Shown: piece by piece, positions 1 through 52,231 of the stretch | Position numbering within the stretch: position 1 is the first letter of the stretch | How the letters are laid out: each line of letters starts with the position of its first letter | Assembly: GCA_021851885.1 (NCBI GenBank) | Contig: JAJZBS010000010.1 | Coordinates: forward strand, 1-52,231 | Direction of reading: 5' to 3' | DNA: 52,231 bases | DNA from: Actinomycetes bacterium | Lineage (GTDB): Bacteria > Actinomycetota > Acidimicrobiia > Acidimicrobiales > JAMCQF01 | Position numbers and translations under genes: made by a program | The notes under the pieces: model-generated | Database searches by the model: none | What the model saw: the letters and a program-made list of their open reading frames with translations, nothing else | Told to the model about the DNA's origin: nothing

Positions 1-244
1 TCGTGTCGACGATCTGGACGAGGCTCTGGTCGGGCGCAGGTGATGGTGGCTGCCGGCCCGACGAGAGCGGGAGCATCTTCGCTGCCAGCTGGGCATCCAC
101 CCGCCCGGCGCGCCGTTCGAGCGATCGGGCGAGCGTCGCTCGAAGGTCGTGGCCCATGTTCGTCGTGAACAGCAAACCGCCGATGGCCACCAAGGCAGTC
201 GTGAAGACACATACGACGAGGGCAAGGCGCAAGCGGATCGGCAC
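1..244 (-). CDS. Sensor histidine kinase, N-terminal part (truncated by window edge)
   Basis: Minus-strand frame opens at GTG (242-244) directly after the response-regulator stop: VPIRLRLALVVCVFTTALVAIGGLLFTTNMGHDLRATLARSLERR..., an N-terminal TM segment followed by a charged region. Position after an OmpR regulator supports HK. Confidence 0.65.
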   Translation of the reverse strand, partial: MPIRLRLALVVCVFTTALVAIGGLLFTTNMGHDLRATLARSLERRAGRVDAQLAAKMLPLSSGRQPPSPAPDQSLVQIVDT

Positions 245-976
245 CTAACGAGCCCCTTCCACGTGCAGCCGCCATCCCACCCTGTGGAGGGTCTGGAGAT
301 CCGAGCAGCCGAACGGTCGGTCGATCTTGCGTCGCAGGCGGGCCACGTACTGGTCCACGACGTTGTCGGAGACGGTCGAGCTCCGTTCCCAGACGGCACC
401 CATGATCGTCCTCCTGGTGAGGACCACGCCGGGGTGCCTGAGGAAGAGCTCGAGTACCTCGAATTCTCGCTTGGTGAGCTCCAACTCGGCGAACCCACGC
501 CAGGCCCTGCGGCTGAGTAGGTCGAGGCGGAGATCGCCGACGACGAGATAGAACGAATCGGGGCGTCGATCCCGGCGCAGGACGGCGCGCAACCTGGCGA
601 CGAGCTCCCCGAGGTCGAAGGGCTTCACAAGGTAGTCGTCAGCTCCGGCATCGAATCCGGCCATCCGCTCGTCGAGCGCGGCGAGCGCAGTGGTCATGAT
701 GACGGGGACCGCATGCTGCTCCCGGCGGATGCGAACACACAGCTCGATTCCGCTGATGCCGGGGAGCATGAGGTCGAGCAAGACGGCACCGAACACGGAG
801 GCGCCGAGCATCGACAGCGCCGACTCGCCGTCGGGCACCGTCGTCACGTCGAACCCCTCCTCGGTGAGATGGCGCTCGAGGGCGCACGCGAGCGCCTCGT
901 CGTCTTCGACGACGAGGACGTTCGTGCCGCGCTCGGACAGAGGGGGTCGGTCGCAGGACCGACCGTCGTTGTCCAT
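245..976 (-). CDS. OmpR/PhoB-family response regulator
   Basis: VLVVEDDEAL, LLDLMLPGISG phosphoacceptor region, DDYLVKPF, C-terminal winged helix (LTKREFEVLELFLRHPGVVLTRR). GGGAAAG before ATG at 976. Confidence 0.93.
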   Translation of the reverse strand: MDNDGRSCDRPPLSERGTNVLVVEDDEALACALERHLTEEGFDVTTVPDGESALSMLGASVFGAVLLDLMLPGISGIELCVRIRREQHAVPVIMTTALAALDERMAGFDAGADDYLVKPFDLGELVARLRAVLRRDRRPDSFYLVVGDLRLDLLSRRAWRGFAELELTKREFEVLELFLRHPGVVLTRRTIMGAVWERSSTVSDNVVDQYVARLRRKIDRPFGCSDLQTLHRVGWRLHVEGAR

Positions 977-982
977 CTTTCC

Positions 983-2365
983 CTACAGCGCGCTGGCGCC
1001 GCTCATGTAGGAGTTGCCCTGCTGGTCGAGGGTGTGGAGCCCGGTGGCGACGCCCTGCTTGCCCTCGACGACCTCGAGAAAGGTCGCGTCGAGGGACGAC
1101 TGTACTTCCTTGTAGCGGTCGCTGATCGGGCGGGGGTACGTGTCCGGTGACTCGGTGGCCGTGATGGTTGCCGACTCGCCGGGGTGACTTGCCAGGAATG
1201 ATGAGGGCATGGCGGCCACACCGGCCTTCGTCTCGGGCGGGAAGCCGGTGTGCTCGGCCCAGTAGACCTGCTGCGATGGTTCGAACCACCACTGGACGAA
1301 GGTCCACGCCGCCTGGTCCTGGGTGTGCGTGTGGCCCTTGGGGAGGACGAAGCCGAGCCCCTGGGCCACGTTGTAGGCGCTGCCGGTCGAACCGGCTGGC
1401 TCGACGAAGGCACCCACGGGGAATTTGCCACCGACGGCGTCCAGGGTCTTCTGGTATCCGGCGGACGTCCCGTCGATCATGGCCATTTTGCCGGCAGCCA
1501 GGTCTTCACGGAGAGAGGTCCCGTGACCGAAGACGAGGTCGCCGTCCGCATACAGCGTGTGGAAGTACGAGAAGGTGCTGATGCCAGCGGGTGTGTTGAA
1601 GTCGACGGCGGTCCCGGTGGTGTTGCCGCCCTTCAACATCGTCCCGCCGTTGCTCATGAATGCCGGGAGAATATGGGCCGACGAGTCCTTCCAACCGATG
1701 GGGATGACCCCGATGGCCTTCAACTTCGCCGCGTCGGCTGCGAGCGCCGTCCAGGTCGCAGGTGGGGTCGTGATGCCGGCCTTGGCGAAGAGCGTCTGGT
1801 TGTAGTCGACGATCGATACCTTCGTATCGGCCTGGAGCCGGAAGTGCTGGCCATGTACCTCGCCGTTCTTCCACACGGCAGGGAGGACGTTGGCCTTGTC
1901 GACGACCGAGCTGTTTGCCATGAAGGTGTTCCACGACACGAGCGCGTGGGCTTTCACATACTGACCGTCGTAGTGGCTGATCTCCGCGAGGACGGGGGGG
2001 TCACCGGCGGCCGTTGCCGCGAGCAGCTTCTTCGACGCTTTGGTTACCGTGACGTCGACCCGGATGCTCGGGTGGGAGGCGTTGAACTCGGCGACCAGCG
2101 CGCTGACCGCGTCACCGACGGGACCGCCGTTGTGGGACTCCCACAAGCTGACGGTCGTCACCTGCGCACTCGAAGCCGACTTCGAAGCTGACGGTGCGCT
2201 TGACCCGCACGCCGCCAGAGCCATGCCACCGGCGGCGACCAGTACCGCCGTCCAACGGAGGCGTCCTTGCCGTAGCGTCCCATCGGCTCGCCGTGCGCGC
2301 CCGGTGCAGTGGCTGTGCACCTCAAGCGGGCGGTCGGGCCCGGTGACGCCCTGCATGCTCATCAT
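983..2365 (-). CDS. Sugar ABC transporter substrate-binding lipoprotein (family 1)
   Basis: Lipobox MALAACGSS then TTVSLWESHNGGPVGDAVSALVAEFNASHPSIRV. ATG at 2365 preceded by AGGAGGAGA. Confidence 0.9.
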   Translation of the reverse strand: MMSMQGVTGPDRPLEVHSHCTGRARRADGTLRQGRLRWTAVLVAAGGMALAACGSSAPSASKSASSAQVTTVSLWESHNGGPVGDAVSALVAEFNASHPSIRVDVTVTKASKKLLAATAAGDPPVLAEISHYDGQYVKAHALVSWNTFMANSSVVDKANVLPAVWKNGEVHGQHFRLQADTKVSIVDYNQTLFAKAGITTPPATWTALAADAAKLKAIGVIPIGWKDSSAHILPAFMSNGGTMLKGGNTTGTAVDFNTPAGISTFSYFHTLYADGDLVFGHGTSLREDLAAGKMAMIDGTSAGYQKTLDAVGGKFPVGAFVEPAGSTGSAYNVAQGLGFVLPKGHTHTQDQAAWTFVQWWFEPSQQVYWAEHTGFPPETKAGVAAMPSSFLASHPGESATITATESPDTYPRPISDRYKEVQSSLDATFLEVVEGKQGVATGLHTLDQQGNSYMSGASAL

Positions 2366-2481
2366 GTGCCTGTCTCCTCCTGTTGGGAATGGTGATGGGT
2401 GGACTGGGGTATGAAGGGCTCTGCTCGCCGATGCTCGGCGAACCCGTTGGTCGTTCGTCGACCGGTCCGTGTTCTCGGGGA

Positions 2482-3315
2482 TCAACGGTTGACTCCGCTG
2501 TCACGCCCGGCGACCCCGTTGACGATGTGACGTTGGAGCGCCAGGAAGACGATGACGATGGGGACGAGGGCGAGCAGGACCGCCGAGGTGAGCTTCCGCC
2601 AGTTCGCCTCGAAGGTTTGCATGTAGTGGCTGAGCGCCACCTCGATGGGTTGCACCGAGTGCGACGTCGTCATGATGAGCGGCCACTGGAATTGGTTCCA
2701 CGACGTGATGAACGTGAGGAGGGTGACTGTCACGACGGCCGGCCTGGCCAGTGGGACGGCGACTCGCCGGATGTAACGGAGGTGGCCGACTCCCTCGAGG
2801 CGGGCGGCCTCCCAGTACTCACGTGGGAGACCCTTGAAGAACTGGCGGAAGAGGAAGACGCCGAACGTGCTGGCAGCGAAGGGCAGGATCTGGATGGCGT
2901 AGGTGTTCAGCAGGTGGAGGTGGAGCGCCACCGAGTACTGGGGGACGAGGAGTGCCTGGCCGGGGAGCATCATGACGCCAATGGTCATGAGGAAGAGCAA
3001 GTTGTTCCCCCGGAAATTGAGCTCGGCCAGCGCGTACCCCGCCATGGCTGACGTGACGAGGACGAGCAGCACCGTCGAACCCGAGACGAGGATCGTGTTC
3101 GCCATCGCCCGCAGCCAGTCCGTGTGGGAGACGACGTAGGTGAAGGCCCCGGTGTGCAGGCTTGGGACGAAGCGTGGCGGGATCGAGTAGACGCCGCCGT
3201 GCGTGTTGAACGCCGTCACCACGACCCAGTAGAGAGGGAAGGAGAAGGCGGCGGCCACGAGGAACAGGGCCACCTGGTGGGCGATCCGGGAGAGGCGCAC
3301 AGGTCGGCCGCTCAC
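2482..3315 (-). CDS. Carbohydrate ABC transporter permease (MalG-like)
   Basis: GTG at 3315 overlaps the upstream permease stop (GTGA). Contains EAARLEGVGHLRYIRRVAVPLARPA (EAA loop). Confidence 0.9.
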   Translation of the reverse strand: MSGRPVRLSRIAHQVALFLVAAAFSFPLYWVVVTAFNTHGGVYSIPPRFVPSLHTGAFTYVVSHTDWLRAMANTILVSGSTVLLVLVTSAMAGYALAELNFRGNNLLFLMTIGVMMLPGQALLVPQYSVALHLHLLNTYAIQILPFAASTFGVFLFRQFFKGLPREYWEAARLEGVGHLRYIRRVAVPLARPAVVTVTLLTFITSWNQFQWPLIMTTSHSVQPIEVALSHYMQTFEANWRKLTSAVLLALVPIVIVFLALQRHIVNGVAGRDSGVNR

Positions 3316-4325
3316 CGGTAGAAGACGACGCGATTCGAGATCCACCGCTGGATCAGCGTGAGGGTCATGATGATGGCGAACAGGATGAGGCTCATGGCGG
3401 CAGCCAAGCTGAAGTGCCCGTAGACGAACGCCGTCTGGTACACGAGCAGCGCGTCGGTCGTTGTGGCGAACGCCGGCCCTCCCGCTCCGCCGTGCGGTCC
3501 GCCGGTCATCGTGTAGATCTGCGAGAACGCCTGCCACGTGTTGACGGTCGACAGCACCACGACAAAGAACGTCGTCGGCGAGATGAGGGGCCAGATGATC
3601 CGGGAGAAGATCTGGTGGCGCCGGGCACCGTCGAGCCGGGCCACCTCGACGAGCTCTCGAGGGACGCTCGCCAGCCCGGCCAGGAAGATGATCACGTAGA
3701 GGCCGAGCGAGTGCCAGAGGCTGTCGATCATCACGGCGGGCAACGCCCAGTGGACGCTCTGCAGCCACCCGAGCGCCGGCAGCCCCACGCTCGTGAGGAC
3801 GAAGTTGGCCAACCCGAAACGGGGATTGAAGATCCAGACCCAGATGATGGCCGTGGCCACCACGGGGGTGACGTGCGGGAGAAAGACCGCACCTCGCCAG
3901 ATCCCACCACCTCGCCGGGCCAGCCCGTCCTTCAACAGCAGCGCGATGCCCAGCGCCAGCAGCACCGTGGCCGGGATCATCACCAGGGTGTAGTAGGCGG
4001 AGGTGACGAGCGAGCGGACGAAGAGGGGTTGGGCGAAGAGGACGCGGAAGTTGTGCAGGCCGACAAACCTCGTCGCCGACGAGAGGATGCCCCAGTGGAA
4101 GAAGGCGATGTAGAAGAGATAGGCGGCCGGCACGTAGAAGAACACGATGAAGATGGCCGTCACCGGCAGCATCAGGCCATAGGCGGTCAGTCGGTCCTGC
4201 AGACGTCGAAAGCGAGGGGGGAGGAGGCTTCGCTTCGGGCGTTCCCTACCGGCACGAGAAGGGGCGCCCTCAGCCGAGACCGTCCGCGGCGCGGCGTCGA
4301 CGTCGGCAGCGGAGACGGCCGTCAC
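3312..4325 (-). CDS. Carbohydrate ABC transporter permease (MalF-like)
   Basis: Multi-TM protein with EVARLDGARRHQIFSRIIWPLISPT EAA loop. Start overlaps the upstream ATPase stop. Confidence 0.9.
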   Translation of the reverse strand: MTAVSAADVDAAPRTVSAEGAPSRAGRERPKRSLLPPRFRRLQDRLTAYGLMLPVTAIFIVFFYVPAAYLFYIAFFHWGILSSATRFVGLHNFRVLFAQPLFVRSLVTSAYYTLVMIPATVLLALGIALLLKDGLARRGGGIWRGAVFLPHVTPVVATAIIWVWIFNPRFGLANFVLTSVGLPALGWLQSVHWALPAVMIDSLWHSLGLYVIIFLAGLASVPRELVEVARLDGARRHQIFSRIIWPLISPTTFFVVVLSTVNTWQAFSQIYTMTGGPHGGAGGPAFATTTDALLVYQTAFVYGHFSLAAAMSLILFAIIMTLTLIQRWISNRVVFYR

Positions 4326-5632
4326 CGCATGGCCTCCGATGTGGCGAATCCTTGAGCCGCTGCGAGTGCGTCAGATGTGACCTTGGGCGGCATCGTCCAG
4401 GTCGGAGTTGCCGCTTGCGCCGGACCCCACCGACGTCCCGAATGGTCGCTCTCGATGCCCTCGGGCGCCCGGCGAGCGTCCTGCCCGCTGCCGGCTACAT
4501 CGACGGTAGCGATGCGAGCAGCGGAGTTCGCATCGAAGAGGTGTACCGCCCATAGCGGGGCTGTCAACTGGACTGGGTCACCCGGCTCGGTCTCATATGA
4601 CGCGTCGAGGCGGGCTATCACTCGCTGTCCAACCCTTGCGCCGTCCTCGAGCCGTGCATGCAGTTGGACGTGACTTCCGAGATGCTCGCTGAGCTCCGCC
4701 CGGCAAGTCAGCAGGAGCTCGGATCCCCCTGCCGGTTGTCCCTTACCGGCCCGATGGGCGGCGGTGGCGAGGTGCTCGGGCCTGACGCCGACCGTGACCG
4801 TTGGGCCGGTGCGTTCGAGGAGCGGGAGATAGGAGCGGGGAAGGCGTACCGCCCCACCGAGACAGACCGCCTCGCCCTGGTCCTCCCAGGGGAGGGTCCA
4901 GAGGTTCATGCCAGGTGAACCGATGAACCCAGCTACAAACGTGTCGGCCGGCCACCGGTAGATGTCGGCGGGTGTACCGTCCTGTGCCACCCGGCCACCG
5001 TTCATGACGACCACCCGGTCGGCCAGCGTGAGCGCTTCGCCTTGGTCGTGGGTGACGTAGAGGGTGGTGATCTTCAGCTCGCGGTGAAGGCGAGCGAGCT
5101 CGAGGCGGGTCTGCTCGCGGAGGTTCGCATCGAGATTGGAGAGCGGTTCGTCCATCAGGAAGACCGACGGTTCCCGCACGAGGGCCCTGCCCAGGGCGAC
5201 GCGCTGCCGCTGGCCGCCGGAGAGCTCCTTTGGGCGCCGGTCGAGGAGGTCGGCCAATCCGAGCAGCTCAGCGATGTCGTTGACGCGTCGAACGACCTCG
5301 GACTTCGAGGTCCGTTGGGCCTGCATCCCGAACGCGAGGTTCCTGAACACGGTCATATGTGGGTAGAGGGCGTAATTCTGGAACACCATGCCCACGTTCC
5401 GGCGGTCCGGCGGTACGTCGTTCACCACCTTGTCGTCGAAGCGGACCTCGCCGTCGGACACTTGCTCCAGCCCGGCGACGAGGCGGAGGGTGGTCGTCTT
5501 TCCGCATCCCGACGGCCCGAGCAGCACGACGAATTCGCCTTCGGCGATGTCGAGATCCACGCCGTCCACGGCGGCTTCGGTGCTCTTTCCATAGCATTTC
5601 GAAAGGCCGCGCAGTGCGATCGATGCCATCAA
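4322..5632 (-). CDS. Sugar ABC transporter ATP-binding protein (UgpC/MsmK-like)
   Basis: Walker A GPSGCGKTTTLR, signature LSGGQRQRVALGRAL, Walker B VFLMDEPLSNLD, TOBE-like C-terminus. Confidence 0.94.
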   Translation of the reverse strand: MMASIALRGLSKCYGKSTEAAVDGVDLDIAEGEFVVLLGPSGCGKTTTLRLVAGLEQVSDGEVRFDDKVVNDVPPDRRNVGMVFQNYALYPHMTVFRNLAFGMQAQRTSKSEVVRRVNDIAELLGLADLLDRRPKELSGGQRQRVALGRALVREPSVFLMDEPLSNLDANLREQTRLELARLHRELKITTLYVTHDQGEALTLADRVVVMNGGRVAQDGTPADIYRWPADTFVAGFIGSPGMNLWTLPWEDQGEAVCLGGAVRLPRSYLPLLERTGPTVTVGVRPEHLATAAHRAGKGQPAGGSELLLTCRAELSEHLGSHVQLHARLEDGARVGQRVIARLDASYETEPGDPVQLTAPLWAVHLFDANSAARIATVDVAGSGQDARRAPEGIESDHSGRRWGPAQAATPTWTMPPKVTSDALAAAQGFATSEAMR

Positions 5633-5993
5633 CTCCTCCTACCGGAGAGGCGTTCTCCAAGCCAGACCGACTCGCGGTGAGTCGCTCCGGTCGGGACCGT
5701 CGAATGACTCGGGTGGCGGTCACCCGTGCCTCGCTTGGAACCATATGGAGGGGTGATGACCGGCCCGTCACATGCACCTGACTGGTCCATGAACTGCTCA
5801 CGAAACTTCTGTCAGCAAGCCATGTACTGCAGTTCAGAACCTCGGTCCGGTCGAGGTACCGGCTGGTGGGAGGCCTTCTCGCAGGATCTCGCCGTTTGGA
5901 TTGACATGGGGCCAGCGGGACGGACCGGGCCGCGAACGTGCAGGCGCCGCCGGTCCCGCTGGCCTCCTCGCGCCCCCGGCAGCGGTGGCGGCT

Positions 5994-7025
5994 TCAGGTG
6001 CTGAGTTCAGAGACGTCGTCGAGGTCACCGAGGAGCGTGGCCACGTCGTCGGCGGTGGTGGCCCACGAGCACATGAGCCGGGTCACGCCGTTCACGACCT
6101 CGTGGAGGACCCACCCGCGCTCGAAGAGGGCTCGCACGTCGCCGCTGGAGAAGCGGGCGAACACGCCGTTCGCCTCCACCGGGTGCGCGAGCTCGACGCC
6201 CCGTGCCCGGAGCCCGTCGGCCAGCAGGGCGGCCATGGCATTGGCGTGCGCGGCGCGGGTGAGCCAGCTGCCGTCGGCCAGCATGGCCTGCCACGGTGCA
6301 GCCAGGAACCGCATCTTCGACGCCAGTTGCCCGCCCTGCTTGCAGCGGTAGGCGAACTCGGTAGACAACGTGCGGTCGAAGAACACCACGGCTTCGCCCA
6401 TGCCCATCCCGTTCTTGGTCCCGCCCAGGCTGAGCACGTCGACCCCGGCGCGCCAGGTGATGTCGGCCGGGTCGCACCCGAGGCCGGCCACCGCGTTGGC
6501 GAAGCGTGCGCCGTCCATGTGCACGTGCATCCCGAGGGAGGACGCGACGCCCGACAGGGCGGTGAGGTCCTCCGCCCGGTACAGGGTGCCCACCTCGGTG
6601 GCCTGGGTGACGGACAGCACGCGCGGGGTGGGGAAGTGGATGTCCGAGCGTCTGGTGGCGAGGACCCGCACGGCCTCCGGATCGAGGCGGCCGTCCTCCC
6701 CTCCCGCCAGCCACAGCTTGGCGCCGTTGGAGAAGAACTCCGGCGCGCCGCACTCGTCCGTCTCGATGTGGGCCAGCTCGTGGCAGACGACGCTGTGGTA
6801 TGGCTGGCACAGGGCGGCCAGGGCCAGGGAGTTGGCCGCTGTCCCGTTGAACACGAAGTACACGTCGCAGTCGGTGCCGAACAGGTCCCGGATGGCATCG
6901 GCCGCCCCGGCCGTCCACGGGTCCTCGCCGTAGGAGGGGGTGGCGCCGGCCTGAGCTGCGTCGATGGCGGCACGGGCCTCCGGGCACCATCCCACCGTGT
7001 TGTCGCTGGCGAAGTCGTGGCGCAT
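5994..7025 (-). CDS. Threonine aldolase / beta-eliminating lyase family PLP enzyme
   Basis: MRHDFASDNTVGWCPEARAAI, YGEDPWT, HIETDECGAPEF, MHVHMDGARFANAV, SLGGTKNGMGMGEAVVFF (PLP lysine motif). Confidence 0.85.
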   Translation of the reverse strand: MRHDFASDNTVGWCPEARAAIDAAQAGATPSYGEDPWTAGAADAIRDLFGTDCDVYFVFNGTAANSLALAALCQPYHSVVCHELAHIETDECGAPEFFSNGAKLWLAGGEDGRLDPEAVRVLATRRSDIHFPTPRVLSVTQATEVGTLYRAEDLTALSGVASSLGMHVHMDGARFANAVAGLGCDPADITWRAGVDVLSLGGTKNGMGMGEAVVFFDRTLSTEFAYRCKQGGQLASKMRFLAAPWQAMLADGSWLTRAAHANAMAALLADGLRARGVELAHPVEANGVFARFSSGDVRALFERGWVLHEVVNGVTRLMCSWATTADDVATLLGDLDDVSELST

Positions 7026-7115
7026 CGGCCCTACCTTGCCAGCCGTGGCCGGTGCCGCGCTGATGCCGCCAGGTCCGGCACCGCCGCCCGCCGGCAGCGC
7101 CACCAGCTGTCAACT

Positions 7116-8279
7116 TCAGCCGGCGAGTGTCGGGCGGGCCGACATGGTGACGAAGTCGCGAGCCCACCATGACTCGAAGAACGTCCAGGGTCCCTGGACG
7201 GTGGTCGCCAGCAGCTTGGTCCCGTTCGACGGTGAGGCCAGACCGCCCGGCGGCGGGTCGTAGGTGGCGAAGTCTGGCCAATCGGGGTTGATGTCGAGCT
7301 GCATCCCCCGCACCACGCCCGCCCGTGCGAGGAGCTGGGCCAGCTGGAGCGGGGAGAGGGCGGGACCCGCCGCGTACACCAGCGCACCGTCTGCCGTGAC
7401 CCCGACGCCCGAACGCCACTGGTTCTCGATCCCCGGCACCGATGACGCGCACGACGTCGCTCCACAGGTCGCGCCCCACGAGAGCCAGTCGGGACCGGCG
7501 GCCTGGGCGGTCGGTTGGCCGCTGGCGACGAGGGGCACCAGGTTCTGGCGGACGCTGACGACGTCGGGGGCCATGGTCACGTCGGTCCCCCAGGCGCCCA
7601 CGTTCACGTTCCCCCCCGTCGTGATGACGAGGGACGCCGCGCCCTGCTGGAGGGGAACCACGGTTCGACCGTCGGTGTAGTAGCCGCCCCCGGCCACGTT
7701 CATCATGAACCCGCCGTTGAACGCGGCCACCAGCGACGCCGCCTGGGCGGGCTGGATGGGTGCGCTGTAGCGGTAGGGGCCGCCGCCCGGGCTGCGCGAT
7801 CCCGAGTAGAGGCGGGCGGAGAGCAGGCGGGTGTCCATCCATGCGACCCCGGCCGGCTGCGAGCCGCCCGGGGGCACGAGCGTCGTCTCGTAGACGGCCG
7901 GGACCCCGCCCACCAGCCGTCCGGCCGGCTGCCAGGTGCCCTGGCCGGGGGTGGAGGAGCCGAACGGCGCCAGCGGGGCCGGTGGTGCCAGGGGTGCGTT
8001 CGGGCCCGGGATGGCGCTTCCCTGGGCACCGGTGCCGTGCGATGCGGGGCTCGTCCCGGCAGGAGCCGTCCCCGCCGCCCCCGCCGGCCGGCCGTTGGGT
8101 GCCGCGGGCCGGGCGGGACCCGGCCCGATCCGGCGGACGGGCGCGGTGGCGGCGACGGTGGTGGCACATCCGGAAGCGACGACGGCCACAGCGACGAGAG
8201 TCGGGGCCACCAGGGCGACGAGGGTGGAGCGGGCACGACGGCGTGCCGGCCGGCTGGCGGGCCGGTGGGGTGGTGGCAT
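7116..8279 (-). CDS. Secreted phosphodiester glycosidase-family protein
   Basis: N-terminal TM segment STLVALVAPTLVAVAVVASGCATT; FNGGFMMN, GYYTDGRTVVPLQ, MQLDINPDWPDFATY resemble the NAGPA-type domain. Confidence 0.65.
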   Translation of the reverse strand: MPPPHRPASRPARRRARSTLVALVAPTLVAVAVVASGCATTVAATAPVRRIGPGPARPAAPNGRPAGAAGTAPAGTSPASHGTGAQGSAIPGPNAPLAPPAPLAPFGSSTPGQGTWQPAGRLVGGVPAVYETTLVPPGGSQPAGVAWMDTRLLSARLYSGSRSPGGGPYRYSAPIQPAQAASLVAAFNGGFMMNVAGGGYYTDGRTVVPLQQGAASLVITTGGNVNVGAWGTDVTMAPDVVSVRQNLVPLVASGQPTAQAAGPDWLSWGATCGATSCASSVPGIENQWRSGVGVTADGALVYAAGPALSPLQLAQLLARAGVVRGMQLDINPDWPDFATYDPPPGGLASPSNGTKLLATTVQGPWTFFESWWARDFVTMSARPTLAG

Positions 8280-8428
8280 CACCCCCAGGGTAGGGACCGG
8301 CGGCGGCCATGGGTCGGCGCCCCCCGGAGCCGTTGTGTCTCCCTGCCGCCTCATGCCCCATCCTCCGGGAACAGTGGTTGACTACCTCATCGCGTTCCTC
8401 CAGTGCCCCTCCCTGCACGGTCGGTACG

Positions 8429-9067
8429 ATGACCGCGATGCCGGAACCGGGCCGCCGCACCCAGCAGGAACGGAAGGCGGCGACCCGGGCGGCGCTGCTC
8501 GACGCCGCACTGTCGTCCCTCATGGACCGGGGCTACGCCCGCTTCACCACGACCGAGGTCGCCAACCGGGCGGGGACCAGCCAGGGCTCGGTGTTCAAGC
8601 ACTTCCCGTCGAAGTCCGCGCTCCTGGCAGCGACGATCGAGCACCTCTTCGACGGCCTGCGGTCGAACTTCTCGGCCGCCTTCGAGTCGGTCCCCGCCGG
8701 CGAGCGGACGGTGGCACGGGCGCTCGACCTCCTGTGGGCGCAGATGCTCGACGAACGCCTGGGCGCCGCGTACGACCTCTACGGTGCCGCCTGGACCGAC
8801 CCGGACCTGCGGGCCGCGCTCGAACCGGTCATGTCGGCCCACATCGACCGGCTGGTCGAGCTGGCCCGGTCGGTAGGGGCGGGTACCGGCCTGGAGCTGG
8901 CCGGGGAGTCGTTCGAGGCGTTGGCCGGGGTGGCCATCCTGTGCCTGCAGGGGCTGCGCCTGAACCAGATGGTGCGACCCGACCCCGGCGAGGTGGCCGA
9001 CACCCTGCGGGTCCTGCGCCGCCTGATCGAGGTGGGGGCGTCGCCGCCCGCACGTGGAAGAAAGTGA
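8429..9067 (+). CDS. TetR/AcrR family transcriptional regulator
   Basis: RTQQERKAATRAALLDAALSSLMDRGYARFTTTEVANRAGTSQGSVFKHFPSKSALLAATIEHLF. Confidence 0.93.
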   Translation: MTAMPEPGRRTQQERKAATRAALLDAALSSLMDRGYARFTTTEVANRAGTSQGSVFKHFPSKSALLAATIEHLFDGLRSNFSAAFESVPAGERTVARALDLLWAQMLDERLGAAYDLYGAAWTDPDLRAALEPVMSAHIDRLVELARSVGAGTGLELAGESFEALAGVAILCLQGLRLNQMVRPDPGEVADTLRVLRRLIEVGASPPARGRK

Positions 9068-9238
9068 CTGAGTGATTACTAAGTAGTACCCTGCGGACAT
9101 GGCCGGAGGGGATCGGGAGGTGGCGTCCGCCGCCGGGCGGTCACGCAGGCTCCCGGGCCCCGGGCTTCAGCCGCCGGCCCGTGCGGCCGGTATGCGATCG
9201 GGACCCGGGCGGTTGCGCCGGCCGGGCACAGCGAGAGG

Positions 9239-10429
9239 ATGCGCCCCATGAAGCTGGTCAAGGCCACGTCGTACGCCATCGCCGTGCCCCCGCCCCACCA
9301 CGGCGGGTTCGCCTGGTACTTCGTCCGCCTGGAGACGGACTCCGGCCTCGTCGGTTGGGGGGAGACGGCGGTGCTCACCGCCCTCATGGGTCACGAGCGC
9401 GCCTTCCACGAACTCATCGGCAGCATGTTCAACCGGTACCTGGTGGGTAGGGACCCGATGAACCGCGACCCGCTCAACAAGCAGATGTACGCCGGCCTCT
9501 CGTACCACCACAACGACTACATCGCAGCCGGGATCATCAGCGCCTTCGACATCGCCATGTGGGACATCTGCGGCAAGGCGTTCGGCGTGCCGGTGGCCGA
9601 CCTCCTCGGTGGCCGCCACCGCGAGCGCATCCGCACCTACACCTACATCTACGACCTGGAGCACGAGCACGGCCTCCTCGGCTCCATCGCCAACTGGGTG
9701 GGCAATCCGGCACGGTTGGCCGAGCTCGCCCGCATGCTCGTCGACCAGGGGTTCACCGGGCTGAAGCTGGACCCGCTCGACTACCTCCCCCCCGGTTCGG
9801 TCCCCCTCCAGCCGTGGGAGATCCCCCCGGCCCAGTACGACCGGGCCGAGAGGTGCATCGAGGCCATCCGCACCGCCATCGGCACCGAGGCCGACATCTG
9901 CATCGGCACTCACGGCCAGACGACGCCGTCGGTGGCAAGGCGCCTGGCCCGGCGCCTGGAGAAGTACGACCCGCTGTGGCTGGAGGAGCCCTGCCCGCCG
10001 GAGAACTTCGAGGAGATGGGGAGGATCGCCCGGTCGACCTCCATCCCCATCGCCACCGGGGAGCGCCTGGCCTACGTGCACGACTTCCAGAAGCTGTTCG
10101 CGGCCGGCGCGTGCGCGTTCGCCCAGCCCGATCTCGGCTCGTGTGGTGGGATCACCGCGGCCAAGCAGATCGCCGGCATGGCCGAGGCCTACTACGTGCT
10201 GATGGCCCCCCACGTCTGGGGTGGGCCGGTCATCACCGCCGCCGCCCTCCAGCTCGACGCGGCGACGCCGAACTTCCTCATCCAGGAGAGCATCCACACC
10301 TCCCACGGCTTCTTCGACGAGATCGTGAAGGAGCCGTTCCGCTGGGAGGACGGCGACCTGATCATCGACGACCGGCCGGGGATCGGCATCGAGCTCGACG
10401 AGGAGCGGCTGGCCGCCTACGTCATCTGA
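9239..10429 (+). CDS. Enolase-superfamily (mandelate racemase/muconate lactonizing-like) protein
   Basis: AFDIAMWDICGKAFGVPVADLLGG, LWLEEPCPPENF, IPIATGERL, FAQPDLGSCGGITAAKQIAGMAEAY, MAPHVWGGPV. Confidence 0.88.
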   Translation: MRPMKLVKATSYAIAVPPPHHGGFAWYFVRLETDSGLVGWGETAVLTALMGHERAFHELIGSMFNRYLVGRDPMNRDPLNKQMYAGLSYHHNDYIAAGIISAFDIAMWDICGKAFGVPVADLLGGRHRERIRTYTYIYDLEHEHGLLGSIANWVGNPARLAELARMLVDQGFTGLKLDPLDYLPPGSVPLQPWEIPPAQYDRAERCIEAIRTAIGTEADICIGTHGQTTPSVARRLARRLEKYDPLWLEEPCPPENFEEMGRIARSTSIPIATGERLAYVHDFQKLFAAGACAFAQPDLGSCGGITAAKQIAGMAEAYYVLMAPHVWGGPVITAAALQLDAATPNFLIQESIHTSHGFFDEIVKEPFRWEDGDLIIDDRPGIGIELDEERLAAYVI

Positions 10430-10559
10430 ACCCACCGGGCGCCGGACCCTCCGCCTCCCGCCGCGGTGGCGGGACGATCGACCCTGCCGGATCGGGTCGG
10501 CGGGGAGCACGCTCGTTGCCGGGGGTGTTGGAGGGCGAGGCGTTCGAGAGGAGGCGGCC

Positions 10560-11333
10560 ATGGGGCGTCATCGCGGGGCCGCCACGATGGTCCGTCCGGA
10601 ACCACCACGGGGCCGGGCCCGACGCCGGACCGTGCCGGTTCCGGCCGCCGCCGTGGCCAGGCGGGTCACAAGGCGGTTCGGAGGCCGGTTCTCGACCGAG
10701 CTGGGCATCGACGTCGACGCTGGCGACGCCGAGGTCGAGCGGTGGTTCCTGGCCGCCACTCTCTTCGGCACCCGGATCTCGGCAACGCTGGCCGAGCGGG
10801 CGTTCGGTGTCCTCGACAGCGCCGGGCTCCGGCGTATCGCCGACGCGGCGCAGTTCTCGTGGGATGACCTGGTGGCCCTCCTCGACGCGGGCGGCTACGC
10901 CCGCTACGACTTCAAGACGGCCTCCCGGCTCCATGCTCTGGCCGCCGCCGTCACCGAGTGGGCAGGAGGGTCGGTGGCCACGTTCGGCTCCCGCCACACC
11001 TCCTACCCGGAGCTACGTGACGCGCTCGACGACCTGCCGGGATGGGGGCCGGTCACGGTCGGCCTGTTCCTCCGGGAGCTGCGCACCGTCTGGCTGGGGG
11101 CCAGCCCGCCCCTCGACACCCGCGCAGAGGAGATCGCCCGCCACCTCCGCCTGTACACCGCGGCGGCGGGACGGGACCCGTTGGGGGCGATCACTCGACT
11201 GTCAGACGAGGCCGGTCTCGACGCCCGGGACGTGGAGGGTGGGCTGGTCAGGATGTGGCTGGCGCACCGGCACGCCATGGCCGGCTGTCCCGGTGGGGCG
11301 GCGTGCACCGGCCTCGCCCCTGTCGGCGGGTGA
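10560..11333 (+). CDS. HhH-GPD DNA glycosylase-like protein
   Basis: HhH-like LDDLPGWGPVTVGLFLREL followed by LDTRAEEIARHL at the position of the catalytic Asp (DTH) motif. Confidence 0.55.
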   Translation: MGRHRGAATMVRPEPPRGRARRRTVPVPAAAVARRVTRRFGGRFSTELGIDVDAGDAEVERWFLAATLFGTRISATLAERAFGVLDSAGLRRIADAAQFSWDDLVALLDAGGYARYDFKTASRLHALAAAVTEWAGGSVATFGSRHTSYPELRDALDDLPGWGPVTVGLFLRELRTVWLGASPPLDTRAEEIARHLRLYTAAAGRDPLGAITRLSDEAGLDARDVEGGLVRMWLAHRHAMAGCPGGAACTGLAPVGG

Positions 11334-11335
11334 GC

Positions 11336-11353
11336 GCCCCTGCCACCAGGGGC
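11336..11353. terminator. Hairpin between convergent genes
   Basis: GCCCCT-GCCACC-AGGGGC, perfect 6-bp arms, 3 bp after the stop of the 10560-11333 gene. No U-tract. Confidence 0.4.
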
Positions 11354-11378
11354 ACCACGGATACCACGCCCGGTTCCG

Positions 11379-11918
11379 TCAGCTCCCGTTGGCGCAGTCG
11401 ATGCAGAGCACGTTGACAGGATCGGCCAGCTGGCGGCGGTCCTTCACGAGGAAGCAGGAGCGGCAGACGAACTCGTCGGCGCCCCGTGGCCGGTACTCCT
11501 CGGTGGCCGTGGCCAGGAGGGTGGGCGCCTCGTCCTCTTCGGGCTCCTCCTCCTCGACCTCCTCGCCCTCCGCGGCCGGCCCGCCACCCATCCGTTCCCG
11601 GAGGATCACGTCGAGGTCGGCCTCCGTCTCCTCGGCCTCATCCTCGTCCTCGTCCTCGTCGCCGGCGGCGACCCGGGCCACTGTGACGGCCGGCTGGCCC
11701 TCCTCGCCCTCCTCCTCGGCGAGCGCCTCCTCGTCCAGCTCCTCCTCCTCGATGGCGAGCTCGGCCGCCTCCTCGTCCTGTTCCTCGTCGAGCGCCTCGT
11801 CGGCTTCTTCGAGCTCGACGTCGTCGAGGTCGACCTCGAACACGGCACCCGCTTCCGGGTCCTCCAACTCGTCTTCGCTCTCGCCGCCGTGCAGCAGCGC
11901 TCGGGTGTCGGTCTGCAT
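11379..11918 (-). CDS. DUF4193-like zinc-ribbon protein with long acidic N-terminus
   Basis: C-terminus DEFVCRSCFLVKDRRQLADPVNVLCIDCANGS. ATG at 11918 with AAGGGAG upstream. Confidence 0.75.
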   Translation of the reverse strand: MQTDTRALLHGGESEDELEDPEAGAVFEVDLDDVELEEADEALDEEQDEEAAELAIEEEELDEEALAEEEGEEGQPAVTVARVAAGDEDEDEDEAEETEADLDVILRERMGGGPAAEGEEVEEEEPEEDEAPTLLATATEEYRPRGADEFVCRSCFLVKDRRQLADPVNVLCIDCANGS

Positions 11919-11968
11919 CGGTGCTCCCTTCGAGATGCGTTCGAGTCCGCGACCGCGGACGTGCCGGA

Positions 11969-13327
11969 TCAGCCCACCAGGTGCGTCGTCGGGGCCAGAT
12001 GGGTGCTGAACCAGTCTCGGGCGGCGGCGGCCGCTTTGTCGAGGGTGCCCGCCTCCTCGAACAGGTGGGTGGCGCCGGGTACGACCAGGAGCTGGGTCTC
12101 GCAGTGCATCTGGGCCTGTGCGGACCTGTTCAGCTCCAGGACCAGATCGTCGTGGCCGCCCACGATGAGCAGGGTCGGAGCGGTGACGTCGGCCAACCTG
12201 GGGCCGGCCAGGTCGGGGCGCCCGCCCCTGGAGACGACGGCGGCCACCTCCGCGCCCTGTTCGGCGGCGGCCCACAGCGCCGCCCCGGCCCCCGTGCTGG
12301 CGCCGAAGTAGCCGATGGGGAGGCCGCTCGCCTCCGGCTGGGCGCGTAGCCACGCGGTGGCGTCGGCCAGCCGGCGTCCCAGCAGCTCGATGTCGAACAC
12401 GTTGGCCCGGTCGAGCTCCTCGTCCACCGTGAGGAGGTCGAAGAGGAGTGTCCCCAGGCCGGCGTCGTTGAGTACGGCCGCGACGTATCGGTTGCGCGGG
12501 CTGTGCCGGCTGCTGCCGCTGCCGTGGGCGAAGAGGACGATCCCGGTGGCGGTCTCCGGCACGCTCAGGTGCCCTCCCAGCCGGACCGGGCCGGCCATCA
12601 CCACGATGTCCTCGTCGATCGCCGGCGGGTCGTCCGCACCGTCCCGCCCGCCTGCGCCCCTGCTGTCCGCGGTCATGGCCACGGGGGGGCGCTCGATGCC
12701 GGCCGCCTCCAGGAGGGCCACCACCTCGTCCTCGTCGACCTGGGTGAAGTCCTCGTAGAACTGGCCGATGGCGAAGAACTGCCCGGGCGTCTCCAGGCTG
12801 ACGAATTCGTCGGCCACCGGCCCGATGCGGGCCTCCCATCCAGGCGGTGCCACCGGCACGGCCAGCACCACGCGCGCCGCGCCGTGCGCCCTCGCCACCA
12901 TGCATGCGGCCCGCGCCGTGGATCCGGTGGCGAGGCCGTCGTCCACGATCACCGCCGTCCTCCCCGTCAGGTCGAGCCGGGGCCGACCCCGCCGGAACCG
13001 TCCGGCGCGGCGTTCGAGCTCGGCTCGCTCCCGGGCCTCGACGGCGGCCAGCTCGGCTCCCTCGACTCCGGCGGCCCGCACCACCTCGTCGTTGACGACG
13101 CGGACCCCGTCCTCGCCGATCGCACCCATGCCGAGCTCCGGCTGGAACGGCACGCCGAGTTTGCGGACCAGGATCACGTCCAGCGGGGCACCGAGCGCCC
13201 GCGCCACCTCGGCGGCCACGGGCACGCCGCCGCGGGGCAGGCCGAGGACGACCGCTGCCTCACCCTGCAGATCATGCAGGCGGCTGCTCAGCCGACGCCC
13301 CGCATCGGTCCGGTCCTTGAATCGCAT
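11969..13327 (-). CDS. Phosphoribosyltransferase - dienelactone-hydrolase-like fusion protein
   Basis: N-terminal PRT motif TAVIVDDGLATGSTARAA; C-terminal alpha/beta hydrolase LFAHGSGSSRHSPRN, GYFGASTGAGAAL, HDDLV, GATHLFEE. Confidence 0.88.
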   Translation of the reverse strand: MRFKDRTDAGRRLSSRLHDLQGEAAVVLGLPRGGVPVAAEVARALGAPLDVILVRKLGVPFQPELGMGAIGEDGVRVVNDEVVRAAGVEGAELAAVEARERAELERRAGRFRRGRPRLDLTGRTAVIVDDGLATGSTARAACMVARAHGAARVVLAVPVAPPGWEARIGPVADEFVSLETPGQFFAIGQFYEDFTQVDEDEVVALLEAAGIERPPVAMTADSRGAGGRDGADDPPAIDEDIVVMAGPVRLGGHLSVPETATGIVLFAHGSGSSRHSPRNRYVAAVLNDAGLGTLLFDLLTVDEELDRANVFDIELLGRRLADATAWLRAQPEASGLPIGYFGASTGAGAALWAAAEQGAEVAAVVSRGGRPDLAGPRLADVTAPTLLIVGGHDDLVLELNRSAQAQMHCETQLLVVPGATHLFEEAGTLDKAAAAARDWFSTHLAPTTHLVG

Positions 13328-13512
13328 GTCGTTCTCCTCCCGCGCCCTGCCACCTTGTGCTGGCGGCAGCGTGGTCGCCAGGGTCCATGGTCACCACTGG
13401 ACGGCCATCACACGCGGCAGCAAAACGGCGTGCCGGGTCGAGCTCCGGCGGTCACGCCGGATGGAGGGTCGGCCGGCGCCCGTCCCGGAGGCGGGACGTC
13501 CCCGGCGTGCCG

Positions 13513-14301
13513 TCACACGGTTCCGGCGGTCAGCCCCGAACGCCCGCCGTCGACAGTGATGACCGCCCCGTTCACGAACGACGAATCGGCCGAGGCCAGG
13601 AACAGCGCGACCCGGGCCACCTCCTCGGGATCGCCGACCCGGCCGAGTGGTGTGACCTGGGCGATGTGGTCGCGCATGGCGTCGATCATCATCCCGGTGG
13701 CCACGCCCCCGCTGGCGATGCAGTTCACCCGGATCCCCAGCTTGCCGAACTCGTGAGCGCCGACGTGCGTCAGCGGGATCAGGCCTCCTTTGGCGACCGA
13801 GTACGCGGCGATGGACGGGTTGCCGAAGAGCGCATCGAGGGACGCGTGATGGATCACCGACGCGGCTGCTGACCGTTCGAGGCACGGAAGCAGCGCAGCC
13901 GTGCAGGTGAAGGCGCTCGTCAGGTTGACGTCGAGGAGCTCCTGCCACAGCTGAGCCGTCGTCTGCTGGAGGGTGGCGGCCACGTGGGCGCCGGCGTTGT
14001 TGAAGAGGACATCGACCCGTTCATGACGGTCGGCGATCGCCTCGGCGGCGCGTGCCACGTCCACCCGATCGGCGACGTCCGCCGTGTGGACCTCGATGGC
14101 CAGCCCTTCGGTGCGGAGCTCGGCGGCGAGGGAGTCGTTGCCGGCGCCGTCACGGTCGATCCCGACGACGGTGGCGCCGTGGCGGGCGAAGAGGCGGGCG
14201 CTGGCCCTGCCGATACCGGACGCCGAGCCGGTGATCACCGCTACGGCACCTTCCAGGCGCCGCGCCGGGTCGCCGGACCCCGTTGTTGGCGGTGCGGGCA
14301 T
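13513..14301 (-). CDS. SDR family oxidoreductase
   Basis: AVITGSASGIGRASARLFA, NNAG, YSVAKGG. Confidence 0.92.
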   Translation of the reverse strand: MPAPPTTGSGDPARRLEGAVAVITGSASGIGRASARLFARHGATVVGIDRDGAGNDSLAAELRTEGLAIEVHTADVADRVDVARAAEAIADRHERVDVLFNNAGAHVAATLQQTTAQLWQELLDVNLTSAFTCTAALLPCLERSAAASVIHHASLDALFGNPSIAAYSVAKGGLIPLTHVGAHEFGKLGIRVNCIASGGVATGMMIDAMRDHIAQVTPLGRVGDPEEVARVALFLASADSSFVNGAVITVDGGRSGLTAGTV

Positions 14302-14304
14302 GGC

Positions 14305-15552
14305 TCAGCCCACCTCGGCGTGCCAGGCGCGTGAGCGCACGTGGTCGGGCACCGGATGGCGGAACAGTTCGGCGGCGTTCGACCACGTCACCTTCTCCTT
14401 GATCCCTTCGGGCAACGAGGCGATCTGCGCGTGGAGGAAGGGCTGGGTGTCCGGCCAGGTTGAGTCGGCGTGAGGATAGTCGCATTCGACCATGACCCGG
14501 TCGGCGCCGATCCGGTCGATCATCTCGAACCCGGCGGCGTCGTCGAGTGCGCAGAACCAGAAATTCCGGCGCAAGACCTCGAGCGGGTGGAGATCCTCGT
14601 CCACCCACCCGCCGGTGAACTCCCGGTACCGGAAGCAGTGCTCGATCCGGTCGACGAGGGCCGGCACCCAGTCGATGCCCCCCTCGGAGATGGCGATGCG
14701 CAGCCGTGGAAACCGCAGGGCCACCTTGGAGAAGAGCCAGTCGGTGGTGGTGATGATCGACCCGACGAAGAACAGGGCGGTGGTGACCTCGGGCGGCGCG
14801 TCAGACGATCCGCCGACGATCGACGACGCCGACCCGACATGCAGGCAGAGCACGGTGTCCGTGTCCTCGCAGGCGGCGAGCAGCGGGTCCCAGTAGCCGG
14901 TGTGGATGCTCGGCAGGCCGAGCTTCTCCGGCATCTCCGGGAAAGACAGCGCCCGGAACCCCCGCTCGGCGTTGCGCCGGACCTCGGAGGCGGCCACCTC
15001 CGGGTCGCGCAACCACGTCACCTGCAACGGGATGAACCGTTCCGGATGCCCTCCGACCCAGGCATCGAGATGCCAATCGTTCCACGCCCGCATGGCCGCC
15101 AGCCCCACCTCGGGATCCTTGGCCTCGGAGAACCGTGCCCCGGCGAAGCCGGCGACCATCGACGGGAAGCACAGGGACGCCCAGATCCCCGCCCGGTCCA
15201 TGTCCTCGACCCGTGCGTCGGCGTCGAAGCAGCCACGGCGCATGTGGTCGAACCGGGTGGGCTCCATCGAGTACTCCGCAGGCGGCCTGCCGGCTACCGC
15301 ATTGGTCCCCGCGTTCGGGATGAGGCGGTCCTCGAACTGCCAGACCTGGCTGCCGTCGGCCTGCTCCACCACCCGCGGCGCCCGTTCCGCCAGTCGTGCC
15401 GGCATGCGCCCCTCGAACGTGTCCGGTGGCTCGACCAGGTGGTCGTCCACGGAGATGATGGTGTACTCCCTGGTCCTCGGCTCGACCTCGGGGAGGAAGG
15501 TGACCGAGCGGGGACGGCCTACGCCGATGGTGAGGCCTTCGAGTGTCGACAT
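14305..15552 (-). CDS. Amidohydrolase (ACMSD-like TIM barrel)
   Basis: SVDDHLVEPPDTF, CLHVGS, AISEGGIDWVPALVDR, MVECDYPHADSTWP. Confidence 0.88.
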   Translation of the reverse strand: MSTLEGLTIGVGRPRSVTFLPEVEPRTREYTIISVDDHLVEPPDTFEGRMPARLAERAPRVVEQADGSQVWQFEDRLIPNAGTNAVAGRPPAEYSMEPTRFDHMRRGCFDADARVEDMDRAGIWASLCFPSMVAGFAGARFSEAKDPEVGLAAMRAWNDWHLDAWVGGHPERFIPLQVTWLRDPEVAASEVRRNAERGFRALSFPEMPEKLGLPSIHTGYWDPLLAACEDTDTVLCLHVGSASSIVGGSSDAPPEVTTALFFVGSIITTTDWLFSKVALRFPRLRIAISEGGIDWVPALVDRIEHCFRYREFTGGWVDEDLHPLEVLRRNFWFCALDDAAGFEMIDRIGADRVMVECDYPHADSTWPDTQPFLHAQIASLPEGIKEKVTWSNAAELFRHPVPDHVRSRAWHAEVG

Positions 15553-15617
15553 GGTGCTGCTCCTTACCTGTGGTGGCGGTGCGGGTGGTGGTGCGGCTTC
15601 AGCGCCCGACGGGGCGG

Positions 15618-15923
15618 TCAGGCCCCGGTGCCGGTCCGGTACTGGACGGCGGTCCGGCTGGCCAGGATGGGCCGGATGTGCTCGGTCACCAGGGCGACGT
15701 GGGCCGGATGGGCGGCATAGGCCCGGTAGCCGTCCTCGTCGTCGAAGTCGGCAACGACTGCCAGGTCTGCGTTGTCGGGGGCGAGGCCGGCGTCGGTGCC
15801 GAAGCTGTACGCACGGATGCCCGGGATGGCGGCCGGGAGCCCGGCGAGACCGTCGAGCACGGCGGACACCTGGTCGCCGGTGGTGCCGGGTCCCCAGGTC
15901 ATGAGGACGACGTGTCGGAACAT
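15618..15923 (-). CDS. Dabb (stress-responsive A/B barrel) domain protein
   Basis: MFRHVVLMTWGPGTTGDQVSAVLDGLAGLPAAIPGIRAYSFGTDAGL....DLAVVADFDDEDGYRAYAAHPAH. Confidence 0.85.
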   Translation of the reverse strand: MFRHVVLMTWGPGTTGDQVSAVLDGLAGLPAAIPGIRAYSFGTDAGLAPDNADLAVVADFDDEDGYRAYAAHPAHVALVTEHIRPILASRTAVQYRTGTGA

Positions 15924-15925
15924 GG

Positions 15926-17056
15926 TTACCTCGCTTCTCGTGTCGGGGGTTTTGGTGTCGGTGCTTCGTGCGTGGGGGCAGGGGTGCAGACCGTCAGGTG
16001 GCGGCGGAGCGGTGCGACGACCTCGGCACCGAGCCGCTCGACCCGTTCGAGCTGTGCGCCCAGTTCCTCGTCGGGGAAGAGGGCACGCAGGGCGAGGTGC
16101 ACCCGGGACCAGCCAGCCAGCCCATCGAGCACGGCGGTCAGGCCGTCCACCAGGTCGGTAGCCGACCCGAGGTGATGGACGTAGCGGGTGATGGCGCCGA
16201 GGGCCAGGCCCCCGTCGGCTACCGGCTGGCCGCCGATCCTGCCGGCGTAGACGTCGGTGCCGGCCTGGAGCTGCTCGTAGGTGGCCTGTTGGGCGGCGAA
16301 CCCGGCGAGCGCCGACTCGGCGTTGCCGCCGGGGTCGGTGAGCACCACGGAGAGGTTCACGCCGAACGTGAACGGCCGGTCATCGCCGGCGAGCGAGGCG
16401 CGCAACCGGGCGGCGCTCGCCGCCACCAGGTCCGGGTCGCCCCGGCCGACCAGGTGGCCGTCGGCGTGCCGGCCGACCCGGTCGAGCGCGCCCGGCGCGT
16501 ACCCACCCAGCCAGATGGGGATCCCACCGTCGCGGACGGGTGCCGGGGTGACCAGGGCGTCGTTGAAGGAGAAGTGCTCCCCGTGCCACGAGAACGGCTC
16601 GGCCCGCCAGCACCGTCGTAGGACCTGCACCAGTTCGTCCAGCCGGGCGCCTCGCTGCGTGGGGTCCACGCCGTAGAGGGCGAACTCGTGGGGGAGGTAG
16701 CCGGCGCCCAGCCCGAGGAGGAGGCGCCCGCCGCTCAGGTTGTCGACGACCGACGCTTCTTCGGCCAGCCGGACCGGGTGGCACAGCGGCCCGACCACCA
16801 CGCCGGCGCCGAGCTCGATGGTCGTCGTGGCGGCGGCGACGGCGGCCAGGAGCACCAGCGGCGCCGGGAGGTAGCCGTCGACCAGGCCGTGGTGCTCGCT
16901 CGCCCAGAAGACGTCGAAGCCGGCGGCCTCGGCGGCGCGGGCCAGCGGCACGGCGTCCGAGTAGTGGTGCCGGCGCTCGCTCGGGCGCTGCTGGCCCGTG
17001 TAGAGGCCGATCCCGAACGACACCTGCGCCGGGCCGCGACGGCCGTCCGGGCTCAT
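15926..17056 (-). CDS. LLM-class flavin-dependent oxidoreductase
   Basis: FWASEHHGLVDGYLPAPLVLLAAVAAATTTIELGAGVVVGPLCHPVRLAEEASVVDNLSGGR. ATG 17056 overlaps the ferredoxin stop. Confidence 0.9.
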   Translation of the reverse strand: MSPDGRRGPAQVSFGIGLYTGQQRPSERRHHYSDAVPLARAAEAAGFDVFWASEHHGLVDGYLPAPLVLLAAVAAATTTIELGAGVVVGPLCHPVRLAEEASVVDNLSGGRLLLGLGAGYLPHEFALYGVDPTQRGARLDELVQVLRRCWRAEPFSWHGEHFSFNDALVTPAPVRDGGIPIWLGGYAPGALDRVGRHADGHLVGRGDPDLVAASAARLRASLAGDDRPFTFGVNLSVVLTDPGGNAESALAGFAAQQATYEQLQAGTDVYAGRIGGQPVADGGLALGAITRYVHHLGSATDLVDGLTAVLDGLAGWSRVHLALRALFPDEELGAQLERVERLGAEVVAPLRRHLTVCTPAPTHEAPTPKPPTREAR

Positions 17057-17271
17057 ACGAGCGGCACGTCGTTCCCGCCCTCGTCGACCAGGGTGATGGC
17101 CCGCCCCGGGCAGTTGCGGGCGACGGCCAGGAGGCGGGCGTCGTCGGCGCTGCCACCCGGCACCACCTCGGCGAGCTCCTCGTCGTCGAAGCGGAACACG
17201 GCCGGTGCATCGGCGACGCACTTGCCCGAGCTGATGCACAGCTCCTGGTCGATCCGGATCGTGTAGCCCAT
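17053..17271 (-). CDS. P450-type [3Fe-4S] ferredoxin
   Basis: MGYTIRIDQELCISSGKCVADAPAVFRFDDEELAEV...VARNCPGRAITL: C-x5-C...CP pattern lacking the second Cys. Confidence 0.88.
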   Translation of the reverse strand: MGYTIRIDQELCISSGKCVADAPAVFRFDDEELAEVVPGGSADDARLLAVARNCPGRAITLVDEGGNDVPLV

Positions 17272-17415
17272 GTGTCGGCTCCTTCGTTCGTTGCTCATGC
17301 TCCGACCGCCAGCCGCAGGAGCGGCCGCCGTTGCGTGGGGGCGTCCCGGCACGCGGACCGGGTGTCACCCTCGAAGCGTCGTGTGCAAGCGTCCTGTCTC
17401 GATGTCCCCTGTCGC

Positions 17416-18162
17416 CTACTGCAGGCCCCCTGCTGCGCCACCGTCGACGGGGATCGCCGCGCCGGTGATGAAGCGGGCCTGGTCGGAGCAGAGGAAGGCG
17501 ACGATGGCACCGAAGTCGGCAGGATCGCCGACGGTGCCGGCCGGGATCTGGGCAGCGAGCGACGACATGTCATCGCCGACCAGGGAACGGACCCGGTCGG
17601 TGGCGTGGTAGCCGGGCTGGAGCGAGTTGACGGTCACGCCGTGGCGCGCCACCTCGGTCGCCACCGTCTTCACGAACCCGGTGGCGCCGGCCCGGGCCGT
17701 GTTCGAGGTGATGAGGTTGGCGATCGGCTGGCGGACGCTGATCGACGTGATGGCGACGACCCGGCCCCAGCCCTGGTCGCACATGCCGGGGATCGCCGCC
17801 TTGCACATGGCCACCACCGACAGCAGATTGAGCGAGAGGGCCTTCTCGTAGGCGGCCAGCTCCGTGGTCTCGAACGTCCCGGGTGGGGGACCACCGGCGT
17901 TGGTCACCAGGATGTCGAGGCCGCCGAGCATGGCGGCCGCCTGCTCGACGAACCCGGCGGCACCCTCGGGGGAGCCCACGTCGGCACCAACGCCCAGCGC
18001 ACCGTGCCCGATGCGCCGGGCGGCGTCCTCGGCCCGCTCGGCGTCGCGCCCGCACAGGACGACGGAGGCGCCCTCGGAAGCGAGCGCACGGGCGGCCTCC
18101 CACCCGAGCCCGGCGGTGCCCGCCGCGACCGCGGCTCGACGACCGATCAGACCGAGTTCCAT
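17416..18162 (-). CDS. SDR family oxidoreductase
   Basis: MELGLIGRRAAVAAGTAGLGWEAARALASEGASVVLCGRD, NAGGPPPG, 3-oxoacyl-ACP-reductase-like C-terminus. Confidence 0.9.
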   Translation of the reverse strand: MELGLIGRRAAVAAGTAGLGWEAARALASEGASVVLCGRDAERAEDAARRIGHGALGVGADVGSPEGAAGFVEQAAAMLGGLDILVTNAGGPPPGTFETTELAAYEKALSLNLLSVVAMCKAAIPGMCDQGWGRVVAITSISVRQPIANLITSNTARAGATGFVKTVATEVARHGVTVNSLQPGYHATDRVRSLVGDDMSSLAAQIPAGTVGDPADFGAIVAFLCSDQARFITGAAIPVDGGAAGGLQ

Positions 18163-18278
18163 CTCCCCCTCCAGCGTGCTCGTGGCGCCGCGTGCAGCTC
18201 CTGCTGCGGTTCGCCGGTCCCTGTGCGAGGACCGGTCAGGTGGCACCGGCTGTGGCGCCGCCCGTGCCCGGCCGGCCG

Positions 18279-18307
18279 TGGACAGGTGCCCGACCCGTGG
18301 GTACTAT
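18279..18307 (+). promoter_or_regulatory. Predicted sigma70-type promoter of the 18421 amidohydrolase
   Basis: TGGACA (18279-18284) - 17 bp - TACTAT (18302-18307). Confidence 0.55.
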
Positions 18308-18311
18308 AGCA

Positions 18312-18331
18312 GTAGTCAGTGTTATGACGAC
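18312..18331. promoter_or_regulatory. Predicted operator, dyad site 1 (minus orientation GTCG-N12-CTAC)
   Basis: Reverse complement GTCGTCATAACACTGACTAC; shares core with sites at 32195 and 42772; lies at the predicted start of transcription. Confidence 0.5.
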
Positions 18332-18420
18332 GGGTTGACATGAGCGGTCGCGCGCTGCTCACGCCGCACCAACGCCGGTGGCGGTGCCCGTCAGGTCGAT
18401 CAATGGGGGGTCGCAAGCGC

Positions 18421-19749
18421 ATGCCCGAGGTCCTGCTCAAGGGTGGTCGGCTCATCGACGGAACCGGTGGGCCGGTCCGACCGGACACGTCGGTCCTGCT
18501 CGGCGGTGACCGGATCGTCGCCGTCGGCGCCGACGCCGACGCGGCCGCCGGCCGGCCCGAAGGGGACGTCGAGGTGGTCGACGTCACCGGCCTCACGGTC
18601 ATGCCCGGCCTCATCGACGCCCACTGCCACGTCACCCTGGGCGAGCCGGCTTCCAACGACGAGCTCTTCCACCACCGGGACCCGGCATTCACCGCGCTGC
18701 TGGCCGCGTTCAACGTCGGCAAGGTGCTCCGGGCCGGCGTGACCAGCTTCGTCGACGTCGACGGCCTGTTCGACGTGGGCATCGCCCTGCGCAACGCCAT
18801 CGATGCCGGCATGGTCGAGGGGCCGACGATGAAGTCGGGCAGCTACGCGCTCATGACCTCGGTCGGCGGCACCGCCGGGCACATGATCCCGGACCGGGGG
18901 ACGGCCGGCTACGCCGAGGTCGTCCGTTCGAAGGACGAGATGGTCCAGGTCACCCGCCGCCACATCAAGAACGGGGCCGACCAGATCAAGATCCATGCCA
19001 CCGGCAACATCCCCAGCCGCAAGGGCGAGGCCCAGGTGTGGACGCTCGAGGAGCTGCGCATCGTGTGCGACACCGCCCACGACCTCGGCGTTCCCGTCAG
19101 CGCCCACTGCCGGGGATCGGCGTGCACCCGCGATGCCGCGCTGGCCGGCGTGGACGTCATCTACCACGCGTCCTTCATGGACGAGGAGGCCCTCGAGGCG
19201 ATCCTCGAGCACGGCTCCGCCCTGTGCCCGGTCTTCACCTTCCTCGCCAACCTGGCCGAGCACGGTGCGAAGGCAGGCGCGACGTCGACCGCCCAGGAGG
19301 TGTTCCTCGGTGAGATGGAGCAGACGGGGGCCATGGTCAAGCGGGCGTTCGACCTCGGGGTGCCCATCTTCTGCGGCTCGGAGAGCGGGTTCTCGATCAC
19401 CCCGTACGGCCACTGGCACCACCGTGAGATGGAGGTGTTCGTGCGCAACCTCGGCATGGAGCCGCTCGACGCCATCATGTGCGGCACGAAGAACGGCGCC
19501 ATCGCCATGGGGCAGGTCGGGGAGGTCGGCACCATCGAGCCCGGCCTCCGGGCGGACGTCCTCGTCCTCGACGGCGACCCGGTGGCCGACATCGGGGTGC
19601 TCGGCGACAAGTCGCGCTTCCGTCATCTCTACCTGCGGGGCGCGCCGGTGGACCTCGACCGTCCGTGGCCGGAGCGTCGCCCGGTGTCCGGCGAGCACGT
19701 CGTCAACTGGTCGGCCGTCCCGTTGACGTGGGACCTCGTCCACCCCTGA
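18421..19749 (+). CDS. Amidohydrolase family protein (imidazolonepropionase-like)
   Basis: MPEVLLKGGRLIDGTGGPV, VMPGLIDAHCHVTLGE, SAHCRGSACTRDAALAGVDVIYHASFMDE, GEVGTIEPGLRADVLVLDGDP. Confidence 0.92.
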   Translation: MPEVLLKGGRLIDGTGGPVRPDTSVLLGGDRIVAVGADADAAAGRPEGDVEVVDVTGLTVMPGLIDAHCHVTLGEPASNDELFHHRDPAFTALLAAFNVGKVLRAGVTSFVDVDGLFDVGIALRNAIDAGMVEGPTMKSGSYALMTSVGGTAGHMIPDRGTAGYAEVVRSKDEMVQVTRRHIKNGADQIKIHATGNIPSRKGEAQVWTLEELRIVCDTAHDLGVPVSAHCRGSACTRDAALAGVDVIYHASFMDEEALEAILEHGSALCPVFTFLANLAEHGAKAGATSTAQEVFLGEMEQTGAMVKRAFDLGVPIFCGSESGFSITPYGHWHHREMEVFVRNLGMEPLDAIMCGTKNGAIAMGQVGEVGTIEPGLRADVLVLDGDPVADIGVLGDKSRFRHLYLRGAPVDLDRPWPERRPVSGEHVVNWSAVPLTWDLVHP

Positions 19750-19840
19750 GCGGCAGACGATCGTGCCCACCTCGGCGCCCCCTGGCGCACCCGTGAACGG
19801 TCGGTGGACCCGCGGCCGCCCCTCCTCGGAGCAGGTGCGG

Positions 19841-20233
19841 TCAGAGGTGGGCGGTCGCCAGCCGCTGGCGCCACGTGGCCAGGTCCACGTAGTCGCGGAC
19901 CTCCGCGATGCGCCCGGCGGCCGTGTCGACCACGAAGACACCGTTGCACTCGATGGCGTACTCGGTGCCGTCGATCCAGAACCGGTCGACCCGTTCCAGC
20001 AGGGCGCGGTCCGGCAGGTACACCTCGCCCACCAGGTCCCACCGGACCCGCTCCGCCCTGCCGAGGATCGGTTCGAACATGGACCGGATGGCGGCCGGCC
20101 CCGTGGCCGGCGGGTTGGGCACGTTCGCGTACCGGGCCTCGGCGGTGAAGCACGCTCCGAGCCGGCCGAGGTCGAGCGCCTCCACCGCGTCGAGGAACTC
20201 CCGGACGATCGTTCTCGAGTCCACTGACGCCAC
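19841..20233 (-). CDS. Limonene-1,2-epoxide hydrolase family protein
   Basis: EARYANVPNPPA, LERVDRFWIDG, NGVFVVDTAAGRIAEVRDYVDL; Tyr/Asn, Arg-x-Asp and Asp catalytic positions at the spacing of Rhodococcus LEH. GTG start at 20233 or 20224. Confidence 0.82.
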   Translation of the reverse strand: MASVDSRTIVREFLDAVEALDLGRLGACFTAEARYANVPNPPATGPAAIRSMFEPILGRAERVRWDLVGEVYLPDRALLERVDRFWIDGTEYAIECNGVFVVDTAAGRIAEVRDYVDLATWRQRLATAHL

Positions 20234-20253
20234 CTACGAGAGGATAAGCCCAC

Positions 20254-21024
20254 GTGACCATCGCACTTGTCACCGGTGCCGCCCGCGGCATCGGCAAGAC
20301 CGTCGCAGAGCGCCTGACCGCCGACGGCTGGCGTGTCGCCATGCTCGACCGCACTGCGGCCGAGATCGACGCGGCCGCCGCCAGCGTTCCCGGGGCGGTG
20401 CCCCTCGCCGTCGACATCTCCGACGAAGCGGCGGTCGAGGCGGCCCTGGCGTCACTGGGCGAAGCCGTCGGCGTGGTCGTGAACAACGCCGGCATCGTCC
20501 GCTTCGGGCCCCTCCTCGACCTGGCCACCGACGACTTCCGGGCGGTGGTCGATGTGAACCTGGTCGGCACCTTCATCGTGTCCCGGGCCGCCGCCCGTGC
20601 CATGGCGGCGTCGGGGGGTGGGGCCATCGTCAACATCACGTCGATGAACGGGGTGGCGCCGGGACCGAACGCCGGCGCCTACGGCGCGACCAAGGCGGGG
20701 ATCGCACTGCTCACCCAGCAGATGGCCGTCGAATGGGGCCGGTACGGCATCCGGGTCAACTGCGTGGCACCCGGCCTCATCAACGCCGGCATGTCGGAGC
20801 CGATCTTCGCCGACTCCGCGGTGCGCGAGGCCCGGCAGTCCAAGGTGCCCCTGGGCCGGCTGGGGAGCGGCGAGGACATCGCGTCGGCGGTCTCCTTCCT
20901 CGCGTCCGACCAGGCGTCCTACATCACGGGCCAGAACCTCCTCGTCGACGGGGGCGTGACCATGAGCATCATCGCCAACCTGCCGCGCCCGGAGTCGGTC
21001 GACTCGGTCGGGATGCAGTCGTGA
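20254..21024 (+). CDS. SDR family oxidoreductase
   Basis: ALVTGAARGIGKTVAERL, NNAGIVRFGPL, YGATKAGIALLTQQMAVEWG. Confidence 0.94.
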   Translation: MTIALVTGAARGIGKTVAERLTADGWRVAMLDRTAAEIDAAAASVPGAVPLAVDISDEAAVEAALASLGEAVGVVVNNAGIVRFGPLLDLATDDFRAVVDVNLVGTFIVSRAAARAMAASGGGAIVNITSMNGVAPGPNAGAYGATKAGIALLTQQMAVEWGRYGIRVNCVAPGLINAGMSEPIFADSAVREARQSKVPLGRLGSGEDIASAVSFLASDQASYITGQNLLVDGGVTMSIIANLPRPESVDSVGMQS

Positions 21025-21761
21025 GGGCGGTCGTCACCGGTGGGGCCCGCGGCATCGGCGCCGTGGTGGCCGACCGCCTGGCCGCCGACGGGTTCGAGGT
21101 GGTCACCCTCGACCTCGACGGCGCGGGCGGCTCGGTGCCCTGCGACATCGGCGATCCCGTCCAGGTCCGTGGGGCGGCCGAGACCGTCGGTCCGGTGGAC
21201 GTGCTCGTGAACAACGCGGGGATCTGGCGCTTCGCCGCCCTCGAGGACGTGTCGCCGGAGGACTTCGATGCCGTCATGCGCACCAACGTCGCCGGAGCCT
21301 TCCACTGCATCCAGGCGTTCGGGACCCCGATGCTGGCCCGTGGCGGGGGCGCCATCGTGAACATGATCTCCATCGCCGCACCCCTGGCCGACCCGGGCGT
21401 GGGCGCCTACTCGGCCTCGAAGGCGGCACTGCTCGCCCTGACGCGGCAGGTGGCGGTGGAGTGGGGACCGCGCGGCGTCCGCTGCAACGCCGTCGGCCCC
21501 GGCCTGGTGCCCACACCGGGGACGAGCTTCTACGACGACCCCGAGGTGCGCCGGGTGCGCGCCGACGCCGTCCCCCTCCGCCGGCTGGGGACCCCGAACG
21601 ACATCGCCGACGTGGTCTCGTTCCTCGTCTCGCCGCAGTCCGCCTACGTGACGGGACAGGCCATCTACGTGGACGGCGGTGTCTCCCAGACGTTGATGGA
21701 GCTCCTGCCCAAGCCGGGAGGCCGTACGTGGGCGCCGGCAGCCGGGAGCGGACCGTCGTGA
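21021..21761 (+). CDS. SDR family oxidoreductase
   Basis: GTG at 21021 overlapping the previous stop (GTGA): VRAVVTGGARGIGAVVADRLAADGFEVVTLD, NNAGIWRFAAL, YSASKAALLALTRQ. Confidence 0.93.
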   Translation: MRAVVTGGARGIGAVVADRLAADGFEVVTLDLDGAGGSVPCDIGDPVQVRGAAETVGPVDVLVNNAGIWRFAALEDVSPEDFDAVMRTNVAGAFHCIQAFGTPMLARGGGAIVNMISIAAPLADPGVGAYSASKAALLALTRQVAVEWGPRGVRCNAVGPGLVPTPGTSFYDDPEVRRVRADAVPLRRLGTPNDIADVVSFLVSPQSAYVTGQAIYVDGGVSQTLMELLPKPGGRTWAPAAGSGPS

Positions 21762-22492
21762 CCAGGAACCTCGTCCTCTCCGGCGGTGTGGCCCACCCCT
21801 TCGCGGCGACGTCCGCCCGCCTGGTCGAGCTGCTGGCCGGGCTGGGTGTCACCTCGGAGGTCGAGGAGGACCTGGAGGCGGGCACCGCCCGCCTGGTCGA
21901 TGGCGGCTACGACCTGGTCACCGTGAACGCGCTCCGCTGGCGCATGCTGCCCGAACGCTACGCCCCCCAGCGCGCTGCCCATGCCTACTCACCCTCGCCC
22001 GCGGCGCGCCAGGCACTGGCCGGCTTCGTCGGCGGCGGCGGGTCCCTCCTTGCCGTGCACGCCGCGTCGATCTGCTTCGACGACTGGCCCGAGTGGGGCG
22101 AGGTGGTCGGGGGTGCGTGGAACTGGGACCGATCGTCCCACCCGCCACTCGGGCCGGTGGCGGTCACCGTGCGGACCGGCGCCCACCCCATCGTCGCCGG
22201 GGTCGGTGACTTCGAAGTGGTCGACGAGGCCTACGGGTTCCTCGACCTCCAGCCCGATGTGGAGGGGTTGATGTTCGCCGCCCACGGCGGGGCGGACCAC
22301 CCGCTCCTGTGGGCCCGTCACTACGGGCTCGGCCGGGTCGTCTACAGCGGGCTCGGCCACGACGAGCGCGCCTACCGGCACCCCGCCTACCGGATCATCC
22401 TCGAGCGGGCCGCCGGCTGGCTGCTCGCGGTGGAGGACGCTCCGGACGCACTCCGACCAGATTCGAGATCCCACCAGGGAGGACCGAGATGA
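21758..22492 (+). CDS. ThuA-like domain protein
   Basis: GTGA overlap; VTRNLVLSGGVAHPF, LLAVHAASICFDDWPEWGEVVGGAW, DHPLLWARHYGLGRVVYSGLGHDERAYRHPAY. Confidence 0.88.
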   Translation: MTRNLVLSGGVAHPFAATSARLVELLAGLGVTSEVEEDLEAGTARLVDGGYDLVTVNALRWRMLPERYAPQRAAHAYSPSPAARQALAGFVGGGGSLLAVHAASICFDDWPEWGEVVGGAWNWDRSSHPPLGPVAVTVRTGAHPIVAGVGDFEVVDEAYGFLDLQPDVEGLMFAAHGGADHPLLWARHYGLGRVVYSGLGHDERAYRHPAYRIILERAAGWLLAVEDAPDALRPDSRSHQGGPR

Positions 22493-23730
22493 CAACCGAG
22501 CTGATGGCCGAGCCCCGCAGCGTGACCGTGTCGACCATGGCCGGCGCCAAGGAGGTGTTCCGCCAGCGCAGCATGCGCCAGGCCCTCTACGACGCCGGGA
22601 AGGTCGTCATGTCGGACGTCCTGGTGAACCTCCACGGCGATGCCCACCGGAACCGGCGCCGCCTGGAGAACCGCCTCTTCCGGCGAGAGACCCTCGTGCA
22701 CTACGAGCGCGACCTCTTCCCCGGGGTGGTCGAGCAGACCCTCGCCCCCCACGTGGCCGCCGGTCGGGCCGAGCTCGTCTCGCTCGGTCACGAGCTGATG
22801 ATGAACCTGGCCGCTCTCAACGCGGGCGTGGACCGGGCCGAGGGAACGGCCGAGGAGACCCACCGCCTCTACGGCTACATGATGAAGTTCATCGAGGGCG
22901 CGACCATGGCCCACGCCACCCTCGACCGGGACCAGCTGAGCGCCGAGATCGCCGCCGCCCTGGAGGCGTTCGACGCCGAGTTCCTGCGCCCGTCGGTGGC
23001 ACGGCGGTCGGTCGCGCTGGCCGCGGCCGAGCGCGGTGAGCTGGCCGAGGAGGAGGTGCCCCGCGACGTCCTCACCATCCTGCTGCGCAACGAGGACAAC
23101 CTGGAGCTCACCGACGACATCGTCCTGCGGGAGATCGCCTTCTTCCTCCTGGCCGGCGCGCACACGTCGGCCACCGCGTTCACCCGGACCATCCACCACA
23201 TCTTCGAGTGGATCCGAGAGCACCCCGAGGACTCGACGCGGGTCGCCGACGACCGGCTGTTCGTCCAGCGGTGCGTGCTCGAGACGGTGCGCCTCAACCC
23301 GTCCAGCCCCATCGCCGTGCGTCGCGCCCTCGACGAGGTCACGCTGCAGGACGGCACCGTGCTCCGACCGGGCGACATGGTGACGATCGACCTGGTGGCC
23401 ATCAACCGCGACCCCGAAATCTACGGCGCCAACGCCGAGGAGTTCGATCCCCATCGCGACCTGGCCGAGGGCACCACCACCTACGGGCTGAGCTTCGGGC
23501 ACGGGATGCACGCCTGCATCGGCCAGGAGCTGGCAACCGGCGTGCTGGTCGACGACGCCGACGAGGCCGACCGGCAGTTCGGCCTGGTGGCCACGGGCGT
23601 CCAGGCCATGTTCGACCGGGGCGTCCGGCCCGACCCGGACCGCCCGCCCGAAATGGACAGCCGGACCGCCCGCCCCTACTGGTCGCACTACCCAGTGGTG
23701 TTCGCATCCGGCGACGCCCGGGCCTCGTGA
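22489..23730 (+). CDS. Cytochrome P450 (first tandem paralogue)
   Basis: ATGA overlap, AGGGAGG upstream; I-helix FFLLAGAHTSATAF, ExxR in ETVR, heme loop FGHGMHACIGQELA. Confidence 0.95.
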   Translation: MTTELMAEPRSVTVSTMAGAKEVFRQRSMRQALYDAGKVVMSDVLVNLHGDAHRNRRRLENRLFRRETLVHYERDLFPGVVEQTLAPHVAAGRAELVSLGHELMMNLAALNAGVDRAEGTAEETHRLYGYMMKFIEGATMAHATLDRDQLSAEIAAALEAFDAEFLRPSVARRSVALAAAERGELAEEEVPRDVLTILLRNEDNLELTDDIVLREIAFFLLAGAHTSATAFTRTIHHIFEWIREHPEDSTRVADDRLFVQRCVLETVRLNPSSPIAVRRALDEVTLQDGTVLRPGDMVTIDLVAINRDPEIYGANAEEFDPHRDLAEGTTTYGLSFGHGMHACIGQELATGVLVDDADEADRQFGLVATGVQAMFDRGVRPDPDRPPEMDSRTARPYWSHYPVVFASGDARAS

Positions 23731-24557
23731 CCGCCCGCCGACTGTCACTGGCCGCCGGAACCCTGCGCCGGTCCCGGCGACCCGACGGGGTGCGCGCCGC
23801 CGCCGCCGTCGGGTTCGATGCCGTCGGCGTCCGGTTCGACGTCGACCCGCCGTCTCCCGCCGACCTGGACGACCTGCGCCGGGTGCTGGCCGACACCGGT
23901 CTGTCCGTGCTCGACCTGGAGGTGGTCCGGATCGTGCCGGGGGACGACGCCGACGCGACGCGGCGGCTGGTCGACCAGGGCGCGGAGGTCGGAGCCGAGT
24001 TCCTGCTGGTGGTGAGCGACGATCCGGACCGTGCCCGCACGATCGACCGGTTCGCCGAGACGGCGGCTGTCGCCGCCGAGGCCGGCATGGGCACGGCCCT
24101 CGAGTTCATGCGCTTCACCGCCGTGCCCACCCTGGCCGACGCCCTGGAGGTGGTGGCGGCGGCGGGAGCACCGGCGTCGGGGGTGGTCGTCGATCCCCTG
24201 CACCTGGCCCGCTCCGGCGGTAGTCCCGGCGATGTCGCCTCCACCGATCCGCGGCTCCTGCCCTACGCACAGCTGTGCGACGCGCCGGGTGACGCACCGG
24301 GCGATCCGACGGATGCCTCCCTGCTGGCCGACGAAGCGCGCCATGGCCGGCTCCTCCCCGGCAGCGGCGATCTCCCGCTCGGCGAGCTGGTGGCGGCGCT
24401 CCCACCGGTGCCCCTCAGCGTCGAGATCCTCTCCGACGTCTTCGACGCGCTCCCGGCCGCCGACGTGGCCCGTCGGGCCATCGGGGCGACCAGGCGGCTG
24501 CTGGACGGCGAGGTTGCCGCCCGGGGGCCGGCGTCGACGGTGCGGGCGACCCGATGA
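23727..24557 (+). CDS. Sugar phosphate isomerase/epimerase-like TIM barrel protein
   Basis: GTGA overlap; GVRAAAAVGFDAVGVRFD, GTALEFMRFTAVPTLADALEVV, SGVVVDPLHLARSGG, LPYAQLCDAP. Confidence 0.82.
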   Translation: MTARRLSLAAGTLRRSRRPDGVRAAAAVGFDAVGVRFDVDPPSPADLDDLRRVLADTGLSVLDLEVVRIVPGDDADATRRLVDQGAEVGAEFLLVVSDDPDRARTIDRFAETAAVAAEAGMGTALEFMRFTAVPTLADALEVVAAAGAPASGVVVDPLHLARSGGSPGDVASTDPRLLPYAQLCDAPGDAPGDPTDASLLADEARHGRLLPGSGDLPLGELVAALPPVPLSVEILSDVFDALPAADVARRAIGATRRLLDGEVAARGPASTVRATR

Positions 24558-24582
24558 AGCGGGCGGGAGGAGGAGCAGAGGG

Positions 24583-25836
24583 ATGACGCACCCCATCGAA
24601 CCCGGCAGCGGCGGACCCGGCAGCGGCGAACCCGTCGTCCTGTCGACGTTCGCCGACGCCCGGGAGGCGTTCAGGTGCCGTGACCTGCGCCAGGCCCTCT
24701 ACGACGAAGGGCACCTGCTCATGTCGGGGGTGATCGTCAACCTCCACGGTCCCGCACATCGAGACCGCCGGCGGCTGGAGAACCGGCTCTTCCGTCGGGA
24801 CACCTTCCTCTACTACCAGCGGGAGGTCATTCCCCGGGCCATCGGCGAGGTCCTGGCCCCGTCGCTGGCCGAGGGGCGTGACGACCTCCTCCCCATGGCA
24901 CGGCGGACCATGATGAACCTGTCGGCAGCGATCGCCGGTGTCGACCTGCCGGCCGGGACGGGCGCCGAGTTCGACCGGCTGTACGGGCTCATGCTCCGGT
25001 TGCAGCGCGGGTCCACCCTCGTCCATGCCACCGGCGACAAGCGGGCCCTCGAAGCCGACGGCCAGGCCGCGTTGGCGGAGTTCGACGAGGAGTTCCTGCG
25101 CCCGTCCGCCGCCCGTCGCCGCGCCCTGATCGACCGGTGGCGCGCCGGTGACCTGGCCGAGGACGACCTGCCGCGTGACGTGCTGACCACGTTGCTGCGC
25201 AACCAGGACGACCTGGACCTGCCCCCCGACGTGGTGCGCCGGGAGGTGGCCTACTTCCCCTGGGTGGGGTCCTTCTCGACGTCCGACGCGTTCGTCCACG
25301 CCATGGGCCACGTCTTCGAGTGGCTCGATCGCCACCCGGAGGACAGAGGCCTGCTCCGCCGCGACGAGCCACTCCTGCAGAGGTTCGTCCACGAGTCGCT
25401 GCGACTCCACCCGGCGAGCCCCGAGTCGCGCCGGGTGGCGGTGGCCGACGTCGAACTGCGTGGCGGCGTCACCATCCCCCAGGGTGCCAGCGTGGTGATC
25501 GACCTGGCGGCGGCCAACCGGGACCCGGACCTCTACGGCCCGACGGCCGACGAGTTCGACCCGTTCCGCCAGCTGCCCGAGGAAGCCGCACCGTGGGGGT
25601 TGACCTTCGGGACCGGGTTCCACGCGTGCCTGGGCCAGGAACTGGCCGGCGGGCTGGCCCCCGAGGCGGGCGCCGACCCCTCCGACCACCTGGCGGGGGC
25701 CATCGTCACCATGGCCCGCATCCTCCTCGAGCACGGCGCCCGACCGGACCCGACCGACCCGCCCGAGCGTGATCCCGAGTCCATCCGGCCCCACTTCGGC
25801 AGGTACCCGGTGGTCTTCGATCCCGACCTGACCTGA
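24583..25836 (+). CDS. Cytochrome P450 (second tandem paralogue, divergent I-helix)
   Basis: Heme loop FGTGFHACLGQELA, ExxR in ESLR, N-terminus closely matches the 22489 P450 (NLHGPAHRDRRRLENRLFRRDT). Confidence 0.94.
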   Translation: MTHPIEPGSGGPGSGEPVVLSTFADAREAFRCRDLRQALYDEGHLLMSGVIVNLHGPAHRDRRRLENRLFRRDTFLYYQREVIPRAIGEVLAPSLAEGRDDLLPMARRTMMNLSAAIAGVDLPAGTGAEFDRLYGLMLRLQRGSTLVHATGDKRALEADGQAALAEFDEEFLRPSAARRRALIDRWRAGDLAEDDLPRDVLTTLLRNQDDLDLPPDVVRREVAYFPWVGSFSTSDAFVHAMGHVFEWLDRHPEDRGLLRRDEPLLQRFVHESLRLHPASPESRRVAVADVELRGGVTIPQGASVVIDLAAANRDPDLYGPTADEFDPFRQLPEEAAPWGLTFGTGFHACLGQELAGGLAPEAGADPSDHLAGAIVTMARILLEHGARPDPTDPPERDPESIRPHFGRYPVVFDPDLT

Positions 25837-25840
25837 CGGC

Positions 25841-27229
25841 GTGAGCGGCCCGGACGCCGATCCGGCGCCCCTACGCCCCGGCGTCGTCTGGGCTGTGGCC
25901 AGCCTGGCCCTGCTCATGAACACGCTCGACGCGTCGATCGTCAACGTGGCCCTGCCGACGATCCGTCGTGACCTGGGTGCGAACATCTCGGAGTTGCAGT
26001 GGGTGGTCGACGCCTACACGCTCGCCCTGGCCGCGCTGTTGCTGTCGGCCGGGACGGCCGGAGACCGCTTCGGCCACCGGCGTGCGGCCGCTGCCGGCAT
26101 GGCCGTGTTCGTGGCCGCATCGGCCGCGTGCGGCGCCGCCCCGGGAGCCGGGCTCCTGGTCGCGGCCCGGGCCGCCCAGGGAGTGGGCGCCGCCCTGCTG
26201 ATGGCGTCGACCTTGTCCCTCCTCACGGTGGCCTTTCCCGATCAGCGCCGCCGGGCCCGGGCCATCGGCTGGTGGGCAGTCTTCTCCGGCGTCGGGTTCT
26301 CCGCCGGCCCCCCGGTGGGGGGCGTGCTCGTCACCTACCTGGGATGGCGGTCCGTGTTCCTCGTCAACGTCGTCCCCGGGCTGGCCTGCCTTGCCCTGCT
26401 GCGCACCGGCGTCGGCGAGACGCCGAGGGCGCACGCACATCCCATCGACTGGCGGGGCCAGGCCCTCGCCTGCATCGGCCTCGGATCTGCCATGTTCGGC
26501 ATCATCGAGGGGCCGGCCGACGGCTGGACGTCACCGGCCGTGGTCAGCGCGCTGGCCGTGGCCGCCGTGGCTGCCGTGGCGTCCGTCCGGACCGAGCTGG
26601 CGCTCCCGGCGCCCATGGTCGAGCTCCGCCTCTTCGACCGGAACTCGGTGCGTTCGGGTGCGCTCGCCGCCCTGGCGTACCCGTTCGGGTTCCTCGGGAT
26701 GCTGTTCGTGCTCAACCTCTACCTGCAGGTCGCGCAGGGTCGCACGCCCCTGGCCGTGGGGGCGCTCTTCCTACCGATGTCGACCGCCGTCTTCGCCATC
26801 GGCCCGCTGGCGGGGCGGATCACCGCCCGGCGGGGACCGCGGCTGCCGCTGGCCACCGGGCTGGCGCTCCAGGCGACGGGAGCGCTCCTACTCCTGGGGG
26901 CTGGCCCGGCCACCCCCTACGGGGAGCTGGTGCCGTCCTTCGTCCTCCTCGGCGCAGGCTCCAGCCTGGCAGCCACCCCGGCCATCGCCATCGTGCTCGG
27001 TGCCACCCCTGACCGCGCCGGCATGGGGTCGGGACTGGTCAACGCCCTGCGGCAACTCGGTGCCGCATGCGGCGTGGCCGTCCTCGGCAGCATCGCCGGA
27101 CCACCCGGTGCTGCCGGCTTCGTCGGGCGCCTGCACGTGGCGGCCGTCCTCGCCGCGGCCGCACCAGCCCTGGCCGCCGTGGCAGCGCTCTCCGTGCGCC
27201 AGCGGCAACCGGTCGGCGCCGGGCGGTGA
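25841..27229 (+). CDS. MFS transporter (DHA2/EmrB-QacA type)
   Basis: LLMNTLDASIVNVALPTIRRDLGANISELQWVVDAYTLALAALLLSAGTAGDRFGHRR. Confidence 0.94.
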   Translation: MSGPDADPAPLRPGVVWAVASLALLMNTLDASIVNVALPTIRRDLGANISELQWVVDAYTLALAALLLSAGTAGDRFGHRRAAAAGMAVFVAASAACGAAPGAGLLVAARAAQGVGAALLMASTLSLLTVAFPDQRRRARAIGWWAVFSGVGFSAGPPVGGVLVTYLGWRSVFLVNVVPGLACLALLRTGVGETPRAHAHPIDWRGQALACIGLGSAMFGIIEGPADGWTSPAVVSALAVAAVAAVASVRTELALPAPMVELRLFDRNSVRSGALAALAYPFGFLGMLFVLNLYLQVAQGRTPLAVGALFLPMSTAVFAIGPLAGRITARRGPRLPLATGLALQATGALLLLGAGPATPYGELVPSFVLLGAGSSLAATPAIAIVLGATPDRAGMGSGLVNALRQLGAACGVAVLGSIAGPPGAAGFVGRLHVAAVLAAAAPALAAVAALSVRQRQPVGAGR

Positions 27230-27236
27230 GCCGGTC

Positions 27237-27253
27237 GGGCCCGGGAGCGGCCC
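27237..27253. terminator. Weak hairpin between convergent genes
   Basis: GGGCC-CGGGAGC-GGCCC between the MFS stop and the TrmB stop; no U-tract. Confidence 0.25.
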
Positions 27254-27259
27254 CGCCGA

Positions 27260-28111
27260 TCAGTGCGTCCGGGCCCGTCGCCGCTCGAGTCCGGGGGCGC
27301 CGCGCCCCGTCTGGAGGAACTGGAGGGCGACGTCGTTGTCCCACACCTCGTCCACCTGGCTGGTCCCCATCCGCTCGACCAGGGCCTGCATGGCGATGTC
27401 GTGGCGCACGAACTCGACGGCGACCAGCACCACCGCGGGGTCGTCCGACCAGACGGCCCACATGCTGTCCGGTACGGCACCGCCGATGAGGACGCTGCGG
27501 CGATCAGCCGCCACCACGAGCAGCCGGGCGCCGGTCCGGGCCAGAACGACCTCGGGGGCCGAGAACTGATGGACGAAGTGGTGGCCGACCGACTCGCTCA
27601 GTTCCCCGAACGACATGACGACGACCCGTAGTCCTCTCCTTTCCGCCTTCCTGAGGGAGGGAACCAGCCCTTCGGCCTCGTCGGGCCATGCCGAGACGTA
27701 CAGCTCCTCCTCCGCCTGTTCGATCAGGTCGATGGCGTGCTCGATGGCCCGGCGCCGCCCTTCGATGTGATGAACGAGGCTCGCCTGAGGGGTGGCTGAT
27801 ATCAAAGGAAGGCTGCGCGAAAGCGTGTCGATCGTCACGTCGAACTCCCGCTTCACACGGGAAAGCAGGGACTCGGCCGAAAGCGCGACGTAGTGGGTGC
27901 CCGGACTGTCGACAAGCTTGACCTCAAAGGCCGCACTGCGTTCCACCAGCTTGGTGAGCGTCTGGTAGACGGTGCTGCGCGGGACCCCGGACTCCTTTGC
28001 CACTTCGTAGCCGTTAAGGGGTCGCCCGGCAGCCAACATTGCGAGGTAGGCCTTTGCCTCATAACCGGACATTCCGAGTTCCCGCAATTGCTCCACCAGC
28101 GACGTCGGCAT
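27260..28111 (-). CDS. TrmB-family transcriptional regulator
   Basis: LVEQLRELGMSGYEAKAYLAMLAAGRPLNGYEVAKESGVPRSTVYQTLTKLVERSAAFEV, with PLD-like C-terminal region (HHIEGRRRAIEHAIDLIEQAEEELYVSAW). Confidence 0.9.
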   Translation of the reverse strand: MPTSLVEQLRELGMSGYEAKAYLAMLAAGRPLNGYEVAKESGVPRSTVYQTLTKLVERSAAFEVKLVDSPGTHYVALSAESLLSRVKREFDVTIDTLSRSLPLISATPQASLVHHIEGRRRAIEHAIDLIEQAEEELYVSAWPDEAEGLVPSLRKAERRGLRVVVMSFGELSESVGHHFVHQFSAPEVVLARTGARLLVVAADRRSVLIGGAVPDSMWAVWSDDPAVVLVAVEFVRHDIAMQALVERMGTSQVDEVWDNDVALQFLQTGRGAPGLERRRARTH

Positions 28112-28230
28112 GGGGTGAGCGTATCCCATCGACGCCTGATGAGCCCATGGAAATTCCGCGCCCGCCTGACGGGACCGGCCGGCGCCGGTCCCGGCGCGGG
28201 CCGCCCGGTCGAAAGAGCGGCGTTAGGCAG

Positions 28231-28259
28231 TTGACGACTATTCGCCCCCGGCGTTAGCG
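28231..28259 (+). promoter_or_regulatory. Possible promoter of the 28326 oxidoreductase
   Basis: TTGACG - 17 bp - TTAGCG; flanked by CGGCGTTAG direct repeats. Confidence 0.35.
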
Positions 28260-28325
28260 TACGAAGGCAGGTGTTCCCGAGGGGGATGCGGTGGCGGGGC
28301 CGCAGGCGGAACGAACGGAGTGTGC

Positions 28326-31300
28326 ATGACAACGACGAGGCCGTCGCCCGCGGCGAGTGCGGTCGACCCGCAGACGTTCAGCCTGGATGACAAGTACCGG
28401 GTGGAGGAGGGGACGGTGCTGCTCACCGGGGTCCAGGCCCTGGTGCGGCTGGTCTTCGACCAGGTGCGGGCCGACCGGCGCGGCGGCCTGCGCACCGCTG
28501 CGTTCGTCAGCGGCTACCCGGGCTCGCCACTCGGCGGGTTCGACCTGGCCCTCCAGCGCACCGGCCGCTACCTCGCCGAGCACGACGTCACCTGGGTGCC
28601 GGGGGTCAACGAGGACCTCGCCGCCACTGCCGTGTGGGGCAGCCAGCAGGACCACCTGGCGCCCCTCGCCCACCACGACGGCGTGGTGGGCATGTGGTAC
28701 GGCAAGGCACCGGGGGTGGACCGCTGCGGGGACGTCTTCCGCCACGCCAACCTCCACGGTGTGGGGCGCAACGGCGGCGTGGTGTGCGCTGCCGGTGACG
28801 ACCCGACGTCGAAGAGCTCGACGTTGCCGAGCGCCAGCGAGATCGCCTTCTACGACGCGATGATCCCGGTGCTGGTGCCGGGCAGTCCCGGCGAGATCCT
28901 GGATCTCGGCCGCCACGCCTTCGAGATCTCGCGGTTCTCGGGCTGTTGGACGGCGTTGAAGATCGTGACCAGCGTGGCCGACGGGCTCGGCATGGCCGAG
29001 GTCGGTCCATGGCGCCTCCAGACGTCGCACCCGACGCTCGAGTTCGACGGCCGACCGTGGCGCCACGTGCAGCAGCGCCGGCTGTTCGTCCCCGAGTCGC
29101 TCGAGATGGAGCGCGATCTCGCCTACCGCCGGCACGAGGCGGCCAAGGCATACGCCACGGCCAACGGGGTGAACCGCATCACCGTCGATCCCGCCGATGC
29201 CTGGCTCGGGATCATCGCTGCCGGCCGCACGTACTTCGAGGTCCGTGACGCCCTCGCCCAGCTCGGGCTGGACGACCGGGAGCTGGTCCGCCTCGGCGTG
29301 CGCCTCCTGAAGCTCGGCATGGTCTATCCGCTTGAGGAGCGGGCCGTCGAGACGCTGGCCCGTGGCGTGGACGAGGTCCTGGTGATCGAGGAGAAGCGGA
29401 GCTTCGTCGAGCAGTTCGTGCGGGAGATCCTCTACGCCCGGTCCGGGGCGCCGCGCCTGGTGGGCAAGCGGGATGAGCGTCGGGAGGTGCTCGTGCCGGC
29501 GGACGGCGAGCTCACCGCCGACCGGCTCGTTCCCGTTCTGGCCGCCCGGCTGGGCACGCGCCTCGACCTCCCCCGACCTGCTGGGGCGCCCCCGGGGCCC
29601 AACCGGAGCGCACCGGTGGCCGTCTCGCTCGGCCCGATACGTGGGGCGTCGGATCCGCCCCCGGCACGCACCGCCCACTTCTGCAGCGGGTGCCCGCACA
29701 ACCGCTCCACGATCGACGTCTCCGGCTCGCCGGTGGGCGGGGGCGTCGGCTGCCATGCGATGGTCCTGTGGATGGACCGCGGCGTCACCAGTTACACCCA
29801 CATGGGTGGTGAGGGCGCCCAGTGGATCGGCCGGTCGCACTTCACCGACACCCCCCACATGGTGCAGAACATGGGCGACGGCACCTTCTTCCACTCGGGG
29901 AGCATGGTGGTGCGGGCGGCCGTCGCCTCCGGGGTCAACATCACCTTCAAGATCCTCTACAACGGCGTCGTGGCCATGACCGGCGGCCAGGACCCCACCG
30001 GCCAGATGACCGTGCCGCAGCTGTGCCGGTTCCTGGAGATCGAGGGCGTGCAGCGGATCATCGTGTGCAGCGAGGAGCCCGGCAGGTACAGGCACCGGGA
30101 CAACCGCCTGCCGCGGTCGGTGACCCTGTGGGACCGGGACCGGCTGGAGGACGCCGAGCGGGAGCTGGCCGGCACCGACGGCGTCACCGTCCTCGTCTAC
30201 GACCAGGGGTGCGCCGCCGAGATGCGCCGGCTCCGCAAGCGGGGTCGCCTCCCGGAACGGACGACCCGGGTCGTGATCAACGAGCGGGTGTGCGAGGGCT
30301 GTGGCGACTGCGGGGCGAAGAGCAGCTGCCTGTCCGTCCACCCGGTCGAGACCGAGTTCGGTCGCAAGACCCGCATCCACCAGTCATCGTGCAACACCGA
30401 CTACAGCTGCCTGGAGGGCGACTGCCCCTCGTTCGTCACCGTGCGGGCACCGGCCCCCGGCCGCCGCGCCCGCCGCTCCGGGGACGGCCCAGCCGGGCTG
30501 CCCGCACCGCCGCCACCACCGCTCGCTCCCATCGGGCCCGACGGCTTCAACCTCTACATGGCCGGGGTGGGCGGTACCGGGGTGGTGACGGTCAACCAGG
30601 TGGTGGCCACCGCAGCAGCGCTCGACGGGCTCAGCGTGACGGGCCTCGACCAGACCGGGCTGTCGCAGAAGGGCGGTCCCGTCGTCTCCCACCTCCGCCT
30701 GGCGGCCGCGCCCGTCGAGACGTCGAACGCGGTGGGGCCAGGTGCCGCCGACTGCCTGCTCGCCCTCGACCTCCTCGTGGCACTGGACGGTAAGAACCTG
30801 GTGCGGGCCGACCCGGCCAGGACCGCCATCGCGGCATCGTCCTCCGTGGTGCCGACGGCCCAGATGGTCATCGACAGTTCGGTCGCCTACCCGGCACCGG
30901 CCACCCTCATGCCCGCCCTCGAGGAGGCGTCACGGCCGGGTGCGTTCGTGCACCTCGACGCACTGCGGGTGGCCGAGGAGCTCTGCGGCGACCACATGGT
31001 CGCCAACATGGTCGTCCTGGGCGCGGCACTCCAGGCCGGGTTCCTGCCCCTGCAGCCCGCCTCGATCCAGCGAGCCGTCGAATTGAACGGCGTCGCCGTC
31101 GAGCGGAACATGCGGGCGCTCGCCGCCGGCCGCCTGGCGGTGGCCGACCCGGCCCGCCTGGCCAAGGCGCTCGACCGCGGAGCCGCCCGCCACCAGCGGG
31201 TCTCCCGCCGCGACGGCCGCGCTGCCGACCGCGCCGGTGCGCTGCTCGCCGGAACCCGCCTCGAGGGCGAGCTGGCCCGGGTGGTGCTGCGCCGGGCGGC

Positions 31301-31907
31301 CGAGCTCATCGACTACCAGGGGGAGCGGCTGGCACGTCGCTACGTGGAGGTGGTGCTGTCCGCCGCCGACGCCGAACGGGAGACCGGCACGGGATCGACC
31401 CGCCTCAGCGAGACGGTGGCGACGACCCTCTTCGCCCTGACCGCCTACAAGGACGAGTACGAGGTGGCCAGGCTCCATCTGCGCCCAGAGTTGCGCGATG
31501 CGGTTGCGTCAGCGGTGCCGGGTGCGACGGGTGTCCGCTTCCGGCTCCACCCACCGCTGCTGCGATCCCTGGGGATGCGTTCGAAGATCGCCATCCCCGC
31601 CCCGGTGGCCGTGCCCATGTTCGCCGTCCTGCGCTCGATGCGGGGCGTGCGGGGCACCCCGCTCGACCCCTTCGGCCACAGCCGCGTCCGGCGCCTGGAG
31701 CGGTCCCTGGTCGAGGAGTACACGGAGCTGGTGCGTGGACTGGCCCGGGACCTCACGCCGGAGCGCCTCGACGCCTCGATCGAGCTGGCGGGACTGGCTT
31801 CCATGGTGCGTGGGTACGAGACGATCAAAGAGGCCAATGCGGCCGCGTACCGCAGGGCTCTCGCTGAACGGCTCGCCGCCCTCGACGCAGCCATTCCAGC
31901 GCGGTGA
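28326..31907 (+). CDS. Indolepyruvate ferredoxin oxidoreductase-like protein (single fused chain)
   Basis: SGYPGSPLGGFD, GVNEDLAATAVWGSQQ, HMGGEGAQWIGRSHFTD, MGDGTFFHSG, Fe-S segment VCEGCGDCGAKSSCL, gamma-like domain MAGVGGTGVVTVNQV. Confidence 0.92.
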   Translation: MTTTRPSPAASAVDPQTFSLDDKYRVEEGTVLLTGVQALVRLVFDQVRADRRGGLRTAAFVSGYPGSPLGGFDLALQRTGRYLAEHDVTWVPGVNEDLAATAVWGSQQDHLAPLAHHDGVVGMWYGKAPGVDRCGDVFRHANLHGVGRNGGVVCAAGDDPTSKSSTLPSASEIAFYDAMIPVLVPGSPGEILDLGRHAFEISRFSGCWTALKIVTSVADGLGMAEVGPWRLQTSHPTLEFDGRPWRHVQQRRLFVPESLEMERDLAYRRHEAAKAYATANGVNRITVDPADAWLGIIAAGRTYFEVRDALAQLGLDDRELVRLGVRLLKLGMVYPLEERAVETLARGVDEVLVIEEKRSFVEQFVREILYARSGAPRLVGKRDERREVLVPADGELTADRLVPVLAARLGTRLDLPRPAGAPPGPNRSAPVAVSLGPIRGASDPPPARTAHFCSGCPHNRSTIDVSGSPVGGGVGCHAMVLWMDRGVTSYTHMGGEGAQWIGRSHFTDTPHMVQNMGDGTFFHSGSMVVRAAVASGVNITFKILYNGVVAMTGGQDPTGQMTVPQLCRFLEIEGVQRIIVCSEEPGRYRHRDNRLPRSVTLWDRDRLEDAERELAGTDGVTVLVYDQGCAAEMRRLRKRGRLPERTTRVVINERVCEGCGDCGAKSSCLSVHPVETEFGRKTRIHQSSCNTDYSCLEGDCPSFVTVRAPAPGRRARRSGDGPAGLPAPPPPPLAPIGPDGFNLYMAGVGGTGVVTVNQVVATAAALDGLSVTGLDQTGLSQKGGPVVSHLRLAAAPVETSNAVGPGAADCLLALDLLVALDGKNLVRADPARTAIAASSSVVPTAQMVIDSSVAYPAPATLMPALEEASRPGAFVHLDALRVAEELCGDHMVANMVVLGAALQAGFLPLQPASIQRAVELNGVAVERNMRALAAGRLAVADPARLAKALDRGAARHQRVSRRDGRAADRAGALLAGTRLEGELARVVLRRAAELIDYQGERLARRYVEVVLSAADAERETGTGSTRLSETVATTLFALTAYKDEYEVARLHLRPELRDAVASAVPGATGVRFRLHPPLLRSLGMRSKIAIPAPVAVPMFAVLRSMRGVRGTPLDPFGHSRVRRLERSLVEEYTELVRGLARDLTPERLDASIELAGLASMVRGYETIKEANAAAYRRALAERLAALDAAIPAR

Positions 31908-32194
31908 CGGTTGGGCCGATTTCCCACCGGGTGTCGGCAGGTTCTCTGACAGATCTGAGCCGGCGCCACGCGGCTACCCGGCCGGACGGCTGTCGGCCCG
32001 AGCCGCGGACGTGGTACCTCGACGCGGCGGCTCCCGTCCGGTGGCCGGTCGCCGCCGCGCCCCATGGGAGCCGACGACCTGGCCCGGCTCCGAAGGTCGC
32101 GTTCGACCGCTCGTCACGACATCCCAGGTCAGCGTGGTCAACTACGGACCACCGCCCTGGTCTGGGCCGCCGGAATCGAACGAATTCCAAAAGC

Positions 32195-32214
32195 GTAGGG
32201 TTGACACTGACTAC
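32195..32214. promoter_or_regulatory. Predicted operator, dyad site 2
   Basis: GTAGGGTTGACACTGACTAC (arms extend to GCGTAG/CTACGC), overlapping the -35 box. Confidence 0.5.
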
Positions 32215-32229
32215 GCACTCGCGTACTGT
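32201..32229 (+). promoter_or_regulatory. Predicted sigma70-type promoter of the Liv operon
   Basis: TTGACA (32201-32206) - 17 bp - TACTGT (32224-32229). Confidence 0.65.
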
Positions 32230-32448
32230 ACGGGCACCACACGCATGTGGATGCGTACGACGCGAGTTCGGGCTGGGGGCGCGTCGCGCGGGCCACTGAT
32301 TGGGAGGGATCGCACGCTGGTCGAGGGGGGAATTCCCGTACCCGATATGGGGTCGGTTTTCTTGTCGCAGCTCACGTCTGATTCCGAAACAGAACACTAG
32401 GAATTATCAACGCAGATATTCTGCGACTGAGGGGGGAGATTCATCCTT

Positions 32449-33705
32449 ATGATGACCTTCAATGGCCACCGACGTCGGCGAGCAGCCGCAGCGGTGACGG
32501 CGCTGGCAGTCGGATCGCTGTTGGCAGCGTGTGGCAGCACGACGTCGAACGCGTCCGGTTCCGGTTCCGGTTCGAGCTCGAGCTCGAGCTCGGTCCCCGG
32601 GATCACGTCGAACACGATCACGATCGGCGCGACGGAGCCCATCACCGGCAAGGCCGCCACCGCCGGGCAGGGCCTGGAGGCGGGCATCAAGATCGCCACC
32701 CAGTACATCAACGCCCATGGCGGCGTGAACGGCAAGAAGATCAACGCCATCATCCTCGACGACGGGTTCATCCAGTCGCGCGAGATCGCCAACATCCGCC
32801 AGCTGGTGAGCCAGGACCACGTGTACGCGATCGTGGACCCCGCCGGTTCGCAGGGCATCGCCGGCACGTGGGACTTCATGAAGCAGGCGGGGACGCCGAT
32901 GTGGGGACCCATCTCGCCCAGCGACCCCAAGCTGCCCAACGTGTACCTGCTCGTGGCGTCCAGGACGGCGCAGCAGGAGGTGGCCATCGACTACTTCGCC
33001 AAGCAGGGCCTGACCCGTATCGCCGCCATCGGAGAGGATGACGACCTCGGCCTGTCCCTGAAGGACGCCCTGGCCCAGCAGGTGCCGAAGCATCCGGGCA
33101 TGAAGGTGGTCGCCAACGAGACGCTTCCGGTGTCGACCTCCGACGTCTCGGCCGCCGTGCTGGCCGTGAAGAACGCCAACCCGCAGGCGCTCATCATCAG
33201 CACCAACAACACCTCGGTCGGCCTCATCCTGAAGGAGATGGGCAACCTCGGCCTGCACATCCCGGCGTACGCAGACCAGGGTGCGGCCAACACCGGTGGC
33301 GTCGGCGCCGTCGGCCCGGCCGGCAGTGCTGCCAACGGGTTCCTGGGCGGTCTCCAGGTGGACCTGCCCACCAGCAACACCCAGGCTGTCCAGACATGGC
33401 GTGCCCAGGCGCAGCAGTACAGCGGACCGCAAGGCCTGAGCGCATTCTCCCTGCAGACCTACATGCAGGAGATGGCGTTCGTCGAAGTCCTCAAGCGCAT
33501 GGGATCGGACTACAGCTGGTCCAACTTCCAGAAGACGGCCAACGGTCTGGCGAGCAACCCCATCACCCTGGGTGCCCTCCCGCCGATCGCCTGCGGACCG
33601 CTCCCCGACGGCCACACCTGTGGAAACCAGTCGGAGATCGCCAAGTTCGATGCGACAACCCAGACATGGTCGGTGATCCAGGGCTTCACCGCTCCCCAGA
33701 GCTAG
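32449..33705 (+). CDS. Branched-chain amino-acid-type ABC substrate-binding lipoprotein
   Basis: Lipobox LLAACG, Ser/Gly linker, TITIGATEPITGKAATAGQGLEAGIKIATQYINAHGGVNGKKI. Confidence 0.92.
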   Translation: MMTFNGHRRRRAAAAVTALAVGSLLAACGSTTSNASGSGSGSSSSSSSVPGITSNTITIGATEPITGKAATAGQGLEAGIKIATQYINAHGGVNGKKINAIILDDGFIQSREIANIRQLVSQDHVYAIVDPAGSQGIAGTWDFMKQAGTPMWGPISPSDPKLPNVYLLVASRTAQQEVAIDYFAKQGLTRIAAIGEDDDLGLSLKDALAQQVPKHPGMKVVANETLPVSTSDVSAAVLAVKNANPQALIISTNNTSVGLILKEMGNLGLHIPAYADQGAANTGGVGAVGPAGSAANGFLGGLQVDLPTSNTQAVQTWRAQAQQYSGPQGLSAFSLQTYMQEMAFVEVLKRMGSDYSWSNFQKTANGLASNPITLGALPPIACGPLPDGHTCGNQSEIAKFDATTQTWSVIQGFTAPQS

Positions 33706-33713
33706 TCGTCGGA

Positions 33714-33726
33714 GCCCGGACCGGGC
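33714..33726 (+). terminator. Short GC hairpin after the substrate-binding gene
   Basis: GCCCGG-A-CCGGGC 9 nt after the stop codon; no U-tract. Confidence 0.3.
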
Positions 33727-33741
33727 CTCGAACGAGATGAC

Positions 33742-33804
33742 GGGGTGGGGTCGACCCGTGGATCCGGAACGCATCGCCGGATACCACGGGTCGGTCCCAC
33801 CTCC
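33742..33804 (+). other. Long imperfect hairpin between livK-like and livH-like genes
   Basis: GGGGTGGGGTCGACCCGTGGATCCGG / CCGGAT(A)CCACGGGTCGGTCCCACCTC: 26 pairs, one bulged A, three G-U, 9-nt loop. Confidence 0.8.
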
Positions 33805-33849
33805 GACTCGTACCGAGCCTGGTCGAGGGGCGAGAGCCGCGGAGGCAGC

Positions 33850-34713
33850 ATGCTGCAGTACATCATCAACGGCCTGCAGAGCGGCAGCTGGTACAGCCTG
33901 CTCGCAGTGTCGATCGTCATCGTCATGAAGGCATCGGACGTGCCGAATTTCGCCGTGGCCAACATGGGCCTGGTCGGCGCCTTCCTCGCCTACTCCTTCG
34001 TCAGCGCCCACCTGCCCTTCGGGGTCGCCGTGGTGCTCGGCCTACTCGGGGCCGCCCTGTTCGGGGTGATCATCGACCGGGCGGTCATCCAGCGCCTGGG
34101 GGACAAGGGGCACTTCCCCCTGCTGCTGATGACCATCGGCATCAGCCTCAGCCTGGCCGCCGCGCTCGAGCTGATCTGGGGCACCAACTCCCTGTCGCTC
34201 AACGCGCCGTGGTCGAACAAGACGGTCCACCTGGCTGGCCAGATCATCAACTGGGACGGCATCGTCACCATCGCCACCGGGCTGGTCATCGCCATCGCCA
34301 TCACCTGGTTCTTCCACACGACCGCCGGCGTGCGCATGCGCGCGGTGGCCGAGAACCGGAGTGCGGCCCGCCTGGTCGGCGTCCGCATCAGCCGGGTGTC
34401 CGGACTGGCCTGGGGGATCGGCACGGCAGTCGCCGCCCTGGCCATGATCCTCCAGACCGAGTCGTCGGTACTCTCCTACACGGCCGGCGACGCGCTCCTC
34501 GTCCCCGCGTTCGTGGCCGCCACCGCGGCCGGGTTCACCTCGCCCGTCGGCGCGTACGTTGCCGGGCTGGTGATCGGCGTGCTCGAGAACCTGACCGGCG
34601 GGTACATCTCGACCGCGCTGCAGTCGGTGGTCGCCCTCGTCGTCGTCGTGCTCATCCTGCTCCTGCGCCCGAGTGGCTTCACCCGCACCGCCCTGGCGCG
34701 GCGCGAGGTGTGA
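33850..34713 (+). CDS. Branched-chain amino-acid-type ABC permease (LivH-like)
   Basis: MLQYIINGLQSGSWYSLLAVSIVIVMKASDVPNFAVANMGLVGAF; GGAGG upstream of the ATG. Confidence 0.92.
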   Translation: MLQYIINGLQSGSWYSLLAVSIVIVMKASDVPNFAVANMGLVGAFLAYSFVSAHLPFGVAVVLGLLGAALFGVIIDRAVIQRLGDKGHFPLLLMTIGISLSLAAALELIWGTNSLSLNAPWSNKTVHLAGQIINWDGIVTIATGLVIAIAITWFFHTTAGVRMRAVAENRSAARLVGVRISRVSGLAWGIGTAVAALAMILQTESSVLSYTAGDALLVPAFVAATAAGFTSPVGAYVAGLVIGVLENLTGGYISTALQSVVALVVVVLILLLRPSGFTRTALARREV

Positions 34714-34732
34714 GGCCGGAGAGTTGCCTGAC

Positions 34733-35839
34733 ATGCCCCCTCACGATCTGCTCCCCGACGGCAACCGGCGTGGCCGTCGTTGGGCGAAGCTGGCGTCGCT
34801 GATCGTCCTGATCACCCTGCTCGCCGTGGTCCCGCCGGCGATGAACAGCTACGACCAGTACCTGATCACCCTCACCCTCGTCTACGCCATCACCACCCTC
34901 GGCCTCAACGTGCTCATCGGCTGGACCGGTCAGCTGTCGCTGGCCCACGCAGGGGTCTTCGGGCTCGGCGCGTACCTCAGCACCATCCTGATCCAGCACG
35001 GGTGGGGCTTCGTCCCCTCGCTGCTCGTCGCCGGGCTCGGCTCGGCGATCGTCGGCGGGCTGGTCGTCTTCCCGGCCCTGCGCTTCAGCGGTTTCACCCT
35101 CGCCGTGGCCTCACTGGCGTTCGCGTCGGTCATCGTCCAGCTCTTCGACAACGGTGGCTCGGTCACCGGCGGTGGCGGTGGCCTCGCCGTGCCCGTGTTC
35201 CAGTTCAGCGGGCTCAGCCAGACGATGAGCACCTACTACGTGACGCTCATCTCCACCGTCCTCTGCTTCGTGGTGGCGCACCGCATGCGCCACCTGCGGT
35301 TCGGAAGGGTGGCGTTCTCCATCCGCGACACGGAGATCGCCGCCGTCGTGAGCGGGATCAGGGTGGTCCGCTACAAGGTCTTCGTCTTCGCGTTCGCCGC
35401 CTTCCTCGGCGCCATCGGCGGAGCCCTCTACGCCCAGCTCGAGACGTTCATCTTCCCCGTCATGTTCAGCACCAACACCCTGGTGCTGATGCTCGTCATG
35501 CTGTTCCTCGGCGGCGCCAGCTCGCTGTACGGCCCGATCTTCGGTGCCATCTTCGCCGTGGTCATGGTCGAGCTCCTCCAGTCGTTCGGCAGCTACCAGG
35601 ACCTCCTCTACGGGCTCCTGCTCATGCTGGTCATCGGTGTCCTCCCGGGGGGCATGGCGTCCCTGCCCGAGCGACTCCGGACCAGCCACCTCCTCGGGCG
35701 CGCCGTCCGGGGCGTGGCGTCACGGTTCGGCCGCGGCCGTCAGGACGAGGCGACGGCCGCCTCCCCGGTTCCACCGACCGCTACCGGGTCGTCGCTGGTG
35801 GACGACCCGGGCGACGGCGTCGAGAGCGGGGTGGCCTGA
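34733..35839 (+). CDS. Branched-chain amino-acid-type ABC permease (LivM-like)
   Basis: GLNVLIGWTGQLSLAHAGVFGLGAYLS, GLSQTMSTYYVTLIS, RDTEIAAVVSGI. Confidence 0.92.
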   Translation: MPPHDLLPDGNRRGRRWAKLASLIVLITLLAVVPPAMNSYDQYLITLTLVYAITTLGLNVLIGWTGQLSLAHAGVFGLGAYLSTILIQHGWGFVPSLLVAGLGSAIVGGLVVFPALRFSGFTLAVASLAFASVIVQLFDNGGSVTGGGGGLAVPVFQFSGLSQTMSTYYVTLISTVLCFVVAHRMRHLRFGRVAFSIRDTEIAAVVSGIRVVRYKVFVFAFAAFLGAIGGALYAQLETFIFPVMFSTNTLVLMLVMLFLGGASSLYGPIFGAIFAVVMVELLQSFGSYQDLLYGLLLMLVIGVLPGGMASLPERLRTSHLLGRAVRGVASRFGRGRQDEATAASPVPPTATGSSLVDDPGDGVESGVA

Positions 35840-36648
35840 TGGCCGAGTCGCCAGCGAAGGGGACAGGAGACGTGGGCGGCAGCATCGCCTGGGACGACGT
35901 GAGCGTCGCCTTCGGCAGCAACCAGGTGCTCGACGGGGTCTCGCTGTCGTTCTCATCCGGTTTCAACGGCCTGATCGGGCCCAACGGTGCCGGGAAGACC
36001 ACGTGCTTCAACGTCGCCAGCGGGTTCGTGGCGCCGAGCTCGGGGCAGGTCAGACTGAACGGGACCGACGTCCGCGGCCTCAGTGCGGTCAAGCGGTCCC
36101 GGGCGGGGCTGGCCCGAACCTTCCAGACCCCCCGCCTGGTGCTCGAGATGACCGTTCTCGAGAACGTGCTGGTCGGCACCGAGCGGCAGCATCGCGCCGG
36201 GCACGTGCGCGAGGTGCTCAGCTTCCCCCGTGCCCGCCGCGAGGCGAGGGAGCTGGCCGACATGTCGATGGACCTGCTCCGGAGGTTCGGGCTCGAGGGG
36301 GCGGCCGGCCAGCGTGCCGGGTCGCTGTCGTTGGGGAGCCAGAAGCTGGTGGAGGTGGCCCGGGCCCTCGCCACCCAGTCGACCGTGCTCCTCCTGGACG
36401 AGCCGGCTGCCGGCCTCAGTGCGTCGGACACCTCGGCGATGGTCGACGGGCTGCACCAGCTGGTCGAGGGGACGTCGCTGTGCGTCGTGATCGTCGAGCA
36501 CGACCTCCAGCTCATCATGAGCCTGTGCTCGTCGGTGGCCGTGCTCGACTTCGGGCGCATCATCTCGCAGGGGACCCCGGAGATGATCCTGCAGGACAAG
36601 GCAGTGGTGGACGCGTACCTGGGAGCCGGCTTTGCTACTGGAGATTGA
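35839..36648 (+). CDS. Branched-chain amino-acid-type ABC ATPase (LivG-like)
   Basis: GPNGAGKTTCFN, ARTFQTPRLVLEMTVLENVLVG, LSLGSQKLVEVARAL, LLLDEPAAGLS, VEHDLQLIM. Confidence 0.94.
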   Translation: MAESPAKGTGDVGGSIAWDDVSVAFGSNQVLDGVSLSFSSGFNGLIGPNGAGKTTCFNVASGFVAPSSGQVRLNGTDVRGLSAVKRSRAGLARTFQTPRLVLEMTVLENVLVGTERQHRAGHVREVLSFPRARREARELADMSMDLLRRFGLEGAAGQRAGSLSLGSQKLVEVARALATQSTVLLLDEPAAGLSASDTSAMVDGLHQLVEGTSLCVVIVEHDLQLIMSLCSSVAVLDFGRIISQGTPEMILQDKAVVDAYLGAGFATGD

Positions 36649-37342
36649 GAACGTCGTCGGCGGCTACGGCCGGGTGGAGATCCTCCACGGCGTGTCGCTC
36701 GGGGTCGAGGAGGGCGAGATCGTCAGCATCCTCGGAGCCAACGGCGCGGGTAAGACCACCCTGCTCCGGACGGTCTCGGCGCTGCTGCCCGCGTGGTCCG
36801 GTTCCATCCGCTTCGCCGGCAAGGAGCTCGTCGGGATGAAGACGGAGTCGATCGCCGCCCGCGGTCTCGGCCACCTGCCCGAGGGCCGGGGCATCTTCCA
36901 GATGCTCACCGTCCAGGAGAACTTCGACGTCGCCGCGTCGCTGCGCCGGGACTCGCGGGCCGAGGTCCGCAAGGACATCGCCCGGCTGCTCAGCGTGTTC
37001 CCGGCGCTCACCTCCAAGCTGAAGCACCCGGCGGCCCTCCTCTCCGGTGGGCAGCAGCAGATGCTCGCCCTGGCGCGGGCGCTGCTCGGCCGGCCCAAGC
37101 TGCTGATGATCGACGAGCTCTCGTTCGGGCTGGCCGCGGTGCTGGTCGAGGAGCTGTTCACCACCATCCAGCAGCTGCGCGACCAGGGAACCACCTTCCT
37201 CATCGTGGAGCAGAACGCCGGCGTCCTGGAGATCGCCGATCGTGTCTACGTGATGCGCGGCGGTCGCAACGAGGTGGCCGGCGCCGCATCCGAATTCGCC
37301 GAGAACCGCGACCTCCTGGTCCGCTCGTACCTGGGCGGATGA
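36632..37342 (+). CDS. Branched-chain amino-acid-type ABC ATPase (LivF-like)
   Basis: TTG start overlapping the previous gene; GANGAGKTTLLRTV, LSGGQQQMLALARALLG, LLMIDELSFGLA, VEQNAGVLEIADRVYVM. Confidence 0.93.
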   Translation: MLLEIENVVGGYGRVEILHGVSLGVEEGEIVSILGANGAGKTTLLRTVSALLPAWSGSIRFAGKELVGMKTESIAARGLGHLPEGRGIFQMLTVQENFDVAASLRRDSRAEVRKDIARLLSVFPALTSKLKHPAALLSGGQQQMLALARALLGRPKLLMIDELSFGLAAVLVEELFTTIQQLRDQGTTFLIVEQNAGVLEIADRVYVMRGGRNEVAGAASEFAENRDLLVRSYLGG

Positions 37343-37379
37343 GCGGGCCACCCCGCGGCGCCCGCCCGCACCGCTGACG

Positions 37380-38546
37380 GTGGTGGGTCCCTCCCGCCGG
37401 CTCGGCCGGACCGTCAACGTGGCCGACGTGATGGCACTGGGCAGGCGGCGACTGCCCCGACTGGTGGCGGAATTCATCGACGGGGGCGCCGAGGACGAGG
37501 CGACCGTCGCCGCCAACCGGCGTGCGTTCGCCGACTGGGACTTCGCCCCCCGGGCCCTGGTGGGGGTGGCGCGCCGTTCGTTGGGTGTCACCGTCCTGGG
37601 CGAGCCGCTCGCCCTGCCGGTGGTGCTGTCCCCGACCGGCCTGGCCCGTCTCGCCCACCGTGAGGGCGAGGCGGCGGCGGCACGGGCGGCCGGGCAGGCG
37701 GGCACCGCCTTCACCCTGTCCACCGGATCGAGCTGCTCGATCGAGGAGGTGGCGTCGGCCGCCGCCGGGCCCCTGTGGTTCCAGCTCTACCTCTGGCGGG
37801 ACCGGGCACTGGTCGAGCAGCTCCTGGACCGGGCGGCCGCAGCCGGCTACCGGGCCCTTGTCCTGACGGTCGACGTTCCCGTCATGGGGCGCCGGGAGCG
37901 GGACGTCCGCAACGGCATGACCATCCCACCGCGCTTCACGCCGGCCACCGCCCTCGACGTCCTGCGCAGACCGGCATGGCTGGCCGGCCTGGTGCGCGGC
38001 CCGAGCATCACCTTCGCCAACCTGGTCGGCGTGCCGGGACGGGGTCGGGGCGCCGCCGAGCTCGGCCGCTACACCAACGAGGAGCTGGTCAATCCGGGTG
38101 CGGACTGGGAGACCCTGGCGTGGGTGCGGCACCGGTGGAGCGGGCCGCTGGCGGTCAAAGGCATCCTCCGCCCCGACGACGCCCGCCGTGCCGTCGATGC
38201 CGGCGCCGACGGGATCGTGGTCTCCAACCACGGAGGCCGCCAGCTCGACGGCGCCCTCCCGGCGTTGCGTGCGCTCCCGGCGGTGGTGGACGCGGTCGGT
38301 GGTCGGGCCGACGTGATCCTCGACGGCGGCGTCCGGCGCGGTGCCGACGTGGCCAAGGCGCTGGCCCTGGGGGCGAAGGCCGTCTCGATCGGGCGTCCCT
38401 ACCTGATGGGACTGGCCGCCGCCGGCGAGCCCGGTGTGGCGGCGGTCCTCCGAATGCTGAGGGACGAGCTCGACTCGACCCTGGCCCTGCTCGGGTGCCC
38501 GTCTCCCTCCGGGCTCGACCGCGACCTGCTCGTACCGGCCGGCTGA
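37380..38546 (+). CDS. FMN-dependent alpha-hydroxy-acid oxidizing enzyme
   Basis: PVVLSPTGLARLAHREGEAAAARAAGQAGTAFTLSTGSSCSIEEV, LTVDVPVMGRRERDVRNGM, VSNHGGRQLDGALPAL, ILDGGVRRGADVAKALALGAKAVSIGRPYL. Confidence 0.92.
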   Translation: MVGPSRRLGRTVNVADVMALGRRRLPRLVAEFIDGGAEDEATVAANRRAFADWDFAPRALVGVARRSLGVTVLGEPLALPVVLSPTGLARLAHREGEAAAARAAGQAGTAFTLSTGSSCSIEEVASAAAGPLWFQLYLWRDRALVEQLLDRAAAAGYRALVLTVDVPVMGRRERDVRNGMTIPPRFTPATALDVLRRPAWLAGLVRGPSITFANLVGVPGRGRGAAELGRYTNEELVNPGADWETLAWVRHRWSGPLAVKGILRPDDARRAVDAGADGIVVSNHGGRQLDGALPALRALPAVVDAVGGRADVILDGGVRRGADVAKALALGAKAVSIGRPYLMGLAAAGEPGVAAVLRMLRDELDSTLALLGCPSPSGLDRDLLVPAG

Positions 38547-38551
38547 GCCCG

Positions 38552-39523
38552 TCAGGCCTCCGCCGGCGCGGCGCTGATCCGGCGTACCCCGACCTGTTGG
38601 GTCAGGAGCACGAGGGCGACGACGGTCGACGCGGCAGGGACGTCCACGCCGAGCCGGCCGGCCAGGTCGACGACCGAGCCGGTGATGGCGCCGATCTCGA
38701 CCTGGCGTCCCTGGATGATGTCGGTCGCCATCGACGTGTAGTGGTCCCCGGTGCCCTCGAAGGTGGCCACTGCATGGGCCCAACTGGCGTCGCGGTCGAC
38801 GGGCACACCGGCGGCGTGGGCGACGGCGACGACCTCGTCGTGGAGGCGCTCGACCAGGCCCCGGGCCGGTTGCTCTGCCCAGGTGGCACCGACCGTCGCG
38901 CCGAGCAGCGCGCTGACCGGCCCCATGACGGCCAGGGCCAGCTTCTTCCAGATCTCCTGGTCGATCGCGTCGGTCGGCGACACCGGGAGGCCGGCCGCAT
39001 CCATGTGCGCGGCCAGGGCCCGGGCGCCCTCGAGGGTGCCGCCGGGTGCTCGGGGGGGGCCGACGTGCGTCACCGACGCCCCCCGGGCGGTGCTGTCGCT
39101 CACGTAGACGACCCCGGGTGCCCGCCGCTCGGCACCGATGGTGGTGAGCCCGGGCAGGACCCGCTCGCTGCCGAACGAGGCTGCGAGCACGGTGTCGTTC
39201 CCCAGCCCGTTCTGCACGGTGGTGACCCATGTGCCCGGGCCGACAAGCGGCTCGGCCGTCCGGGCGGCCGCAGCGGTGTCGAATGCCTTGGTTGCCACGA
39301 TCACGTGGTCGCAGTGGCCGACGGACGCCGGATGGACGGTCGCCTCGAGCGGCGTGTGCCACGTGCGTCCGTCGGGCAGGTCGATGCGCAGCCCGTCGGT
39401 GGTGATGGCGTCGACGTGTGCGGGCGACCGACCGACCAGGACCACGTCGGAGCCCGACCTGGCCAGCAGGCCGGCGATCGCCGTACCGATCCCTCCTGCC
39501 CCGACGACGGCGATCGTTGCCAT
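38552..39523 (-). CDS. Ketopantoate reductase (ApbA/PanE) family protein
   Basis: MATIAVVGAGGIGTAIAGLLARSGSDVVLVGR, VATKAFDT, VQNGLGND, IWKKLALAVMGPVSALLG. Confidence 0.88.
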   Translation of the reverse strand: MATIAVVGAGGIGTAIAGLLARSGSDVVLVGRSPAHVDAITTDGLRIDLPDGRTWHTPLEATVHPASVGHCDHVIVATKAFDTAAAARTAEPLVGPGTWVTTVQNGLGNDTVLAASFGSERVLPGLTTIGAERRAPGVVYVSDSTARGASVTHVGPPRAPGGTLEGARALAAHMDAAGLPVSPTDAIDQEIWKKLALAVMGPVSALLGATVGATWAEQPARGLVERLHDEVVAVAHAAGVPVDRDASWAHAVATFEGTGDHYTSMATDIIQGRQVEIGAITGSVVDLAGRLGVDVPAASTVVALVLLTQQVGVRRISAAPAEA

Positions 39524-39727
39524 GGTTGTCCCCCTCGTTCCGGTGGCGGGTGTGCCCGGTGGGACGCGGCCTGCAGGGTCCCGTGTCCTCCGGCCGAGCC
39601 GAGCGTAGCAATAAGACTAGCCACGTAACGGTGTCGGGGTTACTATGACACCTGTTGCACAGTCAGTTCGGTGCCCGGGGGGGACGCAGGCGGCAGCTCC
39701 GGGTCGTCGTCCGGCGAGAGGAGCCCC

Positions 39728-40468
39728 ATGCCAGCCACTCCGGTCATTCCCGAGCACGTGCTCGACGATCCCAAGTTCCGCATCGCAGCGGCCCGCCGCA
39801 TGCTCCACCGCGAAGGGCTCGACAGCCAGATCGGTGGTCACGTCAGCCTGCGCGTCCCCGGCGAGGACGCCTTCTGGGTCACGCCCTACCAGTACTTCGA
39901 CGAGACCCTGCCCGAACACGTGAGCAAGGTCGGGTTCGACCTGACCGTGCTCGAACCGGGCACGCTGCCCGCCTCGCCGGGGATCAACTTCCACGCCAGC
40001 GTGATGATGGCCCGCCCCGACGTCAACTGCGTGATCCACACCCACGCCCGCAACATGTCGGTCCTGACCACCACGGGCGAGCCATTCGGCAACTACTACA
40101 CGTACGCGGCCCTCTTCCAGGACGACGTCGCCTATTTCCGCGATGACATCACGCTCACCCCCGATGAGGAGGGCGAGGCCATCGCCGCCGCCCTGGGCGA
40201 CAAGCGTGTGGCGCTCATGAGCCACCACGGCTCGGTCCATGCCGGCGACACGCTGGAACGGACCGTGGCCGAGGCCATCGTGTTCGAGCTGTGCTGCGGC
40301 TACCAGCTGGCCGCCATGGCGGTCGGCGGCAAGCCGCTCGACGAGGAGACGGCGCGTACCTACCGCCGGGCCTACCTGAAGAACGAGTTCCGGGAGCTGA
40401 TCTGGGAAGCCAACTTCCGGCGCATCCGCCGGTCCGACCCCGACCTGTTCGAAGCGGTCGGGCTCTGA
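39728..40468 (+). CDS. Class II aldolase/adducin family protein
   Basis: RRMLHREGLDSQIGGHVSLRVPGEDAFWVTP, INFHASVMMARPDVNCVIHTHARNMSVLT, LMSHHGSVHAGDTLERTVAEAIVFE. Confidence 0.93.
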   Translation: MPATPVIPEHVLDDPKFRIAAARRMLHREGLDSQIGGHVSLRVPGEDAFWVTPYQYFDETLPEHVSKVGFDLTVLEPGTLPASPGINFHASVMMARPDVNCVIHTHARNMSVLTTTGEPFGNYYTYAALFQDDVAYFRDDITLTPDEEGEAIAAALGDKRVALMSHHGSVHAGDTLERTVAEAIVFELCCGYQLAAMAVGGKPLDEETARTYRRAYLKNEFRELIWEANFRRIRRSDPDLFEAVGL

Positions 40469-40476
40469 CGACCCCG

Positions 40477-41037
40477 GTGGGCACCTACGAGCTCCGGCCG
40501 CTGCCCGAGCAGCTGGCCGCGCTGCTCGCCGGTGAGCGCCCCGACGCACTGGACCTCGTCGCCCGGGAGCACGCCTCGTGGCACGAGCTCCACGACCGTC
40601 TGATCGCCATCATCGTCGCCTTCCTCGACGACGCCGTCGAGCGGGGCGAGGAGCTGGGTCCGCTGCTCGAGCGGGTCGTGGGCCGGTCCTCGGTAGGTGT
40701 CGACGCACTGGTGGGCCAGGTCCCGGCACCTGAAGCGGTGGCGACCCTGCTGCGCGCCCACCACTCGGTCGGCACCGGTGCCGACGAGCCGGACGGCACC
40801 GCCGTCTTCGACCATGCGTGCGGCACCGGGCTGGCCTGGTGGCGCGCCAATCCGGACGCGCCGACCGTGGCGGACGGCGAGGTGGCCGGCGTGCCGGGGG
40901 GCGTGCCGCGCTACTGCGCCCGCTGCATCACGACCATCGACTCGTTCTCCGGTGGCCGGTGGCGGGTCCGGCCCCCGGCCGGCCCGGCCGGCACGTGCCG
41001 CTGGGAGGTGGACCGGGCCGGTCCTTCCCCGGCCTGA
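40477..41037 (+). CDS. Uncharacterised protein with conserved-looking Cys/His motifs
   Basis: In-frame from GTG 40477, 9 bp after the aldolase stop: EHASWHELHDRLIAIIVAF, FDHACGTGLAWW, GVPRYCARCITTID. Confidence 0.7.
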   Translation: MGTYELRPLPEQLAALLAGERPDALDLVAREHASWHELHDRLIAIIVAFLDDAVERGEELGPLLERVVGRSSVGVDALVGQVPAPEAVATLLRAHHSVGTGADEPDGTAVFDHACGTGLAWWRANPDAPTVADGEVAGVPGGVPRYCARCITTIDSFSGGRWRVRPPAGPAGTCRWEVDRAGPSPA

Positions 41038-41073
41038 ACCCGGCGGGCGGGGCGGGCGGGGACGGCGTGGTGG

Positions 41074-41835
41074 CTACGCGTTCGTGGTCCCCAGCCCGAG
41101 ACCGCCGTCGACGACCAGCACCGAGCCGGTCGTCCACTCCGCACGGGCCAGGTACTCGATGCCCTCGGCGATCTCCTCGGGCGTGCCGGGCCGCCCCAGC
41201 GCATGGGCGGGCCCGAGCGCTTCGAGACGCTCCTTCGCGGCGGTGTCGTCGAACAGCCCGGCCCGCTGGTTCAGCTCGCTGAACACGCCGCCGGGGCGGA
41301 TGCAGCTGACCCGCACGCCCTTCGGGCCGAGCTCGGCGGCCAGCACCCCGGTGGCCGCTTCGAGCGCGCCCTTGGTCGCCGCGTAGGGCGACGCGCCGGG
41401 GAACGCCCGCTTGATGTGGACCGAGCCGAAGAAGATGACGCAGCCCCTGCTGGCCACCAGGTACGGCAGCGCTTCGCCGGTGAGCATCATGGCGCCGACC
41501 ACGTTGCTGTGGAACGTCTCGAGCAGGCGGGCCTCGTCCAGGGCGTCGATGTCGCCGCGGTACATGTTCGCCGCCGCGTTCACCAGGACCTCGATGCCGT
41601 CCCCATGGGCCGCCGCCGTCTCGATGATCCGGGTCCGGTCGCTGGCCACGGTGACGTCGGCGACCACCCACGCGCACCGCTCGCCCAGCTCGTCCGCCAG
41701 CGCCCGCACCCGGTCCTCCCGGCGGCCGCAGACGGTCACCCGGGCACCGCCGGCCACCAGGTGCCGGGCCGTGCCCGCCCCGATGCCCGTGCCGCCGCCG
41801 GTGATGACCACCGACATCCCTTCCAGGTCACGCAT
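41074..41835 (-). CDS. SDR family oxidoreductase
   Basis: MRDLEGMSVVITGGGTGIGAGTARHLVAGGARVTVCGR, NAAANM, YAATKGALEAATGVLA. Confidence 0.93.
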   Translation of the reverse strand: MRDLEGMSVVITGGGTGIGAGTARHLVAGGARVTVCGRREDRVRALADELGERCAWVVADVTVASDRTRIIETAAAHGDGIEVLVNAAANMYRGDIDALDEARLLETFHSNVVGAMMLTGEALPYLVASRGCVIFFGSVHIKRAFPGASPYAATKGALEAATGVLAAELGPKGVRVSCIRPGGVFSELNQRAGLFDDTAAKERLEALGPAHALGRPGTPEEIAEGIEYLARAEWTTGSVLVVDGGLGLGTTNA

Positions 41836-41967
41836 GGTCGTCCTCGATTCGTCCGTCTCGTAGGTGGTGAGGGTCATGCAGTTGGTGCCGACGGCCGACC
41901 CTGTCCCTGCCGCCGGTCGGGCGGTCGGTGGGCGTGCTCAGCACTCCTGGCTCGTCGATCGCCACCC

Positions 41968-42654
41968 TCACTGTGCCGTGTAGCCGCCGTCGACAGCGAA
42001 CATGGCGCCGGTCACGTACCCGGAAGCGTCGGACAGCAGGAACGCGGCCATGGCCGCGATGTCGGTGGGCTCGCCCGGCCGTCCCAGGGGGATCCGGTCG
42101 GCGAACCACGCCTGCTGGTCCGCATCGGCGAGCCGCTCGGCCGTCATCGGGGTCCGGATCAACCCGGGGACGATGCCGTTCACCCGAACGCCGATCGGTG
42201 CCAGCTCGACGGCGGCCGCCCGTGTCATCGCCGCCACCGCGCCCTTCGCCGCCACGTAGTGGATCTGCCCGGCCACCGCGTGGGTGGCCACCGTGGAAGC
42301 GATGGTCACCACCGCTGCCGGCCTGCCGTCCTGCCGGCACCGGCGCCCCAGGCCCCGGAGCCCCAGGAACAGCCCACGGACGTGGATGTCGACGGTGCGA
42401 TCGAACTCGTCGGCATCGAGGTCGAGGAGCGGCGTCCGGATGCGGATGCCCGCGCAGTTGACCAGGCCGTCGATGGGCCAGTGGGCGTCGAGCAGGTCCT
42501 CCCACCCCTGCTCGTCGGTCACGTCGAGCGGGGCGATGCCGTCACCGGGTCGCACGTCGGCCCGCACGACCTGCCAGCCGTCGCGCTCGAGGCGCTCGGC
42601 GGTCGCCGCCCCGATGCCCGAGCCGCCTCCGGTGACGAGGGCTCGCTGGTCCAT
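41968..42654 (-). CDS. SDR family oxidoreductase
   Basis: MDQRALVTGGGSGIGAATAERLERDGWQVVRADV, NCAGIRI, YVAAKGAVAAMTRAAAVELAP. Confidence 0.93.
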   Translation of the reverse strand: MDQRALVTGGGSGIGAATAERLERDGWQVVRADVRPGDGIAPLDVTDEQGWEDLLDAHWPIDGLVNCAGIRIRTPLLDLDADEFDRTVDIHVRGLFLGLRGLGRRCRQDGRPAAVVTIASTVATHAVAGQIHYVAAKGAVAAMTRAAAVELAPIGVRVNGIVPGLIRTPMTAERLADADQQAWFADRIPLGRPGEPTDIAAMAAFLLSDASGYVTGAMFAVDGGYTAQ

Positions 42655-42771
42655 GGTCTCCTCCCCGATCGCGGGCACACCCGTCGGTGCGGCCGGTATG
42701 CCGGCCCGGACCGACGTTGCCGGCTGGTCGACCCACGGAACCTAGCACGCAGCCACGCCGGGCACTCGCAA

Positions 42772-42791
42772 GTAGTTAAGCAACTGACTAC
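42772..42791. promoter_or_regulatory. Predicted operator, dyad site 3
   Basis: GTAGTTAAGCAACTGACTAC; same GTAG-N12-CTAC spacing and ACTGACTACGC core as site 2. Confidence 0.5.
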
Positions 42792-42862
42792 GCTACGGGG
42801 GCAACAGCGGCATCGCTCGAGGTGCTGTGTGTCGGGCCCGATGGGGCTCGTGGGGAGGGACA

Positions 42863-44353
42863 ATGCAGGATCCACGACGCCGCGCCGCGGAGTCCGGGTG
42901 CGAAGTGATCGTGCTCGGGACCGGGCCCGGCGGTATGGCTGCGACAGCGGCTGCTGTCCACGCCGGAGCCACGGTCACGGTGGTCGAGCCCGAGCAGCGC
43001 ATCGGTGGCAACGCCATCTACTCGACGGGCTACCTGGCCTTCGTCCGCTCGGCCGCCCAGGAGCAGCAGGGCATCCACGACAGCGAGGATGCGTTCGTCG
43101 ACGACGCGTTGCGCATGGCCGAACTGGCTGGTGAGGACTACGGCATCCTGTGCGACGAGAGCCTGGTCCGGCTGTTCGCACGGGAGTCGGCGGCGACCTA
43201 CCGCCAGCTGGTGGAGGGCGGTGTGCGCTTCGCCCGCTTCATCCCGAGACCGAGGCAGCACACGACGGACCGGATGCTGGCGGTGGAGGACCCGACGACA
43301 CTGGCCAGGCCGTTCGAGCCGGTCTTCGCCGACCCCCGGGTCACGACGCTGTTCGGCACCGTGGGCGAGCGCCTCATCGTCGAGGGGGGGCGGGTCGCCG
43401 GTGTGATCGCCCGCCCCCGGACGGGGAGCGCCCTGGCCGGCGACGAGCGCTACGGCGAGCCGATGGAGCTGCGTGCCCGTCACGGTGTGGTCCTGGCCAC
43501 CGGTGGTTACCAGGCCAATCCGGCCCTGCGCCGCCGGTACCAGCCCGGCTACCTGGCCGCCGGTCCCTACCTGGGCATCGACAGCTGCCGGGGGGACGGT
43601 CACCTGATGGGCCAGGCGGTCGGCGGGGACCTCATCAACATGACCTACGTGCCGCCCCTCGTCATGGTCGGTTCCGCGCTGGTCGAGGACACCATCGCGG
43701 TCAACCGGGACGGCGTCCGGTTCCACGACGAGGCCGGGCCCTACGAGGAACGGGTGCGGGCCCTGCTCGCGCAGCCCGACCGCGCCGGCTGGTACCTCTT
43801 CGACGCCGTCACCGCCGGCGGCAAGGCCCACCTCATCGACCAGATGCCGGAGCCGCCGGTGACCGCGCCCACCGTGCGCGAGCTGGCGGCGGCCGTCGGG
43901 TGTGCCCCGGGCATCCTCGAGGAGTCGGTCCGGGAGTGGAACGCCATGCTGGCCACCGGCACCGACCGCGATCCCGCCTTCGGCCGGGTGGTCCTCCCCG
44001 CCGGGCACCGTCCCCTGGCGGTGGCGCCCTTCAGTGCCGTGCCCATGGTCGTGGGGGTGAACTTCGTCTCCGGCGGGTTCTCGGTGACCGAGGACCTACA
44101 GGTGATCGACGTCTTCGGGTCGCCCATCCGGGGGCTGTTCGCCGCCGGGGACTGCGTCGGCGGCTTCAACCCGACCGCCGACCTCGGTGGGATCCGCATC
44201 GCCGGTGGGTTCACGCTGGGGCGACTGGCTGGTGATGCCGCAGCGCGGGGCGTGCACGGTACGGGGCGCTACCCGACAGCTCAGCACCGGGTGCGTCCGA
44301 GCACGGTGCACCGGGAGGTCGAGATCGTCCACGTGACCGGCCAGGCGCGTTGA
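42863..44353 (+). CDS. FAD-dependent oxidoreductase (fumarate reductase/ketosteroid dehydrogenase-like flavoprotein)
   Basis: EVIVLGTGPGGMAATAAAVHAGATVTVVEPEQRIGGNAIYSTGYLAFV, LRARHGVVLATGGYQANPAL, LFAAGDCVGGFNPTADLGGIRIAGGFTLGRLAGDAA. Confidence 0.92.
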   Translation: MQDPRRRAAESGCEVIVLGTGPGGMAATAAAVHAGATVTVVEPEQRIGGNAIYSTGYLAFVRSAAQEQQGIHDSEDAFVDDALRMAELAGEDYGILCDESLVRLFARESAATYRQLVEGGVRFARFIPRPRQHTTDRMLAVEDPTTLARPFEPVFADPRVTTLFGTVGERLIVEGGRVAGVIARPRTGSALAGDERYGEPMELRARHGVVLATGGYQANPALRRRYQPGYLAAGPYLGIDSCRGDGHLMGQAVGGDLINMTYVPPLVMVGSALVEDTIAVNRDGVRFHDEAGPYEERVRALLAQPDRAGWYLFDAVTAGGKAHLIDQMPEPPVTAPTVRELAAAVGCAPGILEESVREWNAMLATGTDRDPAFGRVVLPAGHRPLAVAPFSAVPMVVGVNFVSGGFSVTEDLQVIDVFGSPIRGLFAAGDCVGGFNPTADLGGIRIAGGFTLGRLAGDAAARGVHGTGRYPTAQHRVRPSTVHREVEIVHVTGQAR

Positions 44354-44364
44354 TGCCCCGGACG

Positions 44365-45375
44365 TCAGGTGAGGGCGAACAGGCGGCGGGCGTTGCCGCC
44401 GAGGATCGCTGCCTTGTCGGCGCTGCTTATGGCGAGCCCGTCGACCATCTCGACCGATCGCTCCTCCTGGTCCCATCCGGCGAAGTTGCACCCGTGCAGC
44501 ACCCGGTCAGCCCCCTGGGTGCCGACCAGGAACGCCAGCGCATCGGCGCGGTGCACGGCCGAGTCGAAGCTGAGCTGGGCCCACTGCTCCTCGAACGGCC
44601 GGCGCAGCAGCCCCGGCCCCCACGGGCGTTTGGCCAGGCCGGCCTGGAGGCGCCCCATCTGGTAGGGGGCGAACCCCCCGCCGTGTGCGACGTGGACCGA
44701 CAGCCCGGGATGGCGGTCGAGCACGCCGCCGAGGAGCAGGTGGGCCACGGCCATCCCCTCGTCGACCAGGAACCCGTAGAGCACGTCGAGGTCCCAGGGG
44801 GCGAACAGGGGGTCGCCGGGGTGGTCCACGGTCCTGGGCGCCGGGTGGACCGCCACCGGCACGCCGAGGCGTTCGTGCTCGGCCCAGAGCTCCTCGAAGC
44901 GGGGATCGGAGAGGGGCACCCCGTCCACGTCCGTGCCGATGTAGGACCCGACCAGGCCGAGGTCGCCGACGGCCCGTCCGAGCTCTCGTGCCGCCGCCTC
45001 CGGGTCCTGCAGGGGGAGGCTGGCGAAGCCGGCGAGCTGGTGATGGGAGCGGGCGATCTCGGCCACCAGGTCGTTGTGGCGCTGGTTGAAGTCCAAGGCC
45101 ACCCCGATCGGCTCCCGGTAGAAGTAGGTGATGGGGTTGGGGGAGACGATCTGCCGGTCGATCCCCAGCCGGCCCATGTGCTCGAGGCGCCGCTCGACGT
45201 CGGAGAAGGGACTGTCGACGAAGCGCACGTTCTCGAGCACGTAGCTCCCCGCCCGGAAGAAGTGGACGCCGTCAGGACGTACGCCCATCTCGGGTCCGGA
45301 CGTGCCGCAGCACCCCATGACCCCCGGCAGGAGGATGTGCGAGTGGACGTCGATGACCTCGCGCTGGCTGCTCAT
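44365..45375 (-). CDS. Amidohydrolase (ACMSD/gamma-resorcylate decarboxylase-like)
   Basis: MSSQREVIDVHSHILLPGVMG, LGSYIGTDVDGVPLSDPRFEELW, VPVAVHPAP, VHVAHGGGFAPYQMGRL, LSFDSAVH. Confidence 0.9.
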   Translation of the reverse strand: MSSQREVIDVHSHILLPGVMGCCGTSGPEMGVRPDGVHFFRAGSYVLENVRFVDSPFSDVERRLEHMGRLGIDRQIVSPNPITYFYREPIGVALDFNQRHNDLVAEIARSHHQLAGFASLPLQDPEAAARELGRAVGDLGLVGSYIGTDVDGVPLSDPRFEELWAEHERLGVPVAVHPAPRTVDHPGDPLFAPWDLDVLYGFLVDEGMAVAHLLLGGVLDRHPGLSVHVAHGGGFAPYQMGRLQAGLAKRPWGPGLLRRPFEEQWAQLSFDSAVHRADALAFLVGTQGADRVLHGCNFAGWDQEERSVEMVDGLAISSADKAAILGGNARRLFALT

Positions 45376-45427
45376 CGGAACCTCAGTTCTCGTCGCCGGT
45401 CGGCCGCCGTGCCCGGGCGCGGCCCGC

Positions 45428-45931
45428 TCACCGGCGTGCACCTTGCCCGTAGCCGGCACCGGCCAGCCACCGCCCGATCTCGGGCTCCACGGCGCGGTCC
45501 ACGACCTCGATCCACAGACCCGACGGCGTCCGGTGGTAGGCGAACCGGCCCGGTTCTCCGTCCGGCCCAAGGTTGCGTACCTCGGCGGCGAACCCACTGG
45601 CCTGCAGGCGGTCGACGTCGGTGGCGAAGGCCGACGACCAGTAGCCCACGTGGTTCATGGCCAGGAACCGGGCACCCCAGATGTCCCCGCTGACCTCTTC
45701 GATGAGCTCGACATGGGGGGGACCGTCGACCGAGTACACGGCGAGGAGCTCCGCCGTGCGCCGCTCGCCGGCGACGAGCACGTCGACCACCCGGGTGGCG
45801 ACGCTCGCCCACCGGAGCCCGAACGCCTGCGTGTACGCGGCCATGGCGGCGGCGATGTCGTCCACGACGAACCCCGCGTGGAACAGGTCGAGCCCGCACG
45901 GGGTGCCCGGAGGTTCATGCACGCGGATCAC
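45428..45931 (-). CDS. VOC-superfamily (glyoxalase-like) protein
   Basis: DLFHAGFVVDDIAAAMAAYTQAFGLRWASVATR, AMNHVGYWSSAFATDVDRLQASGF, FAYHRTPSGLWIEVVDR. Confidence 0.88.
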   Translation of the reverse strand: MIRVHEPPGTPCGLDLFHAGFVVDDIAAAMAAYTQAFGLRWASVATRVVDVLVAGERRTAELLAVYSVDGPPHVELIEEVSGDIWGARFLAMNHVGYWSSAFATDVDRLQASGFAAEVRNLGPDGEPGRFAYHRTPSGLWIEVVDRAVEPEIGRWLAGAGYGQGARR

Positions 45932-45950
45932 ATCCCGATCTCATGGGAGC

Positions 45951-45980
45951 AATCTACGCGGATAAATCTCAATCTGTCCA
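45951..45980 (-). promoter_or_regulatory. Predicted promoter of the VOC gene
   Basis: Minus strand TGGACA (45980-45975) - 18 bp - TAGATT (45956-45951). Confidence 0.45.
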
Positions 45981-46053
45981 GACCGTATGCACACATTTCC
46001 TGTGAATCTATAGCGATCCGATCAACGCTATATAGAAAGTATTGACGCGCCCA

Positions 46054-47889
46054 ATGTTCAGAAACAATGCCAGCAGGATCAGCGAGGGGGTGGACCACCG
46101 TTATAAGTGGATCGCCCTGTCCAACACCACCCTCGGCGTCCTGATCGCGCAGATCGACGCGTCGATCGTCCTCATCGCGCTCCCCAACATCTTCCGGGGC
46201 ATCCACATGGACCCGCTCCAGCGGGCCAACAGCTTCTACCTGTTGTGGATGATCCTCGGGTTCCTCGTCGTCACCAGCGTGCTGGTCGTGAGCGTCGGGC
46301 GGCTGGGCGACATGTACGGGCGGGTCCGCATGTACAACGCGGGGTTCGCCATCTACACCGTGTTCTCCCTCCTCCTCTCCGTGACGTGGGCATCGGGTCG
46401 CGCTGGTGCCATCTGGCTGCTCGTCATGCGGGTGTTCCAGGGTGTCGGGGCGGCATTTCTCTTGGCGAACGCAGCTGCAATCCTCACCGATGCATTCCCA
46501 TCCCACGAGCGGGGTATGGCGCTCGGTCTGAACCAGATCGCCTCGGTGGCGGGCCTGTTCATCGGACTGCTCGTCGGGGGGCTCCTGGCGCCGGTCAACT
46601 GGCGCCTCATCTTCCTGGTGTCGGTGCCGGTGGGTGTCTTCGGGACACTCTGGGCCTACGTGAAGCTCCGGGAGCTGGGCCGTGTCCGGAGGGAGCCGAT
46701 CGACTGGGCGGGCAATGTCGCGTTCGCTGCCGGCCTGGTGCTCCTCATGGCCGGCATGACCTACGGGATCGAACCGTCCGGCCGCCATTCCATGGGCTGG
46801 TCGAGTCCGTGGGTGGTCGGTGCCATCGCCGGCGGCACGGCGCTCCTGGCCGTGTTCGTCGTTCTCGAGCGGCACACGGACCATCCCATGTTCGACCTCG
46901 GCCTGCTGCGCATCCGGGCCTTCGCCGGGGGTCTGGCGTCCAACTACCTGGTCTCGCTCGGCCGGGGCGGCCTGATGTTCATCCTGATCATCTGGCTCCA
47001 GGGCGTCTGGCTGCCGCTCCACGGTGTGGACTTCGCCCGGACGCCCCTGTGGGCGGGAGTGGCCCTCATCCCCATGATCCTCGGGTTCGTGGTGGCGGGC
47101 CCGCTCTTCGGCGTGCTCACCGACCGGTTCGGTGCGCGGGCGATCGCGACGGGCGGGGCACTGGGCACGGCGGCGACCTTCGTGGCCTTCGACCGCATAC
47201 CGGTCGACTTCCCCTACCCCGCGTTCGCCGTCCTGTTGTTCGCCAATGCGCTTGCCGTGGGCGCCTTCGTGGTCTCCAACCGGGCTGCCGTCATGAACAG
47301 CCTGCCCGCCCGGTACCGCGGCGTCGGGTCGGGCATGAACCAGACGGCCCAGAGCACCGCCCAGGTCCTCTCGATCGGCATCTTCTTCACCCTGATGGTC
47401 GTCGGGATGGAGCACCGGCTACCGGGGACGCTGGCCCGCGGGCTGGCCGCACAGGGCGTGCCCTCCCCGGCCGCAGTCCACGTGGCCCACCTGCCGCCGG
47501 TGTCGATGCTGCTGTCCGCGTTCCTCGGGTACAACCCGATGCACCACCTGCTCGGGGCGGCCACCCTTGCCCACCTCCCGGCCGGCCGGGCCTCGGTGGT
47601 GACGGGTCGCCGGTTCCTGCCCTCGCTCATCGAGGGACCGTTCCGCCAAGGACTCCACGACGCGTTCGTGTTCGGGATGGTCGTGTGCCTGGTGGCTGCG
47701 GCCGCCTCGTGGTCTCGCGGCCGCCATGTCCACGGGCCGGCGACGGGTGACGGCCCCGCGCCCCGACATGACGAGCGCACGGTGGAGGCGCGATCGCCGG
47801 CGCCGGCGGAGTCGGCGCCGGCGGAGTCGGCAGCGGCAGCGGCAGCGGCAGCGGCAGCGGCAGACGGCGAACATGCCGGTCGGGCCTGA
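46054..47889 (+). CDS. MFS transporter (DHA2 type) with low-complexity C-terminal tail
   Basis: YKWIALSNTTLGVLIAQIDASIVLIALPNIFRGIHMDPLQRANSFYLLWMILGFLVV; tail AESAPAESAAAAAAAAAAADGEH. Confidence 0.93.
   Translation: MFRNNASRISEGVDHRYKWIALSNTTLGVLIAQIDASIVLIALPNIFRGIHMDPLQRANSFYLLWMILGFLVVTSVLVVSVGRLGDMYGRVRMYNAGFAIYTVFSLLLSVTWASGRAGAIWLLVMRVFQGVGAAFLLANAAAILTDAFPSHERGMALGLNQIASVAGLFIGLLVGGLLAPVNWRLIFLVSVPVGVFGTLWAYVKLRELGRVRREPIDWAGNVAFAAGLVLLMAGMTYGIEPSGRHSMGWSSPWVVGAIAGGTALLAVFVVLERHTDHPMFDLGLLRIRAFAGGLASNYLVSLGRGGLMFILIIWLQGVWLPLHGVDFARTPLWAGVALIPMILGFVVAGPLFGVLTDRFGARAIATGGALGTAATFVAFDRIPVDFPYPAFAVLLFANALAVGAFVVSNRAAVMNSLPARYRGVGSGMNQTAQSTAQVLSIGIFFTLMVVGMEHRLPGTLARGLAAQGVPSPAAVHVAHLPPVSMLLSAFLGYNPMHHLLGAATLAHLPAGRASVVTGRRFLPSLIEGPFRQGLHDAFVFGMVVCLVAAAASWSRGRHVHGPATGDGPAPRHDERTVEARSPAPAESAPAESAAAAAAAAAAADGEHAGRA
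47800..47866 (+). repeat. 15-bp tandem duplication followed by GGCAGC hexamer array
   Basis: GCGCCGGCGGAGTCG x2, then (GGCAGC)x5, inside the MFS 3' end. Confidence 0.9.
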
Positions 47890-47893
47890 CGAG

Positions 47894-47910
47894 CGGGCCC
47901 GAACGGCCCG
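47894..47910. terminator. Hairpin between convergent genes
   Basis: CGGGCC-CGAAC-GGCCCG between the MFS stop and the TetR stop; no U-tract. Confidence 0.4.
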
Positions 47911-47914
47911 GCCC

Positions 47915-48535
47915 CTAGGCGCCGGCCGGCGTCCCGGTGGCGCTCGCCAGGGCTCCCGTCGCCATCTGGCGCAGGAGCCCCGACATTGCGGTGCGGTCGA
48001 GGCGGGCGCTGTGGGGCGTGGAGTTGATGAGGCCGAACACGGCATGGGCGGCGGCCCGTGCCGTGTCGTCGTCCACCGGACGGTACAGGGCGCGGATGGC
48101 GTCCACCCAGATCTCGACGTACTGGCGCTGGAGCCTGCGCACCGTCCGCTGCTCGGGGCCGGTCAGGCTGGCCAGGTCCCGGCTCTGGACGGTGATGAGG
48201 GCCGGGTTCTCCAGGGCGAAGGAGACGTGCCAGTCGATCAGGGAGTCGAGGGCCCCCTCCGGGTCGACGGCGGCCTCGACCCGTACCCGGCCGCCGTCGA
48301 GCAACGAGCGGCTGATCCCGACCAGCAGGGCGGCCAGCACGGCGTCCTTGCTCTCGAAGTAGCGGTAGAGGGCCGGGCCGGTCAGTCCCAGGGCGGAGCC
48401 CAGGTCGTCGATCGACACGCCGTGGAAGCCGCGCTCGGCGAACAGCGGGGCGGCGACCTCCAGGATCTGGTCACGCCGCGATCCGCCCGGGTCGGGTGCG
48501 GGGGCGGCGGCCGGCTTGCGGTCGGCACGGGGCAC
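47915..48535 (-). CDS. TetR/AcrR family transcriptional regulator
   Basis: DQILEVAAPLFAERGFHGVSIDDLGSALGLTGPALYRYFESKDAVLAALL. Confidence 0.94.
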   Translation of the reverse strand: MPRADRKPAAAPAPDPGGSRRDQILEVAAPLFAERGFHGVSIDDLGSALGLTGPALYRYFESKDAVLAALLVGISRSLLDGGRVRVEAAVDPEGALDSLIDWHVSFALENPALITVQSRDLASLTGPEQRTVRRLQRQYVEIWVDAIRALYRPVDDDTARAAAHAVFGLINSTPHSARLDRTAMSGLLRQMATGALASATGTPAGA

Positions 48536-48552
48536 CCGTGCATCGTAGAGGG

Positions 48553-48581
48553 TGGACGGAACCGTGAACGATCGCTAACAT
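48553..48581 (+). promoter_or_regulatory. Predicted promoter of the acyl-CoA carboxylase operon
   Basis: TGGACG (48553-48558) - 17 bp - TAACAT (48576-48581). Confidence 0.5.
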
Positions 48582-48606
48582 GAGGCCAGCCATTAACGAT
48601 CGTTAA
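48564..48606. promoter_or_regulatory. Two TetR-type operators
   Basis: GTGAACGATCGCTAAC (48564-48579) and perfect palindrome TTAACGATCGTTAA (48593-48606). Confidence 0.75.
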
Positions 48607-48628
48607 CGGCTGCCGGCTGTGGGAGGCT

Positions 48629-48654
48629 GGCAGCAGGAGCAGGCAGTAGGAGCA
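48629..48654 (+). repeat. 13-bp tandem repeat in the carboxylase leader
   Basis: GGCAGCAGGAGCA followed by GGCAGTAGGAGCA. Confidence 0.8.
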
Positions 48655-48677
48655 GGCGGCAGCGCAGGGGAGGAGCG

Positions 48678-50303
48678 ATGACAGCCGGCCACGACTACCC
48701 GGTGCTGGCGTGCTCGGCGCCGACCCACGGCGACGCCTTCGATGCCAACGCCGCCGCCCACGGCGCGCTGGCCACCGAGCTCACCGACCGCCTCGAACGG
48801 GCGCGGGCCGGTGGGCCGGAGGAGGCGAGGGTGCGCCACCAGTCCCGGGGCAAGCTCCTGCCCCGTGCCCGCATCGACCGCCTGCTCGACGCCGGGTCGC
48901 CCTTCCTGGAGCTGTCGCCCCTGGCCGCCACCGGGATGTACGGCGACGAGGCCCCGGCGGCGGGGATCATCACCGGGATCGGGCGCGTGTCCGGCCGGGA
49001 GTGCGTGGTGGTGGCCAACGACGCCACCGTCAAGGGCGGCAGCTACTACCCGATGACGGTGAAGAAGCACCTCCGGGCCCAGGAGGTGGCACTGGCCAAC
49101 CGGCTGCCGTGCATCTACCTGGTCGACTCCGGCGGCGCCAACCTCCCCCGCCAGGACGAGGTCTTCCCCGACCGCGACCACTTCGGCCGCATCTTCTACA
49201 ACCAGGCGACGATGTCGGCACGCGGCATCCCCCAGCTGGCCGCCGTCCTCGGCTCGTGCACGGCCGGCGGCGCCTACGTGCCGGCCATGAGCGACGAGGC
49301 GGTCATCGTGGCCAACCAGGGGACGATCTTCCTGGGCGGCCCGCCGCTGGTGAAGGCGGCCACCGGGGAGGTGGTCACCGCCGAGGAGCTCGGGGGCGGG
49401 GACGTCCACGCACGCATCTCGGGGGTCACCGACCACCTGGCGACCGACGACGCCGACGCCCTGGCCACCCTCCGCTCCATCGTCGCCACCCTGCCGCCGA
49501 AGGGCCCGCCCCCGTGGGGGGTGGAGGCACCCGAGGAGCCGGCCGCCGATCCGGGCGAGCTGGCCGGCGTGGTGCCGGCCGACACCCGCACCCCCTACGA
49601 CGTCCGCGAGGTCGTCGCCCGCATCGTCGACGGGAGCCGGTTCCTCGAGTTCAAGGCCGAGTACGGCCGGACGCTCGTCACCGGGTTCGCCCGCATCCAC
49701 GGCCACCCTGTCGGGATCGTGGCCAACAACGGCGTCCTCTTCAGCGAGTCCGCCCTGAAGGGCGCCCACTTCATCGAGCTGTGCGACCAGCGCCGGATCC
49801 CGCTCGTGTTCCTGCAGAACATCAGCGGGTTCATGGTCGGGCGCGAGTACGAGGCGGGGGGCATCGCCAAGCACGGCGCCAAGATGGTCACCGCGGTGGC
49901 CTGCGCCCGGGTGCCGAAGTTCACCGTCGTCATCGGCGGGTCGTTCGGTGCCGGCAACTACTCGATGTGTGGGCGGGCCTACTCGCCCCGGTTCCTGTGG
50001 ATGTGGCCAAACGCCCGCATCTCGGTCATGGGGGGTGAGCAGGCGGCTTCGGTGCTGGCCACCATCCGCCGGGACCAGCTCGAGGCGTCGGGCCAGGCGT
50101 GGCCGGCGGACGAGGAGGAGGCGTTCAAGGCGCCCATCCGCGACCAGTACGAGCTCCAGGGCAACCCGTACTACGCCACCGCCCGGCTGTGGGACGACGG
50201 GGTCATCCACCCCACCGACACCCGCACCGTCCTCGCCCTCGGACTGGCGGCCGCCGCCAACGCGCCGCTCGACCCCATCGCCTACGGCACCTTCCGGATG
50301 TAG
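48678..50303 (+). CDS. Biotin-dependent acyl-CoA carboxylase carboxyltransferase subunit (methylcrotonyl-CoA carboxylase beta-like)
   Basis: [126 protein letters not shown]. Confidence 0.93.
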
Positions 50304-50305
50304 CG

Positions 50306-52231
50306 GTGGCCTTCCCCTTCTCCTCCGTCCTGGTGGCCAACCGCGGCGAGATCGCCGTGCGCATCATGCGCACCCTGCGGTCGCTCGGCCTGCGGTCGGT
50401 GGCCGTCTACAGCGACGCTGACGAGGGCGCCCGCCACGTGCTCGAGGCGGACGACGCCGTGCGCATCGGGCCCGGGCCGGCGCTGTCCAGCTACCTCGAC
50501 GCCGCCGCCCTGCTCGACGCGGCCGTCGCCAGTGGCGCCGGAGCCGTCCACCCCGGCTACGGCTTCCTCTCCGAGGACGCAGCCTTCGCCCGGGCGTGCG
50601 TCGACGCCGGCCTGGTGTTCGTGGGGCCGCCGCCCGAGGCGGTGGAGCTGATGGGCGACAAGATCCGGGCCAAGCTGGCCGTGGCCGAGGCGGGGGTGCC
50701 GGTGGTGCCGGGCCGCACCGAGCCGGGCATGTCGGACGCCCAGCTGGTCGAGGCCGCCCTCGAGATCGGGTTCCCCGTCCTCCTCAAGCCGTCGGCCGGC
50801 GGTGGCGGCAAGGGCATGCACCTGGTGGGCGAGGCGGCCGAGCTCGCTCCCGCCATCGCCACCGCCCGGCGCGAGGCGACGAGCGCCTTCGGCAACGCCG
50901 ATCTCCTCGTCGAGCGGTGGATCGAACGCCCCCGCCACGTCGAGATCCAGGTCTTCGCCGACGCCCACGGTTCGGTGGTCCACCTGGGCGAGCGGGAGTG
51001 CAGCCTCCAGCGCCGCCACCAGAAGATCGTGGAGGAGGCGCCCTCCCCCCTCCTCGACCAGGACACCCGCGAGGCCATGGGCCGGCACGCACTCGAGGCC
51101 GCCCGCCGCTGTGGCTACGTGGGGGCGGGAACGGTCGAGTTCGTCGTGCCCGGCGACAGCCCGGGCGACCACTACTTCCTCGAGATGAACACCCGCCTCC
51201 AGGTCGAGCACCCGGTCACCGAGCTGGTCACCGGCCTCGACCTCGTCGAGCTGCAGCTGCGGGTGGCGGCCGGCGAGCCCCTCCCCTTCACCCAGGAGGA
51301 CGTCGCCCTTCGGGGTCACGCGGTCGAGGCCCGCGTGTACGCCGAGGACCCCGAACGCGGCTTCCTCCCCACCGGCGGTCGCGTGCTGGTGGCGTCCGAG
51401 CCGGTGGCGGACCACGTCCGGGTGGACTCGGGGCTGCGCCAGGGCACCACCGTCACCACCCTCTACGATCCGCTGCTGGCCAAGGTGGTGGCGTGGGGAC
51501 CGGACCGACCTGCCGCCCTCGCCCGCCTGCGCCGGGCACTGTCGCAGACGGCCGTCCTCGGCTTCGCCACCAACGTGGCCTTCCTGGTGGACCTGCTGGG
51601 CCATCCCGACGTGGTGGCGGGCCGGCTCGACACCGGCCTGGTGGACCGGCTGGCCGAGCGGGCCGCTGCCGGTGGTCCTGCCGGGTCGCCGGCGGCGGGC
51701 GGCGCCCCCCCGGCCCACGTGGCAGCGGCTGCCGCCATGGTGGTCGCCGCCGGGCGAGAGACGTCGCCGACCGGCGCTGACCGGTGGGACGTCCCCGACG
51801 GGTGGCGGCTGGGTGGCCGGGCGTGGATCGAGGAGCGGTTCGCGGTGAGCGGGGACGACGTCACCGTGCGGCGCCGTGCCGGAGCCGGACGGTGGGAGGT
51901 CGAGGTCGAGCTCGAAGGGGACGGCGTGTCCTCCTTCGGCGGCGTCATCCCGTCGGTGTCGGGCTCCGAGCTCGCCCTCCGTTCCGGCGACCGGACCCGC
52001 CGCTACCGGTGGGCCGTCGACGGCGGCACCGTGTGGATCGGGTGGCAGGGCGGCTCATGGGCGTTCCGACGCGAGGCGCCCGCCCGCCTGGCCGGGGCCG
52101 GGCCCGCCGGCGCCGGTGGCGGGGAGAGCGTGCGGAGCCCCATGCCGGGCACGGTGGTGGCCGTGCACGTGGCGCCGGGGCAGCGGGTCGGCGCCGGCGA
52201 GCCGTTGGTGATCGTGGAGGCGATGAAGATG
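50306..52231 (+). CDS. Biotin-dependent acyl-CoA carboxylase alpha subunit (biotin carboxylase + BCCP), truncated by window edge
   Basis: GTG start 3 nt after the beta stop, open to the last base: VLVANRGEIAVRIMRTLRSLG, LLKPSAGGGGKGMHLV, EMNTRLQVEHPVTELVTGLDLVELQLRVAAGE, ending in the biotinylation motif VEAMKM. Confidence 0.95.
   Translation, partial: MAFPFSSVLVANRGEIAVRIMRTLRSLGLRSVAVYSDADEGARHVLEADDAVRIGPGPALSSYLDAAALLDAAVASGAGAVHPGYGFLSEDAAFARACVDAGLVFVGPPPEAVELMGDKIRAKLAVAEAGVPVVPGRTEPGMSDAQLVEAALEIGFPVLLKPSAGGGGKGMHLVGEAAELAPAIATARREATSAFGNADLLVERWIERPRHVEIQVFADAHGSVVHLGERECSLQRRHQKIVEEAPSPLLDQDTREAMGRHALEAARRCGYVGAGTVEFVVPGDSPGDHYFLEMNTRLQVEHPVTELVTGLDLVELQLRVAAGEPLPFTQEDVALRGHAVEARVYAEDPERGFLPTGGRVLVASEPVADHVRVDSGLRQGTTVTTLYDPLLAKVVAWGPDRPAALARLRRALSQTAVLGFATNVAFLVDLLGHPDVVAGRLDTGLVDRLAERAAAGGPAGSPAAGGAPPAHVAAAAAMVVAAGRETSPTGADRWDVPDGWRLGGRAWIEERFAVSGDDVTVRRRAGAGRWEVEVELEGDGVSSFGGVIPSVSGSELALRSGDRTRRYRWAVDGGTVWIGWQGGSWAFRREAPARLAGAGPAGAGGGESVRSPMPGTVVAVHVAPGQRVGAGEPLVIVEAMKM

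Follow-up and report, generated by a model that had tools for sequence, protein, structure and literature searches.

An intercistronic hairpin without a U-tract that probably favors binding-protein mRNA over permease mRNA in an actinobacterial Liv operon

The window, a stretch of 52,231 nucleotides, carries an unusually strong hairpin between the gene for a substrate-binding protein (SBP) and the permease gene that follows it in a Liv operon. From its sequence, this intercistronic hairpin probably raises SBP mRNA over LivHMGF mRNA, and it would most likely do so as a 3′ decay barrier of the malE–malF type. The SBP is the component of an ABC importer that is needed in excess. A role of the post-SBP hairpin in stoichiometry appears, on the same grounds, likely, and for the decay-barrier route in particular the chances are about even.

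The SBP gene (32449–33705, + strand, with a TAG stop codon at 33703–33705) is an open reading frame, confirmed by the gene model, for a LivK-like lipoprotein of 418 amino acids (Peripla_BP_6; Pfam PF13458, E = 3.5e-46). It is followed by genes for a LivH-like permease (33850–34713; PF02653, E = 6e-28), a LivM-like permease (34733–35839; PF02653), a LivG-like ATPase (35839–36648; ABC_tran and BCA_ABC_TP_C), and a LivF-like ATPase (36632–37342), the last three assigned from Pfam matches and gene models. All five genes are co-directional on the + strand (32449–37342). The SBP–LivH gap of 144 nt is the sole long one among the transporter genes; the later genes overlap or almost touch. The likely start codon of livH is ATG 33850, at the position where a homologue begins (MLRQVISGLESGSWY), and an N-terminal extension from GTG 33745 through the hairpin was rejected, as it has no counterpart in homologues. 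The gene for an FMN-dependent α-hydroxy-acid dehydrogenase (37380–38546, + strand; PF01070, E = 2e-140; gene model) probably ends the transcription unit, the next gene being convergent at 38552. Just 5′ of the Liv operon, positions 28320–31907 encode a long 2-oxoacid:ferredoxin oxidoreductase-like protein (TPP_enzyme_C, POR, and DUF6537) that resembles indolepyruvate ferredoxin oxidoreductase, a neighbor that suggests amino-acid catabolism.

The main hairpin occupies positions 33742–33803 of the + strand, as seen in sequence, folding, and counterparts in relatives. Its 5′ arm (33742–33767), the 9-nt loop AACGCATCG (33768–33776), and its 3′ arm (33777–33803, with A33783 bulged) form 26 pairs, three of them G·U. 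The first-pass annotation had described precisely this arrangement of pairs, bulge, and loop between the SBP and LivH-like genes, and sequence and folding agree with it exactly; only its end coordinate, 33804, lies one base beyond the 26-pair register. The hairpin is placed 36 nt past the SBP stop codon and 46 nt ahead of the LivH start. The stem by itself folds with −49.1 kcal/mol, and the addition of two short outer helices (33735–33812, a 78-nt segment) gives a minimum free energy of −53.2 kcal/mol and a z-score of −6.35 against 200 dinucleotide shuffles, none of which (0/200) folded equally well. On the 3′ side, the stem is followed by CGACTCGT with two U in 8 nt, which bears out the earlier statement that a U-tract is absent.

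Between the SBP stop codon and the main hairpin lies a short inverted repeat, GCCCGGACCGGGC (GCCCGG-A-CCGGGC; 33714–33726, + strand; −7.0 kcal/mol alone), previously described as a smaller hairpin. The repeat exists and could form a hairpin of its own, but over the whole 144-nt gap the most stable fold (−89.0 kcal/mol, z = −5.27) pairs the letters of the repeat with 33817–33831. In that fold one extended stem is predicted around the main hairpin (33719–33824, + strand, with 33719–33736 pairing with 33807–33824), preferred by ∼9 kcal/mol over the fold in which the small hairpin stands separate (−79.8 kcal/mol). This enclosing stem is a prediction only, and the covariation evidence given below does not cover the outer part. 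The Shine–Dalgarno sequence GGAGG of livH (33841–33845, + strand) follows it, and pairing probabilities predict positions 33841–33844 to be mostly unpaired. A 27-nt DNA match in one other genome (G026) spans only the small inverted repeat, lies at a non-orthologous place, and was taken as chance.

With a GC content of 69%, and since two related junctions have no hairpin, a chance structure has to be considered. A looser hairpin criterion gave no information in such GC-rich DNA, and a strict stem score (GC 3, AU 2, GU 1, at most two defects) was applied to both strands instead. Against a background of sampled stretches of the same genome, which total 342 kb rather than the whole genome, the main hairpin ranks first (score 62, runner-up 48). 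Among the 62 co-directional gaps of 40–200 nt in this sample, the second-best score is 32 and the median 20. This rank, the z-score of −6.35, and a position that is conserved with covariation make chance a highly improbable origin of the hairpin, and for the class of junctions it is already refuted. The RNA pairing score is higher on the + strand (62) than on the opposite strand (39). This advantage was not used as proof, because the asymmetry is not general among relatives, where the sense strand is stronger in 13 cases and the antisense strand in 11.

Being palindromic and intergenic, the hairpin might be what is left of a mobile palindromic element, REP/BIME-like or of another type, and such a remnant had been suggested together with a genome-wide search for further copies. 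That search found a single copy, with all other matches in the genome at chance level, and thus none of the multiple related copies that characterize REP/BIME elements. In 59 relatives the best matches to the element are short and close to chance level, and the orthologous sites carry unrelated hairpins, so that descent from a mobile element can be practically set aside. A DNA-level palindrome, such as an operator, was also rejected, since the variable sequences at the counterpart sites argue against a shared protein site. Palindromes of that kind are found elsewhere. Two similar ones, CCATTAACGATCGTTAACGG and AACCGTGAACGATCGCTAACAT, lie at 48557–48615 of the window, between the divergently oriented genes for a TetR-family regulator (47915–48535, − strand) and a carboxyl transferase (48678–50303, + strand), and are very probably a TetR operator pair. 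At another locus of the same genome (L095, 7993–8038), the near-perfect palindrome GACGACCATGGTAGCAGAACTGCTACCATGGTCGTC, with 16-bp arms, stands at a gene edge and resembles an operator in the DNA more than an element of RNA.

To follow the junction across relatives, LivH homologues were gathered from 59 close relatives as well as from 397 genomes each of the order and the phylum. The gap was analyzed wherever a homologous SBP stands upstream of LivH, with the fold test applied to gaps of at least 40 nt. Of the other orthologous SBP–LivH junctions in the taxonomic order that have such a gap, 24/26 fold with z ≤ −2 relative to shuffles (25/27 with the window included, median −5.08). Conservation of the structure, the absence of which had been named as a point against the first proposal, is therefore observed. 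The junctions with a hairpin span families f26, f35, f56, and f57 of the order, in addition to family f1 of the window. At a further junction outside the 27 (L114), the choice of start codon shortens the gap, and a hairpin is present when the sequence is read further. One locus (L080, from the metagenome-assembled genome JA4.bin61) is 100% identical to the window over 8,861 bases and contributes no evolutionary information.

The hairpins of the relatives start mostly 3–16 nt past the SBP stop codon, and their letters vary widely, as in GTTGGTCCGGGACC... (L110) and GGAGGCCGTGGGGCTAGCC... (L122) or in GGTGGGGCGGGGGTCC... (L052) and GGGTGTGGGG... (the AT-richer L033). The orthologous sites thus carry different hairpin sequences that mostly cannot be aligned with the window hairpin, which has no alignable homologue. 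In genus g58, two hairpins, one small and one large, stand in tandem, a layout that resembles that of the window. Six loci of this genus (L034, L126, L127, L129, L130, and L133) possess an extra conserved structured segment before LivH (CCCGGCTAG...). At one junction (L032), with the closest LivH within the order, a 62-nt gap has no hairpin (z = +0.75), and at another (L134) the gap is 3 nt long and also without a hairpin, indicating that the hairpin is dispensable for the operon. A third junction (L116) folds weakly (z = −0.78).

The hairpin might alternatively be a site at which RNase III, or another endonuclease, splits SBP mRNA from livHMGF mRNA, with halves that differ in stability. The RNase III gene is present in the genome, and 26 nearly continuous base pairs are of sufficient length for the enzyme. 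Most counterparts comprise only 14–20 pairs, however, and the stem alone is conserved, which leaves a processing site improbable.

Compensatory change was scored in ten hairpins of genus g37 that could be aligned without forcing. In their 17-pair stem, 94.1% of the cells are paired and 7/17 pairs show two-sided changes, compared with a mean of 2.4 such pairs in shuffles, of which 1/500 reached the observed count. When the partner was moved by 1–3 columns as a slid control, 14–49% of the cells were paired, with 0–3 two-sided pairs. With RNAalifold, the g37 set yields six two-sided pairs, and six sequences of genus g58 yield ten. These counts are not independent events, because the sequences are related, but the several different pair types at single positions argue for repeated compensation. 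Since the window hairpin has no alignable homologue, the covariation applies to its counterparts rather than to the letters of that hairpin. Loops and outer sequences vary among the hairpins, so that the structure itself, rather than an aptamer or a protein site, appears to be maintained. A riboswitch or Rfam element was rejected because the loops are not conserved and the Rfam search was negative: in a covariance-model search of the window and seven related loci, no family scored above its gathering threshold. A ligand- or protein-binding switch is likewise unlikely, as only the stem and its place are kept.

Hairpins of this kind are also found after other SBP genes. SBP genes of PF13458, PF00497, and PF13416 were taken from genomes across the order, and the fixed 120 nt after the stop codon were scored, automatic start-codon choice being unreliable in SBP_bac_3/8 loci. 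Scores of at least 35 were reached by 33/88 SBP genes and 12/525 control genes (odds ratio 26, Fisher p = 3e-21), with an exact effect size that is uncertain because the controls come from two genomes only (G000 and G175). In the second of these genomes, a member of genus g37 of which 360 kb with 69 short co-directional gaps were sampled, blindly save for one stretch, two of the three strongest gap hairpins belong to SBP–permease junctions of unrelated importers. One is the orthologous junction, and in the other an SBP_bac_3 gene is followed by a BPD_transp_1 permease gene. Many of the scored SBP genes close an operon or are followed by no clear permease gene, and U-less hairpins stand after the latter too, indicating that such hairpins mark the 3′ ends of SBP mRNAs generally, inside operons and at their ends. 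In genome G175 (L170, 7706–10321), near-identical strong U-less hairpins (TCGGTGCCCCGGGCC...) stand after both of two neighboring genes that encode secreted LPXTG-like proteins, and such hairpins may thus mark other exported proteins as well. We tentatively suggest, at somewhat less than even chances, that in this order U-less post-SBP hairpins are a general and repeatedly re-made stoichiometry element of at least three unrelated importer families, whose letters turn over fully while the hairpin and its position persist, and which functions without the U-tract required by textbook terminators.

The classical stabilizer between malE and malF is a multicopy REP element, whereas the window hairpin is single-copy and intergenic. 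Like the malE–malF type in Escherichia coli (PMC5927463), the window combines co-directional SBP and permease genes with a stable intervening hairpin, well above background and without a uridine tract, and with an SBP that is needed in excess. In the differentially decaying ABC operons of E. coli, it is the SBP segment that is stabilized in every case, by hairpins with no U tract after them (PMC5927463). Many of these structures lie inside coding regions and their stabilizing effect was measured, whereas for the window hairpin such an effect is predicted from sequence.

The main rival has the same outcome, more SBP than permease, at a different step. The hairpin would be a leaky internal terminator of the U-less (I-shaped) kind, which only part of the RNA polymerases pass to enter livHMGF. 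This reading, which we consider rather unlikely, draws on Ruminiclostridium cellulolyticum, where low-U stem-loops with long GC-rich stems follow SBP genes as internal terminators that end 20.7–96.1% of the transcripts (PMC9045158). The window resembles these cases in that its SBP gene is followed by a long GC-rich stem-loop with few U and is separated from the permease genes by a long gap (144 nt). Where SBP and permease genes of R. cellulolyticum are closely linked, transcript levels do not differ significantly (PMC9045158), a situation paralleled by the relative (L134) that has no hairpin in a gap of 3 nt. However, the clostridial stems have −10 to −38 kcal/mol, mostly with a U-rich tract, and an 11-bp optimum (PMC9045158) that the 26-bp stem far exceeds. 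The window stem, at −49 kcal/mol alone, shows little U enrichment and no 3′ U-rich tract, even a reduced one (CGACTCGT, two U in 8 nt). The relatives likewise have no U-tract after their stems: for the 20 stems that score at least 30, the following 8 nt contain on average 2.15 U, with 1.54 expected from composition and a maximum of 4.

The terminator reading draws, too, on GC-rich actinobacteria. In mycobacteria, I-shaped terminators without U have been described at most 50 bp from the stop codon, while Rho-dependent termination is the dominant mode there and whether a U-tract is needed is under dispute (PMC12288462). Terminators in Streptomyces combine the most stable hairpins with 3–4 U in 10 nt (PMC12207403), and 3′ ends with U-poor hairpins there may be intrinsic or Rho-dependent ends trimmed back to the hairpin (PMC12207403, PMC8269248). 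With the I-shaped and HS-U-lack 3′ ends (PMC12288462, PMC8269248), the window hairpin shares a strong, U-less, GC-rich stem within ∼50 nt of the stop codon, the distance in the I-shaped definition (PMC12288462). The U-less hairpins after SBP genes without a clear downstream permease also fit termination. The I-shaped and HS-U-lack ends are described mainly as transcript ends, whereas the window hairpin lies within an operon, before four more transporter genes.

We favor the 3′ decay barrier because only the stem and its place are kept, no U-tract is present, and the SBP is needed in excess, with a precedent in E. coli. Transcription is assumed to begin 5′ of the SBP gene and to continue through SBP-livHMGF; both this co-transcription and the direction of the expression difference are inferred. 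The hairpin would form just past a ribosome ending translation at the stop codon of the SBP gene. Cleavage within the permease part, or Rho-dependent ends there, would open the RNA to decay, and 3′–5′ exonucleases such as PNPase would degrade it back to the stem and halt. A stable, hairpin-capped SBP mRNA would remain while livHMGF mRNA decays, and the binding protein would exceed the translocator. Genes for PNPase, RNase III, and Rho are found in the genome, so that each of the routes considered is possible. The earlier proposal of a cap or stabilizer of SBP mRNA, or an attenuator of read-through, fits the position-specific conservation, the compensatory change, and the enrichment after SBP genes, comparative evidence that does not by itself tell stabilization from leaky termination.

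E. coli and Clostridia already provide examples of the principle, and the order-wide, sequence-independent conservation may be the part that is new to specialists. No description of post-SBP hairpins for this order was found in the literature searched, a search that most subscription journals lay outside. Only for a few organisms is it understood how one operon supplies many binding proteins per translocator. A structure that persists as its sequence changes offers a clean and testable case in GC-rich actinobacteria, from a little-studied, uncultivated lineage, and the junction could decide the dispute whether U-less hairpins end transcription or merely protect RNA 3′ ends.
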